Below the pieces are notes generated by a model. It was not told the DNA's origin and did no database searches. It saw nothing but the letters and a program-made list of their open reading frames with translations. Made by a program: the position numbers and the translations under genes. From NCBI RefSeq assembly GCF_040784935.1, contig NZ_CP160680.1, positions 6,491,802-6,555,801 of the forward strand: a DNA stretch of 64,000 nt, written 5' to 3'. Source of the stretch: Lewinella sp. LCG006 (GTDB taxonomy: Bacteria; Bacteroidota; Bacteroidia; Chitinophagales; Saprospiraceae). Below, one piece after another: positions 1 through 64,000 of the stretch (within the stretch, counting starts at the first letter, position 1; each line of letters starts with the position of its first letter).

Positions 1-135
1 TTTTTGGAGTGCCTCCACGGTTTCTTCTATACTATCAAACATCCCTACCAGCGTAAAATCCGGTAGCCGCTGGCGAAGCATACTTTCCAATCGATCAGCA
101 GCGAGAGGTTCGTCTTCAACGATTAACACGCGCAT
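1..135 (-). CDS. LytTR-type response regulator, N-terminal 45 residues (partial)
   Basis: The reading frame starts at the ATG at 135 and runs off the left edge of the window. The 45 visible residues begin MRVLIVEDEPLAADRLESML, the classic start of a receiver domain with its acidic pair (E8, D9) after the first beta strand. The DNA-binding half is outside the window, so LytTR type is inferred from the neighbour: the start overlaps by 20 bp the end of a LytS-type kinase, the usual arrangement of LytS/LytTR pairs in Bacteroidota. The two genes are almost certainly co-transcribed and translationally coupled. Confidence 0.85.
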   Translation of the reverse strand, partial: MRVLIVEDEPLAADRLESMLRQRLPDFTLVGMFDSIEETVEALQK

Positions 136-1159
136 ATTCCTTAACTTTTAAAAGGGGTAAACTAACTTGATAATAATCTGGGCCTTCAACGATTTCAACA
201 GCTTGATCGCTTAACAAACCATAACGTGAACGAATATTATTCAAACCAACCCCCAGCGAGGTTTGTACTTGCTGTTTGACTTGTAAATTATTGCGAACCA
301 GGATACGATCTCCTTCTTTCCTGATCTCTAAGGTCAAGGGGTGTCGTCGTGAGACAACATTGTGTTTGACAGCGTTTTCTACCACCATTTGTAGCACTAA
401 AGGAGGAAGAGCATCTTCCGGAGAAGGGTTTAAGTTAACCTCCACCAGGAACTGGTCTCCAAAACGAATTTTTAATAAAAACAAATAAGCCATCAACATT
501 TCTTTCTCGGCTTGCAAGCTCACTACCTCCTGGTCGCGTGCCTCCAAGACATAGCGGTATACCTCGGCCAGTTGCTGGATAAATTTAGCCGATAAATCGG
601 CATCCTTGTATACTAAGTTGCTGAGTACGTTAAGGCTATTAAACAGAAAATGGGGATTAACCTGATTTTGTAGTGATTCGTAGCGGCTGGCCAGATTAGC
701 GCGTTTTAGCTCTTCCTGAGCGATAATGGAGGCTTTGTAATTCAACAAAAATTGCCGACCGTGCATGAACAAACTGATGAAGAAGGTGATCACCAGCAGA
801 CTCAAGAAGAAATCCTTGGAGATCGTTAGCGAAGCTTTCGTGACCCTACCATTTACCACAAGATCAATGATGACATCCGTTAAAACACCGGCCACATAAG
901 TAACCACGATGGTCAAGACCGCCGAAATTACCAAGCGACGGACAGGATAATCAATCCAGGATACTTTTACAGCGTCGGAAATAAAGCCATTGCCTACCCA
1001 CAACAGAGCAGTTAGCAAACCAGAACGTGCGGAGTGGATGGCGGTTTCAAGGCTCAGCGGCCAGCCCAAAAACAAATAATAGACCAAGCCAAAGATGAGC
1101 GTACCCCACAAAAATGCTTTTAAAAACACCAGTAAGTGCGGTGCTAACGTTCGTTGCAT
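116..1159 (-). CDS. LytS/YehU-type sensor histidine kinase
   Basis: Membrane histidine kinase of the His_kinase (LytS) family, 347 residues. Hydrophobic segments lie at about residues 11-33, 48-65, 75-100 and 116-132. The cytoplasmic part carries the phospho-acceptor box QVNPHFLFNSLNVLSNL (H170), an N box VVENAVKHN (259-267) and a glycine box SLGVGLNNIRSRY (301-313). There is no separate sensor domain, so the stimulus is presumably read in the membrane. It overlaps the response regulator start by 20 bp and should phosphorylate that protein. The target genes are not identifiable here. Confidence 0.93.
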   Translation of the reverse strand: MQRTLAPHLLVFLKAFLWGTLIFGLVYYLFLGWPLSLETAIHSARSGLLTALLWVGNGFISDAVKVSWIDYPVRRLVISAVLTIVVTYVAGVLTDVIIDLVVNGRVTKASLTISKDFFLSLLVITFFISLFMHGRQFLLNYKASIIAQEELKRANLASRYESLQNQVNPHFLFNSLNVLSNLVYKDADLSAKFIQQLAEVYRYVLEARDQEVVSLQAEKEMLMAYLFLLKIRFGDQFLVEVNLNPSPEDALPPLVLQMVVENAVKHNVVSRRHPLTLEIRKEGDRILVRNNLQVKQQVQTSLGVGLNNIRSRYGLLSDQAVEIVEGPDYYQVSLPLLKVKEYARVNR

Positions 1160-1173
1160 GCGGACAGAATTAA

Positions 1174-1337
1174 TAGACTTGTTCTGCTGGGATCATTTCG
1201 GGGGCAAATCGTGCCTTATCTTCCCACACTGTGCCTTTTTTAAGTCGCTTAGCTATGGCTAGGCTCCTCAAAAAAGGCTTCGCGTGGTCGATAATGCATC
1301 AATTTTCCCTCCAAACTGACCCAGCAGAACAAGTCTA
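1174..1337. repeat. Foldback (MITE-like) element, copy 1
   Basis: A 164-bp intergenic unit bounded by perfect 18-bp inverted repeats: tagacttgttctgctggg at 1174-1191 and its complement at 1320-1337. The inner sequence is also an imperfect palindrome along its whole length, with a central hairpin containing ccttttttaagtcgcttagc. A second unit of almost the same length and the same termini lies at 53074-53235. Both units end in TA, as expected if TA is the duplicated target of a Tc1/IS630-like transposase; that mechanism is inference. There is no ORF inside. Confidence 0.7.
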
Positions 1338-1388
1338 ATGAGCTGGTGACTGCCTCTGCTGGCAGCACCGGCTCTAAATTAGGTATTA

Positions 1389-2072
1389 TTATTCTTTTGT
1401 GGCTAATTGGGATTGTGCTTTATTCAGCATCCACTGATTCGTTGGGTAGCCCCAAGTAGGAAGCAAACCACGCTCTTTACTACGCTCCAATTGATACAAC
1501 TGATCTGCTCCTTGCAACAGGGGCATCGCTTTTTCCGCTCCACCGCCGAAGAATTCCGGCGTAAACAATACCAGCATTCCTCGCAACATTAGTGGTCGCG
1601 GATTTTCAGGGTCCATTTGCGCTGCCGCTGCGTAAGCGGCATGGGCAGCCCCTGCGTACTGAGGGCCATTGTTCACCTGGTCAATCCAGATATAACCTTG
1701 CATCACATAGCCTTCCTGGCACTTGAGCTCGCTGTTCATCGCTGTTTTTGTCTTCGCTTGTTCCAGGTAAGACGCACTGGCTTTGACGTAGCGCTCCACC
1801 CCTTCTGTATTGCCTTTCGACATTTCTACCATGGCCCTTTGAAGGGTTGCATAACTCAGGTAGTAGGATGGTAGCCATTGATCGGGTTCTGCCGCCGCTA
1901 TCCGCTCCAACTTATTCGTGATGGCCTCCCAATCCACAGGGGTATTCTCTTGGGGTTCCATACTTGCCAGCACACTGCCCATCGTGGTCGTGAAACGATC
2001 TTCCTGATTTTGGGCCAAAAGGCTACTGGTGAAAAATAAGCACAGTCCGAAGGAAAAGATTAGATACTTCAT
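1389..2072 (-). CDS. Exported protein of unknown function
   Basis: A 227-residue protein with a clear signal peptide (MKYLIFSFGLCLFFTSSLLAQ). The mature part is alpha-helical and alanine-rich, with segments such as LSYATLQRAMVEMSKGNTEGVERYVKAS and AAHAAYAAAAQMDPENPRPLMLRGM that resemble degenerate TPR helices. It begins 36 bp after the stop of the TonB-dependent receptor, so the two are probably one transcript and the protein may be a periplasmic partner of that receptor. I do not recognise a named family. Confidence 0.75.
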   Translation of the reverse strand: MKYLIFSFGLCLFFTSSLLAQNQEDRFTTTMGSVLASMEPQENTPVDWEAITNKLERIAAAEPDQWLPSYYLSYATLQRAMVEMSKGNTEGVERYVKASASYLEQAKTKTAMNSELKCQEGYVMQGYIWIDQVNNGPQYAGAAHAAYAAAAQMDPENPRPLMLRGMLVLFTPEFFGGGAEKAMPLLQGADQLYQLERSKERGLLPTWGYPTNQWMLNKAQSQLATKE

Positions 2073-2108
2073 GATTTTGAAATTTTTATTGTTGTTGAAT
2101 GGAAATTA

Positions 2109-4247
2109 TTAATACAAGCTTGCCCCCTCCTCACCAATGCTGACAAATAAGCCGACAAAGGCAAATCGCTTGGCTGGAGGACGAACAGTAATTGCGGGAT
2201 AGGTACCGTCAGCAGCAGGCTGTTGACTAAACTGCTCCCCAAAATGATTGATAAATCCAGGTACGTTGGAGAAGGATAGGTGCAGTACCGTAAAGTGCCC
2301 CTTGATCTGGGTCAGGTAACTCCAATTGAGACTTAGGTCTTTAAAAGGACTGGTCCTTCCTGCTACTGCGGTGCCCTCCGGATGGAAGTAATTCCGGGGA
2401 GAGGCCCACACGCCCGTCAGGCCAATCATTGATTGCCAGCGAGGCACCCAATATTTATAGACGATATTGAGGGTGTGCTTGGCCGCAAAATTAGGCTGCA
2501 CGGGGTCAGTGAACTGATCAAAACGACGCTCCGTGTCCAGGTAAGCGTAAGAAACCCAGAAATCGCTGTTCTTTAGAGACAGTTTGTCTCGATAAAAGAC
2601 GTCAATTCCACGGGCATAACCGCCACCCTCGTTGGTAAATGTCGCTTCTTGTTGTAAAACAAGTTGTCGGTACGATTTCTCGTAAGCCTCCACACGTAGG
2701 GTGCGCCCCGCCTTTTGCCATTGCCAATTAGCAAGCAAGTGCAATGCTTCTTCCGATTGTAAATTCGGATTAGCAAAAAGTCGCTGCTCGGTAGGCGTTT
2801 GCACAAAGCGCCCCCCAGCGATACTGACTTGGCTGTAAGTACCTGTTTTATAAGCCAGGGATAAACGAGGACTGAGGCTCCACTCCTGAGTGGTAGAACG
2901 GTACTCCATGCGCGTACCTAGTCGTGTAATCAACTTATTGGTAACAGACCAATCATCTTCTATGTAAGCGGCAAGTAGGGGCTCTTGAATCCTTTGGTCA
3001 GCGCTGAATGCTGCAATTTCTAGTTGCTCCGCCCAATGCTCATCGATATAGTTAAGCCCCATGCGCAGGAGATGACCAGTCTGGATTTCGGTGCTCAACT
3101 GCGCATTCGCTGTCCAGCTTTGCTGTTGCTCCTTTATGTTGGCTATGGTGGTAGTGCGATCTTCGTGTCGAGTGTACGCCAAAGTCGTTTTCAGGCTCCA
3201 CTGGTTACCGAGCATGGTTTGGTAGCCTAGGCCCGTATAGGTATAATCATTTTCCAGCCCTACGGCGATGGTATCCGTTACTTGCAGGGGGCTCGGTGTG
3301 CGCAAAGCCATACTACTGCGATGATGCTGAGCTTGCAATTTCAGTAGCCCCCCGCTACGGGTTTGGTGGCGCATAATCAGCTGTCCACCCGCCGTTTTGG
3401 GGGCTTTATCCCACTGGATGTCCTGGGGTACCAAGTGCAGGTAAGGTTCGAGGTTGGTATAGTCGGCCGAAACTGCTACGGAAGTGTTTTCCCAACGTTG
3501 TGTATGGCTCAAACTGCCACCGACGCTCATCAGGGAGATACCCGTTAACGTATGGGGCGCTAAATCTTCTGAGGACAGTATTAAGGCGCTGGATAAAGCC
3601 TGTCCGTAGGCTGCCGAATAACCACCCGTACTAAAAGTAGTACCCTGGAATAAAAGAGGAGAAAAACGCCCCCGAGCGGGCACATTGGGTACGGTGCTGG
3701 TATAAGGCTGGGCAACGTAAGCACCATCGATAAAGGTTTTGGTTTCGTAGGCAGCACCGCCGCGCACAAATAGGCGACCATTCTCCCCCACTCGCTGAGC
3801 CCCTGGCAAAGTCTGCAAAGCCCCAATAACATCACCGGAAGCACCCGCTGTCGTAACGATATCAAGGGTATTGAGCGTCACCGATTTCTTCCCATCCCCA
3901 GCGGCAAAGGCACCAGCGGTGATCACAACGGCGTCTAACTGATTTGCCCCTTCCAATAAGGTTACTTGAAATTGTTGGGGCTGGTTGTTTGCCACTACGG
4001 TGCTTTCCCATTTGTCGTAGCCCAAATAGGTGATCGCCAGCGACCAACTGCCCGTTTCGGTGGTCGTAAACTCAAAGTAGCCTTTTTCGTTGGTAACCGT
4101 CCCATCGTAGCTGCCGACCAGGTACACATTAGCTCCAATAATAGGCTCGCCTTTCTTATCCTGGACCTTACCCGTAAAGATGGTCTGGCTGGCACCTGTA
4201 GCCAGTAGGGCCATTTGGCTGATTAGTAAAAGGTAGAAGTATCGCAT
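2109..4247 (-). CDS. TonB-dependent receptor with carboxypeptidase-like N-terminal domain
   Basis: Outer-membrane active-transport receptor of 712 residues. The chosen ATG at 4247 puts a signal peptide (MRYFYLLLISQMALLATGAS) at the N terminus; a start 22 codons upstream would bury it. Order of domains: CarbopepD_reg-like fold at about 22-100 (GEPIIGANVYLVGSYDGTVT), plug at about 105-220 (LQTLPGAQRVGENGRLFVRGG), then a long beta barrel ending in the aromatic-rich FAFVGLFVSIGEEGASLY. No SusD-like gene follows, so it is not a classical SusCD pair. The substrate cannot be told from sequence. Confidence 0.92.
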   Translation of the reverse strand: MRYFYLLLISQMALLATGASQTIFTGKVQDKKGEPIIGANVYLVGSYDGTVTNEKGYFEFTTTETGSWSLAITYLGYDKWESTVVANNQPQQFQVTLLEGANQLDAVVITAGAFAAGDGKKSVTLNTLDIVTTAGASGDVIGALQTLPGAQRVGENGRLFVRGGAAYETKTFIDGAYVAQPYTSTVPNVPARGRFSPLLFQGTTFSTGGYSAAYGQALSSALILSSEDLAPHTLTGISLMSVGGSLSHTQRWENTSVAVSADYTNLEPYLHLVPQDIQWDKAPKTAGGQLIMRHQTRSGGLLKLQAQHHRSSMALRTPSPLQVTDTIAVGLENDYTYTGLGYQTMLGNQWSLKTTLAYTRHEDRTTTIANIKEQQQSWTANAQLSTEIQTGHLLRMGLNYIDEHWAEQLEIAAFSADQRIQEPLLAAYIEDDWSVTNKLITRLGTRMEYRSTTQEWSLSPRLSLAYKTGTYSQVSIAGGRFVQTPTEQRLFANPNLQSEEALHLLANWQWQKAGRTLRVEAYEKSYRQLVLQQEATFTNEGGGYARGIDVFYRDKLSLKNSDFWVSYAYLDTERRFDQFTDPVQPNFAAKHTLNIVYKYWVPRWQSMIGLTGVWASPRNYFHPEGTAVAGRTSPFKDLSLNWSYLTQIKGHFTVLHLSFSNVPGFINHFGEQFSQQPAADGTYPAITVRPPAKRFAFVGLFVSIGEEGASLY

Positions 4248-4348
4248 TGCGCTGGTATTTGTTGCTGATACTTCAAAGATGCGGGGCGTAGCAAACCTGA
4301 ACGAATAGACCAATCTGAACTGTCGAAAAAGCCTACCGAATTGTCGAT

Positions 4349-4396
4349 AATTAAGAAAAAGAATCCCGAGCCTTGACCATCGTCAAGACCCGGGAT
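4349..4396 (-). terminator. Rho-independent terminator of dnaK
   Basis: An inverted repeat atcccgagccttgac / gtcaagacccgggat (4363-4396, two G-U or mismatched positions, 4-nt loop) starts 31 bp after the dnaK stop. On the minus strand it is followed by a T-rich run (4349-4362). It separates dnaK from the TonB receptor downstream. Confidence 0.8.
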
Positions 4397-4426
4397 AACT
4401 TTTCTTTATCAGAAAGTGGCAGTGAC

Positions 4427-6343
4427 TTACTTGTCCTCTACCTCTTCGTATTCTACATCCGTTACATCTTCAGCAGCTCCGGCTCCGTTGGCAGCACCCG
4501 CACCTGCGTTAGCTGTTGCTTCGCCATTGGCTCCAGCTTCTTGGGTAGCCTGGTACATTTCCTGGCTGGCAGCCTGCCAAGCAGCATTCAATGTTTCCAT
4601 GTGCTTTTCGATACCGTCCATATCTTCGGCATCTTTAGCAGCTTTCAAGTCTGCAGCAGCTTTCTCGATGGCTTCTTTTTTCTCCGCAGGTAGCTTGTCG
4701 CCGTATTCTTTGAGTTGTTTCTCAGTTTGGAAAACCAGGTTCTCCGCACCATTCAACTTCTCGATACGCTCTCTTGCTTCGCGGTCTGAATCAGCATTGG
4801 CTTCTGCCTCTGCTTTCATCCGAGCAATTTCTTCTTTGCTCAAACCAGTAGAAGCTTCGATGCGAATGCTCTGCTCTTTACCCGTGCCTTTGTCCTTGGC
4901 GGAAACGCTCAGGATACCGTTGGCGTCCATATCGAAAGATACTTCGATCTGAGGTACACCACGCGGTGCAGGTGGAATATCGTTCAGGATGAAGCGACCA
5001 ACCGTACGGTTGTCTTTCGCCATGGAGCGTTCTCCCTGAAGAATGTGAATCTCTACCGAAGGCTGGTTGTCAGATGCGGTAGAATACACCTTCGACTTCT
5101 TGGTAGGAATCGTGCTGTTGGCTTCGATTACTACGTCGTAAACACCACCCATGGTTTCGATACCCATAGAAAGCGGAGTTACGTCGAGTAGGAGTACGTC
5201 CTGTACATCTCCACTTAGTACACCACCTTGAATAGCAGCACCTACGGCTACCACTTCATCGGGGTTCACTCCTTTATTAGGCTTCTTGCCGAAGAACTTC
5301 TCTACTGCTTCCTGGATGCGAGGGATACGTGTAGAACCACCCACGAGGATGATTTCGTCGATATCACTGGTAGAAAGACCCGCGTCTTTCAGTGCATCCT
5401 GACAAGGCTTAAGCGTACGTTCTACCAGACTGTCGGCCAATTGCTCAAATTTCGCCCTAGACAATTTAACCACCAAGTGCTTGGGTACACCGTCAACAGC
5501 TGTGATATAAGGCAGGTTGATTTCCGTTTCAGAACCACTGGAAAGCTCAATCTTAGCTTTCTCGGCAGCATCCTTCAAGCGCTGAAGCGCCATTGGGTCC
5601 TTACGCAAGTCCATGTTTTCCTGCTTCTGGAATTCTTCTGCCAGGAAATCAATGATCACGCGGTCAAAGTCATCACCCCCAAGGTGCGTATCACCATTGG
5701 TAGATTTCACTTCGAAAACACCGTCACCCAGTTCAAGGATAGAAATATCGAAGGTACCACCACCCAAGTCATAGACAGCGATAGTCATGTCCTGCGAACG
5801 CTTGTCGAGTCCGTAAGAAAGTGCAGCAGCCGTAGGCTCGTTGATGATACGGCTGATCTTCAGACCCGCGATCTCACCAGCTTCTTTGGTTGCTTGACGC
5901 TGAGAATCGTTGAAGTAGGCAGGCACCGTCACAACGGCCTCTGTAACTTCCTGACCCAAAAAGTCTTCAGCTACTTTCTTCATTTTCTGCAATACCATCG
6001 CAGAAATTTCCTGGGCAGTATACATACGGCCATCAATGTCTACCCGAACGGTATCATTGTCGCCTTTTACAACTTTGTAAGGAACGCGTTCAACTTCATT
6101 TTTCAATTCAGAGAAACGTGAGCCCATGAAACGCTTGATCGAAGAAACCGTACGCGTTGGGTTGGTAATTGCTTGACGTTTGGCAGGATCACCAATCTTG
6201 CGCTCACCATTATCCATGAAAGCGACTACCGAAGGGGTCGTGCGGCGTCCTTCGTCATTGGGGATAACTACCGGCTCGTTGCCCTCCATCACTGCGACGC
6301 AGGAGTTGGTGGTTCCAAGGTCAATACCGATAATCTTGCTCAT
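4427..6343 (-). CDS. dnaK: Molecular chaperone DnaK (Hsp70)
   Basis: ATP-dependent Hsp70 chaperone of the cytoplasm, 638 residues, the usual length. The N-terminal ATPase opens with [18 protein letters not shown] (phosphate loop 1), has [12 protein letters not shown] (phosphate loop 2) and the [15 protein letters not shown] motif. The substrate-binding beta domain starts after [19 protein letters not shown], and the helical lid ends in an acidic tail, EEVEDK. It stands alone, with no grpE or dnaJ beside it. A sigma-54 promoter lies about 50 bp upstream (see 6394-6411), and a terminator follows, so it is probably monocistronic. Confidence 0.99.
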
Positions 6344-6393
6344 ATTATGTGTATTTTACTTTTGTTCTTGTGAAATTAATACAGACACCATAG

Positions 6394-6411
6394 AGCAAGG
6401 AATGTGCCAAC
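6394..6411 (-). promoter_or_regulatory. Sigma-54 (-24/-12) promoter of dnaK
   Basis: On the minus strand the sequence reads TTGGCACATTCCTTGCT, matching the sigma-54 consensus TGGCAC-N5-TTGC at every defined position with exact GG-to-GC spacing. Transcription would start near 6384, giving a leader of about 40 nt before the dnaK ATG. No TAnnTTTG housekeeping element is seen between here and the ATG. A TGTCA-N8-TGACA inverted repeat at 6485-6502 is at a plausible enhancer distance. Sigma-54 control implies an activator ATPase, which is not in the window. Confidence 0.7.
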
Positions 6412-6719
6412 TACCCGCGTCAGCTTACTTTCTGACAAAAGGATAGACTACAAACGCCATCTGCGCCATTATTGCAGCTGGCACTGTCAGCAACTTATGA
6501 CATTTCGGCAGCAACTGTAGCAGTAAGTCTTTTTCTATTGATCACGCGTATGCCCTTCCCTGAATAACGACGAGGCTTCTCAGCGACTAATCTATTACAC
6601 GCTATTCTTATTTGCATTATTAAATATATCACCCTAAATTTATTCAATGATCTTAGCTCGGCTAAAGCCAAGCTTACTTTAAGCGCGCTAGTATTTCTCC
6701 ATCTATAAACCTTTCAACC
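6412..6719. other. Divergent intergenic region between dnaK and a lipoprotein gene
   Basis: About 300 bp without a credible ORF on either strand. It holds the upstream region of the sigma-54 promoter, including the TGTCA/TGACA inverted repeat at 6485-6502, and must also contain the promoter of the plus-strand lipoprotein gene at 6720. I see no clear TAnnTTTG element for the latter and no RNA gene. Confidence 0.5.
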
Positions 6720-7406
6720 ATGCGTTATCTCATTTCAATCACGGCTGTCCTGGCAATGCTTTTCTTTGCTTGTGAGCCAAATATTTCTATACCTTCTTCA
6801 GCAGTATCAACAATTGAGGCCCAACAGCTCCAACTGAGCGACAATGGGCTTCTTCTGGAAGAAACCTTGCTGGATAAAATGATGCTCCCTGTTGGCACTA
6901 AAGTCATAAAGAAAGCTAGTGATCCCACACAAATTCAATTTGAATTACCTGAGGGGTATGCTTTTCTGACGTTGGATGCTGGCACTGGATTATCAACTAC
7001 TACATTCAGCGGAAGCTATCTAGGCGTTATCAACACAAACAACGATATTTTGACCACTCAAAAGGTAGCCTATCAAGCCTCGCTTTCTCCCTCAGGTGGG
7101 CTGGACGCTTTTTTTGAACTAGAAGAGGTGGTTCAACAGATTAATGAGCATTATGAGTTTATCTATAAGCATATAGAACGACCTGACTTCAGCAAAATTG
7201 AAGGTAGTGAAGCACCAGAAGGGTATGCTTTTGTGCCAGTTACACTCTACGGTGTTTCTTTTGCATTAGTCGTTCCAGATGAAGAAAGCCTCAAGACTTT
7301 TTTTCCTGATATTCAGATGAAGAAGGCAATTAGTTTCACGAGGACAGGCAACAATATTTCTGAATACAAAAAACACTGTACTGCAGGGAACTGTGTTTAC
7401 TATTAG
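6720..7406 (+). CDS. Lipoprotein of unknown function
   Basis: A 228-residue lipoprotein: a short hydrophobic signal (MRYLISITAVLAMLFFACEP) with the lipobox LFFAC, so it is lipidated at Cys18. The rest is soluble, with a repeated phrase PEGYAF (at about 77 and 160) that hints at two related subdomains. The C terminus has two close cysteines (HCTAGNC). No family is recognised. It is monocistronic, bounded by the dnaK promoter region and a bidirectional terminator. Confidence 0.75.
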   Translation: MRYLISITAVLAMLFFACEPNISIPSSAVSTIEAQQLQLSDNGLLLEETLLDKMMLPVGTKVIKKASDPTQIQFELPEGYAFLTLDAGTGLSTTTFSGSYLGVINTNNDILTTQKVAYQASLSPSGGLDAFFELEEVVQQINEHYEFIYKHIERPDFSKIEGSEAPEGYAFVPVTLYGVSFALVVPDEESLKTFFPDIQMKKAISFTRTGNNISEYKKHCTAGNCVYY

Positions 7407-7428
7407 TATTTCGATCCATATCTTGAAA

Positions 7429-7470
7429 TTACAAAGCCTTGTTCACACCAGTGTGAACAAGGCTTTGTAA
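7429..7470. terminator. Bidirectional terminator between convergent genes
   Basis: A perfect 20-bp inverted repeat, ttacaaagccttgttcacac (7429-7448), a 2-bp centre, and its complement (7451-7470). It lies between the stops of the plus-strand lipoprotein (7406) and the minus-strand lipoprotein (7491). The stem base is A/T-rich and can serve both directions. Confidence 0.8.
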
Positions 7471-7490
7471 TGATTTAGCAACAGCTAAAT

Positions 7491-8510
7491 CTAAGGAACA
7501 AACCGCAAATCTGCAGTGAGTACACTATTGTATAAGCTATCTCGAGATTCTGCTCCGAGGGTAAAGACATCTGACAAGACTTGATAGCGGGAAGAAACAA
7601 TGCCTACCCCGTTTTGAACATTTGAATAAACGGGAATAGACTGTGCCGATGTAATCCCAATATTGGCATTGGCGATACGCAGGTAGTCTTCAATCTCTAC
7701 TCCGGCGGCAGTGACCTGGATGTAGATGCCATCAAATTTGCGGTTACCGTTGGAGATGGGCTCCAATTCAGAAGCGACGAATTGGTAAAAAGCTTCATTG
7801 GGTACCGTCACGGATTGCGCTGACACTTCTTCATCCCTGATGATGTTATTGGCAATCACCCATACGGCTTCCTTACTCAGGAAATTAGTTGGATTAGCAG
7901 GATCTGTCTCCCGGTATTTGAAGATCATGCGGATATCAAAAACCCTTCCTTCTTCTCCACTGGGGCGGAAACCAAAACGCGTAGTTTTGGAATAATCGCC
8001 AAAGTTAAAAAATCCGGAAATCGGCAAGTTAGCAACTTCAATCTCACTGATCATTACGGAGCTTGCCGTAGCTGGTTCTTCACCATCTCTCTCAATGATT
8101 ACGCGGAAATCGTTGCCCTCGTTGAGATTGAGTTGGCTTCTTCTGAGTTTGTAGAGATAATTAGGCTCATTGACAAAATCGCCTTCCTCTCTCGGATAGC
8201 CTTCGTCACGGCCATCTACTCTTTCGAGTGTGGCGGTGGTGCCATCACTTAATCGCTCCAACTTTACGGTAACGTCGTTGATACCATAGTAGATGGAGTC
8301 AGGAATTTGGGCAATCTCTCGGGCATTACCACCAGGTTCGAGAAAAGCACGCTCAACGCGAATGTAATAAGCCGTATCCTGTGCAGAAAGAAAAGAATAA
8401 ACAACGGGGATATCTTTCCATTCACCTTCCAATTGAAAATCTGTTTCGCAAGAAGACCAAAGCAATGTAGCACCTAAAAAAAGGAACAGTAGGGGGTTAT
8501 TAATCGTCAT
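7491..8510 (-). CDS. Lipoprotein, possibly DUF4249-related
   Basis: A 339-residue lipoprotein with signal MTINNPLLFLFLGATLLWSSC (lipobox WSSC, Cys21). The mature part begins with beta-rich sequence (DIPVVYSFLSAQDTAYYIRVERAFL) and has an overall all-beta, outer-membrane-associated look. It resembles the DUF4249 lipoprotein at 37898 in layout but not clearly in sequence, so relation to that family is only a suggestion. A good promoter lies just upstream (8536-8569). Confidence 0.75.
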   Translation of the reverse strand: MTINNPLLFLFLGATLLWSSCETDFQLEGEWKDIPVVYSFLSAQDTAYYIRVERAFLEPGGNAREIAQIPDSIYYGINDVTVKLERLSDGTTATLERVDGRDEGYPREEGDFVNEPNYLYKLRRSQLNLNEGNDFRVIIERDGEEPATASSVMISEIEVANLPISGFFNFGDYSKTTRFGFRPSGEEGRVFDIRMIFKYRETDPANPTNFLSKEAVWVIANNIIRDEEVSAQSVTVPNEAFYQFVASELEPISNGNRKFDGIYIQVTAAGVEIEDYLRIANANIGITSAQSIPVYSNVQNGVGIVSSRYQVLSDVFTLGAESRDSLYNSVLTADLRFVP

Positions 8511-8535
8511 AATTATTTTAATTAACAGTCGACTG

Positions 8536-8569
8536 CAAAAGTAGCCTTTTGTTTTAGAATCCTTACCAA
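8536..8569 (-). promoter_or_regulatory. Bacteroidota-type promoter for the 7491-8510 lipoprotein
   Basis: On the minus strand: TTG (8567-8569), 23-bp spacer, TACTTTTG (8536-8543), a full match to TAnnTTTG. The predicted start is near 8529, about 20 nt before the ATG. Confidence 0.5.
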
Positions 8570-8655
8570 CTTTTAGGGATTGACGTCAGCTAAAAGCCAA
8601 AAAGGATAAAAATAAATTGTTTCTATCTTGGGGGCTCAAACCTAACTATCAAATT

Positions 8656-9471
8656 ATGTCCGTTCATAGAGAAGTCAAAAAAGTAACGACGCATATCCTA
8701 CAGGCGATGAAAGCCAGAGGGGAAAAAATTGCGATGCTAACGGCCTATGATTACAGTATGGCTCGTATTCTTGATGCTGCCGGCGTGGACGTCCTGCTCG
8801 TTGGAGATTCCGCTTCGAATGTTATGGCCGGGCACGAAACGACCCTTCCTATTACCCTGGATCAGATGATTTATCACGCCAGTTCTGTCGTGAGGGCCGT
8901 CAACCGGGCCCTGGTGGTCGTTGATCTACCTTTTGGTACTTACCAGGGCAATAGCAAACTGGCCTTGGAGTCCACCATTAGAATCATGAAAGAATCTGGG
9001 GCGCACGCGGTGAAATTGGAGGGAGGAGCTGAAATTGATGAGAGCATCAAGCGTATTCTGAAAGCCGGGGTGCCGGTAATGGGTCACTTGGGGCTTACCC
9101 CTCAGTCGATTTATAAATTTGGCACTTATACCGTACGTGCGAAAGAAGAAGAGGAAGCAGATCAACTGATCAGGGATGCTAAAATTTTGCAAAAGCTGGG
9201 TTGTTTTGCCATTGTTTTGGAAAAAATCCCTGCTCACTTGACTAAAATTGTCAGTGAAGAACTCATCATTCCTACCATTGGTATTGGAGGAGGAGCGCAT
9301 GCTGATGGGCAAGTTTTGGTTACCCACGACATGGTAGGTATTACCAAGGATTTCCATCCTCGTTTCTTGCGTCGCTACCTGGAGTTATTCGATGTCATGA
9401 AAGAGGCCACTGAGCAGTACATAAGAGATGTAAAGAGTGGTGATTTCCCCAACGATAATGAGCAGTATTAG
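8656..9471 (+). CDS. panB: 3-methyl-2-oxobutanoate hydroxymethyltransferase
   Basis: Ketopantoate hydroxymethyltransferase: transfers a hydroxymethyl group from methylene-tetrahydrofolate to 2-oxoisovalerate, the first committed step toward pantothenate and CoA. 271 residues from the ATG at 8656; an upstream in-frame ATG at 8617 gives a non-homologous extension. The metal-binding and substrate motifs are present: [43 protein letters not shown], and the catalytic Glu in IVLEKIPA. The GIGGG motif is also present. mltG follows after only 3 bp, so the two are one operon; panC and panD are not here. Confidence 0.97.
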
Positions 9472-9474
9472 ATC

Positions 9475-10506
9475 ATGCACCGAAAATTTCTTCGCTTCCT
9501 TTTGGCGGTGAGCATTATTGGGCTAATAGGTGTCTATTTTATCTACCGCAATGTGGCGGGGCCAGAAATATTGGCAGAAGGGGCTGCATCCGTCTACGTG
9601 GAAATTCCTCATGGCACTTCCTTTGAGGAGTTGACCAAGCTGTTGTTGCATAAAAAATTGATTCCCAACGAAGTGGTTTTTCGTAAACTGGCCCAACAGC
9701 TCAACTATACAGGTGATCCCGTACGCTCTGGCAGATATGCCGTTGATCCGGGCATGAAACTTCCTGATTTCATCGAACGCCTTCGCAGTGGCAAGCAGGC
9801 TCCTGTGATGGTAATCCTGACGACAGAGCGGGAACTGAGCGATGTTGCAAAAAAAGTGGCCCGATTTATTGAACCTGATGCGCAGGAGTTATTGACGCTT
9901 TTTCAAAAACAAGATTTCCTCGACTCGCTGGGCTATACCAAAGAAACCTTGATGAGCCTGTTTATTCCCAATAGCTATGAGTTTTATTGGGATACTTCCC
10001 CCCGCGATTTTATCAGAAGAATGGTAGAAGAGCATCAGAAATTTTGGAAAAGAAAAGACCGCTACCTAATTGCCGAGCGGTTGGGGCTCACCCCTGCCGA
10101 AGTTTACACCCTCGCTTCCATCGTAGAGAAAGAAACCTTGCAAAACGATGAAAAAGAACGCATGGCGGGCGTATACTATAACCGGCTCCAAATAGGAATG
10201 AAATTACAAGCAGACCCAACGGCCGTATTTGCCAGCAGGGATTTTACGACCAACCGGGTAACCAACTACCATTTAGGGGTCGATTCGCCGTACAACACCT
10301 ATAAATACAAGGGATTACCGCCAGGCCCTATAGCCATGGCCAGTATTGCTTCTATCGATGCAGTTTTATATCACGAACAACATGACTATCTTTACTTCTG
10401 TGCCAAAGGCGATGGCAGTGGTTATCATACCTTTGCTAAAACCCTTGAGGCCCACAAGCAAAACGCAGAAATATATCGGGAAAACCGAAGGAAAAGAGGG
10501 AAATAG
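9475..10506 (+). CDS. mltG: Endolytic transglycosylase MltG
   Basis: Inner-membrane lytic transglycosylase that cuts nascent peptidoglycan strands and so limits glycan length. 343 residues: one N-terminal membrane anchor (about 7-25), a LysM-like region (about 38-110), then the YceG catalytic domain. The catalytic glutamate is E218 in TLASIVEKET, the same position as in the Escherichia coli enzyme. The ending NYHLGVDSPYNTYKYKGLPPGPIAMAS is diagnostic. It lies 3 bp after panB and must share its promoter. Confidence 0.97.
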   Translation: MHRKFLRFLLAVSIIGLIGVYFIYRNVAGPEILAEGAASVYVEIPHGTSFEELTKLLLHKKLIPNEVVFRKLAQQLNYTGDPVRSGRYAVDPGMKLPDFIERLRSGKQAPVMVILTTERELSDVAKKVARFIEPDAQELLTLFQKQDFLDSLGYTKETLMSLFIPNSYEFYWDTSPRDFIRRMVEEHQKFWKRKDRYLIAERLGLTPAEVYTLASIVEKETLQNDEKERMAGVYYNRLQIGMKLQADPTAVFASRDFTTNRVTNYHLGVDSPYNTYKYKGLPPGPIAMASIASIDAVLYHEQHDYLYFCAKGDGSGYHTFAKTLEAHKQNAEIYRENRRKRGK

Positions 10507-10640
10507 GTGTAAAAGTTGGAAAGGTGTAAACGTGTAAAAGTGTAAAAGTTGGATGCCGAAGGCATGGCTATGCCAAAAGTGTAAGGGTGTAAAAGTTGGA
10601 AAGGTGTAAGCGTTTACGATCAACAAACAAACCATCAACC
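10507..10640. repeat. Low-complexity tandem-like repeat (gtgtaaaagttgga units)
   Basis: Directly after mltG, variants of gtgtaaaagttggaaag recur at least four times with spacers such as ggtgtaaacg and a small hairpin atgccgaaggcat. The remaining stretch to 10733 has recurring accatcaa/caacaaac phrases. No ORF or RNA gene is apparent; the promoter of the hydrolase at 10734 must lie within or just after it. Confidence 0.6.
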
Positions 10641-10733
10641 ATTTTCAAAGTGGGAGGTCGGAAGTAATTAGGAGGTCTCAAAGTCCAACAAGCCATCAAC
10701 AAACAACTATCTAACCATCAAACCAAAAAAAAC

Positions 10734-11621
10734 ATGGTCCACGTTATCGATTTGAATTTTCAGGGATTAAGCCAAAACATTGCGGCTTTTTTAGTAGAAA
10801 CGGATGAAGGACCGATCTTGGTAGAGACGGGGCCCCACTCTACCCTTCCCATGCTCAAAAAGGGGGTGGAGCTGGCAGGGTATCAACTAGAAGACATTCA
10901 GCACGTTTTTCTTACCCATATTCATCTTGATCATGCTGGTGCGGCGTGGTGGTTTGCCAGAAATGGTGCCATGATCTATGTTCATCCCAAGGGCAGTAAA
11001 CACCTGGCCATGCCTGAACGCCTGATGGAATCCGCAAGGAGAATTTACCAAGACAAAATGGATGAATTGTGGGGAGAAATGCACCAGATCAACCCCGCAC
11101 AAATTGTAGAGGTAGAGCACGAAGCCATTTACAGCATCGGGCAAAAAAGCATTAAAGCATGGCATACGCCCGGCCATGCTGTCCATCACATTGCCTGGCA
11201 AATTGGCCCAAATCTTTTTACGGGAGATGTAGCTGGTGTAAGTATCAATCAAGGAGTAGTTATCCCACCTTGTCCGCCACCAGATATCAATATCGAAGAT
11301 TGGGAAGCCAGTCTTGATTTACTAAAAGCAATCCAACCAGCACGGTTTTGCCTCACTCATTTTGGGCCGGTGGCCTATAGCGAGCAACATCTCGATAGCC
11401 TAAGGGCTCGTTTGCACCAATGGGCAAATTGGATCCAACCATTTTACGAACAAGAAAAATCGGTGGAAGAAATAACGCCCTTGTTTCAGGAAATGGTAAA
11501 GAAAGACCTGGAAGCTAGCGGCGTTAATCCGGAAGACATGGCAAAATACGAAGCAGCCAATCCCAGCTGGATGAGTGTAACGGGCTTATTGCGCTATTGG
11601 AAAGTGAAGAATCGTGCTTAG
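10734..11621 (+). CDS. Metallo-beta-lactamase-fold hydrolase
   Basis: A 295-residue MBL-fold enzyme, cytoplasmic (no signal peptide). The metal site is intact: THIHLDHAG (H62, H64, D66, H67), then a histidine in WHTPGHAVHHIAW, an aspartate in LFTGDVAG and a final histidine in CLTHFGPV. The C-terminal 80 residues are helical. Members of this glyoxalase-II-like branch hydrolyse thioesters or related substrates, but the specific substrate cannot be assigned. It is flanked by repeats upstream and a convergent small gene downstream. Confidence 0.88.
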   Translation: MVHVIDLNFQGLSQNIAAFLVETDEGPILVETGPHSTLPMLKKGVELAGYQLEDIQHVFLTHIHLDHAGAAWWFARNGAMIYVHPKGSKHLAMPERLMESARRIYQDKMDELWGEMHQINPAQIVEVEHEAIYSIGQKSIKAWHTPGHAVHHIAWQIGPNLFTGDVAGVSINQGVVIPPCPPPDINIEDWEASLDLLKAIQPARFCLTHFGPVAYSEQHLDSLRARLHQWANWIQPFYEQEKSVEEITPLFQEMVKKDLEASGVNPEDMAKYEAANPSWMSVTGLLRYWKVKNRA

Positions 11622-11631
11622 CGAGTCGTGC

Positions 11632-11850
11632 TTACGAAGCTGGTAACAAATTGACGAAAGCCTGGATGATTCCTTTCAAAAAGCGAACATCAGGAGAAGG
11701 CATAGGCTCTGCTACCGAGCGAATTTGTTCAGAAATACCATCTACCGTTTCAGAGGCTTCAGCAACCATCTGAGCATTAAATAGAAAGGCGTAAGCCGCA
11801 AAGCTAAGCAGCACCAAACAAGAAGTAAGAAGTAAATTTTTCGTTTTCAT
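11632..11850 (-). CDS. Small exported or membrane-anchored protein
   Basis: A 72-residue product from the ATG at 11850 (MKTKNLLLTSCLVLLSFAAYAFLF): one hydrophobic segment that may be a signal peptide or an anchor, then a short polar helix. A longer in-frame start at 11883 would put charged residues ahead of the signal and is less likely. The stop is 10 bp from the convergent hydrolase stop. No family is recognised. Confidence 0.55.
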   Translation of the reverse strand: MKTKNLLLTSCLVLLSFAAYAFLFNAQMVAEASETVDGISEQIRSVAEPMPSPDVRFLKGIIQAFVNLLPAS

Positions 11851-12084
11851 AAATTGTCCTTGAAACATTATTGTAAAAGTCACACGTATTTGGCTAATAT
11901 CCTAGCATTTATCGACTAATCGTTAAAAATATCCGATAAACACAACCCCTATAAGAGGACCTAAGACCGACGATGGTTGCAAAATTTGACTAAAAAAATA
12001 GGTCATTTAGCTTCAAAAAGGTTAAATGCGTTGTAACTTGCTGTTCAGTTAATGGTTCTGTTTACTTAAATAATCAAATTAATT

Positions 12085-13818
12085 ATGAGATTAACGCTTA
12101 CATTTTTTACGCTGTGTGCTTTGGCAACTATGTCCTTTGCGCAAATCAATTCAGCTTCTCCTTTTCCAGTGGATTTCGAGATCCTCGCTCCTGCTAATGC
12201 TGTTGGTATTTACGACTACGGTACGCAAGCTGGTGTTAACACTGATTTCCCTTGGGGTCCAACCTTAAGTGAAACACTAGTGGCGGATATTGCGTGGGGA
12301 TATTCTGCAGCAGGAGACAGCCTTGGCTGTGAAGCCATTGTAACAGATTTGACGGGTAAAATTGCTGTTATCCGTCGTGGTACATGTAACTTTACTTCCA
12401 AAGTGCAAAACGCCCAGGATGCTGGCGCGGTGGGCGTCATTATCGTCAATCACTTTGCCAATGCTACTGATACCGACGCTTTTGTGATCGGAATGTCTTG
12501 TGGTGCTGCTGCAGATTGTGAAAATGTTACCATCCCTGCTATTTTTGTTAGCCGGAGCACTGGCAACATCATCGCTGACGCGCTCGCCGCTGGAGAAACG
12601 ATGACTGTTTCCTTTACCGTAAAATCATTTTACGATCCTACGTCTAGCTTCTCTATTCAAACACCAGCATCTGATGCGATTGAGTTTGACTCTTACTTCA
12701 TCCACTACGTAAATCCAAACTCTGTTGATGCTGCCGATGTTACCGTTACCGCTACCATCACTGCTCCTTCTGGCGCAGAAACGGTACTAACGGGTTCTTC
12801 TCTTGTAGAGCCTCTAGCGGATTCTATCATCGTTTTGGACGGAGGATACACGCCTACCGAGCTTGGTGAATATACCGTTGTATGGACTCACGACCAAGGT
12901 TCTGAGCAGCTCACGAGCAATTTCTATACGACTGATTTCACTTATAGCACTGCAAGACCAGAATTGGGTCAGGCTCCAAGATCAGCAGACGCTGATTTTA
13001 CCGCGGGTAACTTTATCTACCAAGCTGGAGCATTGTCCATTATGGATGCCGACGGAGCTGTAAGCACACACGCTTCTTTTGGCCTATCGAATGGTGCAGA
13101 TCTCTTTACCGGAGATCCATTAGCCGATCAAATAGTAGTAGTTCTCTACGATGCAGATGCAGATGGAGATGATCTGATTGACTTCAGTCCTACTTCCGCT
13201 GCTACTACATTCGATGAGCTCACGCCTGTGGCCTTAGCTAGTTACACCATTACTGGTAACGAAACAGCTGATCAGCAGTTGTTCGTAGAATGGGAAGACC
13301 TGGCAGATGGTGATAATATGGTAGCACTAAAGCCAAATGGTGCGTACTACACCGTCATTGCTTATGATGGTAGTGAGGCAGGTCTGGGTATTTGCCCAGG
13401 ATTTGTTGGCAGTGCAGGTGTTAACTACCTCAACTTCCCAACAACCCCTATCATTATTAATGGTTCTTTCTTTTCCGGTGGCTGGAATGGTGCTACTGTT
13501 GGTGTAAACCTACACCTCGCTGGCTTCGAACCACCCGTAGGTACGGAAGATATTACTAGCTTGGATGCTAACAAAGTAACTTTGGCACCCAACCCTGTAA
13601 GCAGCCGCCTGAACGTAATGTTCAACCTGGACCAAACTGCTGACAAAGTACAAATGATTATGACCGATGTAAGCGGTAAAGTCATCACTACTGAGCAGTA
13701 CGAGCAAGTGCTTAACCAGTCTATCGAAATAGACATGGAGCGCTTACCTCGCGGTTCTTACTTCTTGAGTATTGCTACACCAGAAGGTTACCGTGTTGAG
13801 CGGATCATTAAGCAGTAA
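12085..13818 (+). CDS. PA-domain protein with T9SS C-terminal sorting domain
   Basis: A 577-residue secreted protein: signal peptide MRLTLTFFTLCALATMSFAQ, a protease-associated (PA) domain at about 55-170 (GKIAVIRRGTCNFTSKVQNA followed by AGAVGVIIVNH), beta-rich middle domains, then a type A T9SS sorting domain at about 495-577 (TLAPNPVSSRLNVMFNL ... YRVERIIKQ). The cleaved tail directs export through the outer membrane to the surface or medium. No peptidase domain accompanies the PA domain, so it is likely a binding or adhesion module. It is monocistronic, with a terminator at 13978. Confidence 0.9.
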   Translation: MRLTLTFFTLCALATMSFAQINSASPFPVDFEILAPANAVGIYDYGTQAGVNTDFPWGPTLSETLVADIAWGYSAAGDSLGCEAIVTDLTGKIAVIRRGTCNFTSKVQNAQDAGAVGVIIVNHFANATDTDAFVIGMSCGAAADCENVTIPAIFVSRSTGNIIADALAAGETMTVSFTVKSFYDPTSSFSIQTPASDAIEFDSYFIHYVNPNSVDAADVTVTATITAPSGAETVLTGSSLVEPLADSIIVLDGGYTPTELGEYTVVWTHDQGSEQLTSNFYTTDFTYSTARPELGQAPRSADADFTAGNFIYQAGALSIMDADGAVSTHASFGLSNGADLFTGDPLADQIVVVLYDADADGDDLIDFSPTSAATTFDELTPVALASYTITGNETADQQLFVEWEDLADGDNMVALKPNGAYYTVIAYDGSEAGLGICPGFVGSAGVNYLNFPTTPIIINGSFFSGGWNGATVGVNLHLAGFEPPVGTEDITSLDANKVTLAPNPVSSRLNVMFNLDQTADKVQMIMTDVSGKVITTEQYEQVLNQSIEIDMERLPRGSYFLSIATPEGYRVERIIKQ

Positions 13819-13977
13819 AGAATGTGATGTTTACCTTTGTGAATGCCCAATTTAGGATTTTCCTCAGGTAAACATCACTTTATAAGGTACTTAGTAGAGC
13901 CCGCCTGGCCAAGCGGACAGGGGTACTGGGATTTTGAGTTCCCAAAATGTAACGCTTTACTTCGCTACTTAAAATAG

Positions 13978-14010
13978 GAAATGGCGAGTGGGTTTCCGCT
14001 CGCCATTTTT
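13978..14010. terminator. Bidirectional terminator
   Basis: Stem atggcgag (13981-13988) / ctcgccat (13999-14006) with a 10-nt loop, followed on the plus strand by a run of T. It lies between the stop of the PA-domain gene (13818) and the stop of the minus-strand ABC ATPase (14018), and can serve both. Confidence 0.75.
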
Positions 14011-14017
14011 TGTTTCC

Positions 14018-15655
14018 TTAATCTAGCACCGCATTCAGCAGTTGGCGGGTATAAGCTTCTTTGGGCGCGTTAAACAACTCATCCGTAGGAGCTAATTCTA
14101 CCATTTCTCCTTGTTGCATCACCAGCACCCGGTCGGCAATAAATCGTACAACGGCCAGATCGTGAGAAATAAAAAGAAGGGAAAACTCGTAGGTCTCTTG
14201 AAGCGTTTTAATCAGGTTGAGCACCTGGGCCTGAACCGATACGTCCAAGGCTGAAACTGATTCATCACATACCAACACCTTGGGCCGTAACAACAAAGCT
14301 CTGGCCAGGCCAATCCGCTGACGTTGGCCGCCAGAAAAATCCTTCGGGTAACGGAGCAACACCGATTCGTCAAGACCTACTTGGTGCAAAACCTCTACGA
14401 TTCGGGCGTCATGCTCCTCCGCTGACTGTTCACGATGATGGATCAACAAGGGCTCCCGCAAAAGCTGATGAATGGTAAATTTGGGATTCAGTGAACTGAA
14501 TGGATCTTGAAAAACCATTTGTAAATCGGGGCGTAGAGGGCGCAATTCGCTTTCGCTAAGACTGGTCAAGAGATGATCTCCAAACCAAATTTCACCGCCA
14601 CGGATGGGTATCAATCGCAAGATGGATTTACCTAAAGTCGTCTTTCCACTGCCCGATTCTCCCACAATTCCCAGGCATTCCCCTGCTCGCAGTGCAAAGG
14701 ACACCTTCTCCACTGCTTTTACCTGTTCCGTCGTTTGGCCCAACCAGTTCTTTTTAGCAGCATACCAGACCTGCAAATCATTCACTCTCAGGATGGTTGA
14801 TTGTGATTGTAGATATTCTTGTCGATCAGAAAGTTCTTGCGAAGAAAGCTTTAAACCTTCCATAAATCGGGATATATCCTCTTTTTCCTTCGCCAGAAAG
14901 TCCTGCACAGTGGGCAAACGGCGGAGTTGCTGATGGGTACTTGCTCTACAATTCAGCAAGCCTTCGGTGTAAGGATGTTGGGGCGAAGAAAAAATGGCGT
15001 TAACACTCCCCTCCTCTACCTTATTTCCATCTTGCATGACCATGACGCGATCAGCTACTTCGCGGATGACGCCCAAATCATGGCTAATAAAAAGAATAGC
15101 AATCCCCAATTCAGCTTGGAGACTTTTAATCAAATGGAGTACCGCCCGTTGTACCGTCACATCTAGTGCGGTCGTCGGCTCATCAGCAATGAGCAATTCA
15201 GGTTCTGCCGATAAGGCCATGGCAATCATCACACGCTGACGCTGCCCGCCTGACAATTCATGGGGATAGGCACGATAAATTCGTTCTGGCTCTCCAAGTT
15301 CAACTTTCGTCAACCAGTCAAGCACACGCTGCCGGACACTTTTCCTATCCAGAGACAGATGCGCTCTCAGTACTTCCGCAATTTGTTCCCCACAAGTCAT
15401 CACAGGATTCAAGCTGCTGAGGGGCTCCTGAAAAATCATGCCGATTTGCTTGCCTCTGATCTTATTCAGTGCTGAACCTGAAAGTTCATCCAGCCGAGTA
15501 CTTCCTTTCCACCATATTTCTCCGGTAGACTGGGCCTTGTTGGGTAGCAACTGCATGATGGATAAAGCCGAAAGGGTTTTGCCCGATCCCGATTCACCGA
15601 CAATACCCAAACTTTCACCCGCTTTTAACTCAAAGTCAAGTTGGTCTACAGCCAC
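14018..15655 (-). CDS. Duplicated peptide/nickel-type ABC transporter ATPase (DppD-DppF or YejF-like)
   Basis: Two fused ATP-binding domains of the oligopeptide/dipeptide importer class. Each has Walker A GESGSGKT (first at residues 20-27), an ABC signature (LSGGQRQRV and FSGGQRQRI) and Walker B (LLIADEPTTALD and VLVCDESVSALD). The peptide-importer hallmark HPYTEGLLNC follows the first. The GTG at 15655 is the first usable start in frame, but homology-like coding (TLLRVANWTIRFSTDDGRED) continues about 30 codons upstream with no ATG, GTG, TTG or CTG. The ATG at 15752, just after the arginine deiminase stop, is out of frame by one base. Either a rare start is used or a 1-bp indel exists. No permease genes are adjacent. 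Confidence 0.9.
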   Translation of the reverse strand: MAVDQLDFELKAGESLGIVGESGSGKTLSALSIMQLLPNKAQSTGEIWWKGSTRLDELSGSALNKIRGKQIGMIFQEPLSSLNPVMTCGEQIAEVLRAHLSLDRKSVRQRVLDWLTKVELGEPERIYRAYPHELSGGQRQRVMIAMALSAEPELLIADEPTTALDVTVQRAVLHLIKSLQAELGIAILFISHDLGVIREVADRVMVMQDGNKVEEGSVNAIFSSPQHPYTEGLLNCRASTHQQLRRLPTVQDFLAKEKEDISRFMEGLKLSSQELSDRQEYLQSQSTILRVNDLQVWYAAKKNWLGQTTEQVKAVEKVSFALRAGECLGIVGESGSGKTTLGKSILRLIPIRGGEIWFGDHLLTSLSESELRPLRPDLQMVFQDPFSSLNPKFTIHQLLREPLLIHHREQSAEEHDARIVEVLHQVGLDESVLLRYPKDFSGGQRQRIGLARALLLRPKVLVCDESVSALDVSVQAQVLNLIKTLQETYEFSLLFISHDLAVVRFIADRVLVMQQGEMVELAPTDELFNAPKEAYTRQLLNAVLD

Positions 15656-15753
15656 CTTATCTTCTCTACCATCGTCAGTAGAAAAACGAATGGTCCAATT
15701 AGCAACCCTTAATAGCGTAGGAGGAGTAGAGGGAGTATCGATAACAAATCATT

Positions 15754-17010
15754 TTATGCCCGTTCTATAGGGCAGGTCATACAATGCGAACCACCTCGAG
15801 CTCTTGATAGTTCTGTTGATGGTAAGGTGATGATCGTTTGCTGCACCTCATCCGGGCGAATGATCCCATCTGAAAAGGCCTTGAGCAAGTCGCCTGCATA
15901 AACAACCCGGTACCCTGCTTCTTCAAAAGCTTCTTCCGTGACCGGGTTCCGATCGTAGGTCAGTGCTACCCCTGGTTTTAATGCCACCAGATTGCAACCA
16001 TCCGTCCACTGTTCTCTATCCTGATAAGGTGATTCGCCTTTACCTGCAAAAATAATGCGGGTATTAGCATCAATTTCTTTAATTAAAAACTCTTGCAGCG
16101 AGTGGTATTTCCGCTCTTCCCCTGATGCCGTAAACACTTGTACATTGGACCCCAAGCCATCTGCAATAATGGGCTTAAAGGCCACGTAGTCGTGGGTGTT
16201 TATCTGGGTGAAAATCGTATCAATGTGCATGTATGACCGATCATTGGGAATGTTAACCTGTACCACATTGTCAATTACTCCCTTGGCAAACAGACATTCA
16301 GCAAGCGCACGGATACCGTAAGGTGTTGTTCGTTCGCTACAACCAATAAGTAGATAATCTTTATTGAGGATCATCATATCTCCGCCTTCTATCGAAACCG
16401 ATTCTCCCTTTTTTGAAGGGGGAAACTGATCGATCTTATTCAGATTGATCACCCGCCCTTCGGCTTGCAATTCGGCAAAAATAGGGTGAGCAAAAATGAT
16501 GAAACGCGTAATGAAATTCTCTCGGTAACGGGCTTCTTTGGCCGCTTTGGTAATGATGACATGATCATTGACGGTGACCGCAATATCTCTGGTGAAGATA
16601 AAATTGGGGATAGGGTCAAAAAAGAAATGATCGTCGGGCGCGTGGTAACCCGTGACGAGCAAGTTGGTCAGTGCCGTTGCTGAAAGCCCCCTCATGATAT
16701 CGCCGTAAGCTTTGGGCAACTCTTCGTGCTCGATGACCAACTTGATCATTTCTTCTTTGCTCTCAGGATCAGCCTCCAAGGCTTCGTAAAGCAATTGCTC
16801 CACCTCAATGACATTGTCATCACCGACAAATTGACGAAGCACATTGGTAAACACGTCGTGTTCTTCCTGCATCCTGGGCAGATGGACAATATCATCAAAC
16901 AGCAGTTCTTCTGCACGTTTGGGAGAAATACGGCTGATCCCGACATCTGGTCGGTGCACCAACACCCGCCTTAACGGGTTGATTTCGTTTTCAACAAATA
17001 CTTTTGACAT
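15754..17010 (-). CDS. arcA: Arginine deiminase
   Basis: Hydrolyses arginine to citrulline and ammonia. 418 residues, full length for the family. It shows the opening INPLRRVLVHRPD, the FTRDIAVTVND motif, IEGGDMMILN, the catalytic histidine region SYMHIDTIFTQI, and the nucleophile cysteine in RGGSHCMTCP (C410) near the C terminus. Carbamate kinase and ornithine carbamoyltransferase are absent, so this is not a standard arginine-fermentation operon. It sits between a FAD oxidoreductase (25 bp upstream) and the peptide ABC ATPase (about 1 bp downstream), suggesting peptide or amino-acid use. Confidence 0.95.
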   Translation of the reverse strand: MSKVFVENEINPLRRVLVHRPDVGISRISPKRAEELLFDDIVHLPRMQEEHDVFTNVLRQFVGDDNVIEVEQLLYEALEADPESKEEMIKLVIEHEELPKAYGDIMRGLSATALTNLLVTGYHAPDDHFFFDPIPNFIFTRDIAVTVNDHVIITKAAKEARYRENFITRFIIFAHPIFAELQAEGRVINLNKIDQFPPSKKGESVSIEGGDMMILNKDYLLIGCSERTTPYGIRALAECLFAKGVIDNVVQVNIPNDRSYMHIDTIFTQINTHDYVAFKPIIADGLGSNVQVFTASGEERKYHSLQEFLIKEIDANTRIIFAGKGESPYQDREQWTDGCNLVALKPGVALTYDRNPVTEEAFEEAGYRVVYAGDLLKAFSDGIIRPDEVQQTIITLPSTELSRARGGSHCMTCPIERA

Positions 17011-17034
17011 GGTGATAATTTGGCTAGTGGCTGG

Positions 17035-18186
17035 CTATAGCTCTACGACCTTTTCAATCTCGTAGATAGAATTTATTTTACCAGCAAATATGCAATAAAA
17101 ACGGGGATTTTTACTCAACAATCCAATTTCCGTAGGTCGCCCATCATCGATATGATTGGCTCTCAACTTGGACTTGATGGTATACATACTCGTAAAATAG
17201 TGCAGTGCTACCTCATCGGTAAGATACTGCCGCATTTGAGCCAACATTTTTTGATAGTTGGACCTTGGGCGAAATTCGCAATAATTACACACGCTGGTAA
17301 ACCCTGGGCTACAATCCTCTCTAAACGACTGACAATCAAAGGTGGGCTGCGCAGCATACGAGACTTTGTGGTGGGTATAAGCAACGGAAGAAAGTGACAA
17401 CAAGCCCGATTTTCCGTAAGGCATAATCGATCCAAAAGGCCCGTCCATAATGGTGAGTCCAATGTTTTTCAGTTGGGGGCTACTTACAAATGCCATCTCG
17501 GAGATTTCGTGCATCAGGTTGATCTCCTCCAAACCAAACAACTGGTTAATGGCGTTACTGGCACTGTAAGTTGCGTTGATTATCTGGCGGGCGCGGACTT
17601 TCTTTAGGTTTTGGTTTTCTAGCGATCTGATCTCAATCTCCCAAGCTTCACCAACGGCCCCAGCGGCCTCTATTTGGTGATAACTCCATACATCTACCCC
17701 CACAGCCGAATTCACTTTCTCCCGGTAATAGGCAGCAATGAGCTGGGGGTCAAAAGTATACTCCTGCGTTTCAAAAACAGCTTCCAAACGGTGATAATTA
17801 AAAAGCGGATGCTTATTTACGGGCTTGCAAGGGATATCGATATAGCGGCAGAATCGTTCAAACTGTGCCGCATCGGTGAGACTTCCATAGCGGTCAATAG
17901 CATAATATTTAGCAAAATCAAAAAGGATAAAATCCTGATGGTCACGGGTAAAACGCGCCTTGTTTTCATCAGACATTCTGGCCGTAGCCACCGAGCGAGG
18001 GTAATGATAGCCACTGTGCAAACGCGCTTGATTGACCACCGATGCCTTTTGCATTAATTTTTTTTCCTTCTCTACAAGTACGACCTGGCAACCTTGTGAA
18101 GCAAGATACAGTGCTGCGTATACCCCGAAGATGCCTCCGCCGACCACCAAAAAATCTACGCTTATTTGTTCTGTTGATGCTGCCAT
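17035..18186 (-). CDS. FAD-dependent oxidoreductase (DAO family)
   Basis: A 383-residue flavoenzyme with an N-terminal dinucleotide-binding fold: VVGGGIFGVYAAL (residues 13-25) and the acidic end of the second strand in VVLVEKEKK. The later part (SSVAYTHHKVSYAAQ, then CNYCEFRPRS) carries several cysteines and a tail IFAGKINSIYEIEKVVEL that closes the FAD site. Substrate unknown. It starts 2 bp after the aldo/keto reductase stop, so it is clearly in the same operon as its neighbours. Confidence 0.85.
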   Translation of the reverse strand: MAASTEQISVDFLVVGGGIFGVYAALYLASQGCQVVLVEKEKKLMQKASVVNQARLHSGYHYPRSVATARMSDENKARFTRDHQDFILFDFAKYYAIDRYGSLTDAAQFERFCRYIDIPCKPVNKHPLFNYHRLEAVFETQEYTFDPQLIAAYYREKVNSAVGVDVWSYHQIEAAGAVGEAWEIEIRSLENQNLKKVRARQIINATYSASNAINQLFGLEEINLMHEISEMAFVSSPQLKNIGLTIMDGPFGSIMPYGKSGLLSLSSVAYTHHKVSYAAQPTFDCQSFREDCSPGFTSVCNYCEFRPRSNYQKMLAQMRQYLTDEVALHYFTSMYTIKSKLRANHIDDGRPTEIGLLSKNPRFYCIFAGKINSIYEIEKVVEL

Positions 18187-18188
18187 GA

Positions 18189-19121
18189 TTAAACCTCCAA
18201 CTTTTTCATTGCTTCATAAAGAGGGGTGTAATCATCGGAATAAAGCTGCTCCAGCCAAGCAAAGGAAGCCTCTATATGTTCCACTCGGGATGGGCCCAAC
18301 AGGATCGCCGAAATACCAAGATGATAGGCGGCGTTCAGCATCCCCAATTGGTTCATTTGTTGAGGTACTACCTTCCCAGGGTAGTCTTGAGCAAACACGC
18401 TCAGTAGGCTTGCTATTTGGTCTTTCAAGTTTTGGTGCGCATCAGGTTTCCCGCCTCTGGCCAATAAGGAAGCGGTGGAAGAATAGCTTGATGCACCTAA
18501 CTTCAAGCCCCCCGCATTGATCCCGTAGGCAATGAAATCGGCACAAGGATGAAGAGGTGCATAACGCTCATAATCACTGTAAATCAGGTTATGTTTCAAC
18601 TCTACGGGCAAGCTGTCTAGCCCGTGTGCTTTGATAACGCGAGCATAAACTTCGGGATATTTTATACCGGAAAGACCAATTTCCCAGCGATTTTCGCCTA
18701 GTTTCATCAAACTGGATATGGTCGAATCAATCGCTTCTTCTTTTTCCCGGTTGTCCCAATGAATCATCAGGCAAGCCAAATTATCGCCCAGGAGATTGGC
18801 GTATTCCTCAGCACAAATCATGAGGAAGCTGGGTGATAGATTTTGGTCGGGCGTCATCATGTTATTGAGGCTGCCTACTTTTACGATCACTTCCAAATCG
18901 GCAACTTGGTGGGTTGAGCACCACGTTGCCAGAAGTTTTTCCGCGCGCCTGAAATCTGCGGGGTTTTTATTGATGGGATAATTGGTTGCCGTATCCACCC
19001 GTCTTCCACCACGCTGATAAAAATCATCGAGCAGGGCGAAGCAAACCTCTTCCTCCACCGTCCAACCCCACATGGCAGTACCCAGGATAAGATCAGGCGG
19101 TATTGCCGTATCTCTATTCAT
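18189..19121 (-). CDS. Aldo/keto reductase
   Basis: A 310-residue NAD(P)H-dependent oxidoreductase with the TIM-barrel pattern of the family: LGTAMWGW at strand 1, RVDTATNYPINKNP (catalytic Asp and Tyr), VIVKVGSLNN (catalytic Lys), LMIHWDN (His) and the cofactor end GISAILLGPSRVEHIEA. Its ATG shares one base with the stop of the preceding outer-membrane protein (TAATG), indicating translational coupling. Substrate unknown; the neighbouring GH1 glycosidase suggests sugar-derived aldehydes or ketones, as inference only. Confidence 0.85.
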   Translation of the reverse strand: MNRDTAIPPDLILGTAMWGWTVEEEVCFALLDDFYQRGGRRVDTATNYPINKNPADFRRAEKLLATWCSTHQVADLEVIVKVGSLNNMMTPDQNLSPSFLMICAEEYANLLGDNLACLMIHWDNREKEEAIDSTISSLMKLGENRWEIGLSGIKYPEVYARVIKAHGLDSLPVELKHNLIYSDYERYAPLHPCADFIAYGINAGGLKLGASSYSSTASLLARGGKPDAHQNLKDQIASLLSVFAQDYPGKVVPQQMNQLGMLNAAYHLGISAILLGPSRVEHIEASFAWLEQLYSDDYTPLYEAMKKLEV

Positions 19122-19945
19122 TATTTTTTCTCCTTTCCAGAATAAACGACCCCAATACCCGGTGTAAAACCCAAGTACTGATGGTAAGAAGCGGCAAAAT
19201 CAAGTCGCCATTGATCCACCAATAAGTAGCCAATACCAAAACTGAGGAGGCTGGGCGCGGTAGCAATACCCGCTCTCAAGAAAAATGATTCCAGGAGTTG
19301 ATATTCTAAACCTAGGCGTACCCTGGCAGGATAAAGAATGTCTTTTTCTACTTCCCCAAAGATACTAACTTGTGTACCTGGTTGGTATTGAAAGCCGGCA
19401 CTGATAACTGAGGGAAGGTCATCCCCTTCCAATAAACTTACCCGCACGGGATTGGTTACTTTGCCTGCTAAGGTGACCGAGGGGCTTATTGCGGTCAGCA
19501 GCCCCAATTCAAAGCTGACAACTTGCTTGTTGCCATATTCGGGAATATTGACGCCCAAGGTATAGAGCTGGGCCCCCAATTGGATTTTTTCGCCAAGCTT
19601 TCTACCGTAAAGCAGACCAATTCGTTGTTCGTTGTACCCCTCAAAGCCATAGTAGCTCACAGTCAAACCACCCGTGCTCTCCCCTAGTGCAAAGGCGCCA
19701 ACCGCACTTACTTGGCGAATATCACTTAACGCAAATCGCTGTTCCGCGAAAAGCGCAAAAGAAGTCTGATTGAGGCTGGCTAATCCAGCAGGATTGCCCC
19801 AACCCGCATGCACATCCTGAAACGTTAATCCTACGCCTCCGGTGCCGAGGCTCCGAGCACCACTTATTTGTGGCCCTCCCAATTGCCCAAACAGGCTGCT
19901 GCCGCATAACAAACTGCAAAAAACAAGAAAAAATGACTTGTACAT
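19121..19945 (-). CDS. Outer-membrane beta-barrel protein (PorV/PorQ-like)
   Basis: A 274-residue protein with a signal peptide (MYKSFFLVFCSLLCGSSLFGQ) and the opening GARSLGTGGVGLTFQDVHAGWGNPAGLA, typical of the PorV/PorQ/UPF0164 barrel group, in which the segment after the signal carries the NPAGLA phrase. The remainder alternates short amphipathic strands. Members include the PorV shuttle of T9SS, but others are unrelated to secretion, so the role is not fixed. It begins 6 bp after the GH1 stop and overlaps the next start by one base. Confidence 0.75.
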   Translation of the reverse strand: MYKSFFLVFCSLLCGSSLFGQLGGPQISGARSLGTGGVGLTFQDVHAGWGNPAGLASLNQTSFALFAEQRFALSDIRQVSAVGAFALGESTGGLTVSYYGFEGYNEQRIGLLYGRKLGEKIQLGAQLYTLGVNIPEYGNKQVVSFELGLLTAISPSVTLAGKVTNPVRVSLLEGDDLPSVISAGFQYQPGTQVSIFGEVEKDILYPARVRLGLEYQLLESFFLRAGIATAPSLLSFGIGYLLVDQWRLDFAASYHQYLGFTPGIGVVYSGKEKK

Positions 19946-19951
19946 AGTGCT

Positions 19952-21139
19952 TTAGTATTGAGGTACTTCGTTTTTTTGACAAACCTCAGCATAAAAATCT
20001 GCAGCGATGGTATTTCTTCGGTCCATGGTTCGCCAATCAATCGTAATCAAGCCAAAGCGATAGGTATTGCCCAGGTTCCATTCAAAATTATCAAAAGTGC
20101 TCCAGAAGATGTACCCTTGAAGAGGAATACCTTCTGCAATCACCTGATGACATTCGCGCAAATAATCCTTGATGGCTGCAATTCTACGTTCAGGATTATC
20201 GGTACAAATACCATTTTCGGTTACAATGATCGGCTTTTGGTACCGTTGATAAAAACGGCGAATAATCCGCCCCAAACCTTCTGGCCGATAGCCCCACATC
20301 TGATCATGAGGAATGCCCAACTTATCGAGCTGCCCTGGCTTATCTATCTCCGTGATGGGAAACGGATTGAAAGGAACATAGGCGTAATAGCTCAGTCCCC
20401 AAAAATCCACTTTTTCAAAATATTTAGCCGCTTTTGTATGGAACCACCAATCCATAAACCTTGCAGGTAATTTACCCAAGCCATTGACGCCTTCAAACCA
20501 TCCGGTGTTCAAAGAAATACCTACGGGTGCATTTGGGAAACGATCATTCAAGAGTTCTACAGCAATATCGTGGGCACGCCCCATGTGCCTAAGTACGCGG
20601 TTAGCCTTTGTATAGCTCTTCTTAAAAGGCGGAAAATTACCCAGTAAGTAAGCATTTAGTGCATAGACATTGGGCTCGTTGAAGGTATTCCAATAAGCCA
20701 CCAAGTCGCCAAAAGCGTCCATACAGCGGCGGGCAAAATCAACGTATAAGGGAATCGCATGTTCTTCTGTCCAACCACCATCTTTTTCCATCCACAAGGG
20801 ATGGGTAAAATGATGGATAACAAACATGATTTTCATCCCTCTGGCCTTCAGGGCTATAAAAAAATCCCGATACTCTTCTACCACCTCCGGCACGAAGGGC
20901 TGCATTGCTGCCGTTTGCAGCCGCGCCCAATCGACGCCACAACGATAGATCGTCCCGAAACGGACAATGTGTTCAATGTCTTCCTCCCTGCGTAGTTCAT
21001 GATCTGTAGTACGCTCAAAGACCGCACCATCTTTAGCCACTACGCCCTTCCAATTATGCGCCGAAGCCGTCTCTATCTGGGCAGCTGCAGTAGAGGTTCC
21101 CCATTCAAAACCGGGTGGAAAGACGAGCGTATTGGACAT
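19952..21139 (-). CDS. Glycoside hydrolase family 1 (beta-glycosidase type)
   Basis: A 395-residue GH1 enzyme. Both catalytic glutamates are visible: the acid/base in YWNTFNEPNVYA and the nucleophile in IIVTENGICTD; the N terminus FPPGFEWGTSTAAAQIE and the near-terminal WSTFDNFEWNLG are also family hallmarks. It is shorter than the usual 440-470 residues and lacks a signal peptide, so it is cytoplasmic. It may act on imported beta-glycosides or on an intracellular glycoconjugate. It starts 13 bp after the PD40 lipoprotein stop. Confidence 0.93.
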   Translation of the reverse strand: MSNTLVFPPGFEWGTSTAAAQIETASAHNWKGVVAKDGAVFERTTDHELRREEDIEHIVRFGTIYRCGVDWARLQTAAMQPFVPEVVEEYRDFFIALKARGMKIMFVIHHFTHPLWMEKDGGWTEEHAIPLYVDFARRCMDAFGDLVAYWNTFNEPNVYALNAYLLGNFPPFKKSYTKANRVLRHMGRAHDIAVELLNDRFPNAPVGISLNTGWFEGVNGLGKLPARFMDWWFHTKAAKYFEKVDFWGLSYYAYVPFNPFPITEIDKPGQLDKLGIPHDQMWGYRPEGLGRIIRRFYQRYQKPIIVTENGICTDNPERRIAAIKDYLRECHQVIAEGIPLQGYIFWSTFDNFEWNLGNTYRFGLITIDWRTMDRRNTIAADFYAEVCQKNEVPQY

Positions 21140-21152
21140 TTTGTAGTACTTT

Positions 21153-22256
21153 TTAATCTACCCAATCAGCAATAAAGACATTGGTATCGCGGCCGTCTCC
21201 ATTGTTCCGATTGCTTGAAAACACGAGTTTCTTACCATCGTAGCTAAACATGGGAAAAGCGTCGAAAGTCTCATCAAAAGTGATCTGTTGGAGATTTTCA
21301 CCATTTAGATCAATGCTAAAGATATTGAATTGGCGACCGCTTTCGACGTGATGATTGGAAGAAAAGAGAATTTTTTCGCCACTTGGGTGGAAATAGGGTG
21401 CCCAGTTGGCTTTGCCTAGCTTGGTGATTTGTTGGAGATCAGAGCCATCCACATTACAGGTATAAATCTCCATATTGGTAGGTTGTACCAAGCCCTGCGC
21501 CAGCAAATCTTTGTAAGTCTTTTCTGCCTCAGCTCCCTGAGGACGAGATGCCCGGAAGACCAATTTCTTGCCATCAGGCGAAAAGAATGCACCACCGTCA
21601 TAGCCCAAACCCTTGGTCACTTGGTGGAGGTTAGAACCATCCACATTCATGGTCCATAGCTCCAAGTCGCCTGAACGCGTAGAAGTGAAAACGATCATTG
21701 ATCCATCGGGCGACAGGGTAGCTTCTGCATCATAACCTGGATGCGTGGTCAGTTGTTTGGTGATTTTACCCTCCAAATCCGCTACAAAGATGTCGAAATC
21801 TTCGAAGACCGGCCAGGTGTATAAACCGTTGGTAGGACGCTGCATTTGTGGACATTCGTCGGCTCCCAAGTGGGTGCTAGCGTACAGGATGCTCTTGTCC
21901 CCTGGCATAAAGTAGGCACAAGTGGTACGTCCTTTGCCCGTACTCAACAAAGGTGCCCGCTCTCCTTCGTAACCACTGATGGGCATGTAGAAAATCTGGT
22001 CGCACTCCACTCCCCAAGCTGGATTATCTGATTGAAAAACCAGGTGGGAATTATCAAAACTAAAATAAGCTTCTGCATTATTACCGCCGAAGGTTAGTTG
22101 CTGAACATTTTTCAAATGGACTTCTTGCTCATAAGCCAGGCTAGGTGTTGCTGTGGTATCTACAGTTGCTTCGGCAGTGGCAGCCGTCGTCGTCTCAGCT
22201 GAATTGTTACAAGCAACGATACTGGCGACAAAAAAGAGGAAAAAGAATATTCTCAT
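21153..22256 (-). CDS. PD40/TolB-like beta-propeller lipoprotein
   Basis: A 367-residue lipoprotein from the ATG at 22256 (MRIFFFLFFVASIVACNNSAE, lipobox IVAC). Longer in-frame starts would precede the signal and are rejected. It contains at least four PD40 blades, each with an SPDG-like turn: ATLSPDGSMIVFTSTRSG, AFFSPDGKKLVFRASRP, YFHPSGEKILFSSNH, MFSYDGKKLVFSSNRN. Such propellers bind ligands or act as periplasmic scaffolds. It is the likely first gene of the minus-strand run that continues through the GH1, barrel, reductase, FAD, arginine deiminase and ABC genes. Confidence 0.88.
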   Translation of the reverse strand: MRIFFFLFFVASIVACNNSAETTTAATAEATVDTTATPSLAYEQEVHLKNVQQLTFGGNNAEAYFSFDNSHLVFQSDNPAWGVECDQIFYMPISGYEGERAPLLSTGKGRTTCAYFMPGDKSILYASTHLGADECPQMQRPTNGLYTWPVFEDFDIFVADLEGKITKQLTTHPGYDAEATLSPDGSMIVFTSTRSGDLELWTMNVDGSNLHQVTKGLGYDGGAFFSPDGKKLVFRASRPQGAEAEKTYKDLLAQGLVQPTNMEIYTCNVDGSDLQQITKLGKANWAPYFHPSGEKILFSSNHHVESGRQFNIFSIDLNGENLQQITFDETFDAFPMFSYDGKKLVFSSNRNNGDGRDTNVFIADWVD

Positions 22257-22312
22257 TGGTAAGTATTGAATTAAAAGACCGAAGTTTATCGTTTTTCGGG
22301 GTCGTAAATAAA

Positions 22313-22346
22313 AGACTTCCAAAGCTACGGGGAACTTTGGAAGTCT
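22313..22346. terminator. Terminator of the T9SS redoxin gene
   Basis: A 12-bp perfect stem agacttccaaag (22313-22324) / ctttggaagtct (22335-22346) with a 10-nt loop, followed on the minus strand by TTTATTT. It lies 29 bp after the redoxin stop at 22375 and upstream of the PD40 lipoprotein start. Confidence 0.8.
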
Positions 22347-22374
22347 AGGGTATTGTGGAAGGAAAATTTCCTGA

Positions 22375-23187
22375 TTATATCTTTTGCAATGGCGTAGAGG
22401 TGATTTCTCCTTGCTCATTTTGCAAGCGTACCCAGTAAGCACCAGCTGGTAAACTTGTCATATCAATTTCGAGTGTATGCTGACCAGCAAGCATTTGTCC
22501 GGCAAATACCTGCTGTACTTTTGCCCCCTGCGCATTGAACAAAGCAACCTGCAAGTTGGAAGTGTTGGACAAGTTCAAATTGAGTACACTTTTTTCACTA
22601 GCAGGGTTTGGAGATACGACCATGCTGTTGATCGCAGCGATCTCTTCCACACGGGTCGCGCTCATAGGCTCGTACGGGGCAGCGTCTACCACGCCACAGG
22701 CATCAATGGCATTGCGCCATTCTGGTGCTCCTGTGCTGTAAGGCCAAATATCCCAGGTGATACTACCGTCAGGACAAACAATCGAAACCGTAGGGAAGCC
22801 CGTAAAGTTAAAGTTGCTTGCGTACAAATTAATGACTTCATTGGCTCCGCCATCAACGCCACCAGCAGGAGAGGTAAAGCCAAACTGGTTCTCAAAGCCC
22901 ATGATTGCAGCATCAGCATCTCGGTCGCTCAAGGACCAAAGGATGACATTTTTTCCTTGCCCGGTGTAGTCCTCTGTAATGCTCACCAGCTCAGGAGATG
23001 AAAGCTGACAAGGGCCACAGTTGACAAAAAAGAAGTCCATAATAACAATATACCCCTGATCCAAAGCATGTTGCAAGTTATGCGTATCACCGTGTGTGTC
23101 GGTAAAAGTAAAGTCCAATGCCTGCTGAGCCTGCAAGCCAAAAGTGGTTAAAAACAGTAAGCTTAAATAGGTAAAAACTTTTTTCAT
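22375..23187 (-). CDS. Redoxin/TlpA-like protein with T9SS sorting domain
   Basis: A 270-residue secreted thioredoxin-fold protein: signal peptide MKKVFTYLSLLFLTTFGLQAQ, a TlpA/AhpC-type domain at about 22-165 with the active motif FFVNCGPCQLSSPEL (CGPC), and a type A T9SS sorting domain at about 185-270 (MVVSPNPASEKSVLNLNL ... TSTPLQKI). The CGPC pair can do disulfide chemistry. Export by T9SS would place it at the surface or outside, which is unusual for a redox protein and suggests a role in folding or protecting other secreted proteins (inference). Confidence 0.9.
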   Translation of the reverse strand: MKKVFTYLSLLFLTTFGLQAQQALDFTFTDTHGDTHNLQHALDQGYIVIMDFFFVNCGPCQLSSPELVSITEDYTGQGKNVILWSLSDRDADAAIMGFENQFGFTSPAGGVDGGANEVINLYASNFNFTGFPTVSIVCPDGSITWDIWPYSTGAPEWRNAIDACGVVDAAPYEPMSATRVEEIAAINSMVVSPNPASEKSVLNLNLSNTSNLQVALFNAQGAKVQQVFAGQMLAGQHTLEIDMTSLPAGAYWVRLQNEQGEITSTPLQKI

Positions 23188-23255
23188 TCTGTTTGTTTTT
23201 AGTAATAGTGGATAATCAATGCCACTAAAGTAAATATTATGTTCGCATTGACCTG

Positions 23256-23263
23256 TATCTTTG
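23256..23263 (+). promoter_or_regulatory. -7 element giving a near-leaderless lipB mRNA
   Basis: TATCTTTG is a full match to TAnnTTTG and ends 6 nt before the lipB ATG at 23270, so the transcript would start at or next to the start codon. A clear TTG -33 element is not seen. Confidence 0.45.
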
Positions 23264-23269
23264 CGGCAA

Positions 23270-24022
23270 ATGCTAGTTGAATTGCAAAAAGAAAAAATTC
23301 CGAAAGTCCAGTTGCTAGACCTTGGTCTGATTGATTATCAGGAAGCCTGGGATTTTCAGACCGAGCGACACAAAGAACTAGTCGCCAGAAAGCTGCGTAA
23401 TCGCGACCTGAAAAAAGCAGGTCTGGCAACGGAAGAACAAACGCATTACCTTATCTTTTGCGAACATCCTCCCGTATATACTTTGGGCAAAACGGGATCG
23501 CTGGATCATCTGCTACTTGATGAGCAAGGCCTTGCCGAAAAGGGATTTACCTTTTACAAGATCAATCGCGGTGGAGACATTACCTATCATGGTCCCGGGC
23601 AAATTGTAGGGTACCCAATCTTTGACCTTGATTGCTTTTTTACGGACGTGCATAAATATGTACGCTACCTGGAAGAGGCCGTGATGAGAACGCTCGCAGA
23701 ATATGGTATCGAAAGTTACCGGGAAGAAGGTTATACTGGGGTTTGGTTGCCGGAAAACAGCCATTCGCCAAAGCGAAAAATCTGTGCTATTGGCGTTCAT
23801 TTGAGTCGGTGGGTTACCTTGCATGGTTTTGCCTTCAATGTCAACACGCTACTCCATCATTTTGATAACATTATCCCCTGCGGCATCCAGGATGACGACA
23901 AAAGCGTCACCAGCCTGGCCAAAGAATTGGGGCAAGCCCTTGATATAAAGGAAGTACAAAACAAATTAAAGCAACATTTCGCTGATTTGTTTCATTACAC
24001 CTACAGTACTGTCAATAACTAA
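23270..24022 (+). CDS. lipB: Octanoyl-[ACP]:protein N-octanoyltransferase
   Basis: Transfers octanoate from acyl carrier protein to lipoyl domains, the first step of lipoate cofactor synthesis. 250 residues. Motifs: LIFCEHPPVYTLGKTG, INRGGDITYHGPGQIVGYPIFDL, the catalytic lysine in KRKICAIGVHLSRWVTLHGFA and the catalytic cysteine in IIPCGIQDDDKSVTSL. The ATG at 23270 is chosen over a TTG three codons earlier, and agrees with the -7 element just upstream. An unknown gene follows after 9 bp, probably co-transcribed; lipA is not in the window. Confidence 0.97.
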   Translation: MLVELQKEKIPKVQLLDLGLIDYQEAWDFQTERHKELVARKLRNRDLKKAGLATEEQTHYLIFCEHPPVYTLGKTGSLDHLLLDEQGLAEKGFTFYKINRGGDITYHGPGQIVGYPIFDLDCFFTDVHKYVRYLEEAVMRTLAEYGIESYREEGYTGVWLPENSHSPKRKICAIGVHLSRWVTLHGFAFNVNTLLHHFDNIIPCGIQDDDKSVTSLAKELGQALDIKEVQNKLKQHFADLFHYTYSTVNN

Positions 24023-24031
24023 CAATTCCTG

Positions 24032-24436
24032 ATGCTGAAAGACATTCCCCGACCGAAAGTCGAAGATTTGGCCATTGCCATTGTACCGCCACTAGAAAAC
24101 CCGGAAGAAGATCTCTGGGAAGTGATGATCATCAATTTGCACGAAGCCCGGATTCAAAGCGTTCTCGTTACCGCTAAGGGTTACGGTGAAATCACTGGTG
24201 TGAAGAAAGAAACAGCCATTTTCCGGTATTTTCTTGAAGAAGTGGGCCCAATGGCCATCGAAAAGATAGAACCCATCCAACCTGCGGTCTTTGAGCTCAC
24301 CAATGAATACTGGGTAAGCTTCAGCCTGGATGGGCATTTGTACGACAAGAAATACATTTTTGTAAAAGGGAGCATTTCTCCCGACAACTTTACGCCGATC
24401 CCTTTTTTGAACAGGAAGGGAATTTTGATTAGATAA
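24032..24436 (+). CDS. Conserved-looking protein of unknown function
   Basis: A 134-residue cytoplasmic protein, mixed alpha/beta, with no signal peptide, no membrane segment and no cysteine motif. It reads as one compact domain: an acidic N-terminal third (IVPPLENPEEDLWEVMIIN), then strands ending in KYIFVKGSISPDN. It lies 9 bp after lipB and 27 bp before a thioesterase, which points to lipid or lipoate metabolism only by association. I do not recognise a family. Confidence 0.75.
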   Translation: MLKDIPRPKVEDLAIAIVPPLENPEEDLWEVMIINLHEARIQSVLVTAKGYGEITGVKKETAIFRYFLEEVGPMAIEKIEPIQPAVFELTNEYWVSFSLDGHLYDKKYIFVKGSISPDNFTPIPFLNRKGILIR

Positions 24437-24463
24437 TTCACCCCAACACAACCCACACACTCC

Positions 24464-24997
24464 ATGAGTGAAGAACTAAAAGGAAAACGCGTCACGGTTT
24501 CCAGTACGACCATGACCGAAATGATTATGCCCAACGATACCAACCCCATGGGCAACCTGATGGGAGGAAATCTCCTGCGTTGGATGGATATCGTATGTGG
24601 CATTTGCGCTGGCAAGCACTGTGAGCGCCACGTAGTGACGGCTTCTGTTGATCACGTCAGTTTCAAGAAAGCCATCAAGGTAGGAGATGTCATCACGCTG
24701 GAAGCCTCGGTCACCCGAGCCTTCCGTACTTCCGTTGAGGTCTTCGTAGAAGTCTACGCTACGGACATCAAGGGGCACAATCCTCGTCGCTGTAATTCTG
24801 CCTACTACACTTTTGTGGGACTAGATCAGGAAAACGGCAAGCCCGTTGAGATACCACAGGTTATCCCCGTTACCGAAATCGAGCAACAACGTTTTGATGC
24901 CGCCCCCCGCCGCCGGGAGATGCGCTTGATTCTGGGTGGTCGGCTTAAGCCAGAGAATGCGCCGGGGATCAGGGCGCTGTTTGAGTCTATTCTTTAG
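24464..24997 (+). CDS. Acyl-CoA thioesterase (hotdog fold)
   Basis: A 177-residue hotdog-fold enzyme hydrolysing acyl-CoA to free acid and CoA. It has the family opening NPMGNLMGGNLLRWMDIVCGICAGKHC (active-site Asn and Asp) and VTASVDHVSFKKAIKVGDVITLEASVTRAF. Size and motifs fit the YciA/BACH-like group. It is the last gene of the lipB cluster, with a terminator 15 bp later. Confidence 0.92.
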   Translation: MSEELKGKRVTVSSTTMTEMIMPNDTNPMGNLMGGNLLRWMDIVCGICAGKHCERHVVTASVDHVSFKKAIKVGDVITLEASVTRAFRTSVEVFVEVYATDIKGHNPRRCNSAYYTFVGLDQENGKPVEIPQVIPVTEIEQQRFDAAPRRREMRLILGGRLKPENAPGIRALFESIL

Positions 24998-25012
24998 GTG
25001 ACTTGTTATTAT

Positions 25013-25050
25013 AAAAAAGCCCGTTAGATAAACTGACAGGCTTTTTTATT
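25013..25050 (+). terminator. Terminator of the thioesterase gene
   Basis: aaaaaagcc (25013-25021) pairs with ggctttttt (25039-25047), giving a stem with a T tail on the plus strand. Its right half and the following bases (25035-25067) are repeated, with about four mismatches, at 30376-30408 inside the Rhs-cassette region. Confidence 0.8.
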
Positions 25051-25131
25051 GCAATAATTTAAAGATCATCCTCCGATCCACGCAATGCCGGCAGAGCCGC
25101 CACTGTACCCACCCTGCCTGCTCGCCGCACG

Positions 25132-26682
25132 CTAATCTTTATACACATTTAATCAAGCTTAATTTGATTGACAATTCGCCAAGCGGAGAGTTGCTCCTGA
25201 AATCTTCGCCATCCCCAGCGCATGGTTTTTGGCCCTGGTGGCGACTGGCTTTTGTAGCCACTGTACCCCCCCATTCTGCCGATTAACCATGCCAATCGAG
25301 CCAAGGACTCAGGAGGGTGGGGATTTTTTTGCTTTTGGGTTTGACCCTCATAGATCGGAATAAGTAGTTCCACGAAAGTCAGATCCTGCGTATCGATTAG
25401 TAATGTAGCCTTTTCTTGGTAGACATGGTCGCGGTCTTTGAGCAATTGTAATAAATGCAATGCCGCCTGCATGGCCATGATCACGAGTCGTTTCATAGCA
25501 ATGCCTGATTCAACCTGAGCGGATTCGCATTCTAGCCCTTTGGTTTTTAACAAGCTAAAAAGCTCCTCAATATTCCATCTATTTTGGTAGATATCGACAA
25601 TTTTCAATGCTTGATGCTCATTTTCAATGACCATATCCGTCCAGATCGTCCAATGAACAGGAGCCTCGCCATCAGGTACGCTGTGTTCCAATTCTTTGAG
25701 TTGTACAAAGTATAATGGAATTCGGTCTGGCCCTTGCGCTTTGGTACGATCTTTAGGCCGGGCAATCTCTACCCGACCATAACTCAAGGCCATCTTTGCT
25801 TTTCGGGCTTTGCGCTTTTTTTGTCTTGGGATAGCTACTTCAATGACGAGTCCCTTGGTAGCTTGCTCTTCTAAATACTGCCACAATAAATGCTTGCTGT
25901 CAGACTCGTCATAAATCACCCGCTGCTTGCTAGTGCGAATAACCAAATGATGATTGGGGGGCATTGGCTTAGCGAAGAGTTCGTAGATATCCCCTTCCCG
26001 ATCCATGACATGAACAACTTTTCCCCGATGCCCCTTTAAAACTTGTGTACTATAATCTATACTCTCCAACCAGCGATAAGAACTCTTCTGCTCAATAGGC
26101 TGCCTCTTGTAATTACGCTCATGTCGATTCGGTTGGTCTACACATCGATTCCAGATATGAAGGTGTGTGTAGCCCAATGGAAATCCACTATCGCCATCCA
26201 ACACAAGGCCGGGATGAAGAAAAAAACCGAATTCTTGATTCGTATCATCTTTCCAAAGTGGCCCCAAGTCCTCATCCGACTCACTTAAACGCCCCTTATG
26301 GCCAATTGCATTATAGTCGGTCGTGTCTTGTATGACATATAAATCCCGGTCAGCATACTCCTCCGTATACCAAGACTGGGTAATACTGTTCACCAGAGCA
26401 TCCATACTCAATCGATTGTTATTTAAAAATCGACTCATCCCCATTCGTTCTCGATGGTGTGTATTCAGTCGATTGGGAACACCGCTGCCACTTTTTATCA
26501 TCTGATGTAATATACGGTTTGCTCGTTTTTCTAAGCGAGCATCACCTAATTTATGATCAAATACTACACTAATAGCTGTCATAATTAACACGTGATTAAG
26601 TAGATATTACTGCGATTGCTTAGGCAGATCGTGTACGCCTCTACAAATATATTCGTAATCTTGCGATGTGTATAAAGATTAG
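25132..26682 (-). mobile_element. Insertion sequence, IS4 family (Tn5/IS50-like transposase)
   Basis: A complete 1,551-bp element. Terminal inverted repeats are perfect over 17 bp: ctaatctttatacacat at 25132-25148 and its complement at 26666-26682. A 10-bp direct repeat, tcgccgcacg, flanks both ends exactly (25122-25131 and 26683-26692), the expected target duplication length for IS4 relatives. One intact transposase gene fills the element. Perfect ends and duplication imply a recent insertion. Confidence 0.95.
25149..26582 (-). CDS. IS4-family DDE transposase, Tn5-like
   Basis: A 477-residue transposase, intact, from the ATG at 26582. The catalytic triad can be read: first Asp in VIQDTTDYN (D86), second Asp in VVHVMDREGDIYE, and the glutamate in the Y-x2-R-x3-E signature YQNRWNIEELFSLLKTKG. 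The DREGDIYE context and N-terminal DNA-binding region (FDHKLGDARLEKRANRIL) match the Tn5/IS50 branch. The stop lies one base inside the left terminal repeat, so the element is compact. No passenger gene is present. Confidence 0.95.
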   Translation of the reverse strand: MTAISVVFDHKLGDARLEKRANRILHQMIKSGSGVPNRLNTHHRERMGMSRFLNNNRLSMDALVNSITQSWYTEEYADRDLYVIQDTTDYNAIGHKGRLSESDEDLGPLWKDDTNQEFGFFLHPGLVLDGDSGFPLGYTHLHIWNRCVDQPNRHERNYKRQPIEQKSSYRWLESIDYSTQVLKGHRGKVVHVMDREGDIYELFAKPMPPNHHLVIRTSKQRVIYDESDSKHLLWQYLEEQATKGLVIEVAIPRQKKRKARKAKMALSYGRVEIARPKDRTKAQGPDRIPLYFVQLKELEHSVPDGEAPVHWTIWTDMVIENEHQALKIVDIYQNRWNIEELFSLLKTKGLECESAQVESGIAMKRLVIMAMQAALHLLQLLKDRDHVYQEKATLLIDTQDLTFVELLIPIYEGQTQKQKNPHPPESLARLAWLIGRMGGYSGYKSQSPPGPKTMRWGWRRFQEQLSAWRIVNQIKLD

Positions 26683-26741
26683 TCGCCGCACGGCAGGCAG
26701 GTGTGCGCTACACGTCCATTCGCTTAGGGCGCACGGCGTCT

Positions 26742-26760
26742 AGCTAGCCAGTGGGGGATT
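26742..26760. repeat. Short repeat downstream of cassette C
   Basis: agctagccagtgggggatt here matches agctagcaagtgggggact at 28689-28707 in 17 of 19 positions. Each copy lies just downstream of the stop of a putative immunity lipoprotein gene (26878 and 28720), so it may mark the end of a cassette. Confidence 0.45.
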
Positions 26761-26877
26761 CACGCGTAACTTGATTAAAATATGATAAACAATGTAAGCA
26801 TGCTGTCAATAGTATAGTTGTTAGTTTTACTTAGAAGGTACACACCAGGTTCTATAACCCAATTGTTATTCACATAA

Positions 26878-27402
26878 TCATTTAGCCGTATATATATGAT
26901 GCAATAACTCCAGCCTAATATCACCCCTTTGGTAGACTCTGTTGTCTAAAATTTTTAAAGTATCGGCACTCACACCAAGAATAAAAAACTCATCTTTTCT
27001 CCGTAACCCAAAACTCATTACTTCAATTTGTGTCGAGTCTTTCATAAAGCTACTGATAGGATAATATTTATCTATCAAGCTACCATTTCGCTCATAGGTT
27101 TCCAACTTAATATTTTGGAAAACATCTTGTTCTCTTAATTCTATTATGGTTTCGGGAAGAAAGTTGATCTCTTCAGAGTCGTTGCATTCCGAAAATATCA
27201 TCATTTGAGGAGGGGGAAAATCGAAGTTTTCCTTTATTAGCTGATAAGAATTTTTCTCATCATATGACATAACATACTCCCATTCTCCCTTGATCCTTTT
27301 CGAGATGTTATCCAAATGAAAAGGTTTGCTTTTACCCTCTTTGACTGTAGTGCAATTCAATATTAATATTAAAATCAGACCTGTAGTGCTAATCATTTTC
27401 AT
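26878..27402 (-). CDS. Lipoprotein, candidate immunity protein of cassette C
   Basis: A 174-residue lipoprotein: signal MKMISTTGLILILILNC with a lipobox ending at Cys17. The rest is a soluble domain with no recognised family (RIKGEWEYVMSYDE, then FFILGVSADTLKILDN, a lipocalin-like flavour at best). Its start overlaps the end of the putative Cys/His effector by 14 bp. That arrangement, repeated in the two other cassettes, is typical of toxin-immunity pairs. Periplasmic lipidation would suit a partner toxin that acts on the cell wall. Function is inference. Confidence 0.65.
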   Translation of the reverse strand: MKMISTTGLILILILNCTTVKEGKSKPFHLDNISKRIKGEWEYVMSYDEKNSYQLIKENFDFPPPQMMIFSECNDSEEINFLPETIIELREQDVFQNIKLETYERNGSLIDKYYPISSFMKDSTQIEVMSFGLRRKDEFFILGVSADTLKILDNRVYQRGDIRLELLHHIYTAK

Positions 27403-28231
27403 TTGTATCCATTAAGTTTACTCCTAAAATAGTAGTCCTGTTTTCATAAGCGGCACGCTCCCATAAGCTCTCACTTCCATGATAATCACTTATATAAATC
27501 CCGTTAATGTTACCATCATTATCGAATGAATATCTACGAAAAATCACATAATGACCTCCTCTTGCATATAGGTTGTCTTGATCAGTGGTATTCCATTTTT
27601 GTAATAGAGCTCCTTGTTGTAAGTTTCCATTCCAAACTCCAGTATTATTGACCGTTTCCCCATATCCGCGTCTAGAGAAAGGGCCACCAGCACCATATCC
27701 TATGAAAGGATCATTAGTTCCTACTGTTGCCGCAATCCTATGATCTATATTCCCACCGCTTACCGTTAAGTCCACGATACCCGAACCAGACTCATCAATG
27801 TACGCTTGTTGCGCCCTCGATTCCGACGTAGCATAGCAGACCCCCTCGCAATTGTCGTATAGATTAGCCTGCTGTTGGCTCAAAGCTATATCATCTGGAT
27901 TTGTGGTATACCAATCAGGAGCAGAATAATCTGCTGGAGCATTTGGTAAATTATCTAAATTTGATATTAGTTGAATTCCAACTCTGCTATTAATTGTCAT
28001 TTGCTCTGCACGACTTCCTTGTGTACTCCAACCGTCATTGCCCTTGTATATATGTTGGCCCACATCATAATACTTCTTTCCTCCTACGTCTATAATAGGT
28101 ACATCAAATAACACCAGCCCTCCTAACCACAAGACTCCTGCGACTTGATTGTTGGTTTCAACATAATTACCAATATTCAGTACTGGTGCAAAAAGAGTCG
28201 GATATGCCAAGTCTGCATCAAGATATTCCAC
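27389..28231 (-). CDS. Rhs-cassette C effector domain, putative Cys/His amidase or peptidase (frameshifted from its core)
   Basis: A 280-residue frame that begins right where the Rhs core ends in the neighbouring frame. The C-terminal half has a Cys-box, NCEGVCYATSESRAQQAY, and about 100 residues later a His-box, ARGGHYVIFRRYSFD, then ISDYHGS, the order Cys-His-Asp/Asn of NlpC/P60-, CHAP- and papain-like folds. That would make it a peptidoglycan amidase or a protease; the family is not certain. A two-base TG repeat at the junction (near 28228) puts it out of frame with the core, so it may be silent unless restored. Low GC compared with the housekeeping genes. Confidence 0.6.
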   Translation of the reverse strand: MEYLDADLAYPTLFAPVLNIGNYVETNNQVAGVLWLGGLVLFDVPIIDVGGKKYYDVGQHIYKGNDGWSTQGSRAEQMTINSRVGIQLISNLDNLPNAPADYSAPDWYTTNPDDIALSQQQANLYDNCEGVCYATSESRAQQAYIDESGSGIVDLTVSGGNIDHRIAATVGTNDPFIGYGAGGPFSRRGYGETVNNTGVWNGNLQQGALLQKWNTTDQDNLYARGGHYVIFRRYSFDNDGNINGIYISDYHGSESLWERAAYENRTTILGVNLMDTNEND

Positions 28232-28545
28232 AACCCATCTAAGTCGATTCCGTCAATAGGGCGATTGCTAGCGAACTGATAAGGCGTCAGCATCGGATAA
28301 TCAGGACTGAGTGGATCGACACTCAAAAACTTCCCAATACTCGGATTATAAATCCGGAACCCGTAGTCATAATGCGTAGCACTGCCCCATTCATCATTGG
28401 TGTCGGCCTCTTTCCCATTAAACCCAAAACGGTAATCACCAAAGTTAAAGGTTCTATTCTCCATTTTCAAGCCGAAGGGATAGTATTCGCTGGCATTGAT
28501 GGTATAGGTGGCAAGTCCGGCACCAAGTGACCGTTCATAGTAGCA
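28177..28545 (-). pseudogene. Truncated Rhs core of cassette C
   Basis: The hyperconserved Rhs tip: TYTINASEYYPFGLKMENRT, NFGDYRFGFNGKEADTNDEW, HYDYGFRIYNPSIGKFLSVD and PYQFASNRPIDGIDLDGL. The frame is open from 28545, but has no upstream Rhs repeats, no signal and only a weak internal ATG (28470). After DLDGL the frame runs into 16 non-homologous codons and stops, because of the TG duplication that shifts the effector domain. It is therefore a core remnant rather than a gene able to make an Rhs protein. Confidence 0.8.
28343..28510. repeat. Rhs-core direct repeat, copy C (short)
   Basis: This stretch is a diverged direct repeat of 30015-30374 and 32092-32476, all in the same orientation, and codes the YRFGFNGKEAD...RIYNPS segment. 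It is shorter: the similarity ends just upstream of the TINASEYYPFGL codons, where the other copies continue into a Cys-rich segment. Confidence 0.8.
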
Positions 28546-28688
28546 TTACTCAAGATCGTACTTCGCAACTTGCAGTTCACTAATTTAATGGAAGCCTACC
28601 GCCAGCTAGCCGCTTTGACATAGGCGGCTAAAAAAATTATTGCCCCTCACTGAAATTATTGTCTGTTTTTCTTGGAAGACAACATAAG

Positions 28689-28707
28689 AGCTAGCAAGTG
28701 GGGGACT
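28689..28707. repeat. Short repeat downstream of cassette B
   Basis: agctagcaagtgggggact, 17 of 19 identical to 26742-26760. It lies 13 bp beyond the stop of the cassette B lipoprotein gene. See that entry. Confidence 0.45.
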
Positions 28708-28719
28708 ATCATTACTTAG

Positions 28720-29181
28720 TCAACGTAAATCTTTATGTACATTTTGTAGAGACAAAGTGTCATTATTCCCAGCAATCGCTTTGATCCTAACGAAACACAC
28801 AGTATTAATCTGATCGTAGTTTTTAGATATAAACTTTCGTGCATCTTCAGAAAATAAGGAACCATTAATCTCAAATTCTTCCGTATGAGAATTGTCCAGT
28901 TTGAAAATCGCTGTGTAATTTAATATGTCACCATCAATTTCATTCGATCTAAACAACAACCCTTGAATAGTTCTTACATCTTTCTTCGGAGCTACTGTAT
29001 GAGATGCTGCGTCCAATATTACTGCTTCAATATGAGGAGGTGTATTGTTCGGATGAGCTTCTACTTCTGGGTTTAGATTACTTAATTCACCAGTCTTTGA
29101 GTTGTCAATATTACTACATCCATAAAAAAAAAGCAAGAAAAAATTGACACAGACAACTGTGTATAAATTACTATTCTTCAT
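28720..29181 (-). CDS. Lipoprotein, candidate immunity protein of cassette B
   Basis: A 153-residue lipoprotein with signal MKNSNLYTVVCVNFFLLFFYGC (lipobox FYGC) and a proline/asparagine-rich tether (NLNPEVEAHPNNTPPH), then a small soluble domain. It overlaps the stop of the Rhs-tip effector gene by 11 bp. No family is recognised; the immunity role rests on position and on the same layout in cassettes A and C. Confidence 0.62.
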   Translation of the reverse strand: MKNSNLYTVVCVNFFLLFFYGCSNIDNSKTGELSNLNPEVEAHPNNTPPHIEAVILDAASHTVAPKKDVRTIQGLLFRSNEIDGDILNYTAIFKLDNSHTEEFEINGSLFSEDARKFISKNYDQINTVCFVRIKAIAGNNDTLSLQNVHKDLR

Positions 29182-30292
29182 GTTCAGTTTTTTTTGATTC
29201 GGATAGCGGGATGGTTGTACCTTCTCCTTTAAGTAGATTTTCTAGAAGATTTTGATGAGCCTCATCCCAATCCAATTTAAAGTCTTCAGGGACTCCACCA
29301 AAAGATGTGATCCTTGGACGTCCTCCTGGGCTGTTTATTTGATAATACAAGCTTTGTAATTGTCCTAACTTATCAAAGTTTCCAAACAAAATAGCAGGAT
29401 TGTTGATATCAGTAGCGTTCACACTAATATCTATAGAGACCCCCCCCGTTATAGCTGCTTCTTGTTGAAGAGCATAGGTGTGAGCGGGGAGAAAACTTTT
29501 GCTATCATCAGCTATATTTTCTCCAAGTTTTAAATAAGCCTGTTTATAAAATTCTTCAGCAAAAAAATGTGCATAATGCCCCATTATATTTCTCCGGAAA
29601 GTTCGACCTTCAGCAGCATCTCCGTAAGCATTGAAATCTAAAGCGTCTAATTCATTTGATCCGTAGTTCTCAAAAAAGGCATAAGAATCCCTAAGCTTCA
29701 CATATGCAGTCTCTTCAGATTCTACCCATTGATTGAATACATTATAAGCTATTTGTTGTTCGTGTGTTAAATCGCCAATTTTTTCTAAGATAAATTCACC
29801 GTTTGTAGCGATGTCAACGTTTACACCACTCCCAAAAAAGCGTCTGAAATGACCTAGGAAAACATCTTTTTGCTCTTTCCCGTATGTAGGGAAAATAATT
29901 TTCCTCCCATCTGGATCTTTTGCCAATATTGGAGTATTGGCAACAAATGTATAAGGAGATATTGAGGAATACTCTTCTTGTAAAGGGTCGAGGCTCAACC
30001 AGCGTCCCACTGATGGATTATAAATCCTCGCCCCATAGTCATAATGCGTCGCACTTCCCCATTCATCATCGCTATCCGCTTCCTTCCCATTAAAGCCAAA
30101 ACGGTAGTCACTAAAGTTAAACTTTCTACCCTCCATTTCCAAGCCGAAGGGGTAATACTCGCTGGCGTTGATGGTATAAGCGCGATACCGTGGGTCCTCT
30201 TCGTCTCCGGTAAGGCTGAAACGACGATCTGAAATGACAGCCATGACGTTGCCGAGGTGGTTGGTGAGTTCGTAACGTTTGTCACCGCGCAC
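29171..30292 (-). CDS. Orphan Rhs tip with C-terminal effector domain, cassette B
   Basis: 373 residues from a GTG at 30292. Residues 1-130 are the Rhs core (RGDKRYELTNHLGNVMAVIS, then KEADSDDEWGSATHYDYGAR and SPYTFVANTPILAKDPDGR). The remaining 240 residues are cassette-specific, with segments FGSGVNVDIATNGEF, HYAHFFAEEFYKQAYLKLG and FGNFDKLGQLQSLYYQINS, and match no family I know. The frame is open upstream to 30442 and encodes a Cys-rich CSDGIQNGDETGIDCGG box, but without a start or signal peptide. It begins immediately after the stop of the preceding cassette's gene, as expected from recombination. Confidence 0.75.
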   Translation of the reverse strand: MRGDKRYELTNHLGNVMAVISDRRFSLTGDEEDPRYRAYTINASEYYPFGLEMEGRKFNFSDYRFGFNGKEADSDDEWGSATHYDYGARIYNPSVGRWLSLDPLQEEYSSISPYTFVANTPILAKDPDGRKIIFPTYGKEQKDVFLGHFRRFFGSGVNVDIATNGEFILEKIGDLTHEQQIAYNVFNQWVESEETAYVKLRDSYAFFENYGSNELDALDFNAYGDAAEGRTFRRNIMGHYAHFFAEEFYKQAYLKLGENIADDSKSFLPAHTYALQQEAAITGGVSIDISVNATDINNPAILFGNFDKLGQLQSLYYQINSPGGRPRITSFGGVPEDFKLDWDEAHQNLLENLLKGEGTTIPLSESKKTEHEE

Positions 30293-30374
30293 GAAGGTTT
30301 CCGGGCAGTCGTCACATTGGCTGCCGCCGCAGTCGATGCCTGTTTCGTCGCCATTTTGGATGCCATCGGAGCAG
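30015..30374. repeat. Rhs-core direct repeat, copy B
   Basis: 360 bp, strongly similar to 32092-32476 (same strand). It codes from the Cys-rich CSDGIQNGDETGIDCGG box through the RIYNPSVG phrase. The long near-identical run (about 30240-30374) shows recent shared origin or gene conversion with copy A. Confidence 0.85.
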
Positions 30375-30375
30375 G

Positions 30376-30408
30376 GACAGGCTTTTTTATTGCAATAGAT
30401 TTTAGATC
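30376..30408. repeat. 33-bp copy of the thioesterase terminator region
   Basis: Matches 25035-25067 in about 29 of 33 positions, including a perfect 22-bp run starting gacaggcttttttatt. It sits directly at the outer end of the copy B Rhs core, before the previous cassette's stop codon. Confidence 0.7.
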
Positions 30409-30442
30409 GGGCCCCCCTAAAAACCGTTCCGCAGTTTTCAAA

Positions 30443-31174
30443 TTAAGGCATTTCCATAAAGATCAAAATGTCCCCAAAAGAATGAGACTCCAATAACTCT
30501 TCTAGGAATTTAAGTTCATTAGCATCTTGACGTTCCAATTTAGATAAATCTATATCTTTGATATTATGTAATAATTGTTCAGTTATTGCAAATTCAAGTT
30601 TGTATACTCCATAATAGAAATTTTCATCATTGTTGAAATTTTCGTATATATTAGTTTCAAGACCAGCGTCATAATTTTCAGAAAGCAACTTAGAGAAACC
30701 AATACTTTTCAAAGTATTTTCGCTAAAAAATCTAGGAGACTGCAAAAACCATAAATCGTCATTCACCGTATATTTAAAATAAAAATATAGGCTTTTTAAA
30801 TAGTCAATATTTTCAGTACTTAAATTATTTACACCAGTAGAATAACAATCAACTATATAGAGAATAACGTTATCTCTAATTTTCGTAATCTCGTCATTTG
30901 TGAGTTGAATATATGTTCTCTTATTGTTAATATCATTTATATCAAAGTCTTTAAGTTGTGATATTGCTGTATTTTGTAGCTCAGTCAACATTACTTCAAG
31001 AGAAGGTGGTTGATTTACCGTAACGGACTTAGATATAAAGTAAAATCCATATATAAACCTGTCATTTCTCATACTTAAAGAGTCTAAACCAATTAATTTA
31101 AAAGGTAAAATACATAATAAGATTATAATTGCGGTCTTATTAGTAAAATTTAGCACCTTGATTTTATTTATCAT
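30443..31174 (-). CDS. Membrane-anchored protein, candidate immunity protein of cassette A
   Basis: 243 residues from the ATG at 31174 (MINKIKVLNFTNKTAIIILLCILPFKLIGL), which opens with a membrane anchor or uncleaved signal. An in-frame ATG at 31285 would add 37 residues overlapping the effector gene; it is possible but leaves the anchor internal. The soluble part is Asn/Asp/Leu-rich and helical (NIDYLKSLYFYFKYTVNDD). It is very AT-rich. No family is recognised. Position after the nuclease-like effector suggests an immunity role. Confidence 0.6.
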   Translation of the reverse strand: MINKIKVLNFTNKTAIIILLCILPFKLIGLDSLSMRNDRFIYGFYFISKSVTVNQPPSLEVMLTELQNTAISQLKDFDINDINNKRTYIQLTNDEITKIRDNVILYIVDCYSTGVNNLSTENIDYLKSLYFYFKYTVNDDLWFLQSPRFFSENTLKSIGFSKLLSENYDAGLETNIYENFNNDENFYYGVYKLEFAITEQLLHNIKDIDLSKLERQDANELKFLEELLESHSFGDILIFMEMP

Positions 31175-31277
31175 CGTTAGTTGTTTGATTGGTAGTAGTA
31201 TTCCGAATTTCTCTGATTGCATCTGTCGCGACTTCCTCACCTCTAGCATGAAGATCATCGACGAGCCACAGCACCCC

Positions 31278-32393
31278 TCATGCATCTGTAAAACGGTGAT
31301 ACAATGTCTGCATCAATCCACCGTTTGGAGTGCTTGCGGCTTTTTGCCATGCTGCCTTATCTGCCATTAATACTGACTCATTTCCATTAGAAAGATTTGC
31401 AATAGCTTGTCGTAATCCTTTAACAAAGTCAGAAGTAAGACTAGTTGGCGACCGGTTTGGATTTGTGGTTTTTACTTCAAAATTAATGTCTAGTCTACCA
31501 GAAAAGTTAGAACCTCTAAACTCAAACCTTGCAGGTTTACTTACGTTTCTTCCAGAAAAGTCATATCCTACAATATCAATCCCAAAAGTATTTCCTTGTG
31601 AGTCTCCTATTTCGCTAAAAGTCAGCCTAAAATCCCAAGTATTGCCTGAAATAAACTCAAATTCTTCGTCTCTATCAACAGGATTAAACTGGTATGTTAC
31701 TACAGCCGTACCATTGCTCATACGGCCAAGGGAACTATAAGACATTGACTTTCCCCATCCAATTGCTATACTAGCTGCAACTGATTCACCAGCGTTCCCT
31801 TTGATAGCATTCCATCTAGCATTACCATTATTATTATCCATATTATGCGCTCGTTGCCACCAATGATGAGGTCTAGCATTGAAAGAACTTGTAGAGGCTT
31901 CCAAAAGTAGGTCACCTACGTTTGTATTTCTGAGAGCAGCTCTAGTCTTTTGGTAGTTAGCAAGACTAGGAACGGGCTCTAATCCATCTAAATCTATGTT
32001 AAGTATAGGGCTATTCCCCGCAAACTGATAAGGCGTATACCAAGGATAATCCGGCGCCAACGGATCGACACTCAAAAACTTCCCGATACTCGGATTATAA
32101 ATCCTGAACCCATAGTCATAATGCGTCTGACGGAACTCACTATCGCCATATTCTCCGCCCCATTCGCCATCCGTATCCGCCTCCTTACCATTAAACCCAA
32201 AACGGTAGTTGCCAAAGTTAAACTTTCTGCCCTCCATTTCCAAGCCGAAGGGGTAGTATTCGCTGGCGTTGATGGTGTAGGCGCGGTAGCGTGGATCCTC
32301 TTCGTCGCCGGTGAGGGAGAAGCGGCGATCTGAGATGACAGCCATGACGTTGCCGAGGTGGTTGGTGAGTTCGTAGCGTTTGTCACCGCGCAC
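31278..32393 (-). CDS. Orphan Rhs tip with putative PD-(D/E)XK nuclease effector, cassette A
   Basis: 371 residues from a GTG at 32393. Residues 1-140 are the Rhs core, ending PYQFAGNSPILNIDLDGLEP. The cassette-specific part shows NAIKGNAGESVAASIA (helix with Glu), NTFGIDIVGYDFSG (Asp) and NFEVKTTNPN (E-x-K) in the order and spacing of PD-(D/E)XK nucleases, as found in many polymorphic toxins. The frame is open upstream to 32492, again through the CSDGIQNGDETGIDCGG box, without signal or start. DNase activity is inferred from the motif pattern only. Confidence 0.72.
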   Translation of the reverse strand: MRGDKRYELTNHLGNVMAVISDRRFSLTGDEEDPRYRAYTINASEYYPFGLEMEGRKFNFGNYRFGFNGKEADTDGEWGGEYGDSEFRQTHYDYGFRIYNPSIGKFLSVDPLAPDYPWYTPYQFAGNSPILNIDLDGLEPVPSLANYQKTRAALRNTNVGDLLLEASTSSFNARPHHWWQRAHNMDNNNGNARWNAIKGNAGESVAASIAIGWGKSMSYSSLGRMSNGTAVVTYQFNPVDRDEEFEFISGNTWDFRLTFSEIGDSQGNTFGIDIVGYDFSGRNVSKPARFEFRGSNFSGRLDINFEVKTTNPNRSPTSLTSDFVKGLRQAIANLSNGNESVLMADKAAWQKAASTPNGGLMQTLYHRFTDA

Positions 32394-32476
32394 GAAGGTT
32401 TCCGGGCAGTCGTCACATTGGCTACCGCCGCAGTCGATGCCTGTTTCGTCGCCGTTTTGGATGCCATCGGAGCAGG
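32092..32476. repeat. Rhs-core direct repeat, copy A
   Basis: 385 bp, the longest copy; it carries an in-frame extra segment (coding GEYGDSEFRQ) relative to copy B. Together with copies B and C it forms three same-orientation repeats about 2 kb apart, each preceding a different effector domain. Confidence 0.85.
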
Positions 32477-32671
32477 TTGCGGTCTCAGTTCCCTACTCAA
32501 AAAATACACCCGCGAAAATCACAGCTAGCTTATGTTCAAAAAATGGTTTTCCTGATAGCGAGTGAACCAACTCATTGGATATTAGTTGATTGTAGTTTAA
32601 ATAGATGACTGGAGTAGAGTAGGCAGAATAATCTCCTTATAGCATGAGAAATAAGCATCAAATAGTGAGAC

Positions 32672-33085
32672 TTAAACACGTATGTTAGTATCAATTAACG
32701 TGTATTTTCCAAATAAATCATCCTCGATTTTAACATTAGCAATATCAATACCAACATACATTAATGCATGTATAAGATCAGTGTAGTTACTCAATGGTGA
32801 ATGATGAATAAGAATTGTTGCCTTCTTGTCATATACCTGAATATCCTCCCACTGCCAATTACTCTTGCTAATTTCATTTAACCAAGTTTCTTTTTCAAGT
32901 AAATAAGAATTTTTACTTTTTTCAACAAACGTCTGTTGATCAAAAGATTCTAAAAAAGAAATAAGTATCTCATCATATCTCTTTGATCGAGCAGCATCAA
33001 TGATTTTGACAACTCTCTCAAGGCGATTGTGTAAATCTACCGTGTCACCTATATGGATAAAAACTCTCTTATTTATATGACACAT
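32672..33085 (-). CDS. Unknown protein, possible orphan immunity gene
   Basis: A 137-residue cytoplasmic protein, charged, with helices and strands (VFIHIGDTVDLHNRLERVVK, DKKATILIHHSPLSNYTDL). It has no signal and no known family. It lies at the outer edge of the Rhs-tip array, same strand and low GC. Orphan immunity genes commonly remain at such edges after their toxin is lost, but nothing in the protein proves that. The 180 bp between it and cassette A hold no feature I can name. Confidence 0.5.
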   Translation of the reverse strand: MCHINKRVFIHIGDTVDLHNRLERVVKIIDAARSKRYDEILISFLESFDQQTFVEKSKNSYLLEKETWLNEISKSNWQWEDIQVYDKKATILIHHSPLSNYTDLIHALMYVGIDIANVKIEDDLFGKYTLIDTNIRV

Positions 33086-33255
33086 AATTCAAGTTAGTAG
33101 TACTAATTGTAGCAGTCTTACTGTCTTACTATTGTAGAAGCTTCGAAAATCACTTGTGGAAATTCTATACGCCGATCCTCCGTTCATCGGTAGTGGATCT
33201 CACAAAAATACTTGGCCATCGACAATTTTATCTATCAACACAAGGCGCATTGTAG

Positions 33256-33369
33256 TCCCAAGACTACAAATTTTATATCTCTCTGGTCTCCTGACCAGCG
33301 AAAAAGAGTCAGAGCAAGATGCTGCTCGGGAGACCAGCAGGATATAACAAGTTAGTCTGGGGACTAACT
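33256..33369. repeat. Head-to-head pair of REP-like two-palindrome elements
   Basis: Left unit: hairpin gtagtc-ccaa-gactac (33252-33267 region), then atatct, then the 16-bp palindrome ctggtctcctgaccag (33283-33298). Right unit, inverted: ctgctcgggagaccag (about 33323-33338), then gatat, then gttagtc-tggg-gactaac (33351-33368). A third unit with the same order is at 59555-59601. The flanking 33086-33393 gap has no other feature. Confidence 0.65.
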
Positions 33370-33393
33370 CGCGCGATTTTTGATAGCGCCTAC

Positions 33394-36300
33394 TTACTCT
33401 CCACCGCCTTTCTTTTTACGGAAAGGATTGAAATCTTTGATATCTTCTTTGATCTTATCGACGGCATCTCCAGCTTGTTCTTTGAGGGTGGCGGTAGAAT
33501 CTTTAGGCGTATTGGTGCCTGTGACCTGATCAAGTACCGATTGCCCGCTTTGTTTCAGTTGATTGGCAGCAGCGTTTTTGACCGAATCAGCTAATGCGGT
33601 AGCCTGCTGGGTGGCTTTGTCTTTGATTTGGTTGACTTCCTGTTGAACCTGGTCTTTAGCGGCATTTACCTGCTCATTAACGAGGGCTTTGGCTTCGTCC
33701 TTGACTGCTTCAGCGACCGTTGTTTCCCCATCGGCACCTAATAATTTAAATCCAACCTTAGGGTCGGTAATGTTTCCGGTAAGGGTAATACGAACATTAA
33801 GGTTTTCGGCATCATTGACGTTTACCCCCAACTGATTCGCTTGTTTCACCAGTGAACTTAGTCCCTGGTTAATGGTATTCCCCAATTGGTTATTCCCCAG
33901 CTTGGAGCGAGGAATCACTGTATTGATGGCATAGTTCATTTCCTGGGTAAGGCTGTGAGTCCCTGATATATTCATGGGTAAATCAGCCACTTTGATATCA
34001 AAAGGCTCCACCGCAAAGGTTCCATTTTCGATGGTAAACCAGGTTTTCAGCCGATCCAGAGTAATGCTTTTCTTTAATTCAGAAATATCTAAAGCGTTGC
34101 CAATGGCGGTCAGCGGTTTTAATCCTTCCAGACTGCCATTGAGCGTTTCAAAAAGCCCTTGTGCATTGATAGACTCCAGGGTTGGCATCATGTCCTGGCC
34201 TAGCTCGCCAGACATAATGAGGCTACTCGAAAATTTGCCGTTGACCAATTTGCCCACCGGAGCAAAGGCAGCAAAGCTGTTGAAGGTATTGAAGCTTTCC
34301 TTGAAATCAAGTTTATCCAGATCGAATTTAAACTGGTAGGTCGGCTTCGCAATGTCCTGGGTGTCATAAGCACCGGTAAATCCTAAATTACCACCAAGCG
34401 TGCGCGCAGTACCGTCTTCAATCACCACCGTTTGATCAGCAATCGTCAACTTGCCTTTGAGGTCTTTTAGTTCCATATCGGTATACTGCAAGCGATCTAC
34501 GGTTGCTCGAATCACCATATTGATGTTCTCCGGGATGGGAATGACGCCGTAGGCTTCTTCGGTACTGCCCGTGGTAGATGTGGCGGGTGTTGTTTCTTCC
34601 ATAAATGGATTCAGATCAAAGTAGCCAGATTTTACGGTCAGATCGCCCCGGAGTGTGCCATCATTGAAAGCATAATCGAAAGCGTTGAGAATTAAGCCGT
34701 TGCCACTGAAATCACTAGCGCCCAGTTTTGATCTCATCTGAGACACCTCCATCCGGTTGGGCTGAATACGGCCCGTCATCGCGGCCTCAGTCAACTCGTA
34801 AGTATCATAAACAATACGATTAGCCGTGGCATCAACTTGAAAATCAAAACGATCAAAAATTTCTGTTTCTTCAACAGGTTCGCTGGAGGGTACGGCGGTG
34901 GTAGGCGCTTCTTCGGTCATCCATTCGTCCACCAGGAAATAATCGGTATGCGCAGTAAAGCGCCCCCGCATGGTCTTTTCTGGAGAAATGTATGCCAGAA
35001 TATTGTCGATAGAACCACTGGCACGCAGATCGCTCTTGCCCAGCTTCGCTGAAAAATCAGCCACATTCACTTTCTGTGGTGTGAAGGTTGCTTCTGTAGA
35101 ATTGATGACGATAGCTGGCAAACCATCGGCTACATACTTGAGATTGCTCACCCCTATTGATCCCGCCATGCGCACTTGTTCATAAGCTTCTTTCTCGATA
35201 GTAGATAGTCGGGTTTGAATATCTACATCCGCAGTAATCCGCCCGGTCATCTCCTGAATGCCTTCCATCGGAAAAGCCTGGGCCCACTGACCAAGATCAA
35301 TGACTCCGTCAACATTGGCTTTTACATCCGGATCAGAAATAGGCGTTTTGACGTTGAACTGAGCGGTGAAGGGATCCTTACCAATGGTCAGGGCAATTTT
35401 CTCTGCATTGATAACCATTTGGTCAAGGTCTGAACTAGGGCTATTGACATCCAGCGCAGCCTGGATATTGCTGATCCCCAGAGGCAGATCAGGGTATTTT
35501 ACATTTCCATCCTTGATTTGGGTACGAATGCGAAATGCGGGATACGTCGTTTCATTGTAGGTACCTTTCACCAAGCCTTCCAGATTAAACGTGCCATTGA
35601 TGGCTACATCTTCGTAATCTTTGGTGTAAGCATTCGGTATGAGCGACCATAAAGAGCGGAAGTCGCTGCCTGGAGAATTGAATGCCAAATCGAGTAAAAT
35701 ATCTTCTTCCAGGAGTTGAATTTGCCCTTCTGCATTAAGCAGTAGCTCATTGACCCGGAGCTGGTTGTCTTTCAGAACGTAAAGACTTTTCTCAGCATCT
35801 ATATGAAAAATAGCGTCCAGGGCCAGTTCAGCGTTTTTCAGGTAACTTATCCCATCTTGCCTGACACTCATACTGGCTATGGTCGTTTTGGTATCCAAAT
35901 CATACTCCGTCAAGGTAAAGTTACCTTCCCCGCTATGGTTTAGGCCTGAAATGGCCAGGTAGATATCTCCTGCACGATCATCATAGGTGACGGTACCATC
36001 CGTTATTTCGTAAGATTGCAAAGCGATTTCCAAGGCACTGGCATCAGTTGTTTCCTGCGTAGGCTCCTCTTCCGTTGGTATAGTGATATCATAATTGGCA
36101 GCACCATCTTCCAGCACCAATACATTTACGTTGGGCTGATCGAGGTTGACCGAACGGATGGAAAGCGGCTGGTTGCCGAATAATGATCGAATATCGACCG
36201 TAATACCTGCCTCTTTGGCACCCAAAAAAGGAATATCAGCAAAGCGATCTTTACCCACCAAGGAAAAATCACTCAATTGCAAGCTGAGGTGAGGGAAGGA

Positions 36301-36480
36301 TCTAAACAAGGAAACATCTACTTCCGCAAAATCAGCAGTAGCGTTAATGTTCTGGTTAATTTGTTCCTTGACAACATCCACCAATTCATCTTTAAAAATG
36401 AAGGGGACAGCCAGCAGGGCGCCGACGATTAACACCAGAAAAATGAATAGAATCAGGAATAAACGCTTTAATATTTTCAT
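33394..36480 (-). CDS. AsmA-family protein
   Basis: A 1,028-residue envelope protein with one N-terminal membrane helix (MKILKRLFLILFIFLVLIVG and on) and a long periplasmic region of the AsmA type, rich in short beta strands: an AsmA N-terminal part (DLVDVVKEQINQNINATADF-like), the internal INLDQPNVNVLVLEDGAANY, and a C-terminal AsmA_2-like domain (AQGLFETLNGSLEGLKPL). The last 130 residues are an Ala/Gln/Lys-rich helical tail. AsmA proteins are bridge-like lipid-transfer candidates between membranes. Transcribed alone. Confidence 0.9.
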   Translation of the reverse strand: MKILKRLFLILFIFLVLIVGALLAVPFIFKDELVDVVKEQINQNINATADFAEVDVSLFRSFPHLSLQLSDFSLVGKDRFADIPFLGAKEAGITVDIRSLFGNQPLSIRSVNLDQPNVNVLVLEDGAANYDITIPTEEEPTQETTDASALEIALQSYEITDGTVTYDDRAGDIYLAISGLNHSGEGNFTLTEYDLDTKTTIASMSVRQDGISYLKNAELALDAIFHIDAEKSLYVLKDNQLRVNELLLNAEGQIQLLEEDILLDLAFNSPGSDFRSLWSLIPNAYTKDYEDVAINGTFNLEGLVKGTYNETTYPAFRIRTQIKDGNVKYPDLPLGISNIQAALDVNSPSSDLDQMVINAEKIALTIGKDPFTAQFNVKTPISDPDVKANVDGVIDLGQWAQAFPMEGIQEMTGRITADVDIQTRLSTIEKEAYEQVRMAGSIGVSNLKYVADGLPAIVINSTEATFTPQKVNVADFSAKLGKSDLRASGSIDNILAYISPEKTMRGRFTAHTDYFLVDEWMTEEAPTTAVPSSEPVEETEIFDRFDFQVDATANRIVYDTYELTEAAMTGRIQPNRMEVSQMRSKLGASDFSGNGLILNAFDYAFNDGTLRGDLTVKSGYFDLNPFMEETTPATSTTGSTEEAYGVIPIPENINMVIRATVDRLQYTDMELKDLKGKLTIADQTVVIEDGTARTLGGNLGFTGAYDTQDIAKPTYQFKFDLDKLDFKESFNTFNSFAAFAPVGKLVNGKFSSSLIMSGELGQDMMPTLESINAQGLFETLNGSLEGLKPLTAIGNALDISELKKSITLDRLKTWFTIENGTFAVEPFDIKVADLPMNISGTHSLTQEMNYAINTVIPRSKLGNNQLGNTINQGLSSLVKQANQLGVNVNDAENLNVRITLTGNITDPKVGFKLLGADGETTVAEAVKDEAKALVNEQVNAAKDQVQQEVNQIKDKATQQATALADSVKNAAANQLKQSGQSVLDQVTGTNTPKDSTATLKEQAGDAVDKIKEDIKDFNPFRKKKGGGE

Positions 36481-36605
36481 GCTTAGATGGTTTGCTTTGG
36501 TACCGCAACTATAACGACAAATTTACGCTGTGAGTTTTATGAATACCTAAATTCGTCGGCTATTTCGCGGTAATAATAAAAAATCATAATTGTCCGGAGG
36601 CTTAG

Positions 36606-37844
36606 ATGATTGCAATGCCCACTTTTACCTACCTTGTGGGGAAATTTTTTCAAAAAAATTTAAGAAATACTTTGGCCAAATATCAATTAGTAGAAGATCA
36701 ACGCGCGATGGATCGCTTCTACGCGGAATTAAAAGACGCAGACTGGATGTGTTTTGACACAGAATTTGTTGGTGAAAAAAGGTTTCGCACCTTGATCTGC
36801 CTCATCCAAGTTACCAGTCCTAGTGGCAACTACCTCTTAGACCCTCTCCGATTACCCAATCTTGACCTACTGCTGGATTTGATCAGCAATCCTGAGATTT
36901 TAAAGATCACCCACGCCGGAGAAAACGATTATCGCTTGCTCTACCAGCAATACGGCGTATTGCCACGCAATATCTTCGATACCCAGATCGCAGCTGGCAT
37001 GCTGGGCTACCACTACCCTAGTGGCCTGGGGAAAATTGTCAGTGGAGAGCTCGACATTAATCTCCGCAAGGGCTATGCCGTCACCGATTGGGAGGCTCGA
37101 CCTTTTAGTCAGAAACAACTGGATTATGCCTTGGAAGACGTCATTATTCTAGAACCTTTATGGAAAAAACTAAGCAAGCGGCTTGAAGCCGATGGCCGTC
37201 TGGAATGGGCCATTGAGGAATGTAAACAACTGGAAACGGAAGAATTCTACTATCAGGATCCTTACCACGAGGCTTTGACCAGCAATCTCATCACCTCCCT
37301 GAAAACGAGAGACCAGGTTTTTCTGATGCGTTTATTCAACTGGCGACGCGACGAAGCGGAAAAGCGCGATGAATCCAAAAACCGGATTCTCCAAACCAAG
37401 TTGATCAGCCAGATTGTCAAAGCCATGCGGGGAGGAAAGCAAGCGCTAAAGGAAAATCGCAGGATTCCTGAGTTCATCTACCGCAAATACGCTGACCTGT
37501 GGACGGAGATGTACGAAAGAGCAGCTACCCAGGAAGAGCTGAATGTCTTGAAGCGTTTGCCCAGCGCACCCAACGAAGACGCCCGGGATGAAGTCCTCCT
37601 GGAGCTACTTTATCTCCTGATGAAATACCGCTGCCTCGACGAAAATATCTCCCACGCACTGGTCATGCCACGCAATGCCATCCGTAGAATGAAGAACGAT
37701 CCCAAAGTGCTGGACAATATTCTCGGAAGCGGATGGCGTGGAGAACTGCTGGGGGAAGAGTTTGTTGACTGGTTGAAAAACTATGACCACCTCGATTTAT
37801 CGATCAGTGGAGGACAAATTGGAATAAAAATGGCCAACCGGTAA
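36606..37844 (+). CDS. rnd: Ribonuclease D-like 3'-5' exonuclease with HRDC domain
   Basis: A 412-residue DEDDy exonuclease acting on RNA 3' ends. Exo motifs: MCFDTEFVGE (D51, E53), THAGENDYRLL with FDTQIAAGML, and the tyrosine-type motif QLDYALEDVIILEPL. A HRDC-like domain follows at about 225-310 (FNWRRDEAEKRDESKNRILQ), and a second helical part ends the protein. The fold order matches RNase D; the total is slightly longer than in Enterobacteria. It precedes a DUF4249 lipoprotein by 53 bp. Confidence 0.9.
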   Translation: MIAMPTFTYLVGKFFQKNLRNTLAKYQLVEDQRAMDRFYAELKDADWMCFDTEFVGEKRFRTLICLIQVTSPSGNYLLDPLRLPNLDLLLDLISNPEILKITHAGENDYRLLYQQYGVLPRNIFDTQIAAGMLGYHYPSGLGKIVSGELDINLRKGYAVTDWEARPFSQKQLDYALEDVIILEPLWKKLSKRLEADGRLEWAIEECKQLETEEFYYQDPYHEALTSNLITSLKTRDQVFLMRLFNWRRDEAEKRDESKNRILQTKLISQIVKAMRGGKQALKENRRIPEFIYRKYADLWTEMYERAATQEELNVLKRLPSAPNEDARDEVLLELLYLLMKYRCLDENISHALVMPRNAIRRMKNDPKVLDNILGSGWRGELLGEEFVDWLKNYDHLDLSISGGQIGIKMANR

Positions 37845-37897
37845 GCAAAAAAGCAAGGTAAGGTGTTGTATGAGCATATTGCCAACAACTTGCGCTT

Positions 37898-38836
37898 ATG
37901 AATCAGTTTTTCCGCGGATCATCCTTGCTGTTTTTACTCGTCTTTATCCTCTTTAGTTGCGAAGAAGAGTTTATCCCTCCGGTCATCGACGCGGAAGATC
38001 AAATTGTGGTGGAGGGTTACATTGAAGCTGGAGACCGCCCTACCCCACCCTACGTCTTCCTGACCAAGAGTTTCCCTTTTTTCAGTAAGCTGAGCCAGGA
38101 AGACCTCAACAATGCCTTCATCAGAGATGCTGAAATTACGGTCTCCGATGGAGAGCAGACCGTCACCCTTACTGAACTATGCCTTGATGACATTCCAGAA
38201 GAATTTCGTGACCAAGCAGCCGATTTACTTGGTGTTGCGGTGGATAGTTTGGGCTTCAATTTTTGCGTTTACCTGGATTTGAGCCTGCAAATGCAAGGAG
38301 AAGAAGGCAAAACTTATGAGCTTACGGTAAAAACCGGAGACAAAATCATTACGGCCACTACCACCATTCCCTTCGCCGTGCCCCTGGATTCCATTTACTT
38401 TGTCCCTCCTCCGGGAGAGCCTAATGATACCCTGGCACAGCTACGCATTATTCTTAACGATCCTCCCGGCGTTCCCAACTACTATCGCTACTTTACCAGA
38501 GAAGGTGACGGCCCGTATTTGCGGCCTTTTGCCTCGGTTACGGATGACTTACTCTTCGAAGGCCAACGCTTTGAATTGCCGCTTTCCAAAGCTGAGGAAG
38601 CGGATGCAGAATTTGATCAAGCAACGTTTGGTCTTTTTCGCCTGGGGGCGGATGCATCCATCAAATGGATCACACTGGATGAAGCACAGTTCAATTTCTG
38701 GAATACCCTGGAATTTAGCCGTGCCAACCAAGGGCCCTTTTCTTCCTACACGCGTATTCAGCACAATGTAGAGGGAGGTTTGGGCATCTGGGGCGGGATA
38801 GCCGCTCGCTACTACGACCTCATTGTTGAATACTAA
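37898..38836 (+). CDS. DUF4249-type lipoprotein
   Basis: A 312-residue lipoprotein: signal MNQFFRGSSLLFLLVFILFSC (lipobox LFSC), then the family opening EEEFIPPVIDAEDQIVVEGYIEAGDRP. The rest alternates strands with a Glu/Asp-rich surface and ends GIWGGIAARYYDLIVEY, another family trait. DUF4249 proteins are common in Bacteroidota, often near TonB receptors; here no receptor is adjacent. The function is unknown. gldC follows after 59 bp. Confidence 0.82.
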   Translation: MNQFFRGSSLLFLLVFILFSCEEEFIPPVIDAEDQIVVEGYIEAGDRPTPPYVFLTKSFPFFSKLSQEDLNNAFIRDAEITVSDGEQTVTLTELCLDDIPEEFRDQAADLLGVAVDSLGFNFCVYLDLSLQMQGEEGKTYELTVKTGDKIITATTTIPFAVPLDSIYFVPPPGEPNDTLAQLRIILNDPPGVPNYYRYFTREGDGPYLRPFASVTDDLLFEGQRFELPLSKAEEADAEFDQATFGLFRLGADASIKWITLDEAQFNFWNTLEFSRANQGPFSSYTRIQHNVEGGLGIWGGIAARYYDLIVEY

Positions 38837-38895
38837 TCTTCTTTTCTGCGCAATAGATCGTAGCTTTGCGCCAAAATAAAATTCGAGCAATCATT

Positions 38896-39246
38896 ATGGA
38901 TAAAAAAGTAATACAAACCAGCGACATCAACATCAAGATTGGTTTGAATGAAGAAAAACTACCCGTTCGTATCGACTGGGACGCCTCTGACAACCCCAAT
39001 GGCCAGCAAGTTTCCAAGGCGATGCTGCTCGCCTTTTTTGACGAAGAAACCAAAGACACCCTGAAGATTGACCTGTGGACAACGGAGATGCAGGTGATGG
39101 AAATGGATCGTTTCTTTTTCCAAACCTTGCGTGGAATGGCTGACACTTACTACAAAGCCACCCAAAATGCGGAGATGGCGACGTCCATGCAGCAGTTTGT
39201 TCACTTTTTTGGAGAAAAAACAGGCATCATTAAACCTGGCCAATAG
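38896..39246 (+). CDS. gldC: Gliding motility protein GldC
   Basis: A 116-residue cytoplasmic protein of the GldC family, conserved in gliding Bacteroidota, where it supports rather than drives surface motility. Recognised by the opening VIQTSDINIKIGLNEEKLPV and by KAMLLAFFDEETKDTLKIDLWT with MEMDRFFFQTLRGMADTYYKAT. The ATG at 38896 is chosen over an upstream in-frame ATG at 38866 because a -7 element (TAGCTTTG at 38861-38868) would lie inside a longer gene. Other gld genes are not in the window. Confidence 0.9.
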   Translation: MDKKVIQTSDINIKIGLNEEKLPVRIDWDASDNPNGQQVSKAMLLAFFDEETKDTLKIDLWTTEMQVMEMDRFFFQTLRGMADTYYKATQNAEMATSMQQFVHFFGEKTGIIKPGQ

Positions 39247-39340
39247 CGGGCAAGGAATTGGTTATCATCCGCTTGTCTTTTCTGGTTGACCACTATCTTC
39301 CATGGGCCAGCAAAAGTATCAACTTATTTTCTCGCTTAGA

Positions 39341-39372
39341 TTTGTTCATAAGCTGCAATTTAGGTAGCTTTG
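39341..39372 (+). promoter_or_regulatory. Promoter of the SRP RNA gene
   Basis: TTTG (39341-39344), 20-bp spacer, TAGCTTTG (39365-39372): a perfect Bacteroidota promoter. The expected start point coincides with the first paired bases of the SRP RNA at 39379. Confidence 0.75.
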
Positions 39373-39378
39373 CCCTCG

Positions 39379-39468
39379 GTGGGCGGCATAGGGCCAGCTC
39401 CCTTTAATCCCCCAGGGTGGAAACGCAGCAAGGGTACGAGGTTGTAGCGGTTGGTATGTTTGCTCACC
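39379..39468 (+). ncRNA. ffs: Small signal recognition particle RNA
   Basis: The sequence contains the SRP RNA apical core: agggtggaaacgcagcaagg with the symmetric and asymmetric loops of domain IV. The terminal stem pairs ggtgggc (39379-39385) with gctcacc (39462-39468). A run of T at 39472-39479 ends the transcript, and gaaacct/aggtttc just after forms an extra hairpin. A good promoter lies upstream (39341-39372). The RNA binds Ffh to target membrane proteins. Confidence 0.92.
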
Positions 39469-39538
39469 TTCTTTTTTTTCTGAAACCTGGCATATTTATG
39501 AAGGTTTCAATCCAACCCCACCAAGTCCACTATCAAGT

Positions 39539-40195
39539 ATGAAGTTTTTTATCGACACTGCAAACCTTGACCACATTAAAGAGGCCAAGGCATTAGGCAT
39601 CCTGGATGGTGTAACCACCAATCCTTCTCTGATGGCGAAGGAAGGCATTACCGGAAAGGACAATATCCTCAAGCACTACGCTACCATTGCGGAAACAGTT
39701 GAGGGTGATGTAAGTGCAGAGGTGATCTCTACGGATTTCGCCGGGATGGTTGAAGAAGCTAAAGTACTTGCCGAGATCGCCGACAATATCGTGGTTAAAA
39801 TCCCGATGATCCTTGACGGTATCAAAGCATTGAGCTGGTGTTCTGAGAATGGTATTCCCACCAATTGTACCCTGGTATTTAGCGGAGCGCAAGCGATCCT
39901 GGCTGCAAAAGCAGGAGCAACTTACGTCTCTCCTTTTATTGGTAGAATTGATGATACCAACTGGGAAGGGATGGATTTGATCAAGCAGATCGCAGAGATT
40001 TATGCTATCCAAGGTTTTGAAACAGAAATCCTGGCAGCTTCGATCCGTACCTCCAAGCACATCGTTGATGCTGCTATTTCAGGTGCAGATGTTGTCACTT
40101 GCCCACTGAGTTCTTACATGGGAATGCTCAAGCACCCCTTGACGGACATTGGTCTAGAACAATTCTTGGCGGATTACCGCAAAGGTAACAGCTAG
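39539..40195 (+). CDS. fsa: Transaldolase / fructose-6-phosphate aldolase family
   Basis: A 218-residue class I aldolase of the small TalC/FSA group. The Schiff-base lysine is K87 in NIVVKIPM, and the fold hallmarks DTANLDHIKEAKALGILDGVTTNPSLMAKEG and ILAASIRTSKHIVDAAISGADVVT are intact. In Bacteroidota such short enzymes often act as transaldolases of the pentose phosphate pathway; sequence alone does not decide between the two reactions. Transcribed alone after the SRP RNA, with a terminator at 40311. Confidence 0.9.
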   Translation: MKFFIDTANLDHIKEAKALGILDGVTTNPSLMAKEGITGKDNILKHYATIAETVEGDVSAEVISTDFAGMVEEAKVLAEIADNIVVKIPMILDGIKALSWCSENGIPTNCTLVFSGAQAILAAKAGATYVSPFIGRIDDTNWEGMDLIKQIAEIYAIQGFETEILAASIRTSKHIVDAAISGADVVTCPLSSYMGMLKHPLTDIGLEQFLADYRKGNS

Positions 40196-40310
40196 CTTAG
40201 GCAGTTGTCACCGATACTATAGGCCTGATACAGAACGTTATCAGGTAGTTGCCAAAAAGCCATTGGCACACTTAATCAAAGAGGCTATCTATTTTACATA
40301 CCATTTTGAA

Positions 40311-40336
40311 GGGAGAGTACTAACTCTCCCTTTTTT
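40311..40336. terminator. Bidirectional terminator
   Basis: gggagagt (40311-40318) / actctccc (40323-40330), 4-nt loop, T run on the plus strand. It serves fsa and lies 12 bp from the convergent methyltransferase stop at 40342. Confidence 0.8.
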
Positions 40337-40341
40337 ATTTT

Positions 40342-40986
40342 CTAATCCAGACGCCGCACCTTCTTCCCCTTCACCTGCTGCTCATGCCGCTGGACGTAAT
40401 CTTGGAAGATAGCTTCTTGCTGCTCCGGAGCTGTAGGATTGTTTTCGGCGTAGAAACCTGCCGCCAATCTTTGGCGCAAGCCTTCAAAGACACTTACCGC
40501 ACAAGCAACTGAAATATTCAAGCTTTGCACCATGCCCATCTGTGGAATCAAAAAATTTCCATCGACGTGGCGAAGTGCCTCTTCACTGACACCATCGTGT
40601 TCATTACCGAACAAGAGTGCTACGGAAGTGGTAAGGTCCAAATCATGCAAGGAAACCGCATCTTTGGCCATGTGAGTGGCGTAAATGAAGTCATAATTGG
40701 CCCTAACTGCCGAAAAGCAGTTGTCCAGCTGGGTGTAATAGTGAACATCGAGCCATTTGCGTGAACCCGCCGAACTCTTTTTGCCCAGCGTAAGGTAATC
40801 CTCCTGGAGGTGCTCTTCCGTATAGAGAATATAGAGGTCTGAGATGCCTACCGCCTCACAACTGCGCATGACAGCACTGATGTTGTGAGGGTCATGGACA
40901 TTCTCGAGAATGACCGTGAAATTCTTCTGTCGCCGATAAGCTACTTCTCGCAAGCGGGCCCGGCGTTGTTCCGTCATGGGCGCCAT
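40342..40986 (-). CDS. SpoU/TrmH-type tRNA or rRNA 2'-O-methyltransferase
   Basis: A 214-residue SPOUT-fold methyltransferase. All three motifs are seen: NISAVMRSCEAVGISDLYIL (motif 1), VALLFGNEHDGVSEEAL (motif 2) and MVQSLNISVACAVSVFEGLRQRL (motif 3, knot). Length and ends fit TrmH, which makes Gm18 in tRNA, though the exact base cannot be proven. It starts 2 bp after the PBP1-type lipoprotein stop, so it is the last gene of that transcript. Confidence 0.9.
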   Translation of the reverse strand: MAPMTEQRRARLREVAYRRQKNFTVILENVHDPHNISAVMRSCEAVGISDLYILYTEEHLQEDYLTLGKKSSAGSRKWLDVHYYTQLDNCFSAVRANYDFIYATHMAKDAVSLHDLDLTTSVALLFGNEHDGVSEEALRHVDGNFLIPQMGMVQSLNISVACAVSVFEGLRQRLAAGFYAENNPTAPEQQEAIFQDYVQRHEQQVKGKKVRRLD

Positions 40987-40988
40987 TG

Positions 40989-42497
40989 CTATTCCGCTTT
41001 GTTGAATCGGTAATTTTGAAACCGGAGGATATTTACGTACTTATTTTCCCAGCGTTCGACCTGTGGGAATTCCATTCCGCCAGTTGTTGTTGGAGTAATG
41101 ATCGGTTGGAACTCAAACTTCGTGTGCAATAACTGCTCAGGATTTTGTTCCAATTGCAATTGAAATTTGGTGCCAAAACGCTTGAGCATTTTGCTAAAGT
41201 ACTTGGACACATCGTAGCCCACAAAGGCTTCCTCCAATGGGATTTCGCCGTATCTTTCGTAGTAACGCCGCTTGAAAGCCCGAATGTCAGGGTTTAAATC
41301 ATCGAGAAAAACGCTACTACTAACGTGTACATTGAGTTTTTCGTAATAATCGAAATCAATCCGCTCGTAATCCATCCACTGCGGCATGCCATAGACACTT
41401 ACCTGCTGGTATTGTCCACGATCAAGGTCGAGTTTACGCAGGAAGTTGTAGATAAATGTTTCTTTTGACCACGAAGGCACGATAAAGACAGTTTCCCGAT
41501 CGAAGCTAAACCATGGCTTGAGGTCAGTAGACTGCATATCTAACCTGGTAGAATCAATCGTCAATCGTTTTAGTGGCTGCGTGTTTGTCAGGCCATTTAG
41601 TCGTTCGTACTCTCGCTGAAAATAATCAAACCGCATGGTTTCATTGGGGTCATTGATGGCCACCAAGACAATTTGGTCATACTTGTAGTTGGCCAAAACG
41701 TGCTGCATAATGGCCTGGCAGTGCGACTCCAAGGTTGGCTTTACCTGAATGTAGTTGGGATTCTGTGCAGAAACTGCGCTAGAAGCTGAGTGAGGAGAAA
41801 CCAATACGCCACCAGTACTGCGCACTTTGTTGGCCAAAATCGCTGCATTAGAACGCAAATAAGGCCCAATCACCAAATGAGCCTCGTTGAGGTCGCGATT
41901 GCTTCGAGCGAGGTTGGTCACTTCTGCTTCACTGGCTTTAGAGTCCATCACGGTCACATTCAGTGCCACTCCTTCCTCCGACAGCTCATCGAAAGCCATT
42001 TCCATACCATTGTAAAACTGCAAGGCCCAGGTAGAGTTAGGCGCAATTCTTCTGTCAATACTGTTGTAACGATCAGAAAGGAAGGGCAACACTACGGAAA
42101 CATTGTAAGAACTCAATAACTGAGAATTCCCTTCTCCTACACCGATAGGGTTCACGGGGTTACCGCCCGGCCCAGGAGCGACTGGCGCTGAAGTAGAATA
42201 GATCGGAGGCTCAATAGAAGACGGAATGTCACGCCATTTCACGGTATCCATAGGGTCCGTAGGCGCATTTTGCACCAGGACATAGGTTCCGGTCGCGGGA
42301 TCATAAACCCGGCGCCCCTGAATAGGGTCGAGTTCCTCTTTATCCGGCTTTGTGTCCGTGGGATTCCCTTGTGAAATAGGCTTAAAAAGCTCACAAGAAC
42401 TGAACAGGACAATGGCAATGATGCCGATCGCCGTCAGTAAAACCTGACTGATCTTATTCCCACTCAATGGTTGCTGGTGGCTTTGTGCTGATATCAT
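40989..42497 (-). CDS. PBP1-fold (ABC substrate-binding-like) lipoprotein
   Basis: 502 residues from the ATG at 42497; this choice overlaps the guaA 3' end by 44 bp, and all other ATGs in frame overlap more. A membrane signal with lipobox follows ([17 protein letters not shown]). After a Pro/Gly linker comes a type I periplasmic binding fold: [71 protein letters not shown]. The group includes LppC/LpoA-like and branched-chain binding proteins. No transporter genes are adjacent, so a structural or regulatory role is as likely as uptake. Confidence 0.8.
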
Positions 42498-43995
42498 AAA
42501 CGACGCGGTTAATTCCTTTAACATGATTGATGATTTCACTGGATATTTTGGCCAGCAAATCGTGCGGTAAGTGGCTCCATTCTGCGGTCATTCCATCGGT
42601 GGAATTCACACAACGCAAGGCAACCGTCTTTTCGTACGTACGCTCATCCCCCATGACACCTACCGACTGTACAGGAAGAAGAACAGTACCGGCCTGCCAT
42701 ACTTTATCGTACCATCCGGAAGTACGGAGATTATTGATAAAAATGGCATCTGCCTCTTGCAATAGCGCTACTTTTTCCGGCGTTATCGCCCCCAATATAC
42801 GAATTCCTAGACCAGGTCCAGGAAATGGATGACGGCCCAGGATATTATCCGGAATATTCAGGGTTTTGCCTACTCTGCGTACCTCATCTTTGAACAACAT
42901 TCTCAGCGGTTCAACGATCTTCAGGTTGAGGTGTTCGGGTAAGCCACCTACATTGTGGTGCGACTTGATCGTAACGGAAGGGCCATGAACAGAGACTGAT
43001 TCAATGACGTCGGGGTAGATGGTTCCCTGGCCCAGCCATTTGATATTTTCCAGCTTGGCAGCTTCTTCTTCAAATACTTCAATGAAGACGCGGCCAATTA
43101 TCTTTCGTTTTCCTTCGGGATCTTGCTCTCCTTCGAGCTCCCGATAAAATTGATTTTTGGCATCAATGCCAAAGACTTGCAAGCCCATCCCCTTATATGA
43201 AGCGAGTACTTCTTCGTATTCGCCTTTACGCAGGAGCCCATTGTCGACAAAGAAACAAAACAGTTGTTTGCCAATGGCATGATGAAGCAAAACAGCGGCC
43301 ACCGTAGAGTCAACTCCGCCAGACAAACCGAGTAGTACACGATCTGAGCCAATCTGCGCTTTCAATGCTGCGATGGTCTCTTCCGCAAAGGAAGCAGGCG
43401 TCCAAGACCCCGTGCAACCAGCAATGTCCATCACGAAATTTTTCAACAAGGTTGCCCCTTCCAGACTGTGATAAACTTCGGGGTGGAACTGGAGACCGTA
43501 AACGGGTTGGGCGAAAGCATCTTCCTTGGCCCTGAAGGCAGCCACTTCGATACTGTTTGATCCAGCTACCAACTCAAACTGCTCAGGCAATTGAATGATG
43601 GTATCACCATGCGACATCCAAACCTGAGAATCAGGAGACATCCCTTTCATCAAAGGATCGTGGGTCGCTTGGGTTTTCAAGCTGGCCTTGCCGTACTCTC
43701 GTTTTTGAGAACGTTCTACTTTGCCACCATAGTGGTTAGCCAAATATTGGGCACCATAGCAAACCCCAAGTAAGGGGCGCAGACCAATTACTTTTTCCAA
43801 CTCAGGGTGGAGGGCATTGTCGTCTTTTACCGAAAATGGGCTCCCTGAGAGAATGACTCCCTTGTAGCTATCATCCAGCTCTGGAATTTTGTTGTAGGGG
43901 ACAATTTCACTGTAAACATTGAGTTCACGGACCCGGCGGGCAATCAGTTGAGTATACTGTGATCCGAAATCGAGGATCAGGATTTTTTCATTCAT
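42454..43995 (-). CDS. guaA: GMP synthase (glutamine-hydrolysing)
   Basis: Converts XMP to GMP using glutamine and ATP. 513 residues. Glutaminase domain: [17 protein letters not shown] (Cys79) and [11 protein letters not shown] (His/Glu). ATP-pyrophosphatase loop: [17 protein letters not shown]. Dimerisation domain: [15 protein letters not shown] and, at the end, [17 protein letters not shown]. It is preceded by TATATTTG ending 4 nt before the ATG, so the mRNA is probably leaderless. guaB is not adjacent. Confidence 0.99.
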
Positions 43996-43999
43996 GCAG

Positions 44000-44007
44000 C
44001 AAATATA
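44000..44007 (-). promoter_or_regulatory. -7 element giving a leaderless guaA mRNA
   Basis: TATATTTG on the minus strand, a full TAnnTTTG match, with only CTGC between it and the guaA ATG (43995). Transcription should begin at or next to the start codon. Confidence 0.55.
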
Positions 44008-44058
44008 GGCAAGTGACAGGTTAAAATTAAGGAAACCGAAATTTCCTCTTTGGCAAAA

Positions 44059-44619
44059 TCAATTCCAGGTATAATCTTCCGGTACTTGGGCAATCACCGC
44101 AAAGGTATCCCCTTTGTTGGTCATGATAGATTGCCACAAAGCTTCCGGCTTTACATTAAAGAGATAATTCGCATCCATTGTTGCCAGCAACCAGGAGCCA
44201 TACCCCATTTCATCAAGCAACTGGCCATCAGACCAGCCTGCGTAACCGACGAAGAAGCGTATTTGATTTGGGTTTATCAATTCGGAATGAATCAAAAATT
44301 TCAGCTTTTCGAAATCTCCACCCCAGTAAACGCCTTGAGCGACTTTCACACTTCCTTCCAGTAAATCGCCTACACTATGAAGGTAATGAACAGAGTCCAT
44401 CTGCACGGGGCCCCCAAAAAATACTTCTGCGTCGAAATCGGGAAAGTCATCAATGAGTTCATCGATTTTTGTTTGCAGAGGGCGGTTAAGAATAAATCCT
44501 ACGCTCCCCTCCTCCTTGCTGTGATCACACAACAAGACAGCTGCACGTTTAAAGTTGGGATCAACCATAAACGGTTCTGCTAACAGAATTCGCCCTCGCT
44601 CCAAAAATAATTCCGACAT
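44059..44619 (-). CDS. YqgE/AlgH family protein
   Basis: A 186-residue cytoplasmic protein with the family marks RGRILLAEPFMVDPNFKRAAVLLCDH, VGFILNRPLQTKIDEL and FFVGYAGWSDGQLLDEM. YqgE/AlgH proteins are widespread and were linked to alginate control in Pseudomonas, but the biochemical function is unknown. It starts 37 bp after the fabD stop and may be read from the folE-fabD transcript. Confidence 0.92.
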   Translation of the reverse strand: MSELFLERGRILLAEPFMVDPNFKRAAVLLCDHSKEEGSVGFILNRPLQTKIDELIDDFPDFDAEVFFGGPVQMDSVHYLHSVGDLLEGSVKVAQGVYWGGDFEKLKFLIHSELINPNQIRFFVGYAGWSDGQLLDEMGYGSWLLATMDANYLFNVKPEALWQSIMTNKGDTFAVIAQVPEDYTWN

Positions 44620-44656
44620 ACCGGTAATTGGCTAAATTGGCAGAACAAGTCTAGTA

Positions 44657-45535
44657 TTATAAACTGCTCGTTTCGAGCTTACGGTCAATCCGGCGAATCA
44701 ATCCTCGTAGAACACTACCTTTGCCACCAGCTTCGATAAACTCCGTATAACCATCCATGGCCATCTGCTGCACCGTTTGCGTCCAGCGTACGGGTGCGGT
44801 CAGCTGCTTCACCAGGTTTTCTTTGATGATGGCAGGATCTGTGTGCGCCTGGGCATCAACATTTTGATAAATAGGGCAACGTGGTGTCTTGAAATTCGTA
44901 GCCTCAATGGCAGCCGCCAATTTATCCTGCGCTGGTTGCATCAATGGAGAGTGAAAAGCACCGCCCACAACCAAAGGCACCACCTTCATCGCACCTGCAG
45001 CTTTCAATTGCTCGCTAGCAGCTTCCACTCCGGGAATACTCCCCGAAATCACCAACTGCCCGGGGCTGTTGTAGTTGGCTGGCACCACGACATCGCTGAT
45101 GCCCGCGCAAATTTCTTCTACGACCTGATCATCCAGTCCGATAACGGCAGCCATGGTACTTTCTTCGAGTTCACAAGCTTCCTGCATAGCCAATGCTCGT
45201 GCATAAACCAAGCGCAAACCATCGGCAAAATCCATAGCACCAGCGGCTACAAGTGCCGAAAATTCTCCTAAACTGTGTCCAGCAACTCCTTCAGGAGCAA
45301 AGTCCTCTCCTGCCAATGCGACTTTAATGACCGAGTGCAAAAAGATAGCTGGTTGGGTCACCTTCGTCTCCTTCAATTCTTCTTCAGTGCCATTAAACAT
45401 GACATCGGAAAGACGAAACCCCAAGAGTTCATTGGCTTCTTCAAACATGGCTTTAGCAAGTGGTTGCTCTTCGTAAAGATCTTGTCCCATGCCTGTAAAC
45501 TGGGCACCTTGCCCTGGAAAAACGTATGCTTTCAT
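44657..45535 (-). CDS. fabD: Malonyl-CoA:ACP transacylase
   Basis: Loads malonate onto acyl carrier protein for fatty acid synthesis. 292 residues. FPGQGAQFTGMGQDLY opens the protein; the nucleophile is S88 in GVAGHSLGEFSAL; the histidine is in VGGAFHSPLMQPA; and ANYNSPGQLVISG is the usual oxyanion region. It begins 9 bp after folE, so the two are co-transcribed. Other fab genes are not here. Confidence 0.97.
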   Translation of the reverse strand: MKAYVFPGQGAQFTGMGQDLYEEQPLAKAMFEEANELLGFRLSDVMFNGTEEELKETKVTQPAIFLHSVIKVALAGEDFAPEGVAGHSLGEFSALVAAGAMDFADGLRLVYARALAMQEACELEESTMAAVIGLDDQVVEEICAGISDVVVPANYNSPGQLVISGSIPGVEAASEQLKAAGAMKVVPLVVGGAFHSPLMQPAQDKLAAAIEATNFKTPRCPIYQNVDAQAHTDPAIIKENLVKQLTAPVRWTQTVQQMAMDGYTEFIEAGGKGSVLRGLIRRIDRKLETSSL

Positions 45536-45544
45536 AAGAGTAAA

Positions 45545-46141
45545 TTAATGCAACTTCGCATTGATCAAGTTCAAAAATTCATTGCGGGTTTCCACCTTTT
45601 GAAACTCCCCCGTAAAGGCCGAAGTGGTGGTGATGGAGTTCTGTTTTTGCACCCCACGCATCATCATACACATGTGCCGAGCTTCAATGACGACTGCTGC
45701 ACCCTGAGGTTGTAGCGTCCGTTGGATACTGTGCAGAATTTGGTCCGTTAGTCGCTCCTGTACCTGTAGCCTTCGGGCAAAAACATCAATGACCCGAGGA
45801 ATCTTACTGAGGCCAACAATGTAGCCATTTGGGATATAGGCGACGTGAGCTTTGCCAAAAAAGGGCAGCACGTGGTGTTCACACAAGGAATACAATTCGA
45901 TATCTTTGACAATGACCATTTCACTGTAATCTTCGCGGAACATGGCCGAGCGTAAAATTTCCTCGGCGTCTTGCGCGTAGCCCTGAGTAAGGAATTGCAT
46001 GGCTTTAGCTGCCCTCTCAGGCGTTTTCACCAAGCCTTCTCTAGTGACATCCTCACCTAATTGACCGATCATCTCCCCAAAATGCGATTGCAGCCTTGCG
46101 GTTACCTCATCGTCGTATTCCTCGTAATGCTGGTATGCCAT
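45545..46141 (-). CDS. folE: GTP cyclohydrolase I
   Basis: Converts GTP to dihydroneopterin triphosphate, the first step of folate synthesis. 198 residues from the ATG at 46141, just after a -7 element; an in-frame ATG at 46207 lies upstream of that element and is rejected. Zinc and active-site residues are in [20 protein letters not shown] (Cys87, His90) and in [36 protein letters not shown] is also typical. fabD follows after 9 bp. Confidence 0.97.
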
Positions 46142-46159
46142 AATCACTTGTTTGTACCG

Positions 46160-46167
46160 CAAAGCTA
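46160..46167 (-). promoter_or_regulatory. -7 element of the folE-fabD operon
   Basis: TAGCTTTG on the minus strand, 18 bp upstream of the folE ATG. A full TAnnTTTG match, but no clear TTG at -33. Confidence 0.45.
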
Positions 46168-46278
46168 AGGAAAAGTTAGCCGTTCTAAAGCCCCCTCGTC
46201 CGATCAAGCATCAAATTAATCTAAAAAATGGAAGGGTTATTCGGAGGCTGTACTAACTTTACGACGAAATAATCAGGA

Positions 46279-47349
46279 ATGAAGTTATTTTTATCGCTTA
46301 CTACCTTTGCAAATAATTTGGGAAGCATCCCCTTGCTCGCCAAAGCTGGCAGGGTCGCTTACCATGCTGTTTTCTGGGTAGCTCTTTTTGCCTTTCTACT
46401 ATACTTTGATGACTCGGGCCTTTCTACCCTTGATCGTTGGTGGAATGAATTGATCAATCTTCTTTTCTATGCTGTCATCGTTTATTTTAATCTTTTTTAC
46501 CTCATTCCCAATTACCTGACCAAGAAACGCTTCCTTACTTATCTCTTACTGCTACTGGCTGTCACCCTGATTTTGACACCACTCAGAGTGATCTTTCTGT
46601 ATTTCCGCTTTAGCGGAATTCCGCAATTGCAAAACACCCTACTGGGCAATCTCGACCTTTACTTTCTACTCACCTTCACCATCGGCGGAGGCTCTACCGT
46701 GCTGAAAATCGTGAGCGATTGGTTTAAACAACTGAGAGAGAAACAGGAGTTGGAAACCCAAACGATGCAATCAGAGCTGCGTTTTCTCAAAAGCCAGATC
46801 AACCCTCATTTTCTGTTCAACACCCTGAACAACCTTTACGCGCTGACCTTGAAAAAATCCGATAAAGCACCAGAGATCGTCATCAAACTCTCGGAGATGA
46901 TGCGCTATATGCTTTACGAATGCAACGAAAAACGGGTACCGCTCTACAAAGAAGTTAATTATTTGAAGAATTACCTCGACCTGGAGCAACTCCGCCAACA
47001 CGACAATATCAGCATCAACTTTCAAGTCGACGGACACGTGAGTGATCAGCAGATCGCGCCGCTTCTGTTTATTCCTTTTTTGGAAAACAGCTTCAAGCAC
47101 GGACTCAACACCCAGCTCAAGGACGGCTTTGTAAACATTCACCTTCAGGTAAAACAGAAATCCGTTGATTTTAAAATAGAAAACAGCAAAGGACAAACCA
47201 TCGCCAGCCCAGATAATCGCCCTAGTGGAGGGATTGGCCTGGTAAACGTTCGCAGACGGCTCAACCTATTGTACCCGGATCATTATCAATTAAGGGTGAG
47301 CAATACGCCGAATACTTTCGCTGTACATTTGACCATTGACTTGGAATGA
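46279..47349 (+). CDS. LytS/YehU-type sensor histidine kinase
   Basis: A 356-residue membrane kinase. Four hydrophobic segments between about 28 and 140 (AVFWVALFAFLLYFD, NLLFYAVIVYFNLFYLIPNYL, YLLLLLAVTLILTPLRVIFL, DLYFLLTFTIGGG). Cytoplasmic His_kinase domain with FLKSQINPHFLFNTLNNLYAL (phospho-acceptor His), an N box FLENSFKHGL and the glycine box PSGGIGLVNVRRRLNLLYP. Its response regulator follows 41 bp later. It is paralogous to the pair at the left edge of the window. Confidence 0.93.
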   Translation: MKLFLSLTTFANNLGSIPLLAKAGRVAYHAVFWVALFAFLLYFDDSGLSTLDRWWNELINLLFYAVIVYFNLFYLIPNYLTKKRFLTYLLLLLAVTLILTPLRVIFLYFRFSGIPQLQNTLLGNLDLYFLLTFTIGGGSTVLKIVSDWFKQLREKQELETQTMQSELRFLKSQINPHFLFNTLNNLYALTLKKSDKAPEIVIKLSEMMRYMLYECNEKRVPLYKEVNYLKNYLDLEQLRQHDNISINFQVDGHVSDQQIAPLLFIPFLENSFKHGLNTQLKDGFVNIHLQVKQKSVDFKIENSKGQTIASPDNRPSGGIGLVNVRRRLNLLYPDHYQLRVSNTPNTFAVHLTIDLE

Positions 47350-47390
47350 TTATCTTCCGTCTTGAAATAACCCGCTAAACAATCACCATT

Positions 47391-48137
47391 ATGATAAACG
47401 TACTTATCGTTGACGACGAACCACTAGCCCAAGATGTGCTGGAAACCTATATTGAGAAAATGCCCGACCTCAACCTCGTGCAAAAGTGCAATAATGCACT
47501 AGAGGCCAATGAGGCACTCAAATCCAACGATATTGACCTGATGTTTTTAGATATTCAGATGCCCCAGCTTACGGGTACTGATTTTCTGCGTTCCCTCGTT
47601 AATCCACCCGTCGTTATTTTCACCACCGCCTACTCCAACTACGCGGTGGATGGTTTTGAACTCAATGCGCTGGACTACTTGCTGAAGCCCATCTCTCTGG
47701 AGCGTTTTTTGAAAGCAGCCAATAAAGCCGTAGCTCAGATTGAGCTAAAGAAAGCAGCGGCGGCCGGAGGAAGTGCCAACAAAGAAGAAGCAGACATTCA
47801 GGCCGAAGCAGACTTCATGTTTGTGAAAGCAGATAAAAAACTGGTGAGGGTTTATTATGACGATGTGGTCTACATCGAAGGCCTGAAAGACTACGTGATC
47901 ATCCGTTTGAAAGACACGCGGATTGTGACCCTACAGACCATGAAAAGCCTGGAAGACAAGCTACCCACAGCCATTTTCAAGCGCATCCACCGCTCTTACA
48001 TCGTCAACATCGGCAAGATTGATGCCGTCATGGGCAACATGGTAGAAGTACAGGAAAAAGGACAAGTGAAGCACCTCCCCGTAGGCAAAAATTACCGGGA
48101 TGAGTTGTTGGATTTGATTAATCAGAATCGGTTGTAG
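47391..48137 (+). CDS. LytTR response regulator
   Basis: A 248-residue regulator: receiver domain 1-120 (VLIVDDEPLAQDVLETYIEK, phospho-acceptor Asp in DLMFLDIQMPQLTGTDFL, ALDYLLKPISLERFL), then an Ala/Glu linker and a LytTR DNA-binding domain at about 145-248 (FMFVKADKKLVRVYYDDVVYIEGLKDYVIIRL ... IHRSYIVNIGKIDAV). It is paired with the kinase directly upstream. Target promoters not known. About 250 bp of featureless sequence follow, before the AT-rich island. Confidence 0.95.
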   Translation: MINVLIVDDEPLAQDVLETYIEKMPDLNLVQKCNNALEANEALKSNDIDLMFLDIQMPQLTGTDFLRSLVNPPVVIFTTAYSNYAVDGFELNALDYLLKPISLERFLKAANKAVAQIELKKAAAAGGSANKEEADIQAEADFMFVKADKKLVRVYYDDVVYIEGLKDYVIIRLKDTRIVTLQTMKSLEDKLPTAIFKRIHRSYIVNIGKIDAVMGNMVEVQEKGQVKHLPVGKNYRDELLDLINQNRL

Positions 48138-48388
48138 GGGGATCACGTAGTTCTTCAAGATGAAATACGTGCGCAATCCTTGCTGATGGGCTTCTTTTGT
48201 TTTCTTTGCTTTTTGTTTTGTGAATGAGGGAACGAAATTAGGGAATAGATAATCAATTGAAAAACGAGGAATTGGGAGGGGTGGAAGATGGGGGGATTCA
48301 ACGGTTTGGCTACGCGCCGTGCGACGAAGGAGCATGGACGTCATAGCCTGTATTGGGCACAGTTTCATATTCGTATAACAGTATTGAT

Positions 48389-49207
48389 TTAACCAAACAG
48401 TGACTGAAGGCTAGCTAAAACTGGCTCGGTCCAAGCATTACCTGCCACTCCTAACAATATGCCGTGTATAGTTTCCAAAGACTGCGAAATGATTGATTTC
48501 TTGGGCTCACTTTTCTTCAGTTGTAGCATCAATCTTTGTATCTCCACGAGCATATCTTCTTTTCCATCAAAATCATCCTTTGGCATTTCTTTATTGATGA
48601 TTTCTATAAATTCGGTAATCCTCCTAATATAGTCATCAGGATATTCTCCTTGCTGAATATTGACACCATAAGCAGAGTTGATCTGATTATTATCTCCAAT
48701 ATTTAAGGTAGAACCACTTCCTACGAAGTATGTCGAACTTCTAATCTTTTGACTTTCCTGTTCGCTTTTCCACTCAGTGAAAGAACCAAATTCGATTACC
48801 TCGTATCCTTTTCTTGTCAATACGTACATATTCTTTTCCTTGGAAACTAGCTCGATGGCTTCCATTTTTCTCAGTGCTATCAATTTTTCCGAGGCAATAT
48901 CCTTCGAAACTGCCATACTACCCTTTTGATTCATTTCATCCAATAACTGATCAATAATCGAACCCATAATTGATTTGGTTTTTAATAATTCAAATGTACT
49001 CACAATAAGTTCAAAATCTTCTCTATTTTCAAATACTTTATCTTTAGTCTCAATGACGGTTTCTTCATTGTTCCTAATCGAAAAAGAAGTAATCTCGCTT
49101 ACATCAATGTATACCTCTCTATCAGCTTCTTTTTGAAGCCCCTTCATTCGTAGTTCTAATAAACTTAATGGAGATTTTCGCCTAATTTTACCCTTAATAA
49201 CTTTCAT
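48389..49207 (-). CDS. Unknown protein with Gly/Asn motif, part of the defence-like island
   Basis: A 272-residue cytoplasmic protein. Residues about 80-155 look like a winged-helix domain (AVSKDIASEKLIALRKMEAI ... MYVLTRKGYEVIEFG). At about 170-192 lies STLNIGDNNQINSAYGVNIQ, which the small upstream protein (49226-49456) also carries. The C-terminal 80 residues are helical and end SLETIHGILLGVAGNAWTEP with a short hydrophobic tail. No family is recognised. It starts 18 bp after the small gene's stop, so the two form an operon. The pairing is discussed in the findings. Confidence 0.75.
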   Translation of the reverse strand: MKVIKGKIRRKSPLSLLELRMKGLQKEADREVYIDVSEITSFSIRNNEETVIETKDKVFENREDFELIVSTFELLKTKSIMGSIIDQLLDEMNQKGSMAVSKDIASEKLIALRKMEAIELVSKEKNMYVLTRKGYEVIEFGSFTEWKSEQESQKIRSSTYFVGSGSTLNIGDNNQINSAYGVNIQQGEYPDDYIRRITEFIEIINKEMPKDDFDGKEDMLVEIQRLMLQLKKSEPKKSIISQSLETIHGILLGVAGNAWTEPVLASLQSLFG

Positions 49208-49225
49208 TGTTAACCCTCTCCTTTA

Positions 49226-49456
49226 CTATTGTTTAATGTCTGTCCCATGTGCAGAATTTATATCATTACCATCCCCAATGTTTAAAGCTGCTCTATCACC
49301 CGTATTCATTACATTTATCTGCTTCATAACGAATGTGATGACTTGATTAACTTCTTCTTTTTCTTCAACCTTGAGACTTGATCCATCAGCGTTTTCTGGA
49401 AGCTTTTTCTCTAATTCAAGTAGTAGGTCTAAAAATTTACTACGAATCTCAGACAA
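49226..49456 (-). CDS. Small protein sharing the Gly/Asn motif
   Basis: 76 residues from a TTG at 49456; no ATG is available in frame, and the frame stays open upstream as far as the terminator. The first 50 residues are a helical, charged domain (FLDLLLELEKKLPENAD ... EVNQVITFVMKQINV). The end, AALNIGDGNDINSAHGTDIK, matches the motif of the next protein in LNIGDxNxINSAxGxxIxQ. The protein is nothing but helix plus motif, as expected for an adaptor or a signalling partner (inference). Confidence 0.65.
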   Translation of the reverse strand: MSEIRSKFLDLLLELEKKLPENADGSSLKVEEKEEVNQVITFVMKQINVMNTGDRAALNIGDGNDINSAHGTDIKQ

Positions 49457-49489
49457 AACTTGAGTTACGGAAATTTTATGCTTACCGAT

Positions 49490-49550
49490 AACAAAAAAGC
49501 CTCAACGCATGACCTCGCTACACTCCGTCAGGCGTTGAGGCTTTTTTGTT
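49490..49550. terminator. Strong bidirectional terminator-like inverted repeat
   Basis: A 19-bp perfect stem, aacaaaaaagcctcaacgc (49490-49508) and its complement (49532-49550), with a 23-nt loop. It separates the three upstream island genes from the two motif-sharing genes, so the latter probably have their own promoter, or are reached only by read-through. Confidence 0.85.
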
Positions 49551-49594
49551 GGGTACAGTTCATTAATCCTCAAAACAATATTCGAATCAGCTCC

Positions 49595-50077
49595 TTACCG
49601 TTTGAACCCGATAAGCGCTCTACTTTCCATCTCAAATGGCTTCATCATATCTAAGAACTTGACAACGTATTCCCTAATTTTGGATTCCGTAACATCACTG
49701 GGCTCAAGAAGGTCAATTTGAACATAAGATTCTTTACAATACGCAATTTCCTCGACATAAGGATTTTCAATCCAAACACTAATTTTTCCACTGAAAAGTT
49801 GTCCAAAGTGAAGAGCCCCTCCAATGTACATATAAGATCGTTTCTCCTCTATATTTACTATTCCACTTGGAAAGTTCTCCATTGACAGGTAAATAGACTC
49901 TCTATTTGTTAGCGTTTCATGCTTATCAACGTGCCATGGAAAATCATAGGAAGATACGATCCCTCTTAGGACATCATTAATCAACGCCTTTTTTCCATCT
50001 TTCCACAAAAGTCTTTTTTCTTCAATAATTTTCTGCGACTTCTTGAACGAGTCTATTTTTTCTTGGATTTGGTCCAT
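49595..50077 (-). CDS. Unknown protein in the defence-like island
   Basis: A 160-residue cytoplasmic protein. The N-terminal 40 residues are helical and charged (KIDSFKKSQKIIEEKRLLW); the rest is strand-rich (SYMYIGGALHFGQLFSGKISVWIENP). No catalytic motif and no family are recognised. It lies between the Mrr-type nuclease (182 bp upstream) and the terminator at 49490. Confidence 0.65.
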   Translation of the reverse strand: MDQIQEKIDSFKKSQKIIEEKRLLWKDGKKALINDVLRGIVSSYDFPWHVDKHETLTNRESIYLSMENFPSGIVNIEEKRSYMYIGGALHFGQLFSGKISVWIENPYVEEIAYCKESYVQIDLLEPSDVTESKIREYVVKFLDMMKPFEMESRALIGFKR

Positions 50078-50259
50078 GTTTTTATTCTTTAGAACAATCT
50101 CTAGTGCTTATAAAGTTTTAATTGAACTTGTAATTCAAATTCATTGACACCAAAAAAGTATATTAATCACCATTAGAAACGAGCCTTTTCCCAAGTTAAG
50201 GCAGGCAAAATTTTAACACTACTTTCGATAGCTCATAAGGTTGTATATAATACGTGTAA

Positions 50260-51093
50260 TCAATTCCCTAAACTCCTCATCAGTTTCTTCCATGGCCTTT
50301 CTTCCATGGCCTTATTAAGGTTCAAAATGTCAACAAACTTTGGAAAATCAATTAATTCTATAGCTTCCACAAAGTTATTCTTCAGAACTTTCATTTTCGC
50401 TGCATGTGCAAAGTTTGAATACTTCTTAGCTGTAGTGACGAAAATTGCTCTCTTGTTATTATTAATAGCCATTGCGCCGATCAGTTCTCTTATAGGCACC
50501 ACTCCCTCAGTTGAATTTGGTTTTGTTCTTCTTTTCACTTGAACTACTGTCGTTTCATTCTCTGAATCGATTAGCAGTAGATCAATTCCCCCATCATTAC
50601 TTTTCCCCACATGGACTACTTGACAATCTAAATGATCTTTCAGAATATCTCCCACTAACCTTTCAAAAACGGTTGGATTTACACCATATGCAATTTCTGG
50701 TCTTTTAGATAGCTCTCGTCGTAAGGTCTCGATTGGAAGTTCTTTACAGTCAACTGAATATTGTCTCAAAATCCCCAATACTCTTTCAGACTGAAACTGA
50801 CTTACACCTTCCCCTAGATATAATGATTCTTCACGACTTAAATACCACCATCCACATTTAGGACAATCATAAACAATAGTTGTATTGTCATACCCAAAAG
50901 TTCCTACATCCGGAACTTCCTTCACTGGAGTCTGAAGTTTTGTTTGACAAAACTTACATTTTTCATAGTGACTGTCGAAAAATTTATTTGTGATTTTTTC
51001 ATAGAGTGGACTCTCATGGTCACCAAAGAAATCATGATTAAATTCTGGAATATATCGTGAATAATCTAACAATATTGGTTTTATCTTACTCAT
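50260..51093 (-). CDS. Mrr-type restriction endonuclease with zinc ribbon
   Basis: 277 residues. N-terminal zinc ribbon with two CxxC pairs (CKFCQTKLQTP and YDCPKCGWWYL). C-terminal Mrr-cat domain of the PD-(D/E)XK fold: VFERLVGDILKDHLDCQVVH (helix with Glu), SNDGGIDLLLID (Asp) and TVVQVKRRTKPN (Q-x-K), then GAMAINNNKRAIFVTTAKKYS. Such proteins cut DNA, often modified or foreign, and occur in type IV restriction and other defence loci. A hairpin at 51161-51206 lies in front of it. No methyltransferase is present. Confidence 0.85.
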   Translation of the reverse strand: MSKIKPILLDYSRYIPEFNHDFFGDHESPLYEKITNKFFDSHYEKCKFCQTKLQTPVKEVPDVGTFGYDNTTIVYDCPKCGWWYLSREESLYLGEGVSQFQSERVLGILRQYSVDCKELPIETLRRELSKRPEIAYGVNPTVFERLVGDILKDHLDCQVVHVGKSNDGGIDLLLIDSENETTVVQVKRRTKPNSTEGVVPIRELIGAMAINNNKRAIFVTTAKKYSNFAHAAKMKVLKNNFVEAIELIDFPKFVDILNLNKAMEERPWKKLMRSLGN

Positions 51094-51160
51094 TTACCAA
51101 TCATTATACGATTACTTAAATATTAATACTTATTCTCTAATTGTGCCAACTCTGGCTTGA

Positions 51161-51206
51161 GCGCAGGCAGAGGAACGAGGCTTGTCGCACAAGCTTTGTT
51201 CTGCGC
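51161..51206. other. Hairpin between the two nuclease genes
   Basis: gaacgaggcttgt pairs with acaagctttgttc (with G-U pairs), and gcgca/tgcgc ends extend the stem. There is no T tail on either strand, so it is not a simple terminator. It may be a processing or protection site in the transcript, or a mobile palindrome. Confidence 0.45.
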
Positions 51207-51211
51207 ATTCA

Positions 51212-52507
51212 TTATATTTCTATTAGTCCAATTGAGTCATATAATAGATCAAATATATATTGCGAACTCCAATCACCAGCATGGTACCTTTTTAGTATTT
51301 CTAATAGAGATAAGGTAGTCATACAAGCCTGATCTTTCATCTTTACATATCTCATCATCTGATCAGGAAAATCAATTTGATTTCTTTCGTTAGGGGGGAC
51401 TTGAATGTGTGTTGCAACAATTAGAAGGCCTTGAGGAATGGTCTTTTGAGTATCATAAAATTCACTACTCCATTTTTCTAATTGGGTTGCAAAGCTCTCT
51501 TGAGCTGTGCCACGAACACCTTTTACTTCGCATACGATATATTTATCGTTTCGACTTATTATAAAGTCCACTCTGTTTTTTTCGGCACCTCTAGAAATTG
51601 TCAAACCCAAATAAGTGAAAATTGCTTCAATTGCACTTTCAAGTTGATCACCTGTTGAAGAAAGGATACTCTTAAATTGAGTCAACACTCTTAATCTTTC
51701 ATTGTAATTTCTCAATTTGTACTCGAGAGTGAGAATTTCGCTCTCAACTTCTTGAATAGATTTACGTATATCAGCCTCTTCTAATATTTGTATTTCTTCT
51801 ACCCACTCAGGAACAGTTTCAGATACATCTCTTCCTAGAGACCTTGAAAGATTTTTAGTAAATGATATGATTGAATCAGCTAATATCATTTGCTCTACCT
51901 GATCAGACTCTAATAAACTATCATTTATCTTAGGTAAATAGTAAATACGTCCTTTGTCAAAGAATTTAATTCCAGCAACGATTTCGTTGGAATTCCTGAT
52001 CTTCAAGAGAGGTATATCAACTTCATTCTTCCTTAAAGTGTATTCGTACTTGAAAAGTCTTGGCCTATCTAGCTTATTTAGTGCTACTTCCACTACTTCA
52101 CTACATGGCTCTATATTTATCCCTGAATTACTAAGTTTGGTCAATTGATGGCCTTCGGGTAATAAAGGTACTTTATTAATCCGCATGTATACTTGGCCAT
52201 CTTCATCCTCATCAACACTGTATGTTTCAGCTTGGCCAGTAACAAAAGCAACAATACTTTTTCCAGATTTAAGATGAGCTTCTACCTGTTTACTCTTAAT
52301 TCTGTATTCCTCATCTATTTGATCTTGATATCTCTGGTCATAAAAAGCCTCTATTGGAACTGCTATATCAGATAAATCAATAAAAACTAAATCTGCATCA
52401 ATCAAGGAATCTGACGAACTGATGTCCTGTATTGTATATCCAAAGTCATGATTAATAAGCTTATTAAAAGGCCCCTTAATCTGGATTATTGTTCGTATTT
52501 CAGACAT
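51212..52507 (-). CDS. Coiled-coil protein with PD-(D/E)XK nuclease-like C-terminal domain
   Basis: 431 residues from the ATG at 52507, which lies 24 bp after a good -7 element; an in-frame ATG at 52564 is upstream of the promoter. Three parts: an N-terminal alpha/beta domain (about 1-95; DADLVFIDLSDIAVP, GKSIVAFVTGQAE) with a sensor look; a long coiled coil (EVESEILTLEYKLRNYNERL); a nuclease-like fold (QLESAIEAIFTYLGLTISRG, RVDFIISRNDKYIVCEVKG: Glu, Asp and E-x-K). It is the first gene of the island and may sense something and activate a nuclease. Not a named family to me. Confidence 0.75.
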   Translation of the reverse strand: MSEIRTIIQIKGPFNKLINHDFGYTIQDISSSDSLIDADLVFIDLSDIAVPIEAFYDQRYQDQIDEEYRIKSKQVEAHLKSGKSIVAFVTGQAETYSVDEDEDGQVYMRINKVPLLPEGHQLTKLSNSGINIEPCSEVVEVALNKLDRPRLFKYEYTLRKNEVDIPLLKIRNSNEIVAGIKFFDKGRIYYLPKINDSLLESDQVEQMILADSIISFTKNLSRSLGRDVSETVPEWVEEIQILEEADIRKSIQEVESEILTLEYKLRNYNERLRVLTQFKSILSSTGDQLESAIEAIFTYLGLTISRGAEKNRVDFIISRNDKYIVCEVKGVRGTAQESFATQLEKWSSEFYDTQKTIPQGLLIVATHIQVPPNERNQIDFPDQMMRYVKMKDQACMTTLSLLEILKRYHAGDWSSQYIFDLLYDSIGLIEI

Positions 52508-52530
52508 CCTTTTATTAGTTGATACATATA

Positions 52531-52564
52531 CAAAAATAGCTAATATACATTTCGAATTCAACAA
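52531..52564 (-). promoter_or_regulatory. Promoter of the defence-like island
   Basis: Minus strand: TTG (about 52559-52564), 20-bp spacer, TATTTTTG (52531-52538), a full TAnnTTTG match. Predicted start near 52527. The 260 bp beyond (52565-52827) show no feature. Confidence 0.5.
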
Positions 52565-52827
52565 TAAGGACTGTCTCTTCGATAATTAAAGTTGCGCAGA
52601 ACTTACTCATATACAAACAAAATACCCCTTTTGACGTACTTTTACAAAAAGAGAAATCATCAAAAGAGTTACGATGCTTTGCAAGGTTGGTCGGCTCACT
52701 TGAGTATTACGGTAGTCTTGTCCAAAAGTTCTTGAATGACATATTTATTTGGTGCTAGGCCCAAGCACATCCGATTTCCGCCCTTCCTCCTCTCACTTTT
52801 GGTGCGTATTTTTTTTACGGGTTATAG

Positions 52828-53058
52828 CTAAGAGGGCATTTCTCCTTCCCCCCTATCATCCCCACACTCCCCCATCACCTCATAATCCCCATTCAAATAA
52901 AAGTCCAAGTCCGTCGCATTTTGCTCGTAAAACTCATCTGCGGGAATACCATCAATGACATACACCCTACGGAATTTCATTTTTCCACCCACGAAGTAGA
53001 GTTCCTTGATAAATTCGCGTCCTTTTTTATCGCTATGAATCTTTTTCTTGTTTTTCAA
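52828..53058 (-). CDS. Small unknown protein
   Basis: 76 residues: a basic N terminus (MKNKKKIHSDKKGREF), then FVGGKMKFRRVYVIDGIPADEFY, which reads as a small beta-hairpin domain, then an acidic tail (CGDDRGEGEMPS). No signal. The composition looks like real protein, but I cannot assign a family, and there is no operon partner. Confidence 0.5.
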   Translation of the reverse strand: MKNKKKIHSDKKGREFIKELYFVGGKMKFRRVYVIDGIPADEFYEQNATDLDFYLNGDYEVMGECGDDRGEGEMPS

Positions 53059-53073
53059 TTATCTGTGATTTAT

Positions 53074-53235
53074 TAGAGTTGTTATGCTGGGACAAGTTTT
53101 GCTGCAAGCGGAAAATTTCATCCTGAACTTCGTTAGATTTTTCGCCGAATTGCCCGCATTCGGCTGCAAAATCTGTCTCGTTCAGAATAAAATTTTATCG
53201 CTTTCGCTAAAACAGCCCCCAGCAGAACAACTCTA
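53074..53235. repeat. Foldback (MITE-like) element, copy 2
   Basis: 162 bp bounded by tagagttgttatgctggg (53074-53091) and the complement of tagagttgttctgctggg (53218-53235), 17 of 18 paired. The whole unit folds back on itself: ctgaac, agatttt and gccgaat on the left pair in order with attcggc, aaaatct and gttcag on the right, with an apical stem GCCGAAT/ATTCGGC. Termini and length match copy 1 (1174-1337). It ends in TA on both sides. Confidence 0.7.
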
Positions 53236-53258
53236 TTAGAAAGTACAGCTTGGAATTC

Positions 53259-53366
53259 TTTGTTATATATAAAATTTTTATATCTTAGCAAAGTCTTAGT
53301 GCTTCAACCTTTTTTAATCCCATGAACATGTCAGGAAGCCGGCTCATTTGGGTCGGCTTCTTTGTT
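53259..53366 (+). ncRNA. Possible small RNA with its own promoter and terminator
   Basis: TTTG (53259-53262), 18-bp spacer and tatcttag (53281-53288, five of six TAnnTTTG bases) could start a transcript near 53294. A stem gaagccg (53335-53341) / cggcttc (53354-53360) with a T-rich tail would end it at about 53366. The roughly 70-nt product has no ORF of note. There is no upstream gene on this strand to need the terminator. Speculative. Confidence 0.3.
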
Positions 53367-53390
53367 TTTGGAGAAGTCCTATGAGGTATC

Positions 53391-53636
53391 TGCCGCGGAG
53401 GCGCGGAGGTACGGCGTTTTTTTTTAGCCACGAAGGCACTAAAACACAAAATAGCACAGAATATTTTTTGTGTACTTTGGTGTTTTTGAGCTTTAGTGGC
53501 TATTCCTGTTACATTCCGTAAACATATGAGATACGGTCCCGACTAGTAAGTTGGGATTATGGAATTCCTCTAAAAATCTCTGCGCCTCCGCGCCCCTGCC
53601 TGCAAGGCCAGCTTGCTGGCAGGCAGGTCCGCGGCA
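53391..53636. repeat. Nested inverted repeats around a tagccac/gtggcta core
   Basis: The outer left arm tgccgcggaggcgcggaggt (53391-53410) pairs with a right arm split in two: cctccgcgcc (53585-53594) and tccgcggca (53628-53636). Between the two halves lies the 33-bp palindrome 53595-53627. An inner inverted repeat (tagccac at 53425, gtggcta ending 53502, with aacacaaaa/ttttgtgt) sits in the middle. Confidence 0.65.
53595..53627. repeat. 33-bp REP-like palindrome
   Basis: Arms cctgcctgc and gcaggcagg enclose a second small hairpin, ccag-cttg-ctgg. It interrupts the right arm of the surrounding inverted repeat without loss or duplication of bases. The same arms surround the IS element at 25113/26701. 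Confidence 0.75.
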
Positions 53637-53666
53637 AATTATTTTTCAAAGTGAGAACTACTATAC

Positions 53667-55208
53667 CTACAAAGGAATATTCCCGTGCTTCTTCTTCGGC
53701 AGCTTTTTGGATTTGTTTTCCAACATCGCAAAGCCTTTGATCAATTTACGGCGGGTAGCGCGTGGGTGGATGACTTCATCGACGAAGCCGCGTTCAGCCG
53801 CGAGATAGGGGTTGGCGAATTTCTCCTTGTACTCGGCTTCTTTCTGTGCCAACATGGCCTCCTGGTCTTCTGCTGCCAGGATTTCTTTGCGGAAGATGAT
53901 CTCCGAAGCGCCTTTGGCACCCATTACGGCGATTTCCGCGGTGGGCCAGGCAAAATTGAGGTCAGCACCAATGTGCTTGGAGTTCATCACGTCGTAGGCA
54001 CCACCGTAGGCTTTACGGGTGATGAGCGTGATCCGGGGTACGGTAGCTTCGCTGAAAGCATACAATAGTTTTGCACCATTGACAATGATGCCGTTCCACT
54101 CCTGGTCGGTGCCAGGCAAGAATCCGGGAACGTCAACCAAGACCAGCAAAGGAATGTTGAAACTATCACAAAAACGCACAAAACGTGCTGCTTTCCGCGA
54201 CGACTCTACATCCAGTACCCCCGCAAGGCTTAAAGGTTGGTTGCCAACAATCCCGATACTGCGGCCACCAAGACGGGCGAAGCCTACGATGATATTGTCG
54301 GCATAATGCTCATGGATTTCGAAGAAGGACGCTTCGTCGACGATGCCGCCAACTACTTCGCGCATATCATAAGGCTGCTGGGGGTTGCCAGGCATCAGTC
54401 CAGCCAGGTCTTCCCGCCACTCATCACCCAGGGCATAAGGTAACTTAGGCGCTTGCTCCTCACAGTTTTGCGGAAGGTAGCTCAGCAGGGTCTTTATTTT
54501 TTCAAGACAATCGATATCATTGCCGGCCGTGAGGTGGGTTACCCCCGATTTGGTAGCGTGCGTCATTGCGCCACCGAGTTCTTCTGCCGTAACTTCTTCG
54601 TTGGTCACGGTTTTGACCACGTTAGGGCCCGTTACAAACATGTAGCTACTTTGCTCTACCATGACAGAGAAGTCGGTCATGGCAGGGGAATACACGGCAC
54701 CACCCGCGCAAGGGCCCATAATGGCCGAGATTTGCGGAATCACCCCGGAGGCCATAACGTTGCGGTAGAAAATATCGGCATAACCTCCCAATGATTTCAC
54801 TCCTTCCTGGATACGTGCCCCGCCGGAGTCGTTGAGTCCGATGACTGGGGCACCATTTTCCATGGCGAGATCCATGATCTTACAAATCTTTTCGGCGTGT
54901 GTTTCTGATAAAGAACCTCCGAAAACGGTAAAATCCTGGGCATAGACATAGACAAAGCGGCCATTGACGGTACCGTAGCCCGTGACTACCCCATCACCGG
55001 GAATGCGCTGATTTTCCATTCCGAAATCGGCACTACGGTGCATGACCAGTGCGCCAATTTCTTCAAATGATCCTGGATCGAGAAAGAAATGTAGGCGCTC
55101 ACGCGCAGTGAGTTTCCCTTTTTCGTGTTGGGTAGCAATACGTTTTTTCCCTCCACCAAGCTGGGCATTGGCGAGTTTATCTTCCAGAAGTTGCAGTTTG
55201 TCTTGCAT
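53667..55208 (-). CDS. Acyl-CoA carboxylase, carboxyltransferase (beta) subunit
   Basis: Carboxyltransferase of propionyl-CoA carboxylase or methylmalonyl-CoA decarboxylase type; moves carboxyl between biotin and acyl-CoA. 513 residues from the ATG at 55208. Family marks: [76 protein letters not shown] and [37 protein letters not shown]. No biotin carboxylase or biotin carrier gene is adjacent. The exact substrate (propionyl- versus other acyl-CoA) is not proven. Confidence 0.93.
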
Positions 55209-55312
55209 GCTTATTTTGGTTGAGCGATAATTTTTCGAAATTAACATAAGGTTTACCTCCGGTGCTGCCGGCCGGCCGCCTTTGTCTGATCGAATAAGGC
55301 AAGCCTCACACC

Positions 55313-55861
55313 TTAATTGAACAGTTTGCCGATGGTGGCAGCGTGGTTTTCCATTTGTTTTTCAATGATGGTGTTGATCTTTTGTTCAAGATCTGCATCC
55401 CTTGGCTTAGCGGTAAACACTTGGTAGAAAACATAGTTCTGGCCCACTTGCTTGCCTTTGCCCCGTTCATTGTTTTGCAGGCGTGTCTGCCAAATACTTT
55501 GCTCATGGGGCGGATAAGCAATGACCAGGATCACGCAGCCATCTTCTTCGAAGCGGTCTTCGTAGTTATAGGCTCCCTGTTCTCGGTCCAGTCCTTTTTC
55601 AAAATAAAAGCCGGCAATGCTGTAGCGCTCCTGCGCCTCCCGACTTTCCAGGAAATTTTTGGTGTCTTCCGTAAACCCTTCCAGCCGAGAATAGGCTCCT
55701 TCCAAATCCGCCACTTCCAGACGAATATCATTAAAGAAATCGTAGAAAACCTGACGTTTTGGAGAAAAGGAACTCGCTATGCGATCATCCGCTCCACAGG
55801 CGAAAAGGCTAAAAGAAACTACCCACAAGATAATAAAACGAAGCAAAAGTATAGATTTCAT
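55313..55861 (-). CDS. Lipoprotein of unknown function
   Basis: 182 residues from the ATG at 55861 ([22 protein letters not shown], lipobox LFAC). A longer frame upstream overlaps the glycosyltransferase and is rejected. The mature part is soluble and charged, with [26 protein letters not shown], and reads as a helical domain. It starts 4 bp after the glycosyltransferase stop, so the two are co-transcribed; it may assist or be a target of that enzyme. No family recognised. Confidence 0.72.
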
Positions 55862-55865
55862 GGGT

Positions 55866-58094
55866 CTACAATTGAGCAGCAGCATTGCGATAGCGGGTTG
55901 CATTTTCCATGTCCCCCTGTTCTTCAAAAATAGTGGCAATCCCCAGATAAGCTTGCTTAAGCTTGGGGTTGTATTCAATGGCTTTACGGAAATTCTGGAA
56001 AGCCGTTTGTAATTCCTGCCGTTGCTTATAAATTTCGCCAATCCAGTAATAGGCCATGGCATTTTCAGGATCAACTCTCAGCAGATAATTAAAGGTATTC
56101 AATGCTTCTGGTCCATTGTTTTTGGTCAGGTAGGCATAGCCTTTGAGATAAAGGGCTGTTTCGTTTTCCGGGGCTACTTCGAGTGCCTTTTCGGCGGAAG
56201 CAAGTGCCTGATCAGCTTGGCCAAGACTTACCTGTGCGGATGCCAAGCCGGTCCAGCCCTGCTCATTGTCCGGATATTTAGCAACTTCTTGCTGAAACAA
56301 ACCGATAGCTTCGGCTGCTTGCCCTGTTTTTAAGATGGTTTCTGCCTTCATGGCAAACTGTTCAGGATCGTGTTCTACGACGGCCAACGGCACGCCATTC
56401 GCCTCGACCCGATGTACGGTTTTGCTGGTTGGCCAGGTATTGTTGCGCAAATGTGGCCCGCGAATAAAACGGTTGGGAAATATGCCATAATCCCAGGGTT
56501 CAGAGAACCTGCGGTGATAACGGATGTATTGTATCTTGACTTTGTCTTTGTAAGAGAAGTCCAACTGGCGGCGGACATTGTATGGGAAAGTAGTACCAAT
56601 GGTCAGGGTATCCATATCTGGATGTAGTATTCCTTCCTCTTCCATCCATTCTACCGCTTGCCGCGAACTCAATCCCCAATAATCAAGCTCATACTGCCCG
56701 AAAGCGCCGTGAATGCCTCCTACCAGAGGATTGAAATAAACATAGGCCAGGGCCGGATTACGTGCTGTAAATAAGAGCGCATCGGCAGAAAGGAGAACCA
56801 CAACGCCAATCGTAGCCAGACCTGCCCACTTGGTGCGAGCCGTAAACCGCTCGGCTAAGTATTCGAAACTTATCGCGCCCAAGACCAGTACCGTAGGATA
56901 GATAAAAAGCAACTGACGCCAGCCATCGTAAAGCGCGCTTTCCTTAAACATAATGTAGGCCAGCGGAAAGATGGTCACGAATAACAAGAGCAGCACCGAC
57001 AAACCACCATGCTTTTTGCTCAACCACGGAAAACTGAGGACACTCAAAAAGAAGCCTGCTATGACCGACAAAGCAACACTGATGCCTAGCCACACCAGCG
57101 GATAGGAAGCGGGAATGCCATCGGAAAACATGTTTTCGCCACCAAACAGAATAATGATCCTGACGGCATAGTTCGAGAACAAAGCCAGGGCTTCCTTCGT
57201 GTGCTCAATCGGCGCTTGCATGGCGTAGGGCCAGAAAAGCAAAGCCAAACCAAAACCTGCCACCGTGCTACCGATCCAGTAAGCAGCATAGGTCAGAAAT
57301 TGCTTAAACTCCTGTGCGATTCCTTTCACCCCGTAACGCATGAGAAAATCAATTCCCAGAAACAAGCCCGAGTAGCAAAAGATCAAAATCCCGCCAGCGC
57401 GGGTAGCAGTTGCTAATGCCGCCCCTAACACAAAGCCCAGGGCATCTTGCCAGCGTGGGCGAGGCATCGATATCAGACAGCGATACAAATAAAAAGCCCC
57501 CATCAAGTAACCCGCCGCAAAGGGAATATCCTTGGGGTTCATCACGCTGTGGCCCATCAATCGTGGGCTGGCCAGTAACAAGATGATCGCCAGTATACCT
57601 GCGCGAACGCCCGCCATCCGGCGGCTCCAGCCTGCTACTATCACCAAAATCAGTACGCCAAACAGTGCATTGAGCAAGTGCCGCACCCGATGGTAAGCAG
57701 GGCCGGGAATATTGCCAAGCATGCGGTTGACCGAACCACTCACTAGCTCAAAGAAGCCACCGTAAAACTTGTTGAAACGCTGACTGCTGGTATCATCCTC
57801 GTACAAAGCTGCTTTGTCACTTCCAGCGGAAGCGTAATAATCTACTAACTTCTCAGAATAATCATCCTGAAATTTTTCATCCGCATTGATCCCCGTAACC
57901 AAGGCCAACCCTAGCAAGACGGCCACTCCCAGTGCCAACAGCGCGTAGTAGACCTTGGAGAGGCTTGCAGACTTATCCAGCGTAGTTTCCTCTTGATAAG
58001 CCCAACTTATCCAGTTTTTACGAGGTTTAGCAGCCACCGTACTAGACGGAGCTTTCTTTACAGATTTCTTGGTGGTTTTCTTTTTAGCAGCCAT
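55866..58094 (-). CDS. PMT/ArnT-type membrane glycosyltransferase with C-terminal TPRs
   Basis: 742 residues. A Lys/Thr-rich N terminus, then about a dozen membrane helices between 45 and 480. Early periplasmic loop GDKAALYEDDTSSQRFNKFYGG, then the helix ILLLASPRLMGHSVMNPKDIPFAAGYL, as in GT39/GT83 enzymes that use polyprenyl-phosphate sugars. Residues about 600-740 hold four TPR units (WTGLASAQVSLGQADQALAS, ALYLKGYAYLTKNNGPEALN, AYYWIGEIYKQRQELQTAFQ, AYLGIATIFEEQGDMENATR). The donor and acceptor are unknown. Confidence 0.85.
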   Translation of the reverse strand: MAAKKKTTKKSVKKAPSSTVAAKPRKNWISWAYQEETTLDKSASLSKVYYALLALGVAVLLGLALVTGINADEKFQDDYSEKLVDYYASAGSDKAALYEDDTSSQRFNKFYGGFFELVSGSVNRMLGNIPGPAYHRVRHLLNALFGVLILVIVAGWSRRMAGVRAGILAIILLLASPRLMGHSVMNPKDIPFAAGYLMGAFYLYRCLISMPRPRWQDALGFVLGAALATATRAGGILIFCYSGLFLGIDFLMRYGVKGIAQEFKQFLTYAAYWIGSTVAGFGLALLFWPYAMQAPIEHTKEALALFSNYAVRIIILFGGENMFSDGIPASYPLVWLGISVALSVIAGFFLSVLSFPWLSKKHGGLSVLLLLFVTIFPLAYIMFKESALYDGWRQLLFIYPTVLVLGAISFEYLAERFTARTKWAGLATIGVVVLLSADALLFTARNPALAYVYFNPLVGGIHGAFGQYELDYWGLSSRQAVEWMEEEGILHPDMDTLTIGTTFPYNVRRQLDFSYKDKVKIQYIRYHRRFSEPWDYGIFPNRFIRGPHLRNNTWPTSKTVHRVEANGVPLAVVEHDPEQFAMKAETILKTGQAAEAIGLFQQEVAKYPDNEQGWTGLASAQVSLGQADQALASAEKALEVAPENETALYLKGYAYLTKNNGPEALNTFNYLLRVDPENAMAYYWIGEIYKQRQELQTAFQNFRKAIEYNPKLKQAYLGIATIFEEQGDMENATRYRNAAAQL

Positions 58095-58112
58095 AACTTT
58101 CAGTTAGTCTTA

Positions 58113-58120
58113 CAAAAGTA
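58113..58120 (-). promoter_or_regulatory. -7 element of the glycosyltransferase operon
   Basis: TACTTTTG on the minus strand, a full TAnnTTTG match, 18 bp before the ATG at 58094. A TTTG is present 13 bp upstream, closer than ideal. Confidence 0.4.
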
Positions 58121-58196
58121 AGATTACCTCTGGCAAATCGTAAATATTTACGAAAAAGGTATGCCTTGATCGTGAAGATTCCACGAAAATAATCCA

Positions 58197-58223
58197 TTGA
58201 CATTTAGAATAACCTTAGCTTTG
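58197..58223 (+). promoter_or_regulatory. Promoter of the aminotransferase gene
   Basis: TTG (58197-58199), 16-bp spacer, TAGCTTTG (58216-58223). The leader to the ATG at 58329 would be about 100 nt; within it, gtaaggtgatcatg and catcactttac form an imperfect inverted repeat. Confidence 0.5.
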
Positions 58224-58328
58224 CCCTCTGAATTGCGCTACTAAGCGTAAGGTGATCATGTTCCGTTTTTAAGCGGTTATTCGGCATCACTTTACGTTTG
58301 GTATACTTCACTAAAAACAAAGGAAAAC

Positions 58329-59537
58329 ATGGCAATGGTTAGCACCGAAATACTTTCGCAGGTGGTATTGCAAATGGAAGAATCAGCAACGCTAAAAATG
58401 GCCCGTATCGCCCGTGAATTAGCTGATCAAGGACACGAAGTAATTAGCTTGAGTTTGGGCGAGCCCGATTTTGATACACCAGATCATATCAAGGAAGCTG
58501 CTAAGCAAGCGCTTGACGAGGGGTATACAAAATACAGCCCGGTTCCAGGTTTGCCTGAATTGAGAAAGGCTATCGTTGCGAAATTCAAAAGAGACAACGA
58601 CCTGACATTCGACATGAGCCAGATCGTAGTCTCTACGGGTGCTAAGCAATCTATCGCTAATATTTGTATGGCTATGCTCAACCCCGGTGATGAGGTCATT
58701 CTTTTTGCTCCTTACTGGGTTTCTTACCATGCGATTGTCTGCATGAATGGTGCTATTCCAGTACCCGTTTCGGCAGGTATTGACCAAGATTATAAAGTCA
58801 CGGGTGAACAAGTAGCAGCAGCCATTACAGAGCGGACTAAATTGATTATTTTCTCTTCGCCTTGTAATCCCTCAGGATCGGTTTATACGAAGGAAGAATT
58901 GGATGATATTGCAGCAGCCATAGCTCCTCACGAGCACGTTTATATTGTCTCTGACGAAATCTACGAATACATCAATTTCACCGGCAAGCACGTGAGTATT
59001 GGCACCATCCCCAGTGTAAAAGATCGCACGATAACCGTCAATGGCTTTGCCAAAGGCTATGCGATGACCGGCTGGCGCTTGGGCTACATTGGTGCTCCAA
59101 AAATCATTGCCGACGCTTGTACCAAAATTCAAGGACAATTCACTTCTGGTGCCAATACGTTTGCCCAGAAAGCTGCTGTTTACGCGCTGGAAGCTGATAT
59201 GAGTGAGACCTACGCGATGAGAGATGCCTTTGAAAAACGTCGGCAGGTCATTATTGACGGACTTGAGCGTATTCCTGGCCTGAAGGTCAATCGTCCTCAA
59301 GGAGCTTTTTATATTTTCCCTGATGTCACAGCCTTCTACGGTAAAAAAGCTGGGGATTTTGAAATTACTTCTGACGATGATATCTGCGAGTACCTGCTAC
59401 AGGAAGCCCACGTAGCTACGGTATCAGGAGAAGCATTCGGTACACCTGGTTGTATTCGAATCTCTTATGCGGCTTCTGAGGAAATGCTCAAAGAAGCGGT
59501 TCAACGCATCAAGGATGCTTTGGCGCGCTTGGTATAA
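58329..59537 (+). CDS. PLP-dependent aminotransferase (aspartate aminotransferase type)
   Basis: A 402-residue class I/II aminotransferase. Marks: SLGEPDFDTPDHIKEAAKQAL, YSPVPGLPELRKAI, FSSPCNPSGSVYTKEEL, YIVSDEIYEYINF (Asp for PLP), the Schiff-base lysine K242 in NGFAKGYAMTGWRLGYIG, and the carboxylate-binding arginine near the C terminus (GCIRISYAASEE). This is the AspC subgroup I-gamma pattern; the exact amino acids used are not proven. Transcribed alone, followed by a REP-like unit and a terminator. Confidence 0.95.
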   Translation: MAMVSTEILSQVVLQMEESATLKMARIARELADQGHEVISLSLGEPDFDTPDHIKEAAKQALDEGYTKYSPVPGLPELRKAIVAKFKRDNDLTFDMSQIVVSTGAKQSIANICMAMLNPGDEVILFAPYWVSYHAIVCMNGAIPVPVSAGIDQDYKVTGEQVAAAITERTKLIIFSSPCNPSGSVYTKEELDDIAAAIAPHEHVYIVSDEIYEYINFTGKHVSIGTIPSVKDRTITVNGFAKGYAMTGWRLGYIGAPKIIADACTKIQGQFTSGANTFAQKAAVYALEADMSETYAMRDAFEKRRQVIIDGLERIPGLKVNRPQGAFYIFPDVTAFYGKKAGDFEITSDDDICEYLLQEAHVATVSGEAFGTPGCIRISYAASEEMLKEAVQRIKDALARLV

Positions 59538-59554
59538 ACGGCAGGCAATACGAG

Positions 59555-59601
59555 CTGGTCAGGAGACCAGTAAGATATGATCCCGACCAAGAAGGTCGGG
59601 A
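59555..59601. repeat. REP-like two-palindrome element, third copy
   Basis: ctggtcaggagaccag (59555-59570), then taagatatga, then tcccgacc-aagaa-ggtcggga (59581-59601). The first palindrome is the exact complement of 33283-33298, and the spacer agatat is shared. See the pair at 33256-33369. Confidence 0.65.
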
Positions 59602-59627
59602 TAGTTCGGAAACTAAGATGAGCAAAT

Positions 59628-59666
59628 AGAGGGTAGCGGAGTATAAAGACTCCTCTACCCTCTTTT
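59628..59666. terminator. Bidirectional terminator
   Basis: agagggtagcggagt (59628-59642) pairs with actcctctaccctct (59649-59663) with one mismatch; a T run follows on the plus strand. It lies between the aminotransferase and the convergent T9SS propeller gene. Confidence 0.8.
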
Positions 59667-59681
59667 GATCTCACATAGTGC

Positions 59682-61835
59682 TTACTGAACTTTTAAAAGC
59701 AAGCCTTTTTGTAAGCGCTGATCTTGATTTATCAGCTGCAATTGGTAAACGCCTTTCGGCAAATGAGCAATTCCAATCTCTTCTTGCGTGGTTGTAATTT
59801 TGATGGATTGGAGCAACTGACCTTTTATGTTCAAAATACGCAGCTCCTCTCCTACTTGCCATTCTCCCCGAAAAGTGGTGGTTGCTGGGTTGGGCCAAAT
59901 AAGAAGGTTCTCCCCTTCTGGTCTGGTGAGTAAAGTCCCCACTTCTGTAATTCCCCAGCTGGTCGTTAGTTGAGTAAGAATTTGTGCGCCATTGTGGGTC
60001 ATCCAGATATTCCCCTCGCTGTCCATCTCTGCTTCATATATTCGGGAAGTATCCCACAGGCGATCGGTATGATCGTAGTAGTTCCATTCTTCGCCATCAT
60101 AGAAGGCCATCTGATAGCTGCCAGCTATCCATAGCTTCCCATCTTGTTCTTTAAAGTGCAGCGGACGATCATCGGTGTTCCACTCGCTGGGAAAAGCAAA
60201 GATTTCCCAGTTGATACCATTCCACTTCCCGATTTCAGAAGTTTGCACATTGTAAGTCCATACTTGCCCAGGCGTTTCTGCGGAGAAGGACGTGAAGTAG
60301 CTAAGGCTCCAGTTTGTGGGCAGCTCAATAGTAGAGCTTGCCTCCAGAGAAAGTTCCAGAATATCAATGTTACTGTTCTCTAAGCGGCTTAAAAAGCAAT
60401 GGTTCCCCGTGCCCGGTTGCAGATCAAATACGGTGTAACCTACTGGAAAACTAATCACTTCTTGCCAAACACCATCGCTTAAGGTATAAACCACTTGCTC
60501 ACCATCTAAGACCCAGGGAGTACCATCTTCACTGAGCGTAAAGTCGAGGATATAGGTATTGGCATCAAAGACCGTATTTTGAGGACTGTAAGTTGCTACC
60601 AATTCTTCATCCACCAAATACATCAGAGAATTGCCTGATCCCAGCAACCAGAGTGTGCCATTGTCACCAAAATAATAGTCAAAGAAATAGTTCTGAGGCC
60701 CCAAATTAGACAGATCAAGTTCTTCACCCGTCGTCAGGTTGACTAAACCAAAATCAGTTGATTTAGCCCAAACGTTTCCTTGCGAATCGTTTTTAAAAAG
60801 CCACAAACCATCCTCTTGCCATGGCCAGTCAGCCAGCTCATGCAGAGGGTTGGTGGTATTTGGGGTTAACGCGTAAAGTACTCCGTCGCTGAGCCCTAGT
60901 TGTTGATCTGCATAATCAAATACAAAATCTGGATTGTTTAAGTCAAAAGGCAAATTTTCAGTAACACGCTCCCACCCGGCTTCAGAATACCGAAAAAAGT
61001 TGTTATTGCGCGTGTACTTCCACAGAATGCCAGCTTCATCTTCCAGGACAAAACCTATAGCTTCCAGCATCAACACTGGTTCGCTATCAAATGGAGAAAA
61101 GATTACCCATTCTCCTTCGCTGTATTTTCCCGCTACGCCGATATCGGAAAAGGCCCATAAAGTGCCATCCGATTGTACGTGAAGATCAATATCACTGTAA
61201 GCGAAAAAGTCGGATAGTCCACCATCGATGGGGCTGATAACTTCAAATTCGTCGCCGACAACTTTGGCTACCGTATTCCCTCCAATAAAAACTTCTCCAT
61301 CGGGGGACTCAATAATCTCCCAAACGCTGTGTATCCAATTGCCAAAATAGTTAGGACCAAAATTTTCCCAATTGCTGCCATCCGTTAAACGCCAAAGTCC
61401 TTGGTTGGTACCAATCAGCAGACGGTTTTCTTGATCAAAAGCCAGGGTATATGTAAGGATAGGATTAAAACTATTCACCATTTCTTCCGGAAAAGGCATG
61501 TTGACCCAAGTGCCATCAGGTGCCTGTAGCGCTGCACCAATATCATAGGTGCCAATGTACAGCCCTTGCGTCTGAGGATTAACCGTAATAGACTCTACTT
61601 TGTTAGAAGGCAGGTTGCCCGACGCTACCGTCCAGTGATCTAATAATACCGTTGCTGTTTCGTCAAAAACGAAAATGCCTACATCGGTAGCCAACAACAA
61701 TTCATTATTATGCACCAGCCAGTCATTGACCAGACTGGGTTTATAAAAAGAATGACTGCTTTCTATCAACTGCCCCGTAAGGAAAATTGGCCAACATAAA
61801 GCTGCGTAAATTGACAATAGTTTTATATACCTCAT
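59682..61835 (-). CDS. Beta-propeller protein with T9SS C-terminal sorting domain
   Basis: A 717-residue secreted protein: signal peptide MRYIKLLSIYAALCWPIFLTGQ, a long propeller region with about a dozen related units (for example NRLLIGTNQGLWRLTDGSNW, GTPWVLDGEQVVYTLSDGVW, GNIWMTHNGAQILTQLTTSW) like the two-component-regulator propeller repeats, and a type A T9SS sorting domain at about 640-717 (NLLIWPNPATTTFRGEW ... LQKGLLLKVQ). There is no kinase domain, so it is a surface binding or structural protein. Excellent promoter at 61857-61889. Confidence 0.9.
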   Translation of the reverse strand: MRYIKLLSIYAALCWPIFLTGQLIESSHSFYKPSLVNDWLVHNNELLLATDVGIFVFDETATVLLDHWTVASGNLPSNKVESITVNPQTQGLYIGTYDIGAALQAPDGTWVNMPFPEEMVNSFNPILTYTLAFDQENRLLIGTNQGLWRLTDGSNWENFGPNYFGNWIHSVWEIIESPDGEVFIGGNTVAKVVGDEFEVISPIDGGLSDFFAYSDIDLHVQSDGTLWAFSDIGVAGKYSEGEWVIFSPFDSEPVLMLEAIGFVLEDEAGILWKYTRNNNFFRYSEAGWERVTENLPFDLNNPDFVFDYADQQLGLSDGVLYALTPNTTNPLHELADWPWQEDGLWLFKNDSQGNVWAKSTDFGLVNLTTGEELDLSNLGPQNYFFDYYFGDNGTLWLLGSGNSLMYLVDEELVATYSPQNTVFDANTYILDFTLSEDGTPWVLDGEQVVYTLSDGVWQEVISFPVGYTVFDLQPGTGNHCFLSRLENSNIDILELSLEASSTIELPTNWSLSYFTSFSAETPGQVWTYNVQTSEIGKWNGINWEIFAFPSEWNTDDRPLHFKEQDGKLWIAGSYQMAFYDGEEWNYYDHTDRLWDTSRIYEAEMDSEGNIWMTHNGAQILTQLTTSWGITEVGTLLTRPEGENLLIWPNPATTTFRGEWQVGEELRILNIKGQLLQSIKITTTQEEIGIAHLPKGVYQLQLINQDQRLQKGLLLKVQ

Positions 61836-61856
61836 CTTCTATGAATTTATTTTCAA

Positions 61857-61889
61857 CAAATGTAAGCGACATCTGCATCTAAAAACAAA
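61857..61889 (-). promoter_or_regulatory. Promoter of the T9SS propeller gene
   Basis: Minus strand: TTTG (61886-61889), 21-bp spacer, TACATTTG (61857-61864). Predicted start about 15 nt before the ATG at 61835. Confidence 0.6.
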
Positions 61890-61941
61890 TCAAAATACAG
61901 GTCCTAATTATATTTCTAAATCAGATCAACAGGCAATACCC

Positions 61942-61972
61942 TTTGTTTTATATACATTTATGCTTATTTTTA
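61942..61972 (+). promoter_or_regulatory. Promoter of the 61987 gene
   Basis: TTTG (61942-61945), 19-bp spacer, tattttta (61965-61972, five of six defined bases of TAnnTTTG), 14 bp before the ATG. Confidence 0.4.
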
Positions 61973-61986
61973 ATTAAATCTCTAAA

Positions 61987-63441
61987 ATGAAAATATCGCC
62001 CGACGCTTTATATCATCTCTGTAAAAGTATGACTAAAAGTGAGCAACGCTATTTTCATGTATTTGCCCACAACAACACCAAGCAATCTCCCCACTATTAC
62101 CTCATGTATACGGTAATCCGGGATATGGAACATTGGGAAGAGGTACTTTTTGACCGACACTTGCAAAATCAACCCTTCTACCCACAAAAAGCCGTCGTCA
62201 AGCACCAGCTCTACCAAAAATTATTGGATGCTCTCCATTTGTATCACCTCGAACAGGATGAGGAGGAAAAGATCAAACGAAAGCTTCACCAAGCCTACCT
62301 GCTAATTGCGAGAAACCTTCCCGCCCAAGCAGAACAGCTCCTCACCAAAGCCATCCACCAAATCAGCGAAAAAGAAATTTTCAATTGTTGGCCCGAGGCC
62401 ATCCGCATAAAGCAAATGCTGCTTGAACAATCATTGCGCAAAGGCAATCAAACTAAGGCAATCGAAACCTGGCAACAACAATCGGAAACCTACAACCTGA
62501 TCATCCAACAAGAACAAGCCTTGAAATGGCAAAAAATCAATGCCTATCAACGGCATTTTTATGGTCATTCCGGTGAGCCGGCTGTGCTGCATGACGATCC
62601 AGTATCACCTCCTATCAGTACGATGGGACAAGCTGACTATCAGCAAATTTTAGCACTACAGGCATTTCAGGAACAACGTTCCGCAGCGGCTTATGAACAC
62701 AACCTGCTACAGCTCAACCTACTGGAGAGCTGCCTCAATGCTCATCGTGGTGTCCCCAATCGTTACCTATCCGTTTTTTATAACCTCTTGATTGACCAGC
62801 TACAGCTAGAAGAATACGAAAAACTCTACCAGGGACTGGAAAAACTGCGATCCTTGCCAAAGCAAAAAGCTTTTCAAAAAATAAAAAACATCCAGTCGAA
62901 GATCTTCACCTGGAGCTTTCAATTGGAATTGAATGCTTTCTTACAGCAGCAAGACTTTGCCAGCGGCTATTCCCTGCTGGCTTCACTAAAAAAGGGCATC
63001 CACGACTACCAAAAGGAACTGGGTACTCCCGCCCGTGCCAGCTTGATGCACCTGGGAGGGCTTTTTGCTTTTCATTATGGTGATTATGCCTTGGCCCTTG
63101 ATTTTCTAACACCACTTTACCAACAAAGACCCGATCTCAAACAGCCCATTTATCGTTATGCTCACTTGCTCTACTTGTTGGCGCATTACGAAACTGGTCA
63201 TTGGGAATGGTTGGAAAACACTTTGGTCAACAGTAAACGCCAATTCAGACAGGCGGGCATTCGCTCAGACAATATGGATATTTGGCTACTTGACTTGCTC
63301 AAATCGCTGATACAAATTCAGCCGAGAAAGGATATTGGAAGTCAACACAACAGTATTTTCCAAAAGTATGACCCAAGCACTCCCCTTGAAAAATTTCTGC
63401 AACTCAAATTTTGGTTGACAAAAAAAGAAAAAGGGCAATAG
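61987..63441 (+). CDS. Large helical (TPR-like) protein of unknown function
   Basis: A 484-residue, Gln- and Leu-rich protein predicted to be all helical, without signal or membrane segment. The N-terminal domain, DALYHLCKSMTKSEQRYFHV, then LLDALHLYHLEQDEEEKIKR, and later AEQLLTKAIHQISEKEIF and DYALALDFLTPLYQQRPDL, have the amphipathic spacing of TPR or related solenoid repeats. A DNA-binding or catalytic motif is not seen. It is divergent from the propeller gene, with its own promoter. No family recognised. Confidence 0.75.
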   Translation: MKISPDALYHLCKSMTKSEQRYFHVFAHNNTKQSPHYYLMYTVIRDMEHWEEVLFDRHLQNQPFYPQKAVVKHQLYQKLLDALHLYHLEQDEEEKIKRKLHQAYLLIARNLPAQAEQLLTKAIHQISEKEIFNCWPEAIRIKQMLLEQSLRKGNQTKAIETWQQQSETYNLIIQQEQALKWQKINAYQRHFYGHSGEPAVLHDDPVSPPISTMGQADYQQILALQAFQEQRSAAAYEHNLLQLNLLESCLNAHRGVPNRYLSVFYNLLIDQLQLEEYEKLYQGLEKLRSLPKQKAFQKIKNIQSKIFTWSFQLELNAFLQQQDFASGYSLLASLKKGIHDYQKELGTPARASLMHLGGLFAFHYGDYALALDFLTPLYQQRPDLKQPIYRYAHLLYLLAHYETGHWEWLENTLVNSKRQFRQAGIRSDNMDIWLLDLLKSLIQIQPRKDIGSQHNSIFQKYDPSTPLEKFLQLKFWLTKKEKGQ

Positions 63442-63580
63442 ATTACGAATGTTAATGGTCCCCACCGTCAACCCCTACCTATTGCCCGTGCTATGGAAGT
63501 AAGCATTGAATGATTATCTTACTCCCTTAAATGTTATCCCAAATTTTGCTTTCCTTCCTCCCAGGAGAAAATCTAGCTAT

Positions 63581-64000
63581 ATGAGTATTCAACCAAGAAC
63601 CATACCAACTTTTTCCTCAAGCCTGTTTTTAGCACTGGCTATCAGCCTTCTATTGGCAGCATGTAAGACAGCACCCACCCATGACTATGTAGCGGAAAAA
63701 CGGGGTGAGTTTTCCCATGCCGCGGTGGTAAGTGGCCATCCTCTGGCCTCGCAGGTAGGTACTACGATTTTAGAAAAAGGAGGTAATGCAGTGGATGCAG
63801 CGGTGGCGGTACAGTTTGCCCTGGCCGTTGTATACCCCAGGGCTGGCAACATTGGCGGAGGTGGATTTTTAGTCTACCGGAGTCATGACGGCAGCACCGA
63901 TGCCCTTGACTACCGTGAGAAAGCACCTGCTGCTGCCAACCGTGATATGTACCTTGACAGCATAAAAAATCCGATTGATGGCCTCAGCACCAAGGGACAT
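63581..64000 (+). CDS. Gamma-glutamyltransferase, N-terminal part (partial)
   Basis: The frame starts at the ATG at 63581 and runs off the right edge; 140 residues are seen. A lipoprotein signal (SLFLALAISLLLAAC) is followed by the family opening AAVVSGHPLASQVGTTILEK, then GGNAVDAAVAVQFALAVVYP and AGNIGGGGFLVYRS, and the start of the gamma-glutamyl binding region LDYREKAPAAA (Arg). The enzyme is an exported, self-cleaving Ntn hydrolase that uses glutathione and related peptides; its catalytic Thr lies outside the window. Confidence 0.92.
   Translation, partial: MSIQPRTIPTFSSSLFLALAISLLLAACKTAPTHDYVAEKRGEFSHAAVVSGHPLASQVGTTILEKGGNAVDAAVAVQFALAVVYPRAGNIGGGGFLVYRSHDGSTDALDYREKAPAAANRDMYLDSIKNPIDGLSTKGH

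Follow-up and report, generated by a model that had tools for sequence, protein, structure and literature searches.

Three Rhs-type gene units lie in tandem in Lewinella sp. LCG006, and the question that they raise is what such a row of toxin tips is for when no full-length rhs gene heads it. In rhs loci, a GC-rich core is contrasted with AT-rich, unrelated tips, for which a tip-displacement model was proposed (Jackson 2009, PMC2935791), and orphan (dissociated) Rhs-CT/immunity modules have been known since 2009-2011 (PMC2935791, PMC3150448). A sequence-only reading of the window, by which we mean the whole 64,000-nt stretch that was analysed (contig NZ_CP160680.1, positions 6,491,802 to 6,555,801), had pictured three functional cassettes able to enter, by recombination, an rhs gene that is expressed from another place in the genome.

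Organization of the array

The three units occupy positions 32492-26878 on the minus strand, and in each an Rhs_assc_core fragment precedes a distinct C-terminal domain (CT), with a small gene after it (Table 1). All three cores matched TIGR03696 (Rhs_assc_core) above its cut-off, and a Cys motif, CxDGIQNGDExGIDCGG (CSDGIQNGDETGIDCGGSQC), is found just ahead of the core in both unit 1 and unit 2. The cores are DNA repeats of one another: 32158-32457 is 91% identical to 30057-30356 over 300 nt, 30015-30178 is 85% identical to 28343-28506, and 32005-32126 is 83% identical to 28256-28377. CT1, CT2 and CT3 are mutually unrelated. The GC content is about 49-53% in the cores of units 1 and 2, and 26-41% in the tips and immunity genes. 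The core frames open after a stop codon, and an in-frame ATG, GTG or TTG was sought ahead of the cores and found in none of the three units. The layout given by the sequence-only reading was confirmed in its same-strand order of core, CT and small gene, in the direct core repeats (83-91% identity), in the abrupt frame openings and in the small genes with export-like N-termini that overlap or trail the effector stop. The locus is almost certainly an orphan Rhs-CT array.

Table 1. Features of the array and of the island that contains it (window coordinates).
Feature	Coordinates	Strand	Remarks
Island	24998..33393	.	Between thioesterase (24464-24997) and AsmA-like gene (36480-33394)
IS element	25113..26701	-	DDE transposase ORF 26591-25149; 36-nt inverted repeats 25113-25148 and 26666-26701
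imm3, putative lipoprotein immunity	26878..27402	-	Overlaps toxin; weakly resembles the gene paired with the L049 relative of CT3
CT3, unit 3	27389..28231	-	Out of frame with unit 3 core
Unit 3 core fragment, short	28231..28540	-	TIGR03696 2.1e-14; frame runs to stop at 28177
imm2, putative lipoprotein immunity	28720..29181	-	Start overlaps toxin stop
CT2, unit 2, intact	29171..29902	-	Relatives on different cores, tips in L045 and L046
Unit 2 core fragment	29903..30442	-	Chimeric; TIGR03696 7.2e-16
imm1, putative immunity protein	30443..31189	-	Hydrophobic N-terminal export signal
CT1, unit 1	31278..31973	-	TGA at 31278; remote relative at L132 Rhs tip
Unit 1 core fragment	31974..32492	-	Cys motif CxDGIQNGDExGIDCGG, then RGDKRYELTNHLGNV...DLDGLEP; TIGR03696 5.5e-11; without start codon ahead
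137-aa ORF	32672..33085	-	Non-exported, no family; 5' of unit 1

The IS element borders the array. A terminator-like sequence of 33-36 nt was observed in three copies, two in the window (25035-25067 and 30376-30408, the latter directly preceding the unit 2 core) and one at genome positions 6478899-6478934. The 33-nt repeat at 25035/30376, with its further copy at 6478899 and its terminator-like look, was not taken for an attachment site.

Condition of the units

The toxin fragments have neither a start nor a delivery part, as is characteristic of orphan modules. Unit 2 is intact. In unit 3, the core and CT3 are in different frames, the former stopping at 28177 and the latter opening at 28231, and this break is a real lesion because in the L049 relative DLDGLE reads directly into the CT3-type domain in the same frame; it is also the only clear frame lesion in the array. 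In unit 1, the ORF stops at 31278, but about 38 further codons are open in frame up to the start of imm1, so that CT1 may be truncated. The earlier view of three functional cassettes was thus not upheld, and the missing start, the missing delivery part and the frameshift of unit 3 argue that the toxins would not be made as such. DNA similarity of unit 2 to units 1 and 3 ends at about 30014, within the core, which marks an old recombination point and makes unit 2 a core chimera.

The reading frames of imm1, imm2 and imm3 are all open and intact. Their export signals were assigned by a heuristic and by eye, rather than with SignalP, to a lipobox (FYGC) in imm2, a lipobox-like ILNC in imm3 and a hydrophobic signal in imm1. 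The 137-aa ORF upstream of unit 1 is possibly a lone immunity gene. The canonical Bacteroidota promoter pattern had no site in the array, and its matches in the window were not above chance.

These data bear on the main rival explanation, by which the array would be mere debris left by the decay of a former rhs locus, its toxin and immunity genes alike having no function today. This would account for the frameshift of unit 3, the possible truncation of unit 1, the IS at the edge and the array's lack of a canonical promoter pattern, but it fits poorly with the open state of CT2 and of every immunity ORF, with the recurrence of such arrays in the order and with the expression of orphan immunity in a CDI model (PMC3150448). 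We consider it rather unlikely, although it is the strongest of the rivals.

Search for a full-length partner gene

The host genome is a single contig of 7.5 Mb. A protein search with the core found nine places in it, four of which are of this core type, namely the three array units and an ORF of orphan size, 71% identical, that lies at 5.58 Mb, and a DNA search of the same genome with the core gave no place beyond those four. Immediately upstream of the array there are only the 137-aa ORF and then the AsmA-like gene, in agreement with the earlier statement that the locus has no full-length Rhs gene; the whole-genome check for a full-length Rhs gene matching the core repeat, which the sequence-only reading had proposed, returned orphan-sized places only.

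Two full-length rhs genes are present at 6.97-7.0 Mb (L030:4325-11674 and L031:3410-14662), coding for 2450 and 3751 aa from a start codon, and the longest exact word that they share with the array cores is 14 nt. In contrast, an orphan at 6.48 Mb is 88.8% identical to the first of these genes over 205 nt, and another at 6.82 Mb is 89.9% identical to the second over 544 nt. Therefore, homology-driven displacement and reloading are plausible for other orphans in the genome. They are not plausible for the array, since no gene here offers a homologous target for the recombination that the earlier reading supposed. The two full-length genes align with each other at 98% identity across the initial 155 nt, which cover the signal peptide, and the comparison gave no second alignment above 60 nt. 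Besides the array, the genome holds three orphan Rhs tip loci, L032:2120-3520, L033:2912-3736 and L029:3053-5053; for two of these three, the DNA identity to the resident full-length genes is about 89%, and L029 holds an additional, second tip remnant.

A GTDB-wide scan with the core recovered mostly proteins that share CxDGIQNGDExGIDCGG alone, and not full-length Rhs proteins with this core. The comparison covered one genome per species, and a conspecific strain may carry the head gene.

In Salmonella, reloading of orphan rhs tips by recombination onto the main rhs gene has been shown (PMC3967940), and the array could likewise be a toxin reservoir from which core recombination reloads cassettes onto a full-length gene. 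The core repeats, the past recombination in unit 2 and the presence of a full-length gene plus an orphan at about 89% for two other core types of the genome would all suit such a role. However, this core type is limited to orphan fragments in a single-contig genome, the shared words do not exceed 14 nt and unit 3 is frameshifted, which together make a toxin reservoir improbable.

Genomic context of the island

The array lies in an island, and compared with congeners the whole block is inserted DNA. In the congeners G001 and G003, the thioesterase and AsmA-like genes are adjacent with nothing between them, whereas in the closest species, G002, the genes on that side of the thioesterase gene code for subunits of a type I restriction-modification system and for an AAA/TOPRIM protein, after which the contig ends. 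The site is thus a likely hotspot of conflict genes. The comparison loci for this site were L223:2580-11228, L224 and L226.

Relatives of the C-terminal domains

Profile searches of Pfam, NCBIfam and PDB with the CTs gave no real match, and single-sequence AlphaFold models had a pLDDT of 36 for CT1 and 45 for CT2, these structures being unusable. Relatives were found at Rhs tips instead. CT2 has relatives on other Rhs cores, at the tips in L045 and L046, with small downstream partners that carry export signals, and its conserved motifs HxHFFxEQ and SHxxALxxE resemble a metal site. For CT3, L049, L050 and L051 hold relatives, again at Rhs tips whose cores are different, and each is followed by a small gene with an export signal. 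A Cys, a His (GHxxIF) and an Asp are invariant in four relatives, which suggests a papain/NlpC-like thiol hydrolase; a family match of this type was sought in Pfam and PDB profiles and none was obtained.

For CT1, a single remote relative was found; it belongs to an Rhs cassette in L132 and has an exported gene after it. The motif of CT1, GNAGE...EVKT, is nuclease-like, and from it a PD-(D/E)xK nuclease was considered, but this assignment is unproven and conflicts with the exported partner. Thus, unrelated CTs recur on other cores, as seen with CT2 and CT3, CT1 having its remote relative only.

When the small partner genes were compared across cassettes, imm2 scored z=3.2 against the L046 partner and imm3 scored z=3.5 against the L049 partner, all remaining comparisons being at or below 1.7; partner homology was not detected for imm1. 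This points to a weak but specific homology of partners across cassettes. The idea that the array codes for stand-alone short secreted proteins, with no toxin/immunity link, could appeal to the frequency of export signals among small genes of these genomes (38 of 117 control genes). Yet the relatives of CT2 and CT3 show the same succession of core, CT and small gene with different Rhs cores, and the core ORFs have no translation start, so that this explanation is hardly credible.

Order-wide survey of tips and partners

A core profile applied to the loci retrieved from the order yielded 106 distinct tips (at least 60 aa, with 700 nt of downstream sequence), and an adjacent gene was present for 97. 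Export was scored with a simple signal-peptide heuristic, and 117 control genes were scored identically. In this set, which was selected by similarity to one core and drawn from draft genomes of relatives, 70/97 tip-adjacent genes looked exported or membrane-anchored compared to 38/117 controls (Fisher p=6e-9). Therefore, exported immunity proteins, which had been called unusual, are instead the majority state in the order. A lipobox was present, by the same kind of heuristic, in 32/97 tip partners and 11/117 controls (Fisher p=3e-5), whereas Imm65 was deemed the sole lipoprotein immunity family in a survey of polymorphic toxins (Zhang 2012, PMC3482391). A stricter earlier survey by regular expressions, superseded by the profile survey, had given 36 tips and the same trend.

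The tips also differed with the location of their partners. HExxH was found in 15/70 tips with exported partners and in 0/27 with non-exported ones (p=0.009), and GxSxG in 13/70 and 0/27, respectively (p=0.017). The Pfam matches of tips with exported partners were M91, reprolysin-like, M66, JAB1, lipase and Tle phospholipase, as well as one tip with Ntox44 and one tip each in a few families of uncertain meaning, whereas those of tips with non-exported partners were colicin DNase, AHH/LHH, URI2, deaminase and Tse2-type ART. Tandem tips were also seen elsewhere in the order, in G021, where contig C35 has six tips and no head upstream, and where several tips on contig C3 stand behind a head gene of 2218 aa.

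In the Lewinella genome, both full-length Rhs proteins begin with a Sec signal peptide, and one of them bears Toxin-JAB1 and is followed by a lipoprotein-type gene. The T9SS component SprA is present, and TssK (PF05936), the single T6SS marker tested, had no match. These data fit a scheme in which Rhs toxins cross the periplasm and have the envelope as their site of action, and the survey gives order-wide backing to the earlier suggestion that exported partners imply envelope-acting toxins. On these grounds, CT1-CT3 are expected to act in the periplasm or envelope. CT1 is the least certain of the three, as its EVKT nuclease-like motif would fit a cytoplasmic target and counts against an envelope site.

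Comparison with known systems

The sequence-only reading had held that the cassettes were not described anywhere, which is true of these sequences, but not of this kind of locus (PMC2935791, PMC3150448, PMC3967940, PMC3482391). As in the dissociated tips of Jackson 2009 (PMC2935791), tandem core fragments carry unrelated AT-rich tips and a GC-rich core. However, those tips trail a full-length gene with an identical core, and here there is no such gene behind which the array would stand, and the divergence among its cores amounts to 9-15% or more. The startless toxin fragment followed by an intact immunity gene is shared with orphan cdiA-CT/cdiI and rhs-CT/rhsI modules (PMC3150448, PMC3967940), among which disruption by IS is also known (Poole 2011, PMC3150448; Koskiniemi 2014, PMC3967940), although those orphans lie behind the main cdi/rhs gene, and recombination onto a main gene is without a target here. 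The polymorphic toxins of Zhang 2012 (PMC3482391) are similar in that cassettes recombine at the 3' tip and in their papain-like, JAB and zincin tips in Bacteroidetes. TANFOR toxins (Jana 2020, PMC7073777), in the parts of that description considered here, are likewise specific to Bacteroidota, with a proposed T9SS/Sec route and a variable C-terminal toxin, but they have another N-terminus and mostly nuclease tips, and those parts describe no orphan arrays.

Discussion

The explanation that we favour, and hold to be probable, is that the locus is a headless, partly decayed orphan Rhs-CT/immunity array acquired with an island, whose toxin halves are silent and decaying and whose immunity half has been kept. 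Recombination within the conserved core would swap tips together with their immunity genes, and tips displaced in this way would pile up as tandem cassettes; the array would have arrived as an island, with no matching full-length gene remaining at the locus. The intact imm genes, if expressed, could yield periplasmic or membrane-anchored proteins that guard against envelope-acting Rhs toxins. The remaining use of the array is thus likely to be immunity rather than toxin supply. Points that count against this explanation are the weak homology of the partners, the nuclease-like motif of CT1 and the fact that just one clear frame lesion was seen.

The array makes it testable whether orphan arrays are retained for toxins or for immunity. 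A broader proposal, offered tentatively as one that may well prove wrong, is that in this order Rhs toxins cross the envelope and have it as their main site of action, so that the export signal of the immunity protein reads out the target compartment of the toxin, and that headless arrays are kept as banks of periplasmic immunity and not of toxins. Apart from being headless, the array is an ordinary orphan-tip locus, and the rule from the survey is the more useful result: the localisation of the immunity gene separates protease and lipase tips from nuclease, deaminase and ART tips, and so provides a simple rule for the site of action of an uncharacterized tip.

Follow-up and report, generated by a model that had tools for sequence, protein, structure and literature searches.

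Why do two neighbouring reading frames of Lewinella sp. LCG006 carry the same short Gly/Asn motif, and to what kind of system do they belong? The frames lie on the minus strand of a 64,000-nt stretch of contig NZ_CP160680.1, referred to here as the window. One encodes a 272-aa protein (48389..49207) and the other, situated upstream of it on the same strand with 18 nt between them, is a 76-aa ORF (49226..49456). Both ORFs were present as reported in a preliminary description, as was the motif common to them, of which copy 1 (GSGSTLNIGDNNQINSAYGVNIQQ; 48650..48721, minus strand) occupies residues 163-186 of the 272-aa protein, with a winged helix before it and a helical tail after it, and copy 2 (GDRAALNIGDGNDINSAHGTDIKQ; 49229..49300, minus strand) the last 24 residues of the 76-aa ORF. 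The two copies align without gaps, with 14 of 24 residues identical, and their local alignment score of 74 exceeds the maximum of 62 obtained from 5000 composition shuffles of both proteins, a Gumbel fit to the shuffle scores giving a p value of about 3e-5. Seven of the 14 identical residues are specified by different codons, so the motif is not a recent DNA duplication, and its residue identity has outlived synonymous divergence. A regular expression derived from the motif had no matches in the 41,030 residues of window ORFs apart from these two, and in 558,000 residues of ORFs from the loci retrieved it matched the window pair, the Bacillota pairs described below, and nothing else; having been built post hoc from the matched sequences, it shows specificity and is not an independent test.

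The pair is part of a low-GC inserted island of 5.5 kb (48138..53666), located between genes for a LytTR regulator and a carboxylase and absent from two congeners, in which these flanking genes are 224 and 112 nt apart. The G+C content is 34-36% in the island versus 44-52% outside it. As context only, a neighbouring island gene encodes an Mrr-type restriction endonuclease (50260..51093, minus strand; Pfam Mrr_cat, E 1.2e-17). A 450-aa island protein (51212-52564) gave no profile match and has a C-terminus that reads as nuclease-like, of PD-(D/E)XK type, and a 160-aa ORF had no family matches. No NLR domain (NB-ARC or NACHT) was found among the island proteins with Pfam. We identify this region as an acquired defence-type island. 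In a congener, the carboxylase gene occupies two overlapping frames (G953:C8:69523-71086; L061, L062), the frameshift being either real decay or an assembly error.

A truncated AbiTii gene

The small protein was initially taken for a bare carrier of the motif; AbiTii profile homology instead identifies it as the product of a 5'-truncated AbiTii gene that ends with the motif. The open frame comprises 91 codons and contains no ATG, the annotated start being a TTG, and no clear ribosome site was seen. The first residues of the ORF show a weak resemblance, short of the curated cut-off, to the final portion of the Pfam AbiTii model PF18864, and in a search of the whole genome with this model the site of the 76-aa ORF was the sole match (positions 142-187 of 189, E 1.9e-4). 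A profile built from 42 AbiTii proteins aligned frame residues 11-84 with its positions 151-219, through the motif, at 35 bits; the AbiTii-homologous remnant (49301..49471, minus strand) begins five codons upstream of the TTG. There the homology ends abruptly beside an inverted repeat (hairpin) with A and T runs at its flanks (49499..49541), which is positioned directly upstream of the truncated frame and is a probable terminator at the truncation junction. Further AbiTii pieces were not detected, either upstream in all three frames of the minus strand or in the remainder of the genome; the pair is rare, this genome having a single AbiTii copy and the two congeners none. The AbiTii signature W-x3-E-[LI]-x-G-[YF] ... 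P-x-Y-R, present in intact analogues, is absent from both the window and the genome.

Because the AbiTii homology begins upstream of the TTG, no ATG is available, the hairpin adjoins the frame, and no upstream piece exists, we assign the 76-aa ORF as a truncated gene for the C-terminal end of an abortive-infection protein, AbiTii, which by profile alignment has lost about 150 N-terminal residues. The sensor gene in the window is probably dead. A natural bare-motif peptide is ruled out by the homology upstream of the TTG and its abrupt stop beside the hairpin, and a frameshifted, otherwise complete AbiTii gene by the lack of any AbiTii match upstream or genome-wide. The whole hairpin is single-copy in the window and its core is found once more in the genome; a hairpin repeat family as the mover of the gene was unsupported, the core occurring just twice. 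Another decayed copy resides on a Vibrio plasmid (L134, 2480-3275), where the AbiTii gene is broken after about 65 residues.

These features bear on a toxin-antitoxin arrangement, in which the product of the small ORF would bind the motif of the 272-aa protein and so keep that protein inactive. The adjacency of the genes and a small protein comprising little beyond the motif suit this arrangement, as does the toxicity in E. coli of one AbiTi homologue, that of C. catus (PMC3985639). However, the small ORF is a truncated AbiTii gene with neither an ATG nor a clear ribosome site, and the C. catus AbiTi is not neutralised by its AbiTii (PMC3985639); we therefore consider a toxin-antitoxin pair very improbable. 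Toxicity that AbiTii does not rescue fits an effector with a sensor better than a toxin with an antitoxin. Counting against the effector-sensor explanation, the AbiT proteins of L. lactis, AbiTi included, are not toxic in E. coli (PMC3985639).

The AbiTi-like tail of the 272-aa protein

The 272-aa protein comprises an N-terminal alpha/beta region, a winged-helix region (residues 80-138; 48794..48970, minus strand), the motif, and a putative AbiTi-like effector tail of four helices (residues 188-272; 48392..48646, minus strand). The winged helix is indicated by a weak, below-cut-off match to Pfam HTH_45 (E 0.004) and by model helices of modest confidence. In the AlphaFold2 model, calculated from 10 sequences and poor in its N-terminal half, the four helices of the tail have a pLDDT of about 90, and residues 139-187, a stretch that includes motif copy 1, are at 27-44. 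For an AbiTii-motif-tail relative modelled with 42 sequences, the mean pLDDT was 88.5 and the sole stretch below 50 was residues 206-220, within the motif. Judged from monomer predictions, the motif would be disordered and not part of a confidently folded domain; the ordinary folded domain that the preliminary description had set against its own proposal was seen in neither model. No solved-structure relative of the tail or of AbiTii was found by sequence or fold comparison, and profile matches to designed armadillo and Pizza proteins were rejected as low-complexity matches.

Residues 166-269 of the 272-aa protein share 38% identity with the C-terminal part of a Bacteroidota AbiTii-motif-tail protein. 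A profile of the tail (A2) also detects winged-helix-motif-tail proteins (L004, L037, and L038), as well as a protein with the tail behind an unrelated N-domain (L036), and in Agrobacterium tail relatives are found behind yet another N-domain. The PADLOC model of AbiTi, which together with AbiTii makes up the Lactococcus AbiT system, gave no significant match to the 272-aa protein itself and matched the motif and tail part of several relatives (L040, E 3e-13, and L029, 6e-8, with exactly these parts covered; L004, 7e-4). From these homologies we equate the tail with the effector tail found in AbiTii-motif-tail proteins and with the module that PADLOC calls AbiTi; given the PADLOC matches in relatives, motif and tail together represent the AbiTi module, which occurs by itself and also in fusions, either with AbiTii or with other domains. 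Residues 163-254 additionally match the PADLOC candidate PDC-M14B (E 1.5e-5), the C-terminal half of which corresponds to the motif and tail of the 272-aa protein and of other winged-helix relatives; PDC-M14B differs in being only a candidate system and in having an N-terminal half that is unmatched. Homology between tail types A and B is suggestive only, with an hhalign probability of 23%. The winged-helix-motif-tail genes of two Bacteroidota (L037, 1450-2097; L038, 1456-2154) each adjoin a DNA-methyltransferase-like gene, the same 414-aa one in both, in what may be a further defence pairing.

Motif matching within paired loci

Pairs were recovered in Hymenobacter, Nostoc, other Bacteroidota, and Bacillota prophages, so the pairing, the conservation of which had been in question, recurs well outside the window, there with AbiTii intact. 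On a Hymenobacter plasmid, a 355-aa winged-helix-motif-tail protein is followed after 9 nt by a 241-aa AbiTii ending in the motif (WP_245117573 and WP_245117575), and 16 of 27 residues are identical between their motif copies. On a Nostoc plasmid, an AbiTii-motif-tail protein adjoins a winged-helix-motif protein. Three Bacteroidota genomes encode a tail-bearing AbiTii paired with a tail-less AbiTii ending in the motif, including one in which a third, unrelated 359-aa protein also has the motif at its end, and on one prophage-like contig three AbiTii genes stand in tandem, of which one lacks the tail. On five Bacillota contigs (prophages), a tail-less AbiTii of 227-245 aa that ends in the motif is followed by a small, overlapping gene whose product has the motif first and then a hydrophobic transmembrane (TM) helix with a hydropathy of 2.6-2.9 (for example IKIGDGNKINKSSIGHQ); these partners carry nearly the same motif as their AbiTii neighbour (IGDGNKINKSSIGHQ). 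The commonest form combines sensor and effector in one chain (AbiTii-motif-effector), AbiTii and motif being joined to tail A, tail B, or a clostridial tail. The motif rule is not universal, since an Enterococcus AbiTii pair has no shared motif.

A TM helix is clear in the Bacillota partners and the window tail is weakly hydrophobic, with a maximum Kyte-Doolittle value of 1.12 and no clear TM segment. A C-terminal TM helix also stands in place of the helical tail of an AbiTii protein at two loci, clearly at one (L105, 9558-10388) and probably, as a borderline case, at the other (L082, 2199-3086). Viral scans with the 272-aa protein and both Hymenobacter proteins found nothing, and neither the L029 AbiTii protein nor the small TM effector had a relative among the phage records. 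Several AbiTii genes have defence-related neighbours: on the Nostoc plasmid pANSO36C (L032) the AbiTii/winged-helix pair comes immediately after DUF87 (HerA-like) and NurA-like genes, which points to a larger defence operon; on L. lactis and E. coli plasmids AbiTii genes are near TIR-domain genes, and on a Rhizobium plasmid near a CBASS cyclase gene (L063, 1566-2243; L132, 278-1141; L135, 5563-5879); and an HNH-CTD10 (ABC-3C) protein is encoded beside a tandem AbiTii pair in genome G332 (L010, 2317-3138).

For five pairs with unrelated other domains, the true within-locus assignment of motifs was the best of 120 permutations, with mean motif scores of 65 within loci versus 29 between loci. With three pairs added, two of 40,320 assignments were as good, the true one included, in a test comprising only eight pairs with motif windows chosen by eye. 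In these alignments the motifs match within loci and not between them, despite unrelated flanking domains, which is what specific recognition between motif copies predicts. Were the motif instead a flexible Gly/Asn/Ser linker of folded domains without any part in signalling, both copies would go back to an AbiTii-linker-tail ancestor by domain shuffling, in keeping with its position between AbiTii and tail in most family members and with its disorder in the monomer models. However, the motif is C-terminal in tail-less partners and N-terminal in TM partners, leaving nothing to link, residue identity has been kept though half the codons changed, and proteins with unrelated other domains resemble each other in the motif in a locus-specific way; a linker is in our judgement distinctly unlikely. 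As a further alternative, the motif could be a short element that oligomerises without forming amyloid, for instance as a trimeric beta-helix or stacked beta-roll, and keeps sensor and effector in one constitutive complex. The short hydrophobic triplets between Gly/Asn turns would fit such an element, and the Hymenobacter and L028 copies resemble repeats of about 10 residues, but no structure match was found, and we regard this alternative as possible though doubtful.

Relation to abortive infection and amyloid signalling

The reading that we favour, and hold to be somewhat probable, is that the window pair is a decayed AbiT-type abortive-infection module, in which an AbiTii sensor and a membrane-acting effector were joined by a homotypic assembly motif. 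In intact relatives, the AbiTii domain, a probable phage sensor, would end in the short Gly/Asn motif, and the second protein would combine a locus-matched motif with an effector, either an AbiTi-like four-helix tail or a plain TM helix. Disordered at rest, the motif copies of the sensor would probably cluster upon infection and template or co-assemble with the effector copies via stacked beta-arches, and this co-assembly would oligomerise the effector tail at the membrane and stop the cell before phage release. In single-chain fusions of sensor and effector, the one motif copy would be used for self-assembly. TM helices replace the tail in some relatives, from which we infer a membrane site of action for the tail or TM part, with the motif providing the connection between sensor and effector. 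In the window, the tail partner has a winged-helix domain instead and the sensor part of the AbiTii gene is missing. As a result, the module has probably become inactive or dwindled to a motif peptide, and phage protection has probably been lost.

The locus resembles AbiT (AbiTi/AbiTii) in its AbiTii domain, in a motif and tail that in relatives correspond to the AbiTi profile, in its two adjacent, co-oriented genes, and in its mobile-element setting; the AbiTi-like module of the window partner is recognised through the homology of its tail to AbiTii-motif-tail proteins. Unlike AbiT, the window has a truncated AbiTii and an AbiTi-like module extended by a winged-helix part. No description of a shared motif in AbiT was found in the literature searched. 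With BASS pairs, composed of a Bell-domain effector and an NLR (PMC7889193, PMC8086366), the window and its relatives have in common adjacent genes, a short, locus-matched motif on sensor and effector, and, in the relatives with TM helices, an effector predicted to be membrane-active; unlike BASS, they have no NLR, the sensor being AbiTii and the effector an AbiTi tail or a TM helix. The proposed logic is also that of the fungal NWD2/HET-S system (PMC4344463, PMC3531502), where the motif on a sensor acts as template for that of a pore-forming effector from the adjacent gene.

The suggestion that the pair represents amyloid or effector-associated signalling stands in part; the preliminary description had identified neither the AbiT family, nor the effector tail, nor the island as an insertion. 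The expected architecture was found, namely conserved pairs, locus-matched motifs, a motif unfolded in the monomer models, and TM partners in relatives, but there is no NLR/STAND protein, and neither window protein matched a Pfam amyloid-motif model at E<=1. Joining of the motifs by amyloid templating may occur by analogy with these systems. That the module works like BASS or NWD2/HET-S is tenable as an analogy; that it is a BASS system is not, because of the missing NLR and Pfam amyloid-motif match. More broadly, and tentatively, AbiT-type defences of Bacteroidota, Cyanobacteriota, and Bacillota, along with fused Pseudomonadota forms, could use an NLR-independent, amyloid-like motif, with AbiTii sensors templating co-evolving motifs on exchangeable membrane effectors and a mobile cassette of motif and tail having been attached to several sensor domains.

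AbiT itself has been known since 2002 (Bouchard 2002, as cited in PMC3985639), and no established mechanism for it was found in the literature searched. Neither the motif match between sensor and effector nor the distribution of the motif across exchangeable domains appears to have been described in that literature, of which coverage was partial. A matched motif on sensor and effector would offer a testable mechanism for AbiT. Whether bacteria have signalling amyloids in NLR-independent pathways is a question posed in a 2021 review (PMC7889193), and the pairs reported here are concrete candidates, from several phyla, for such NLR-independent signalling amyloids.
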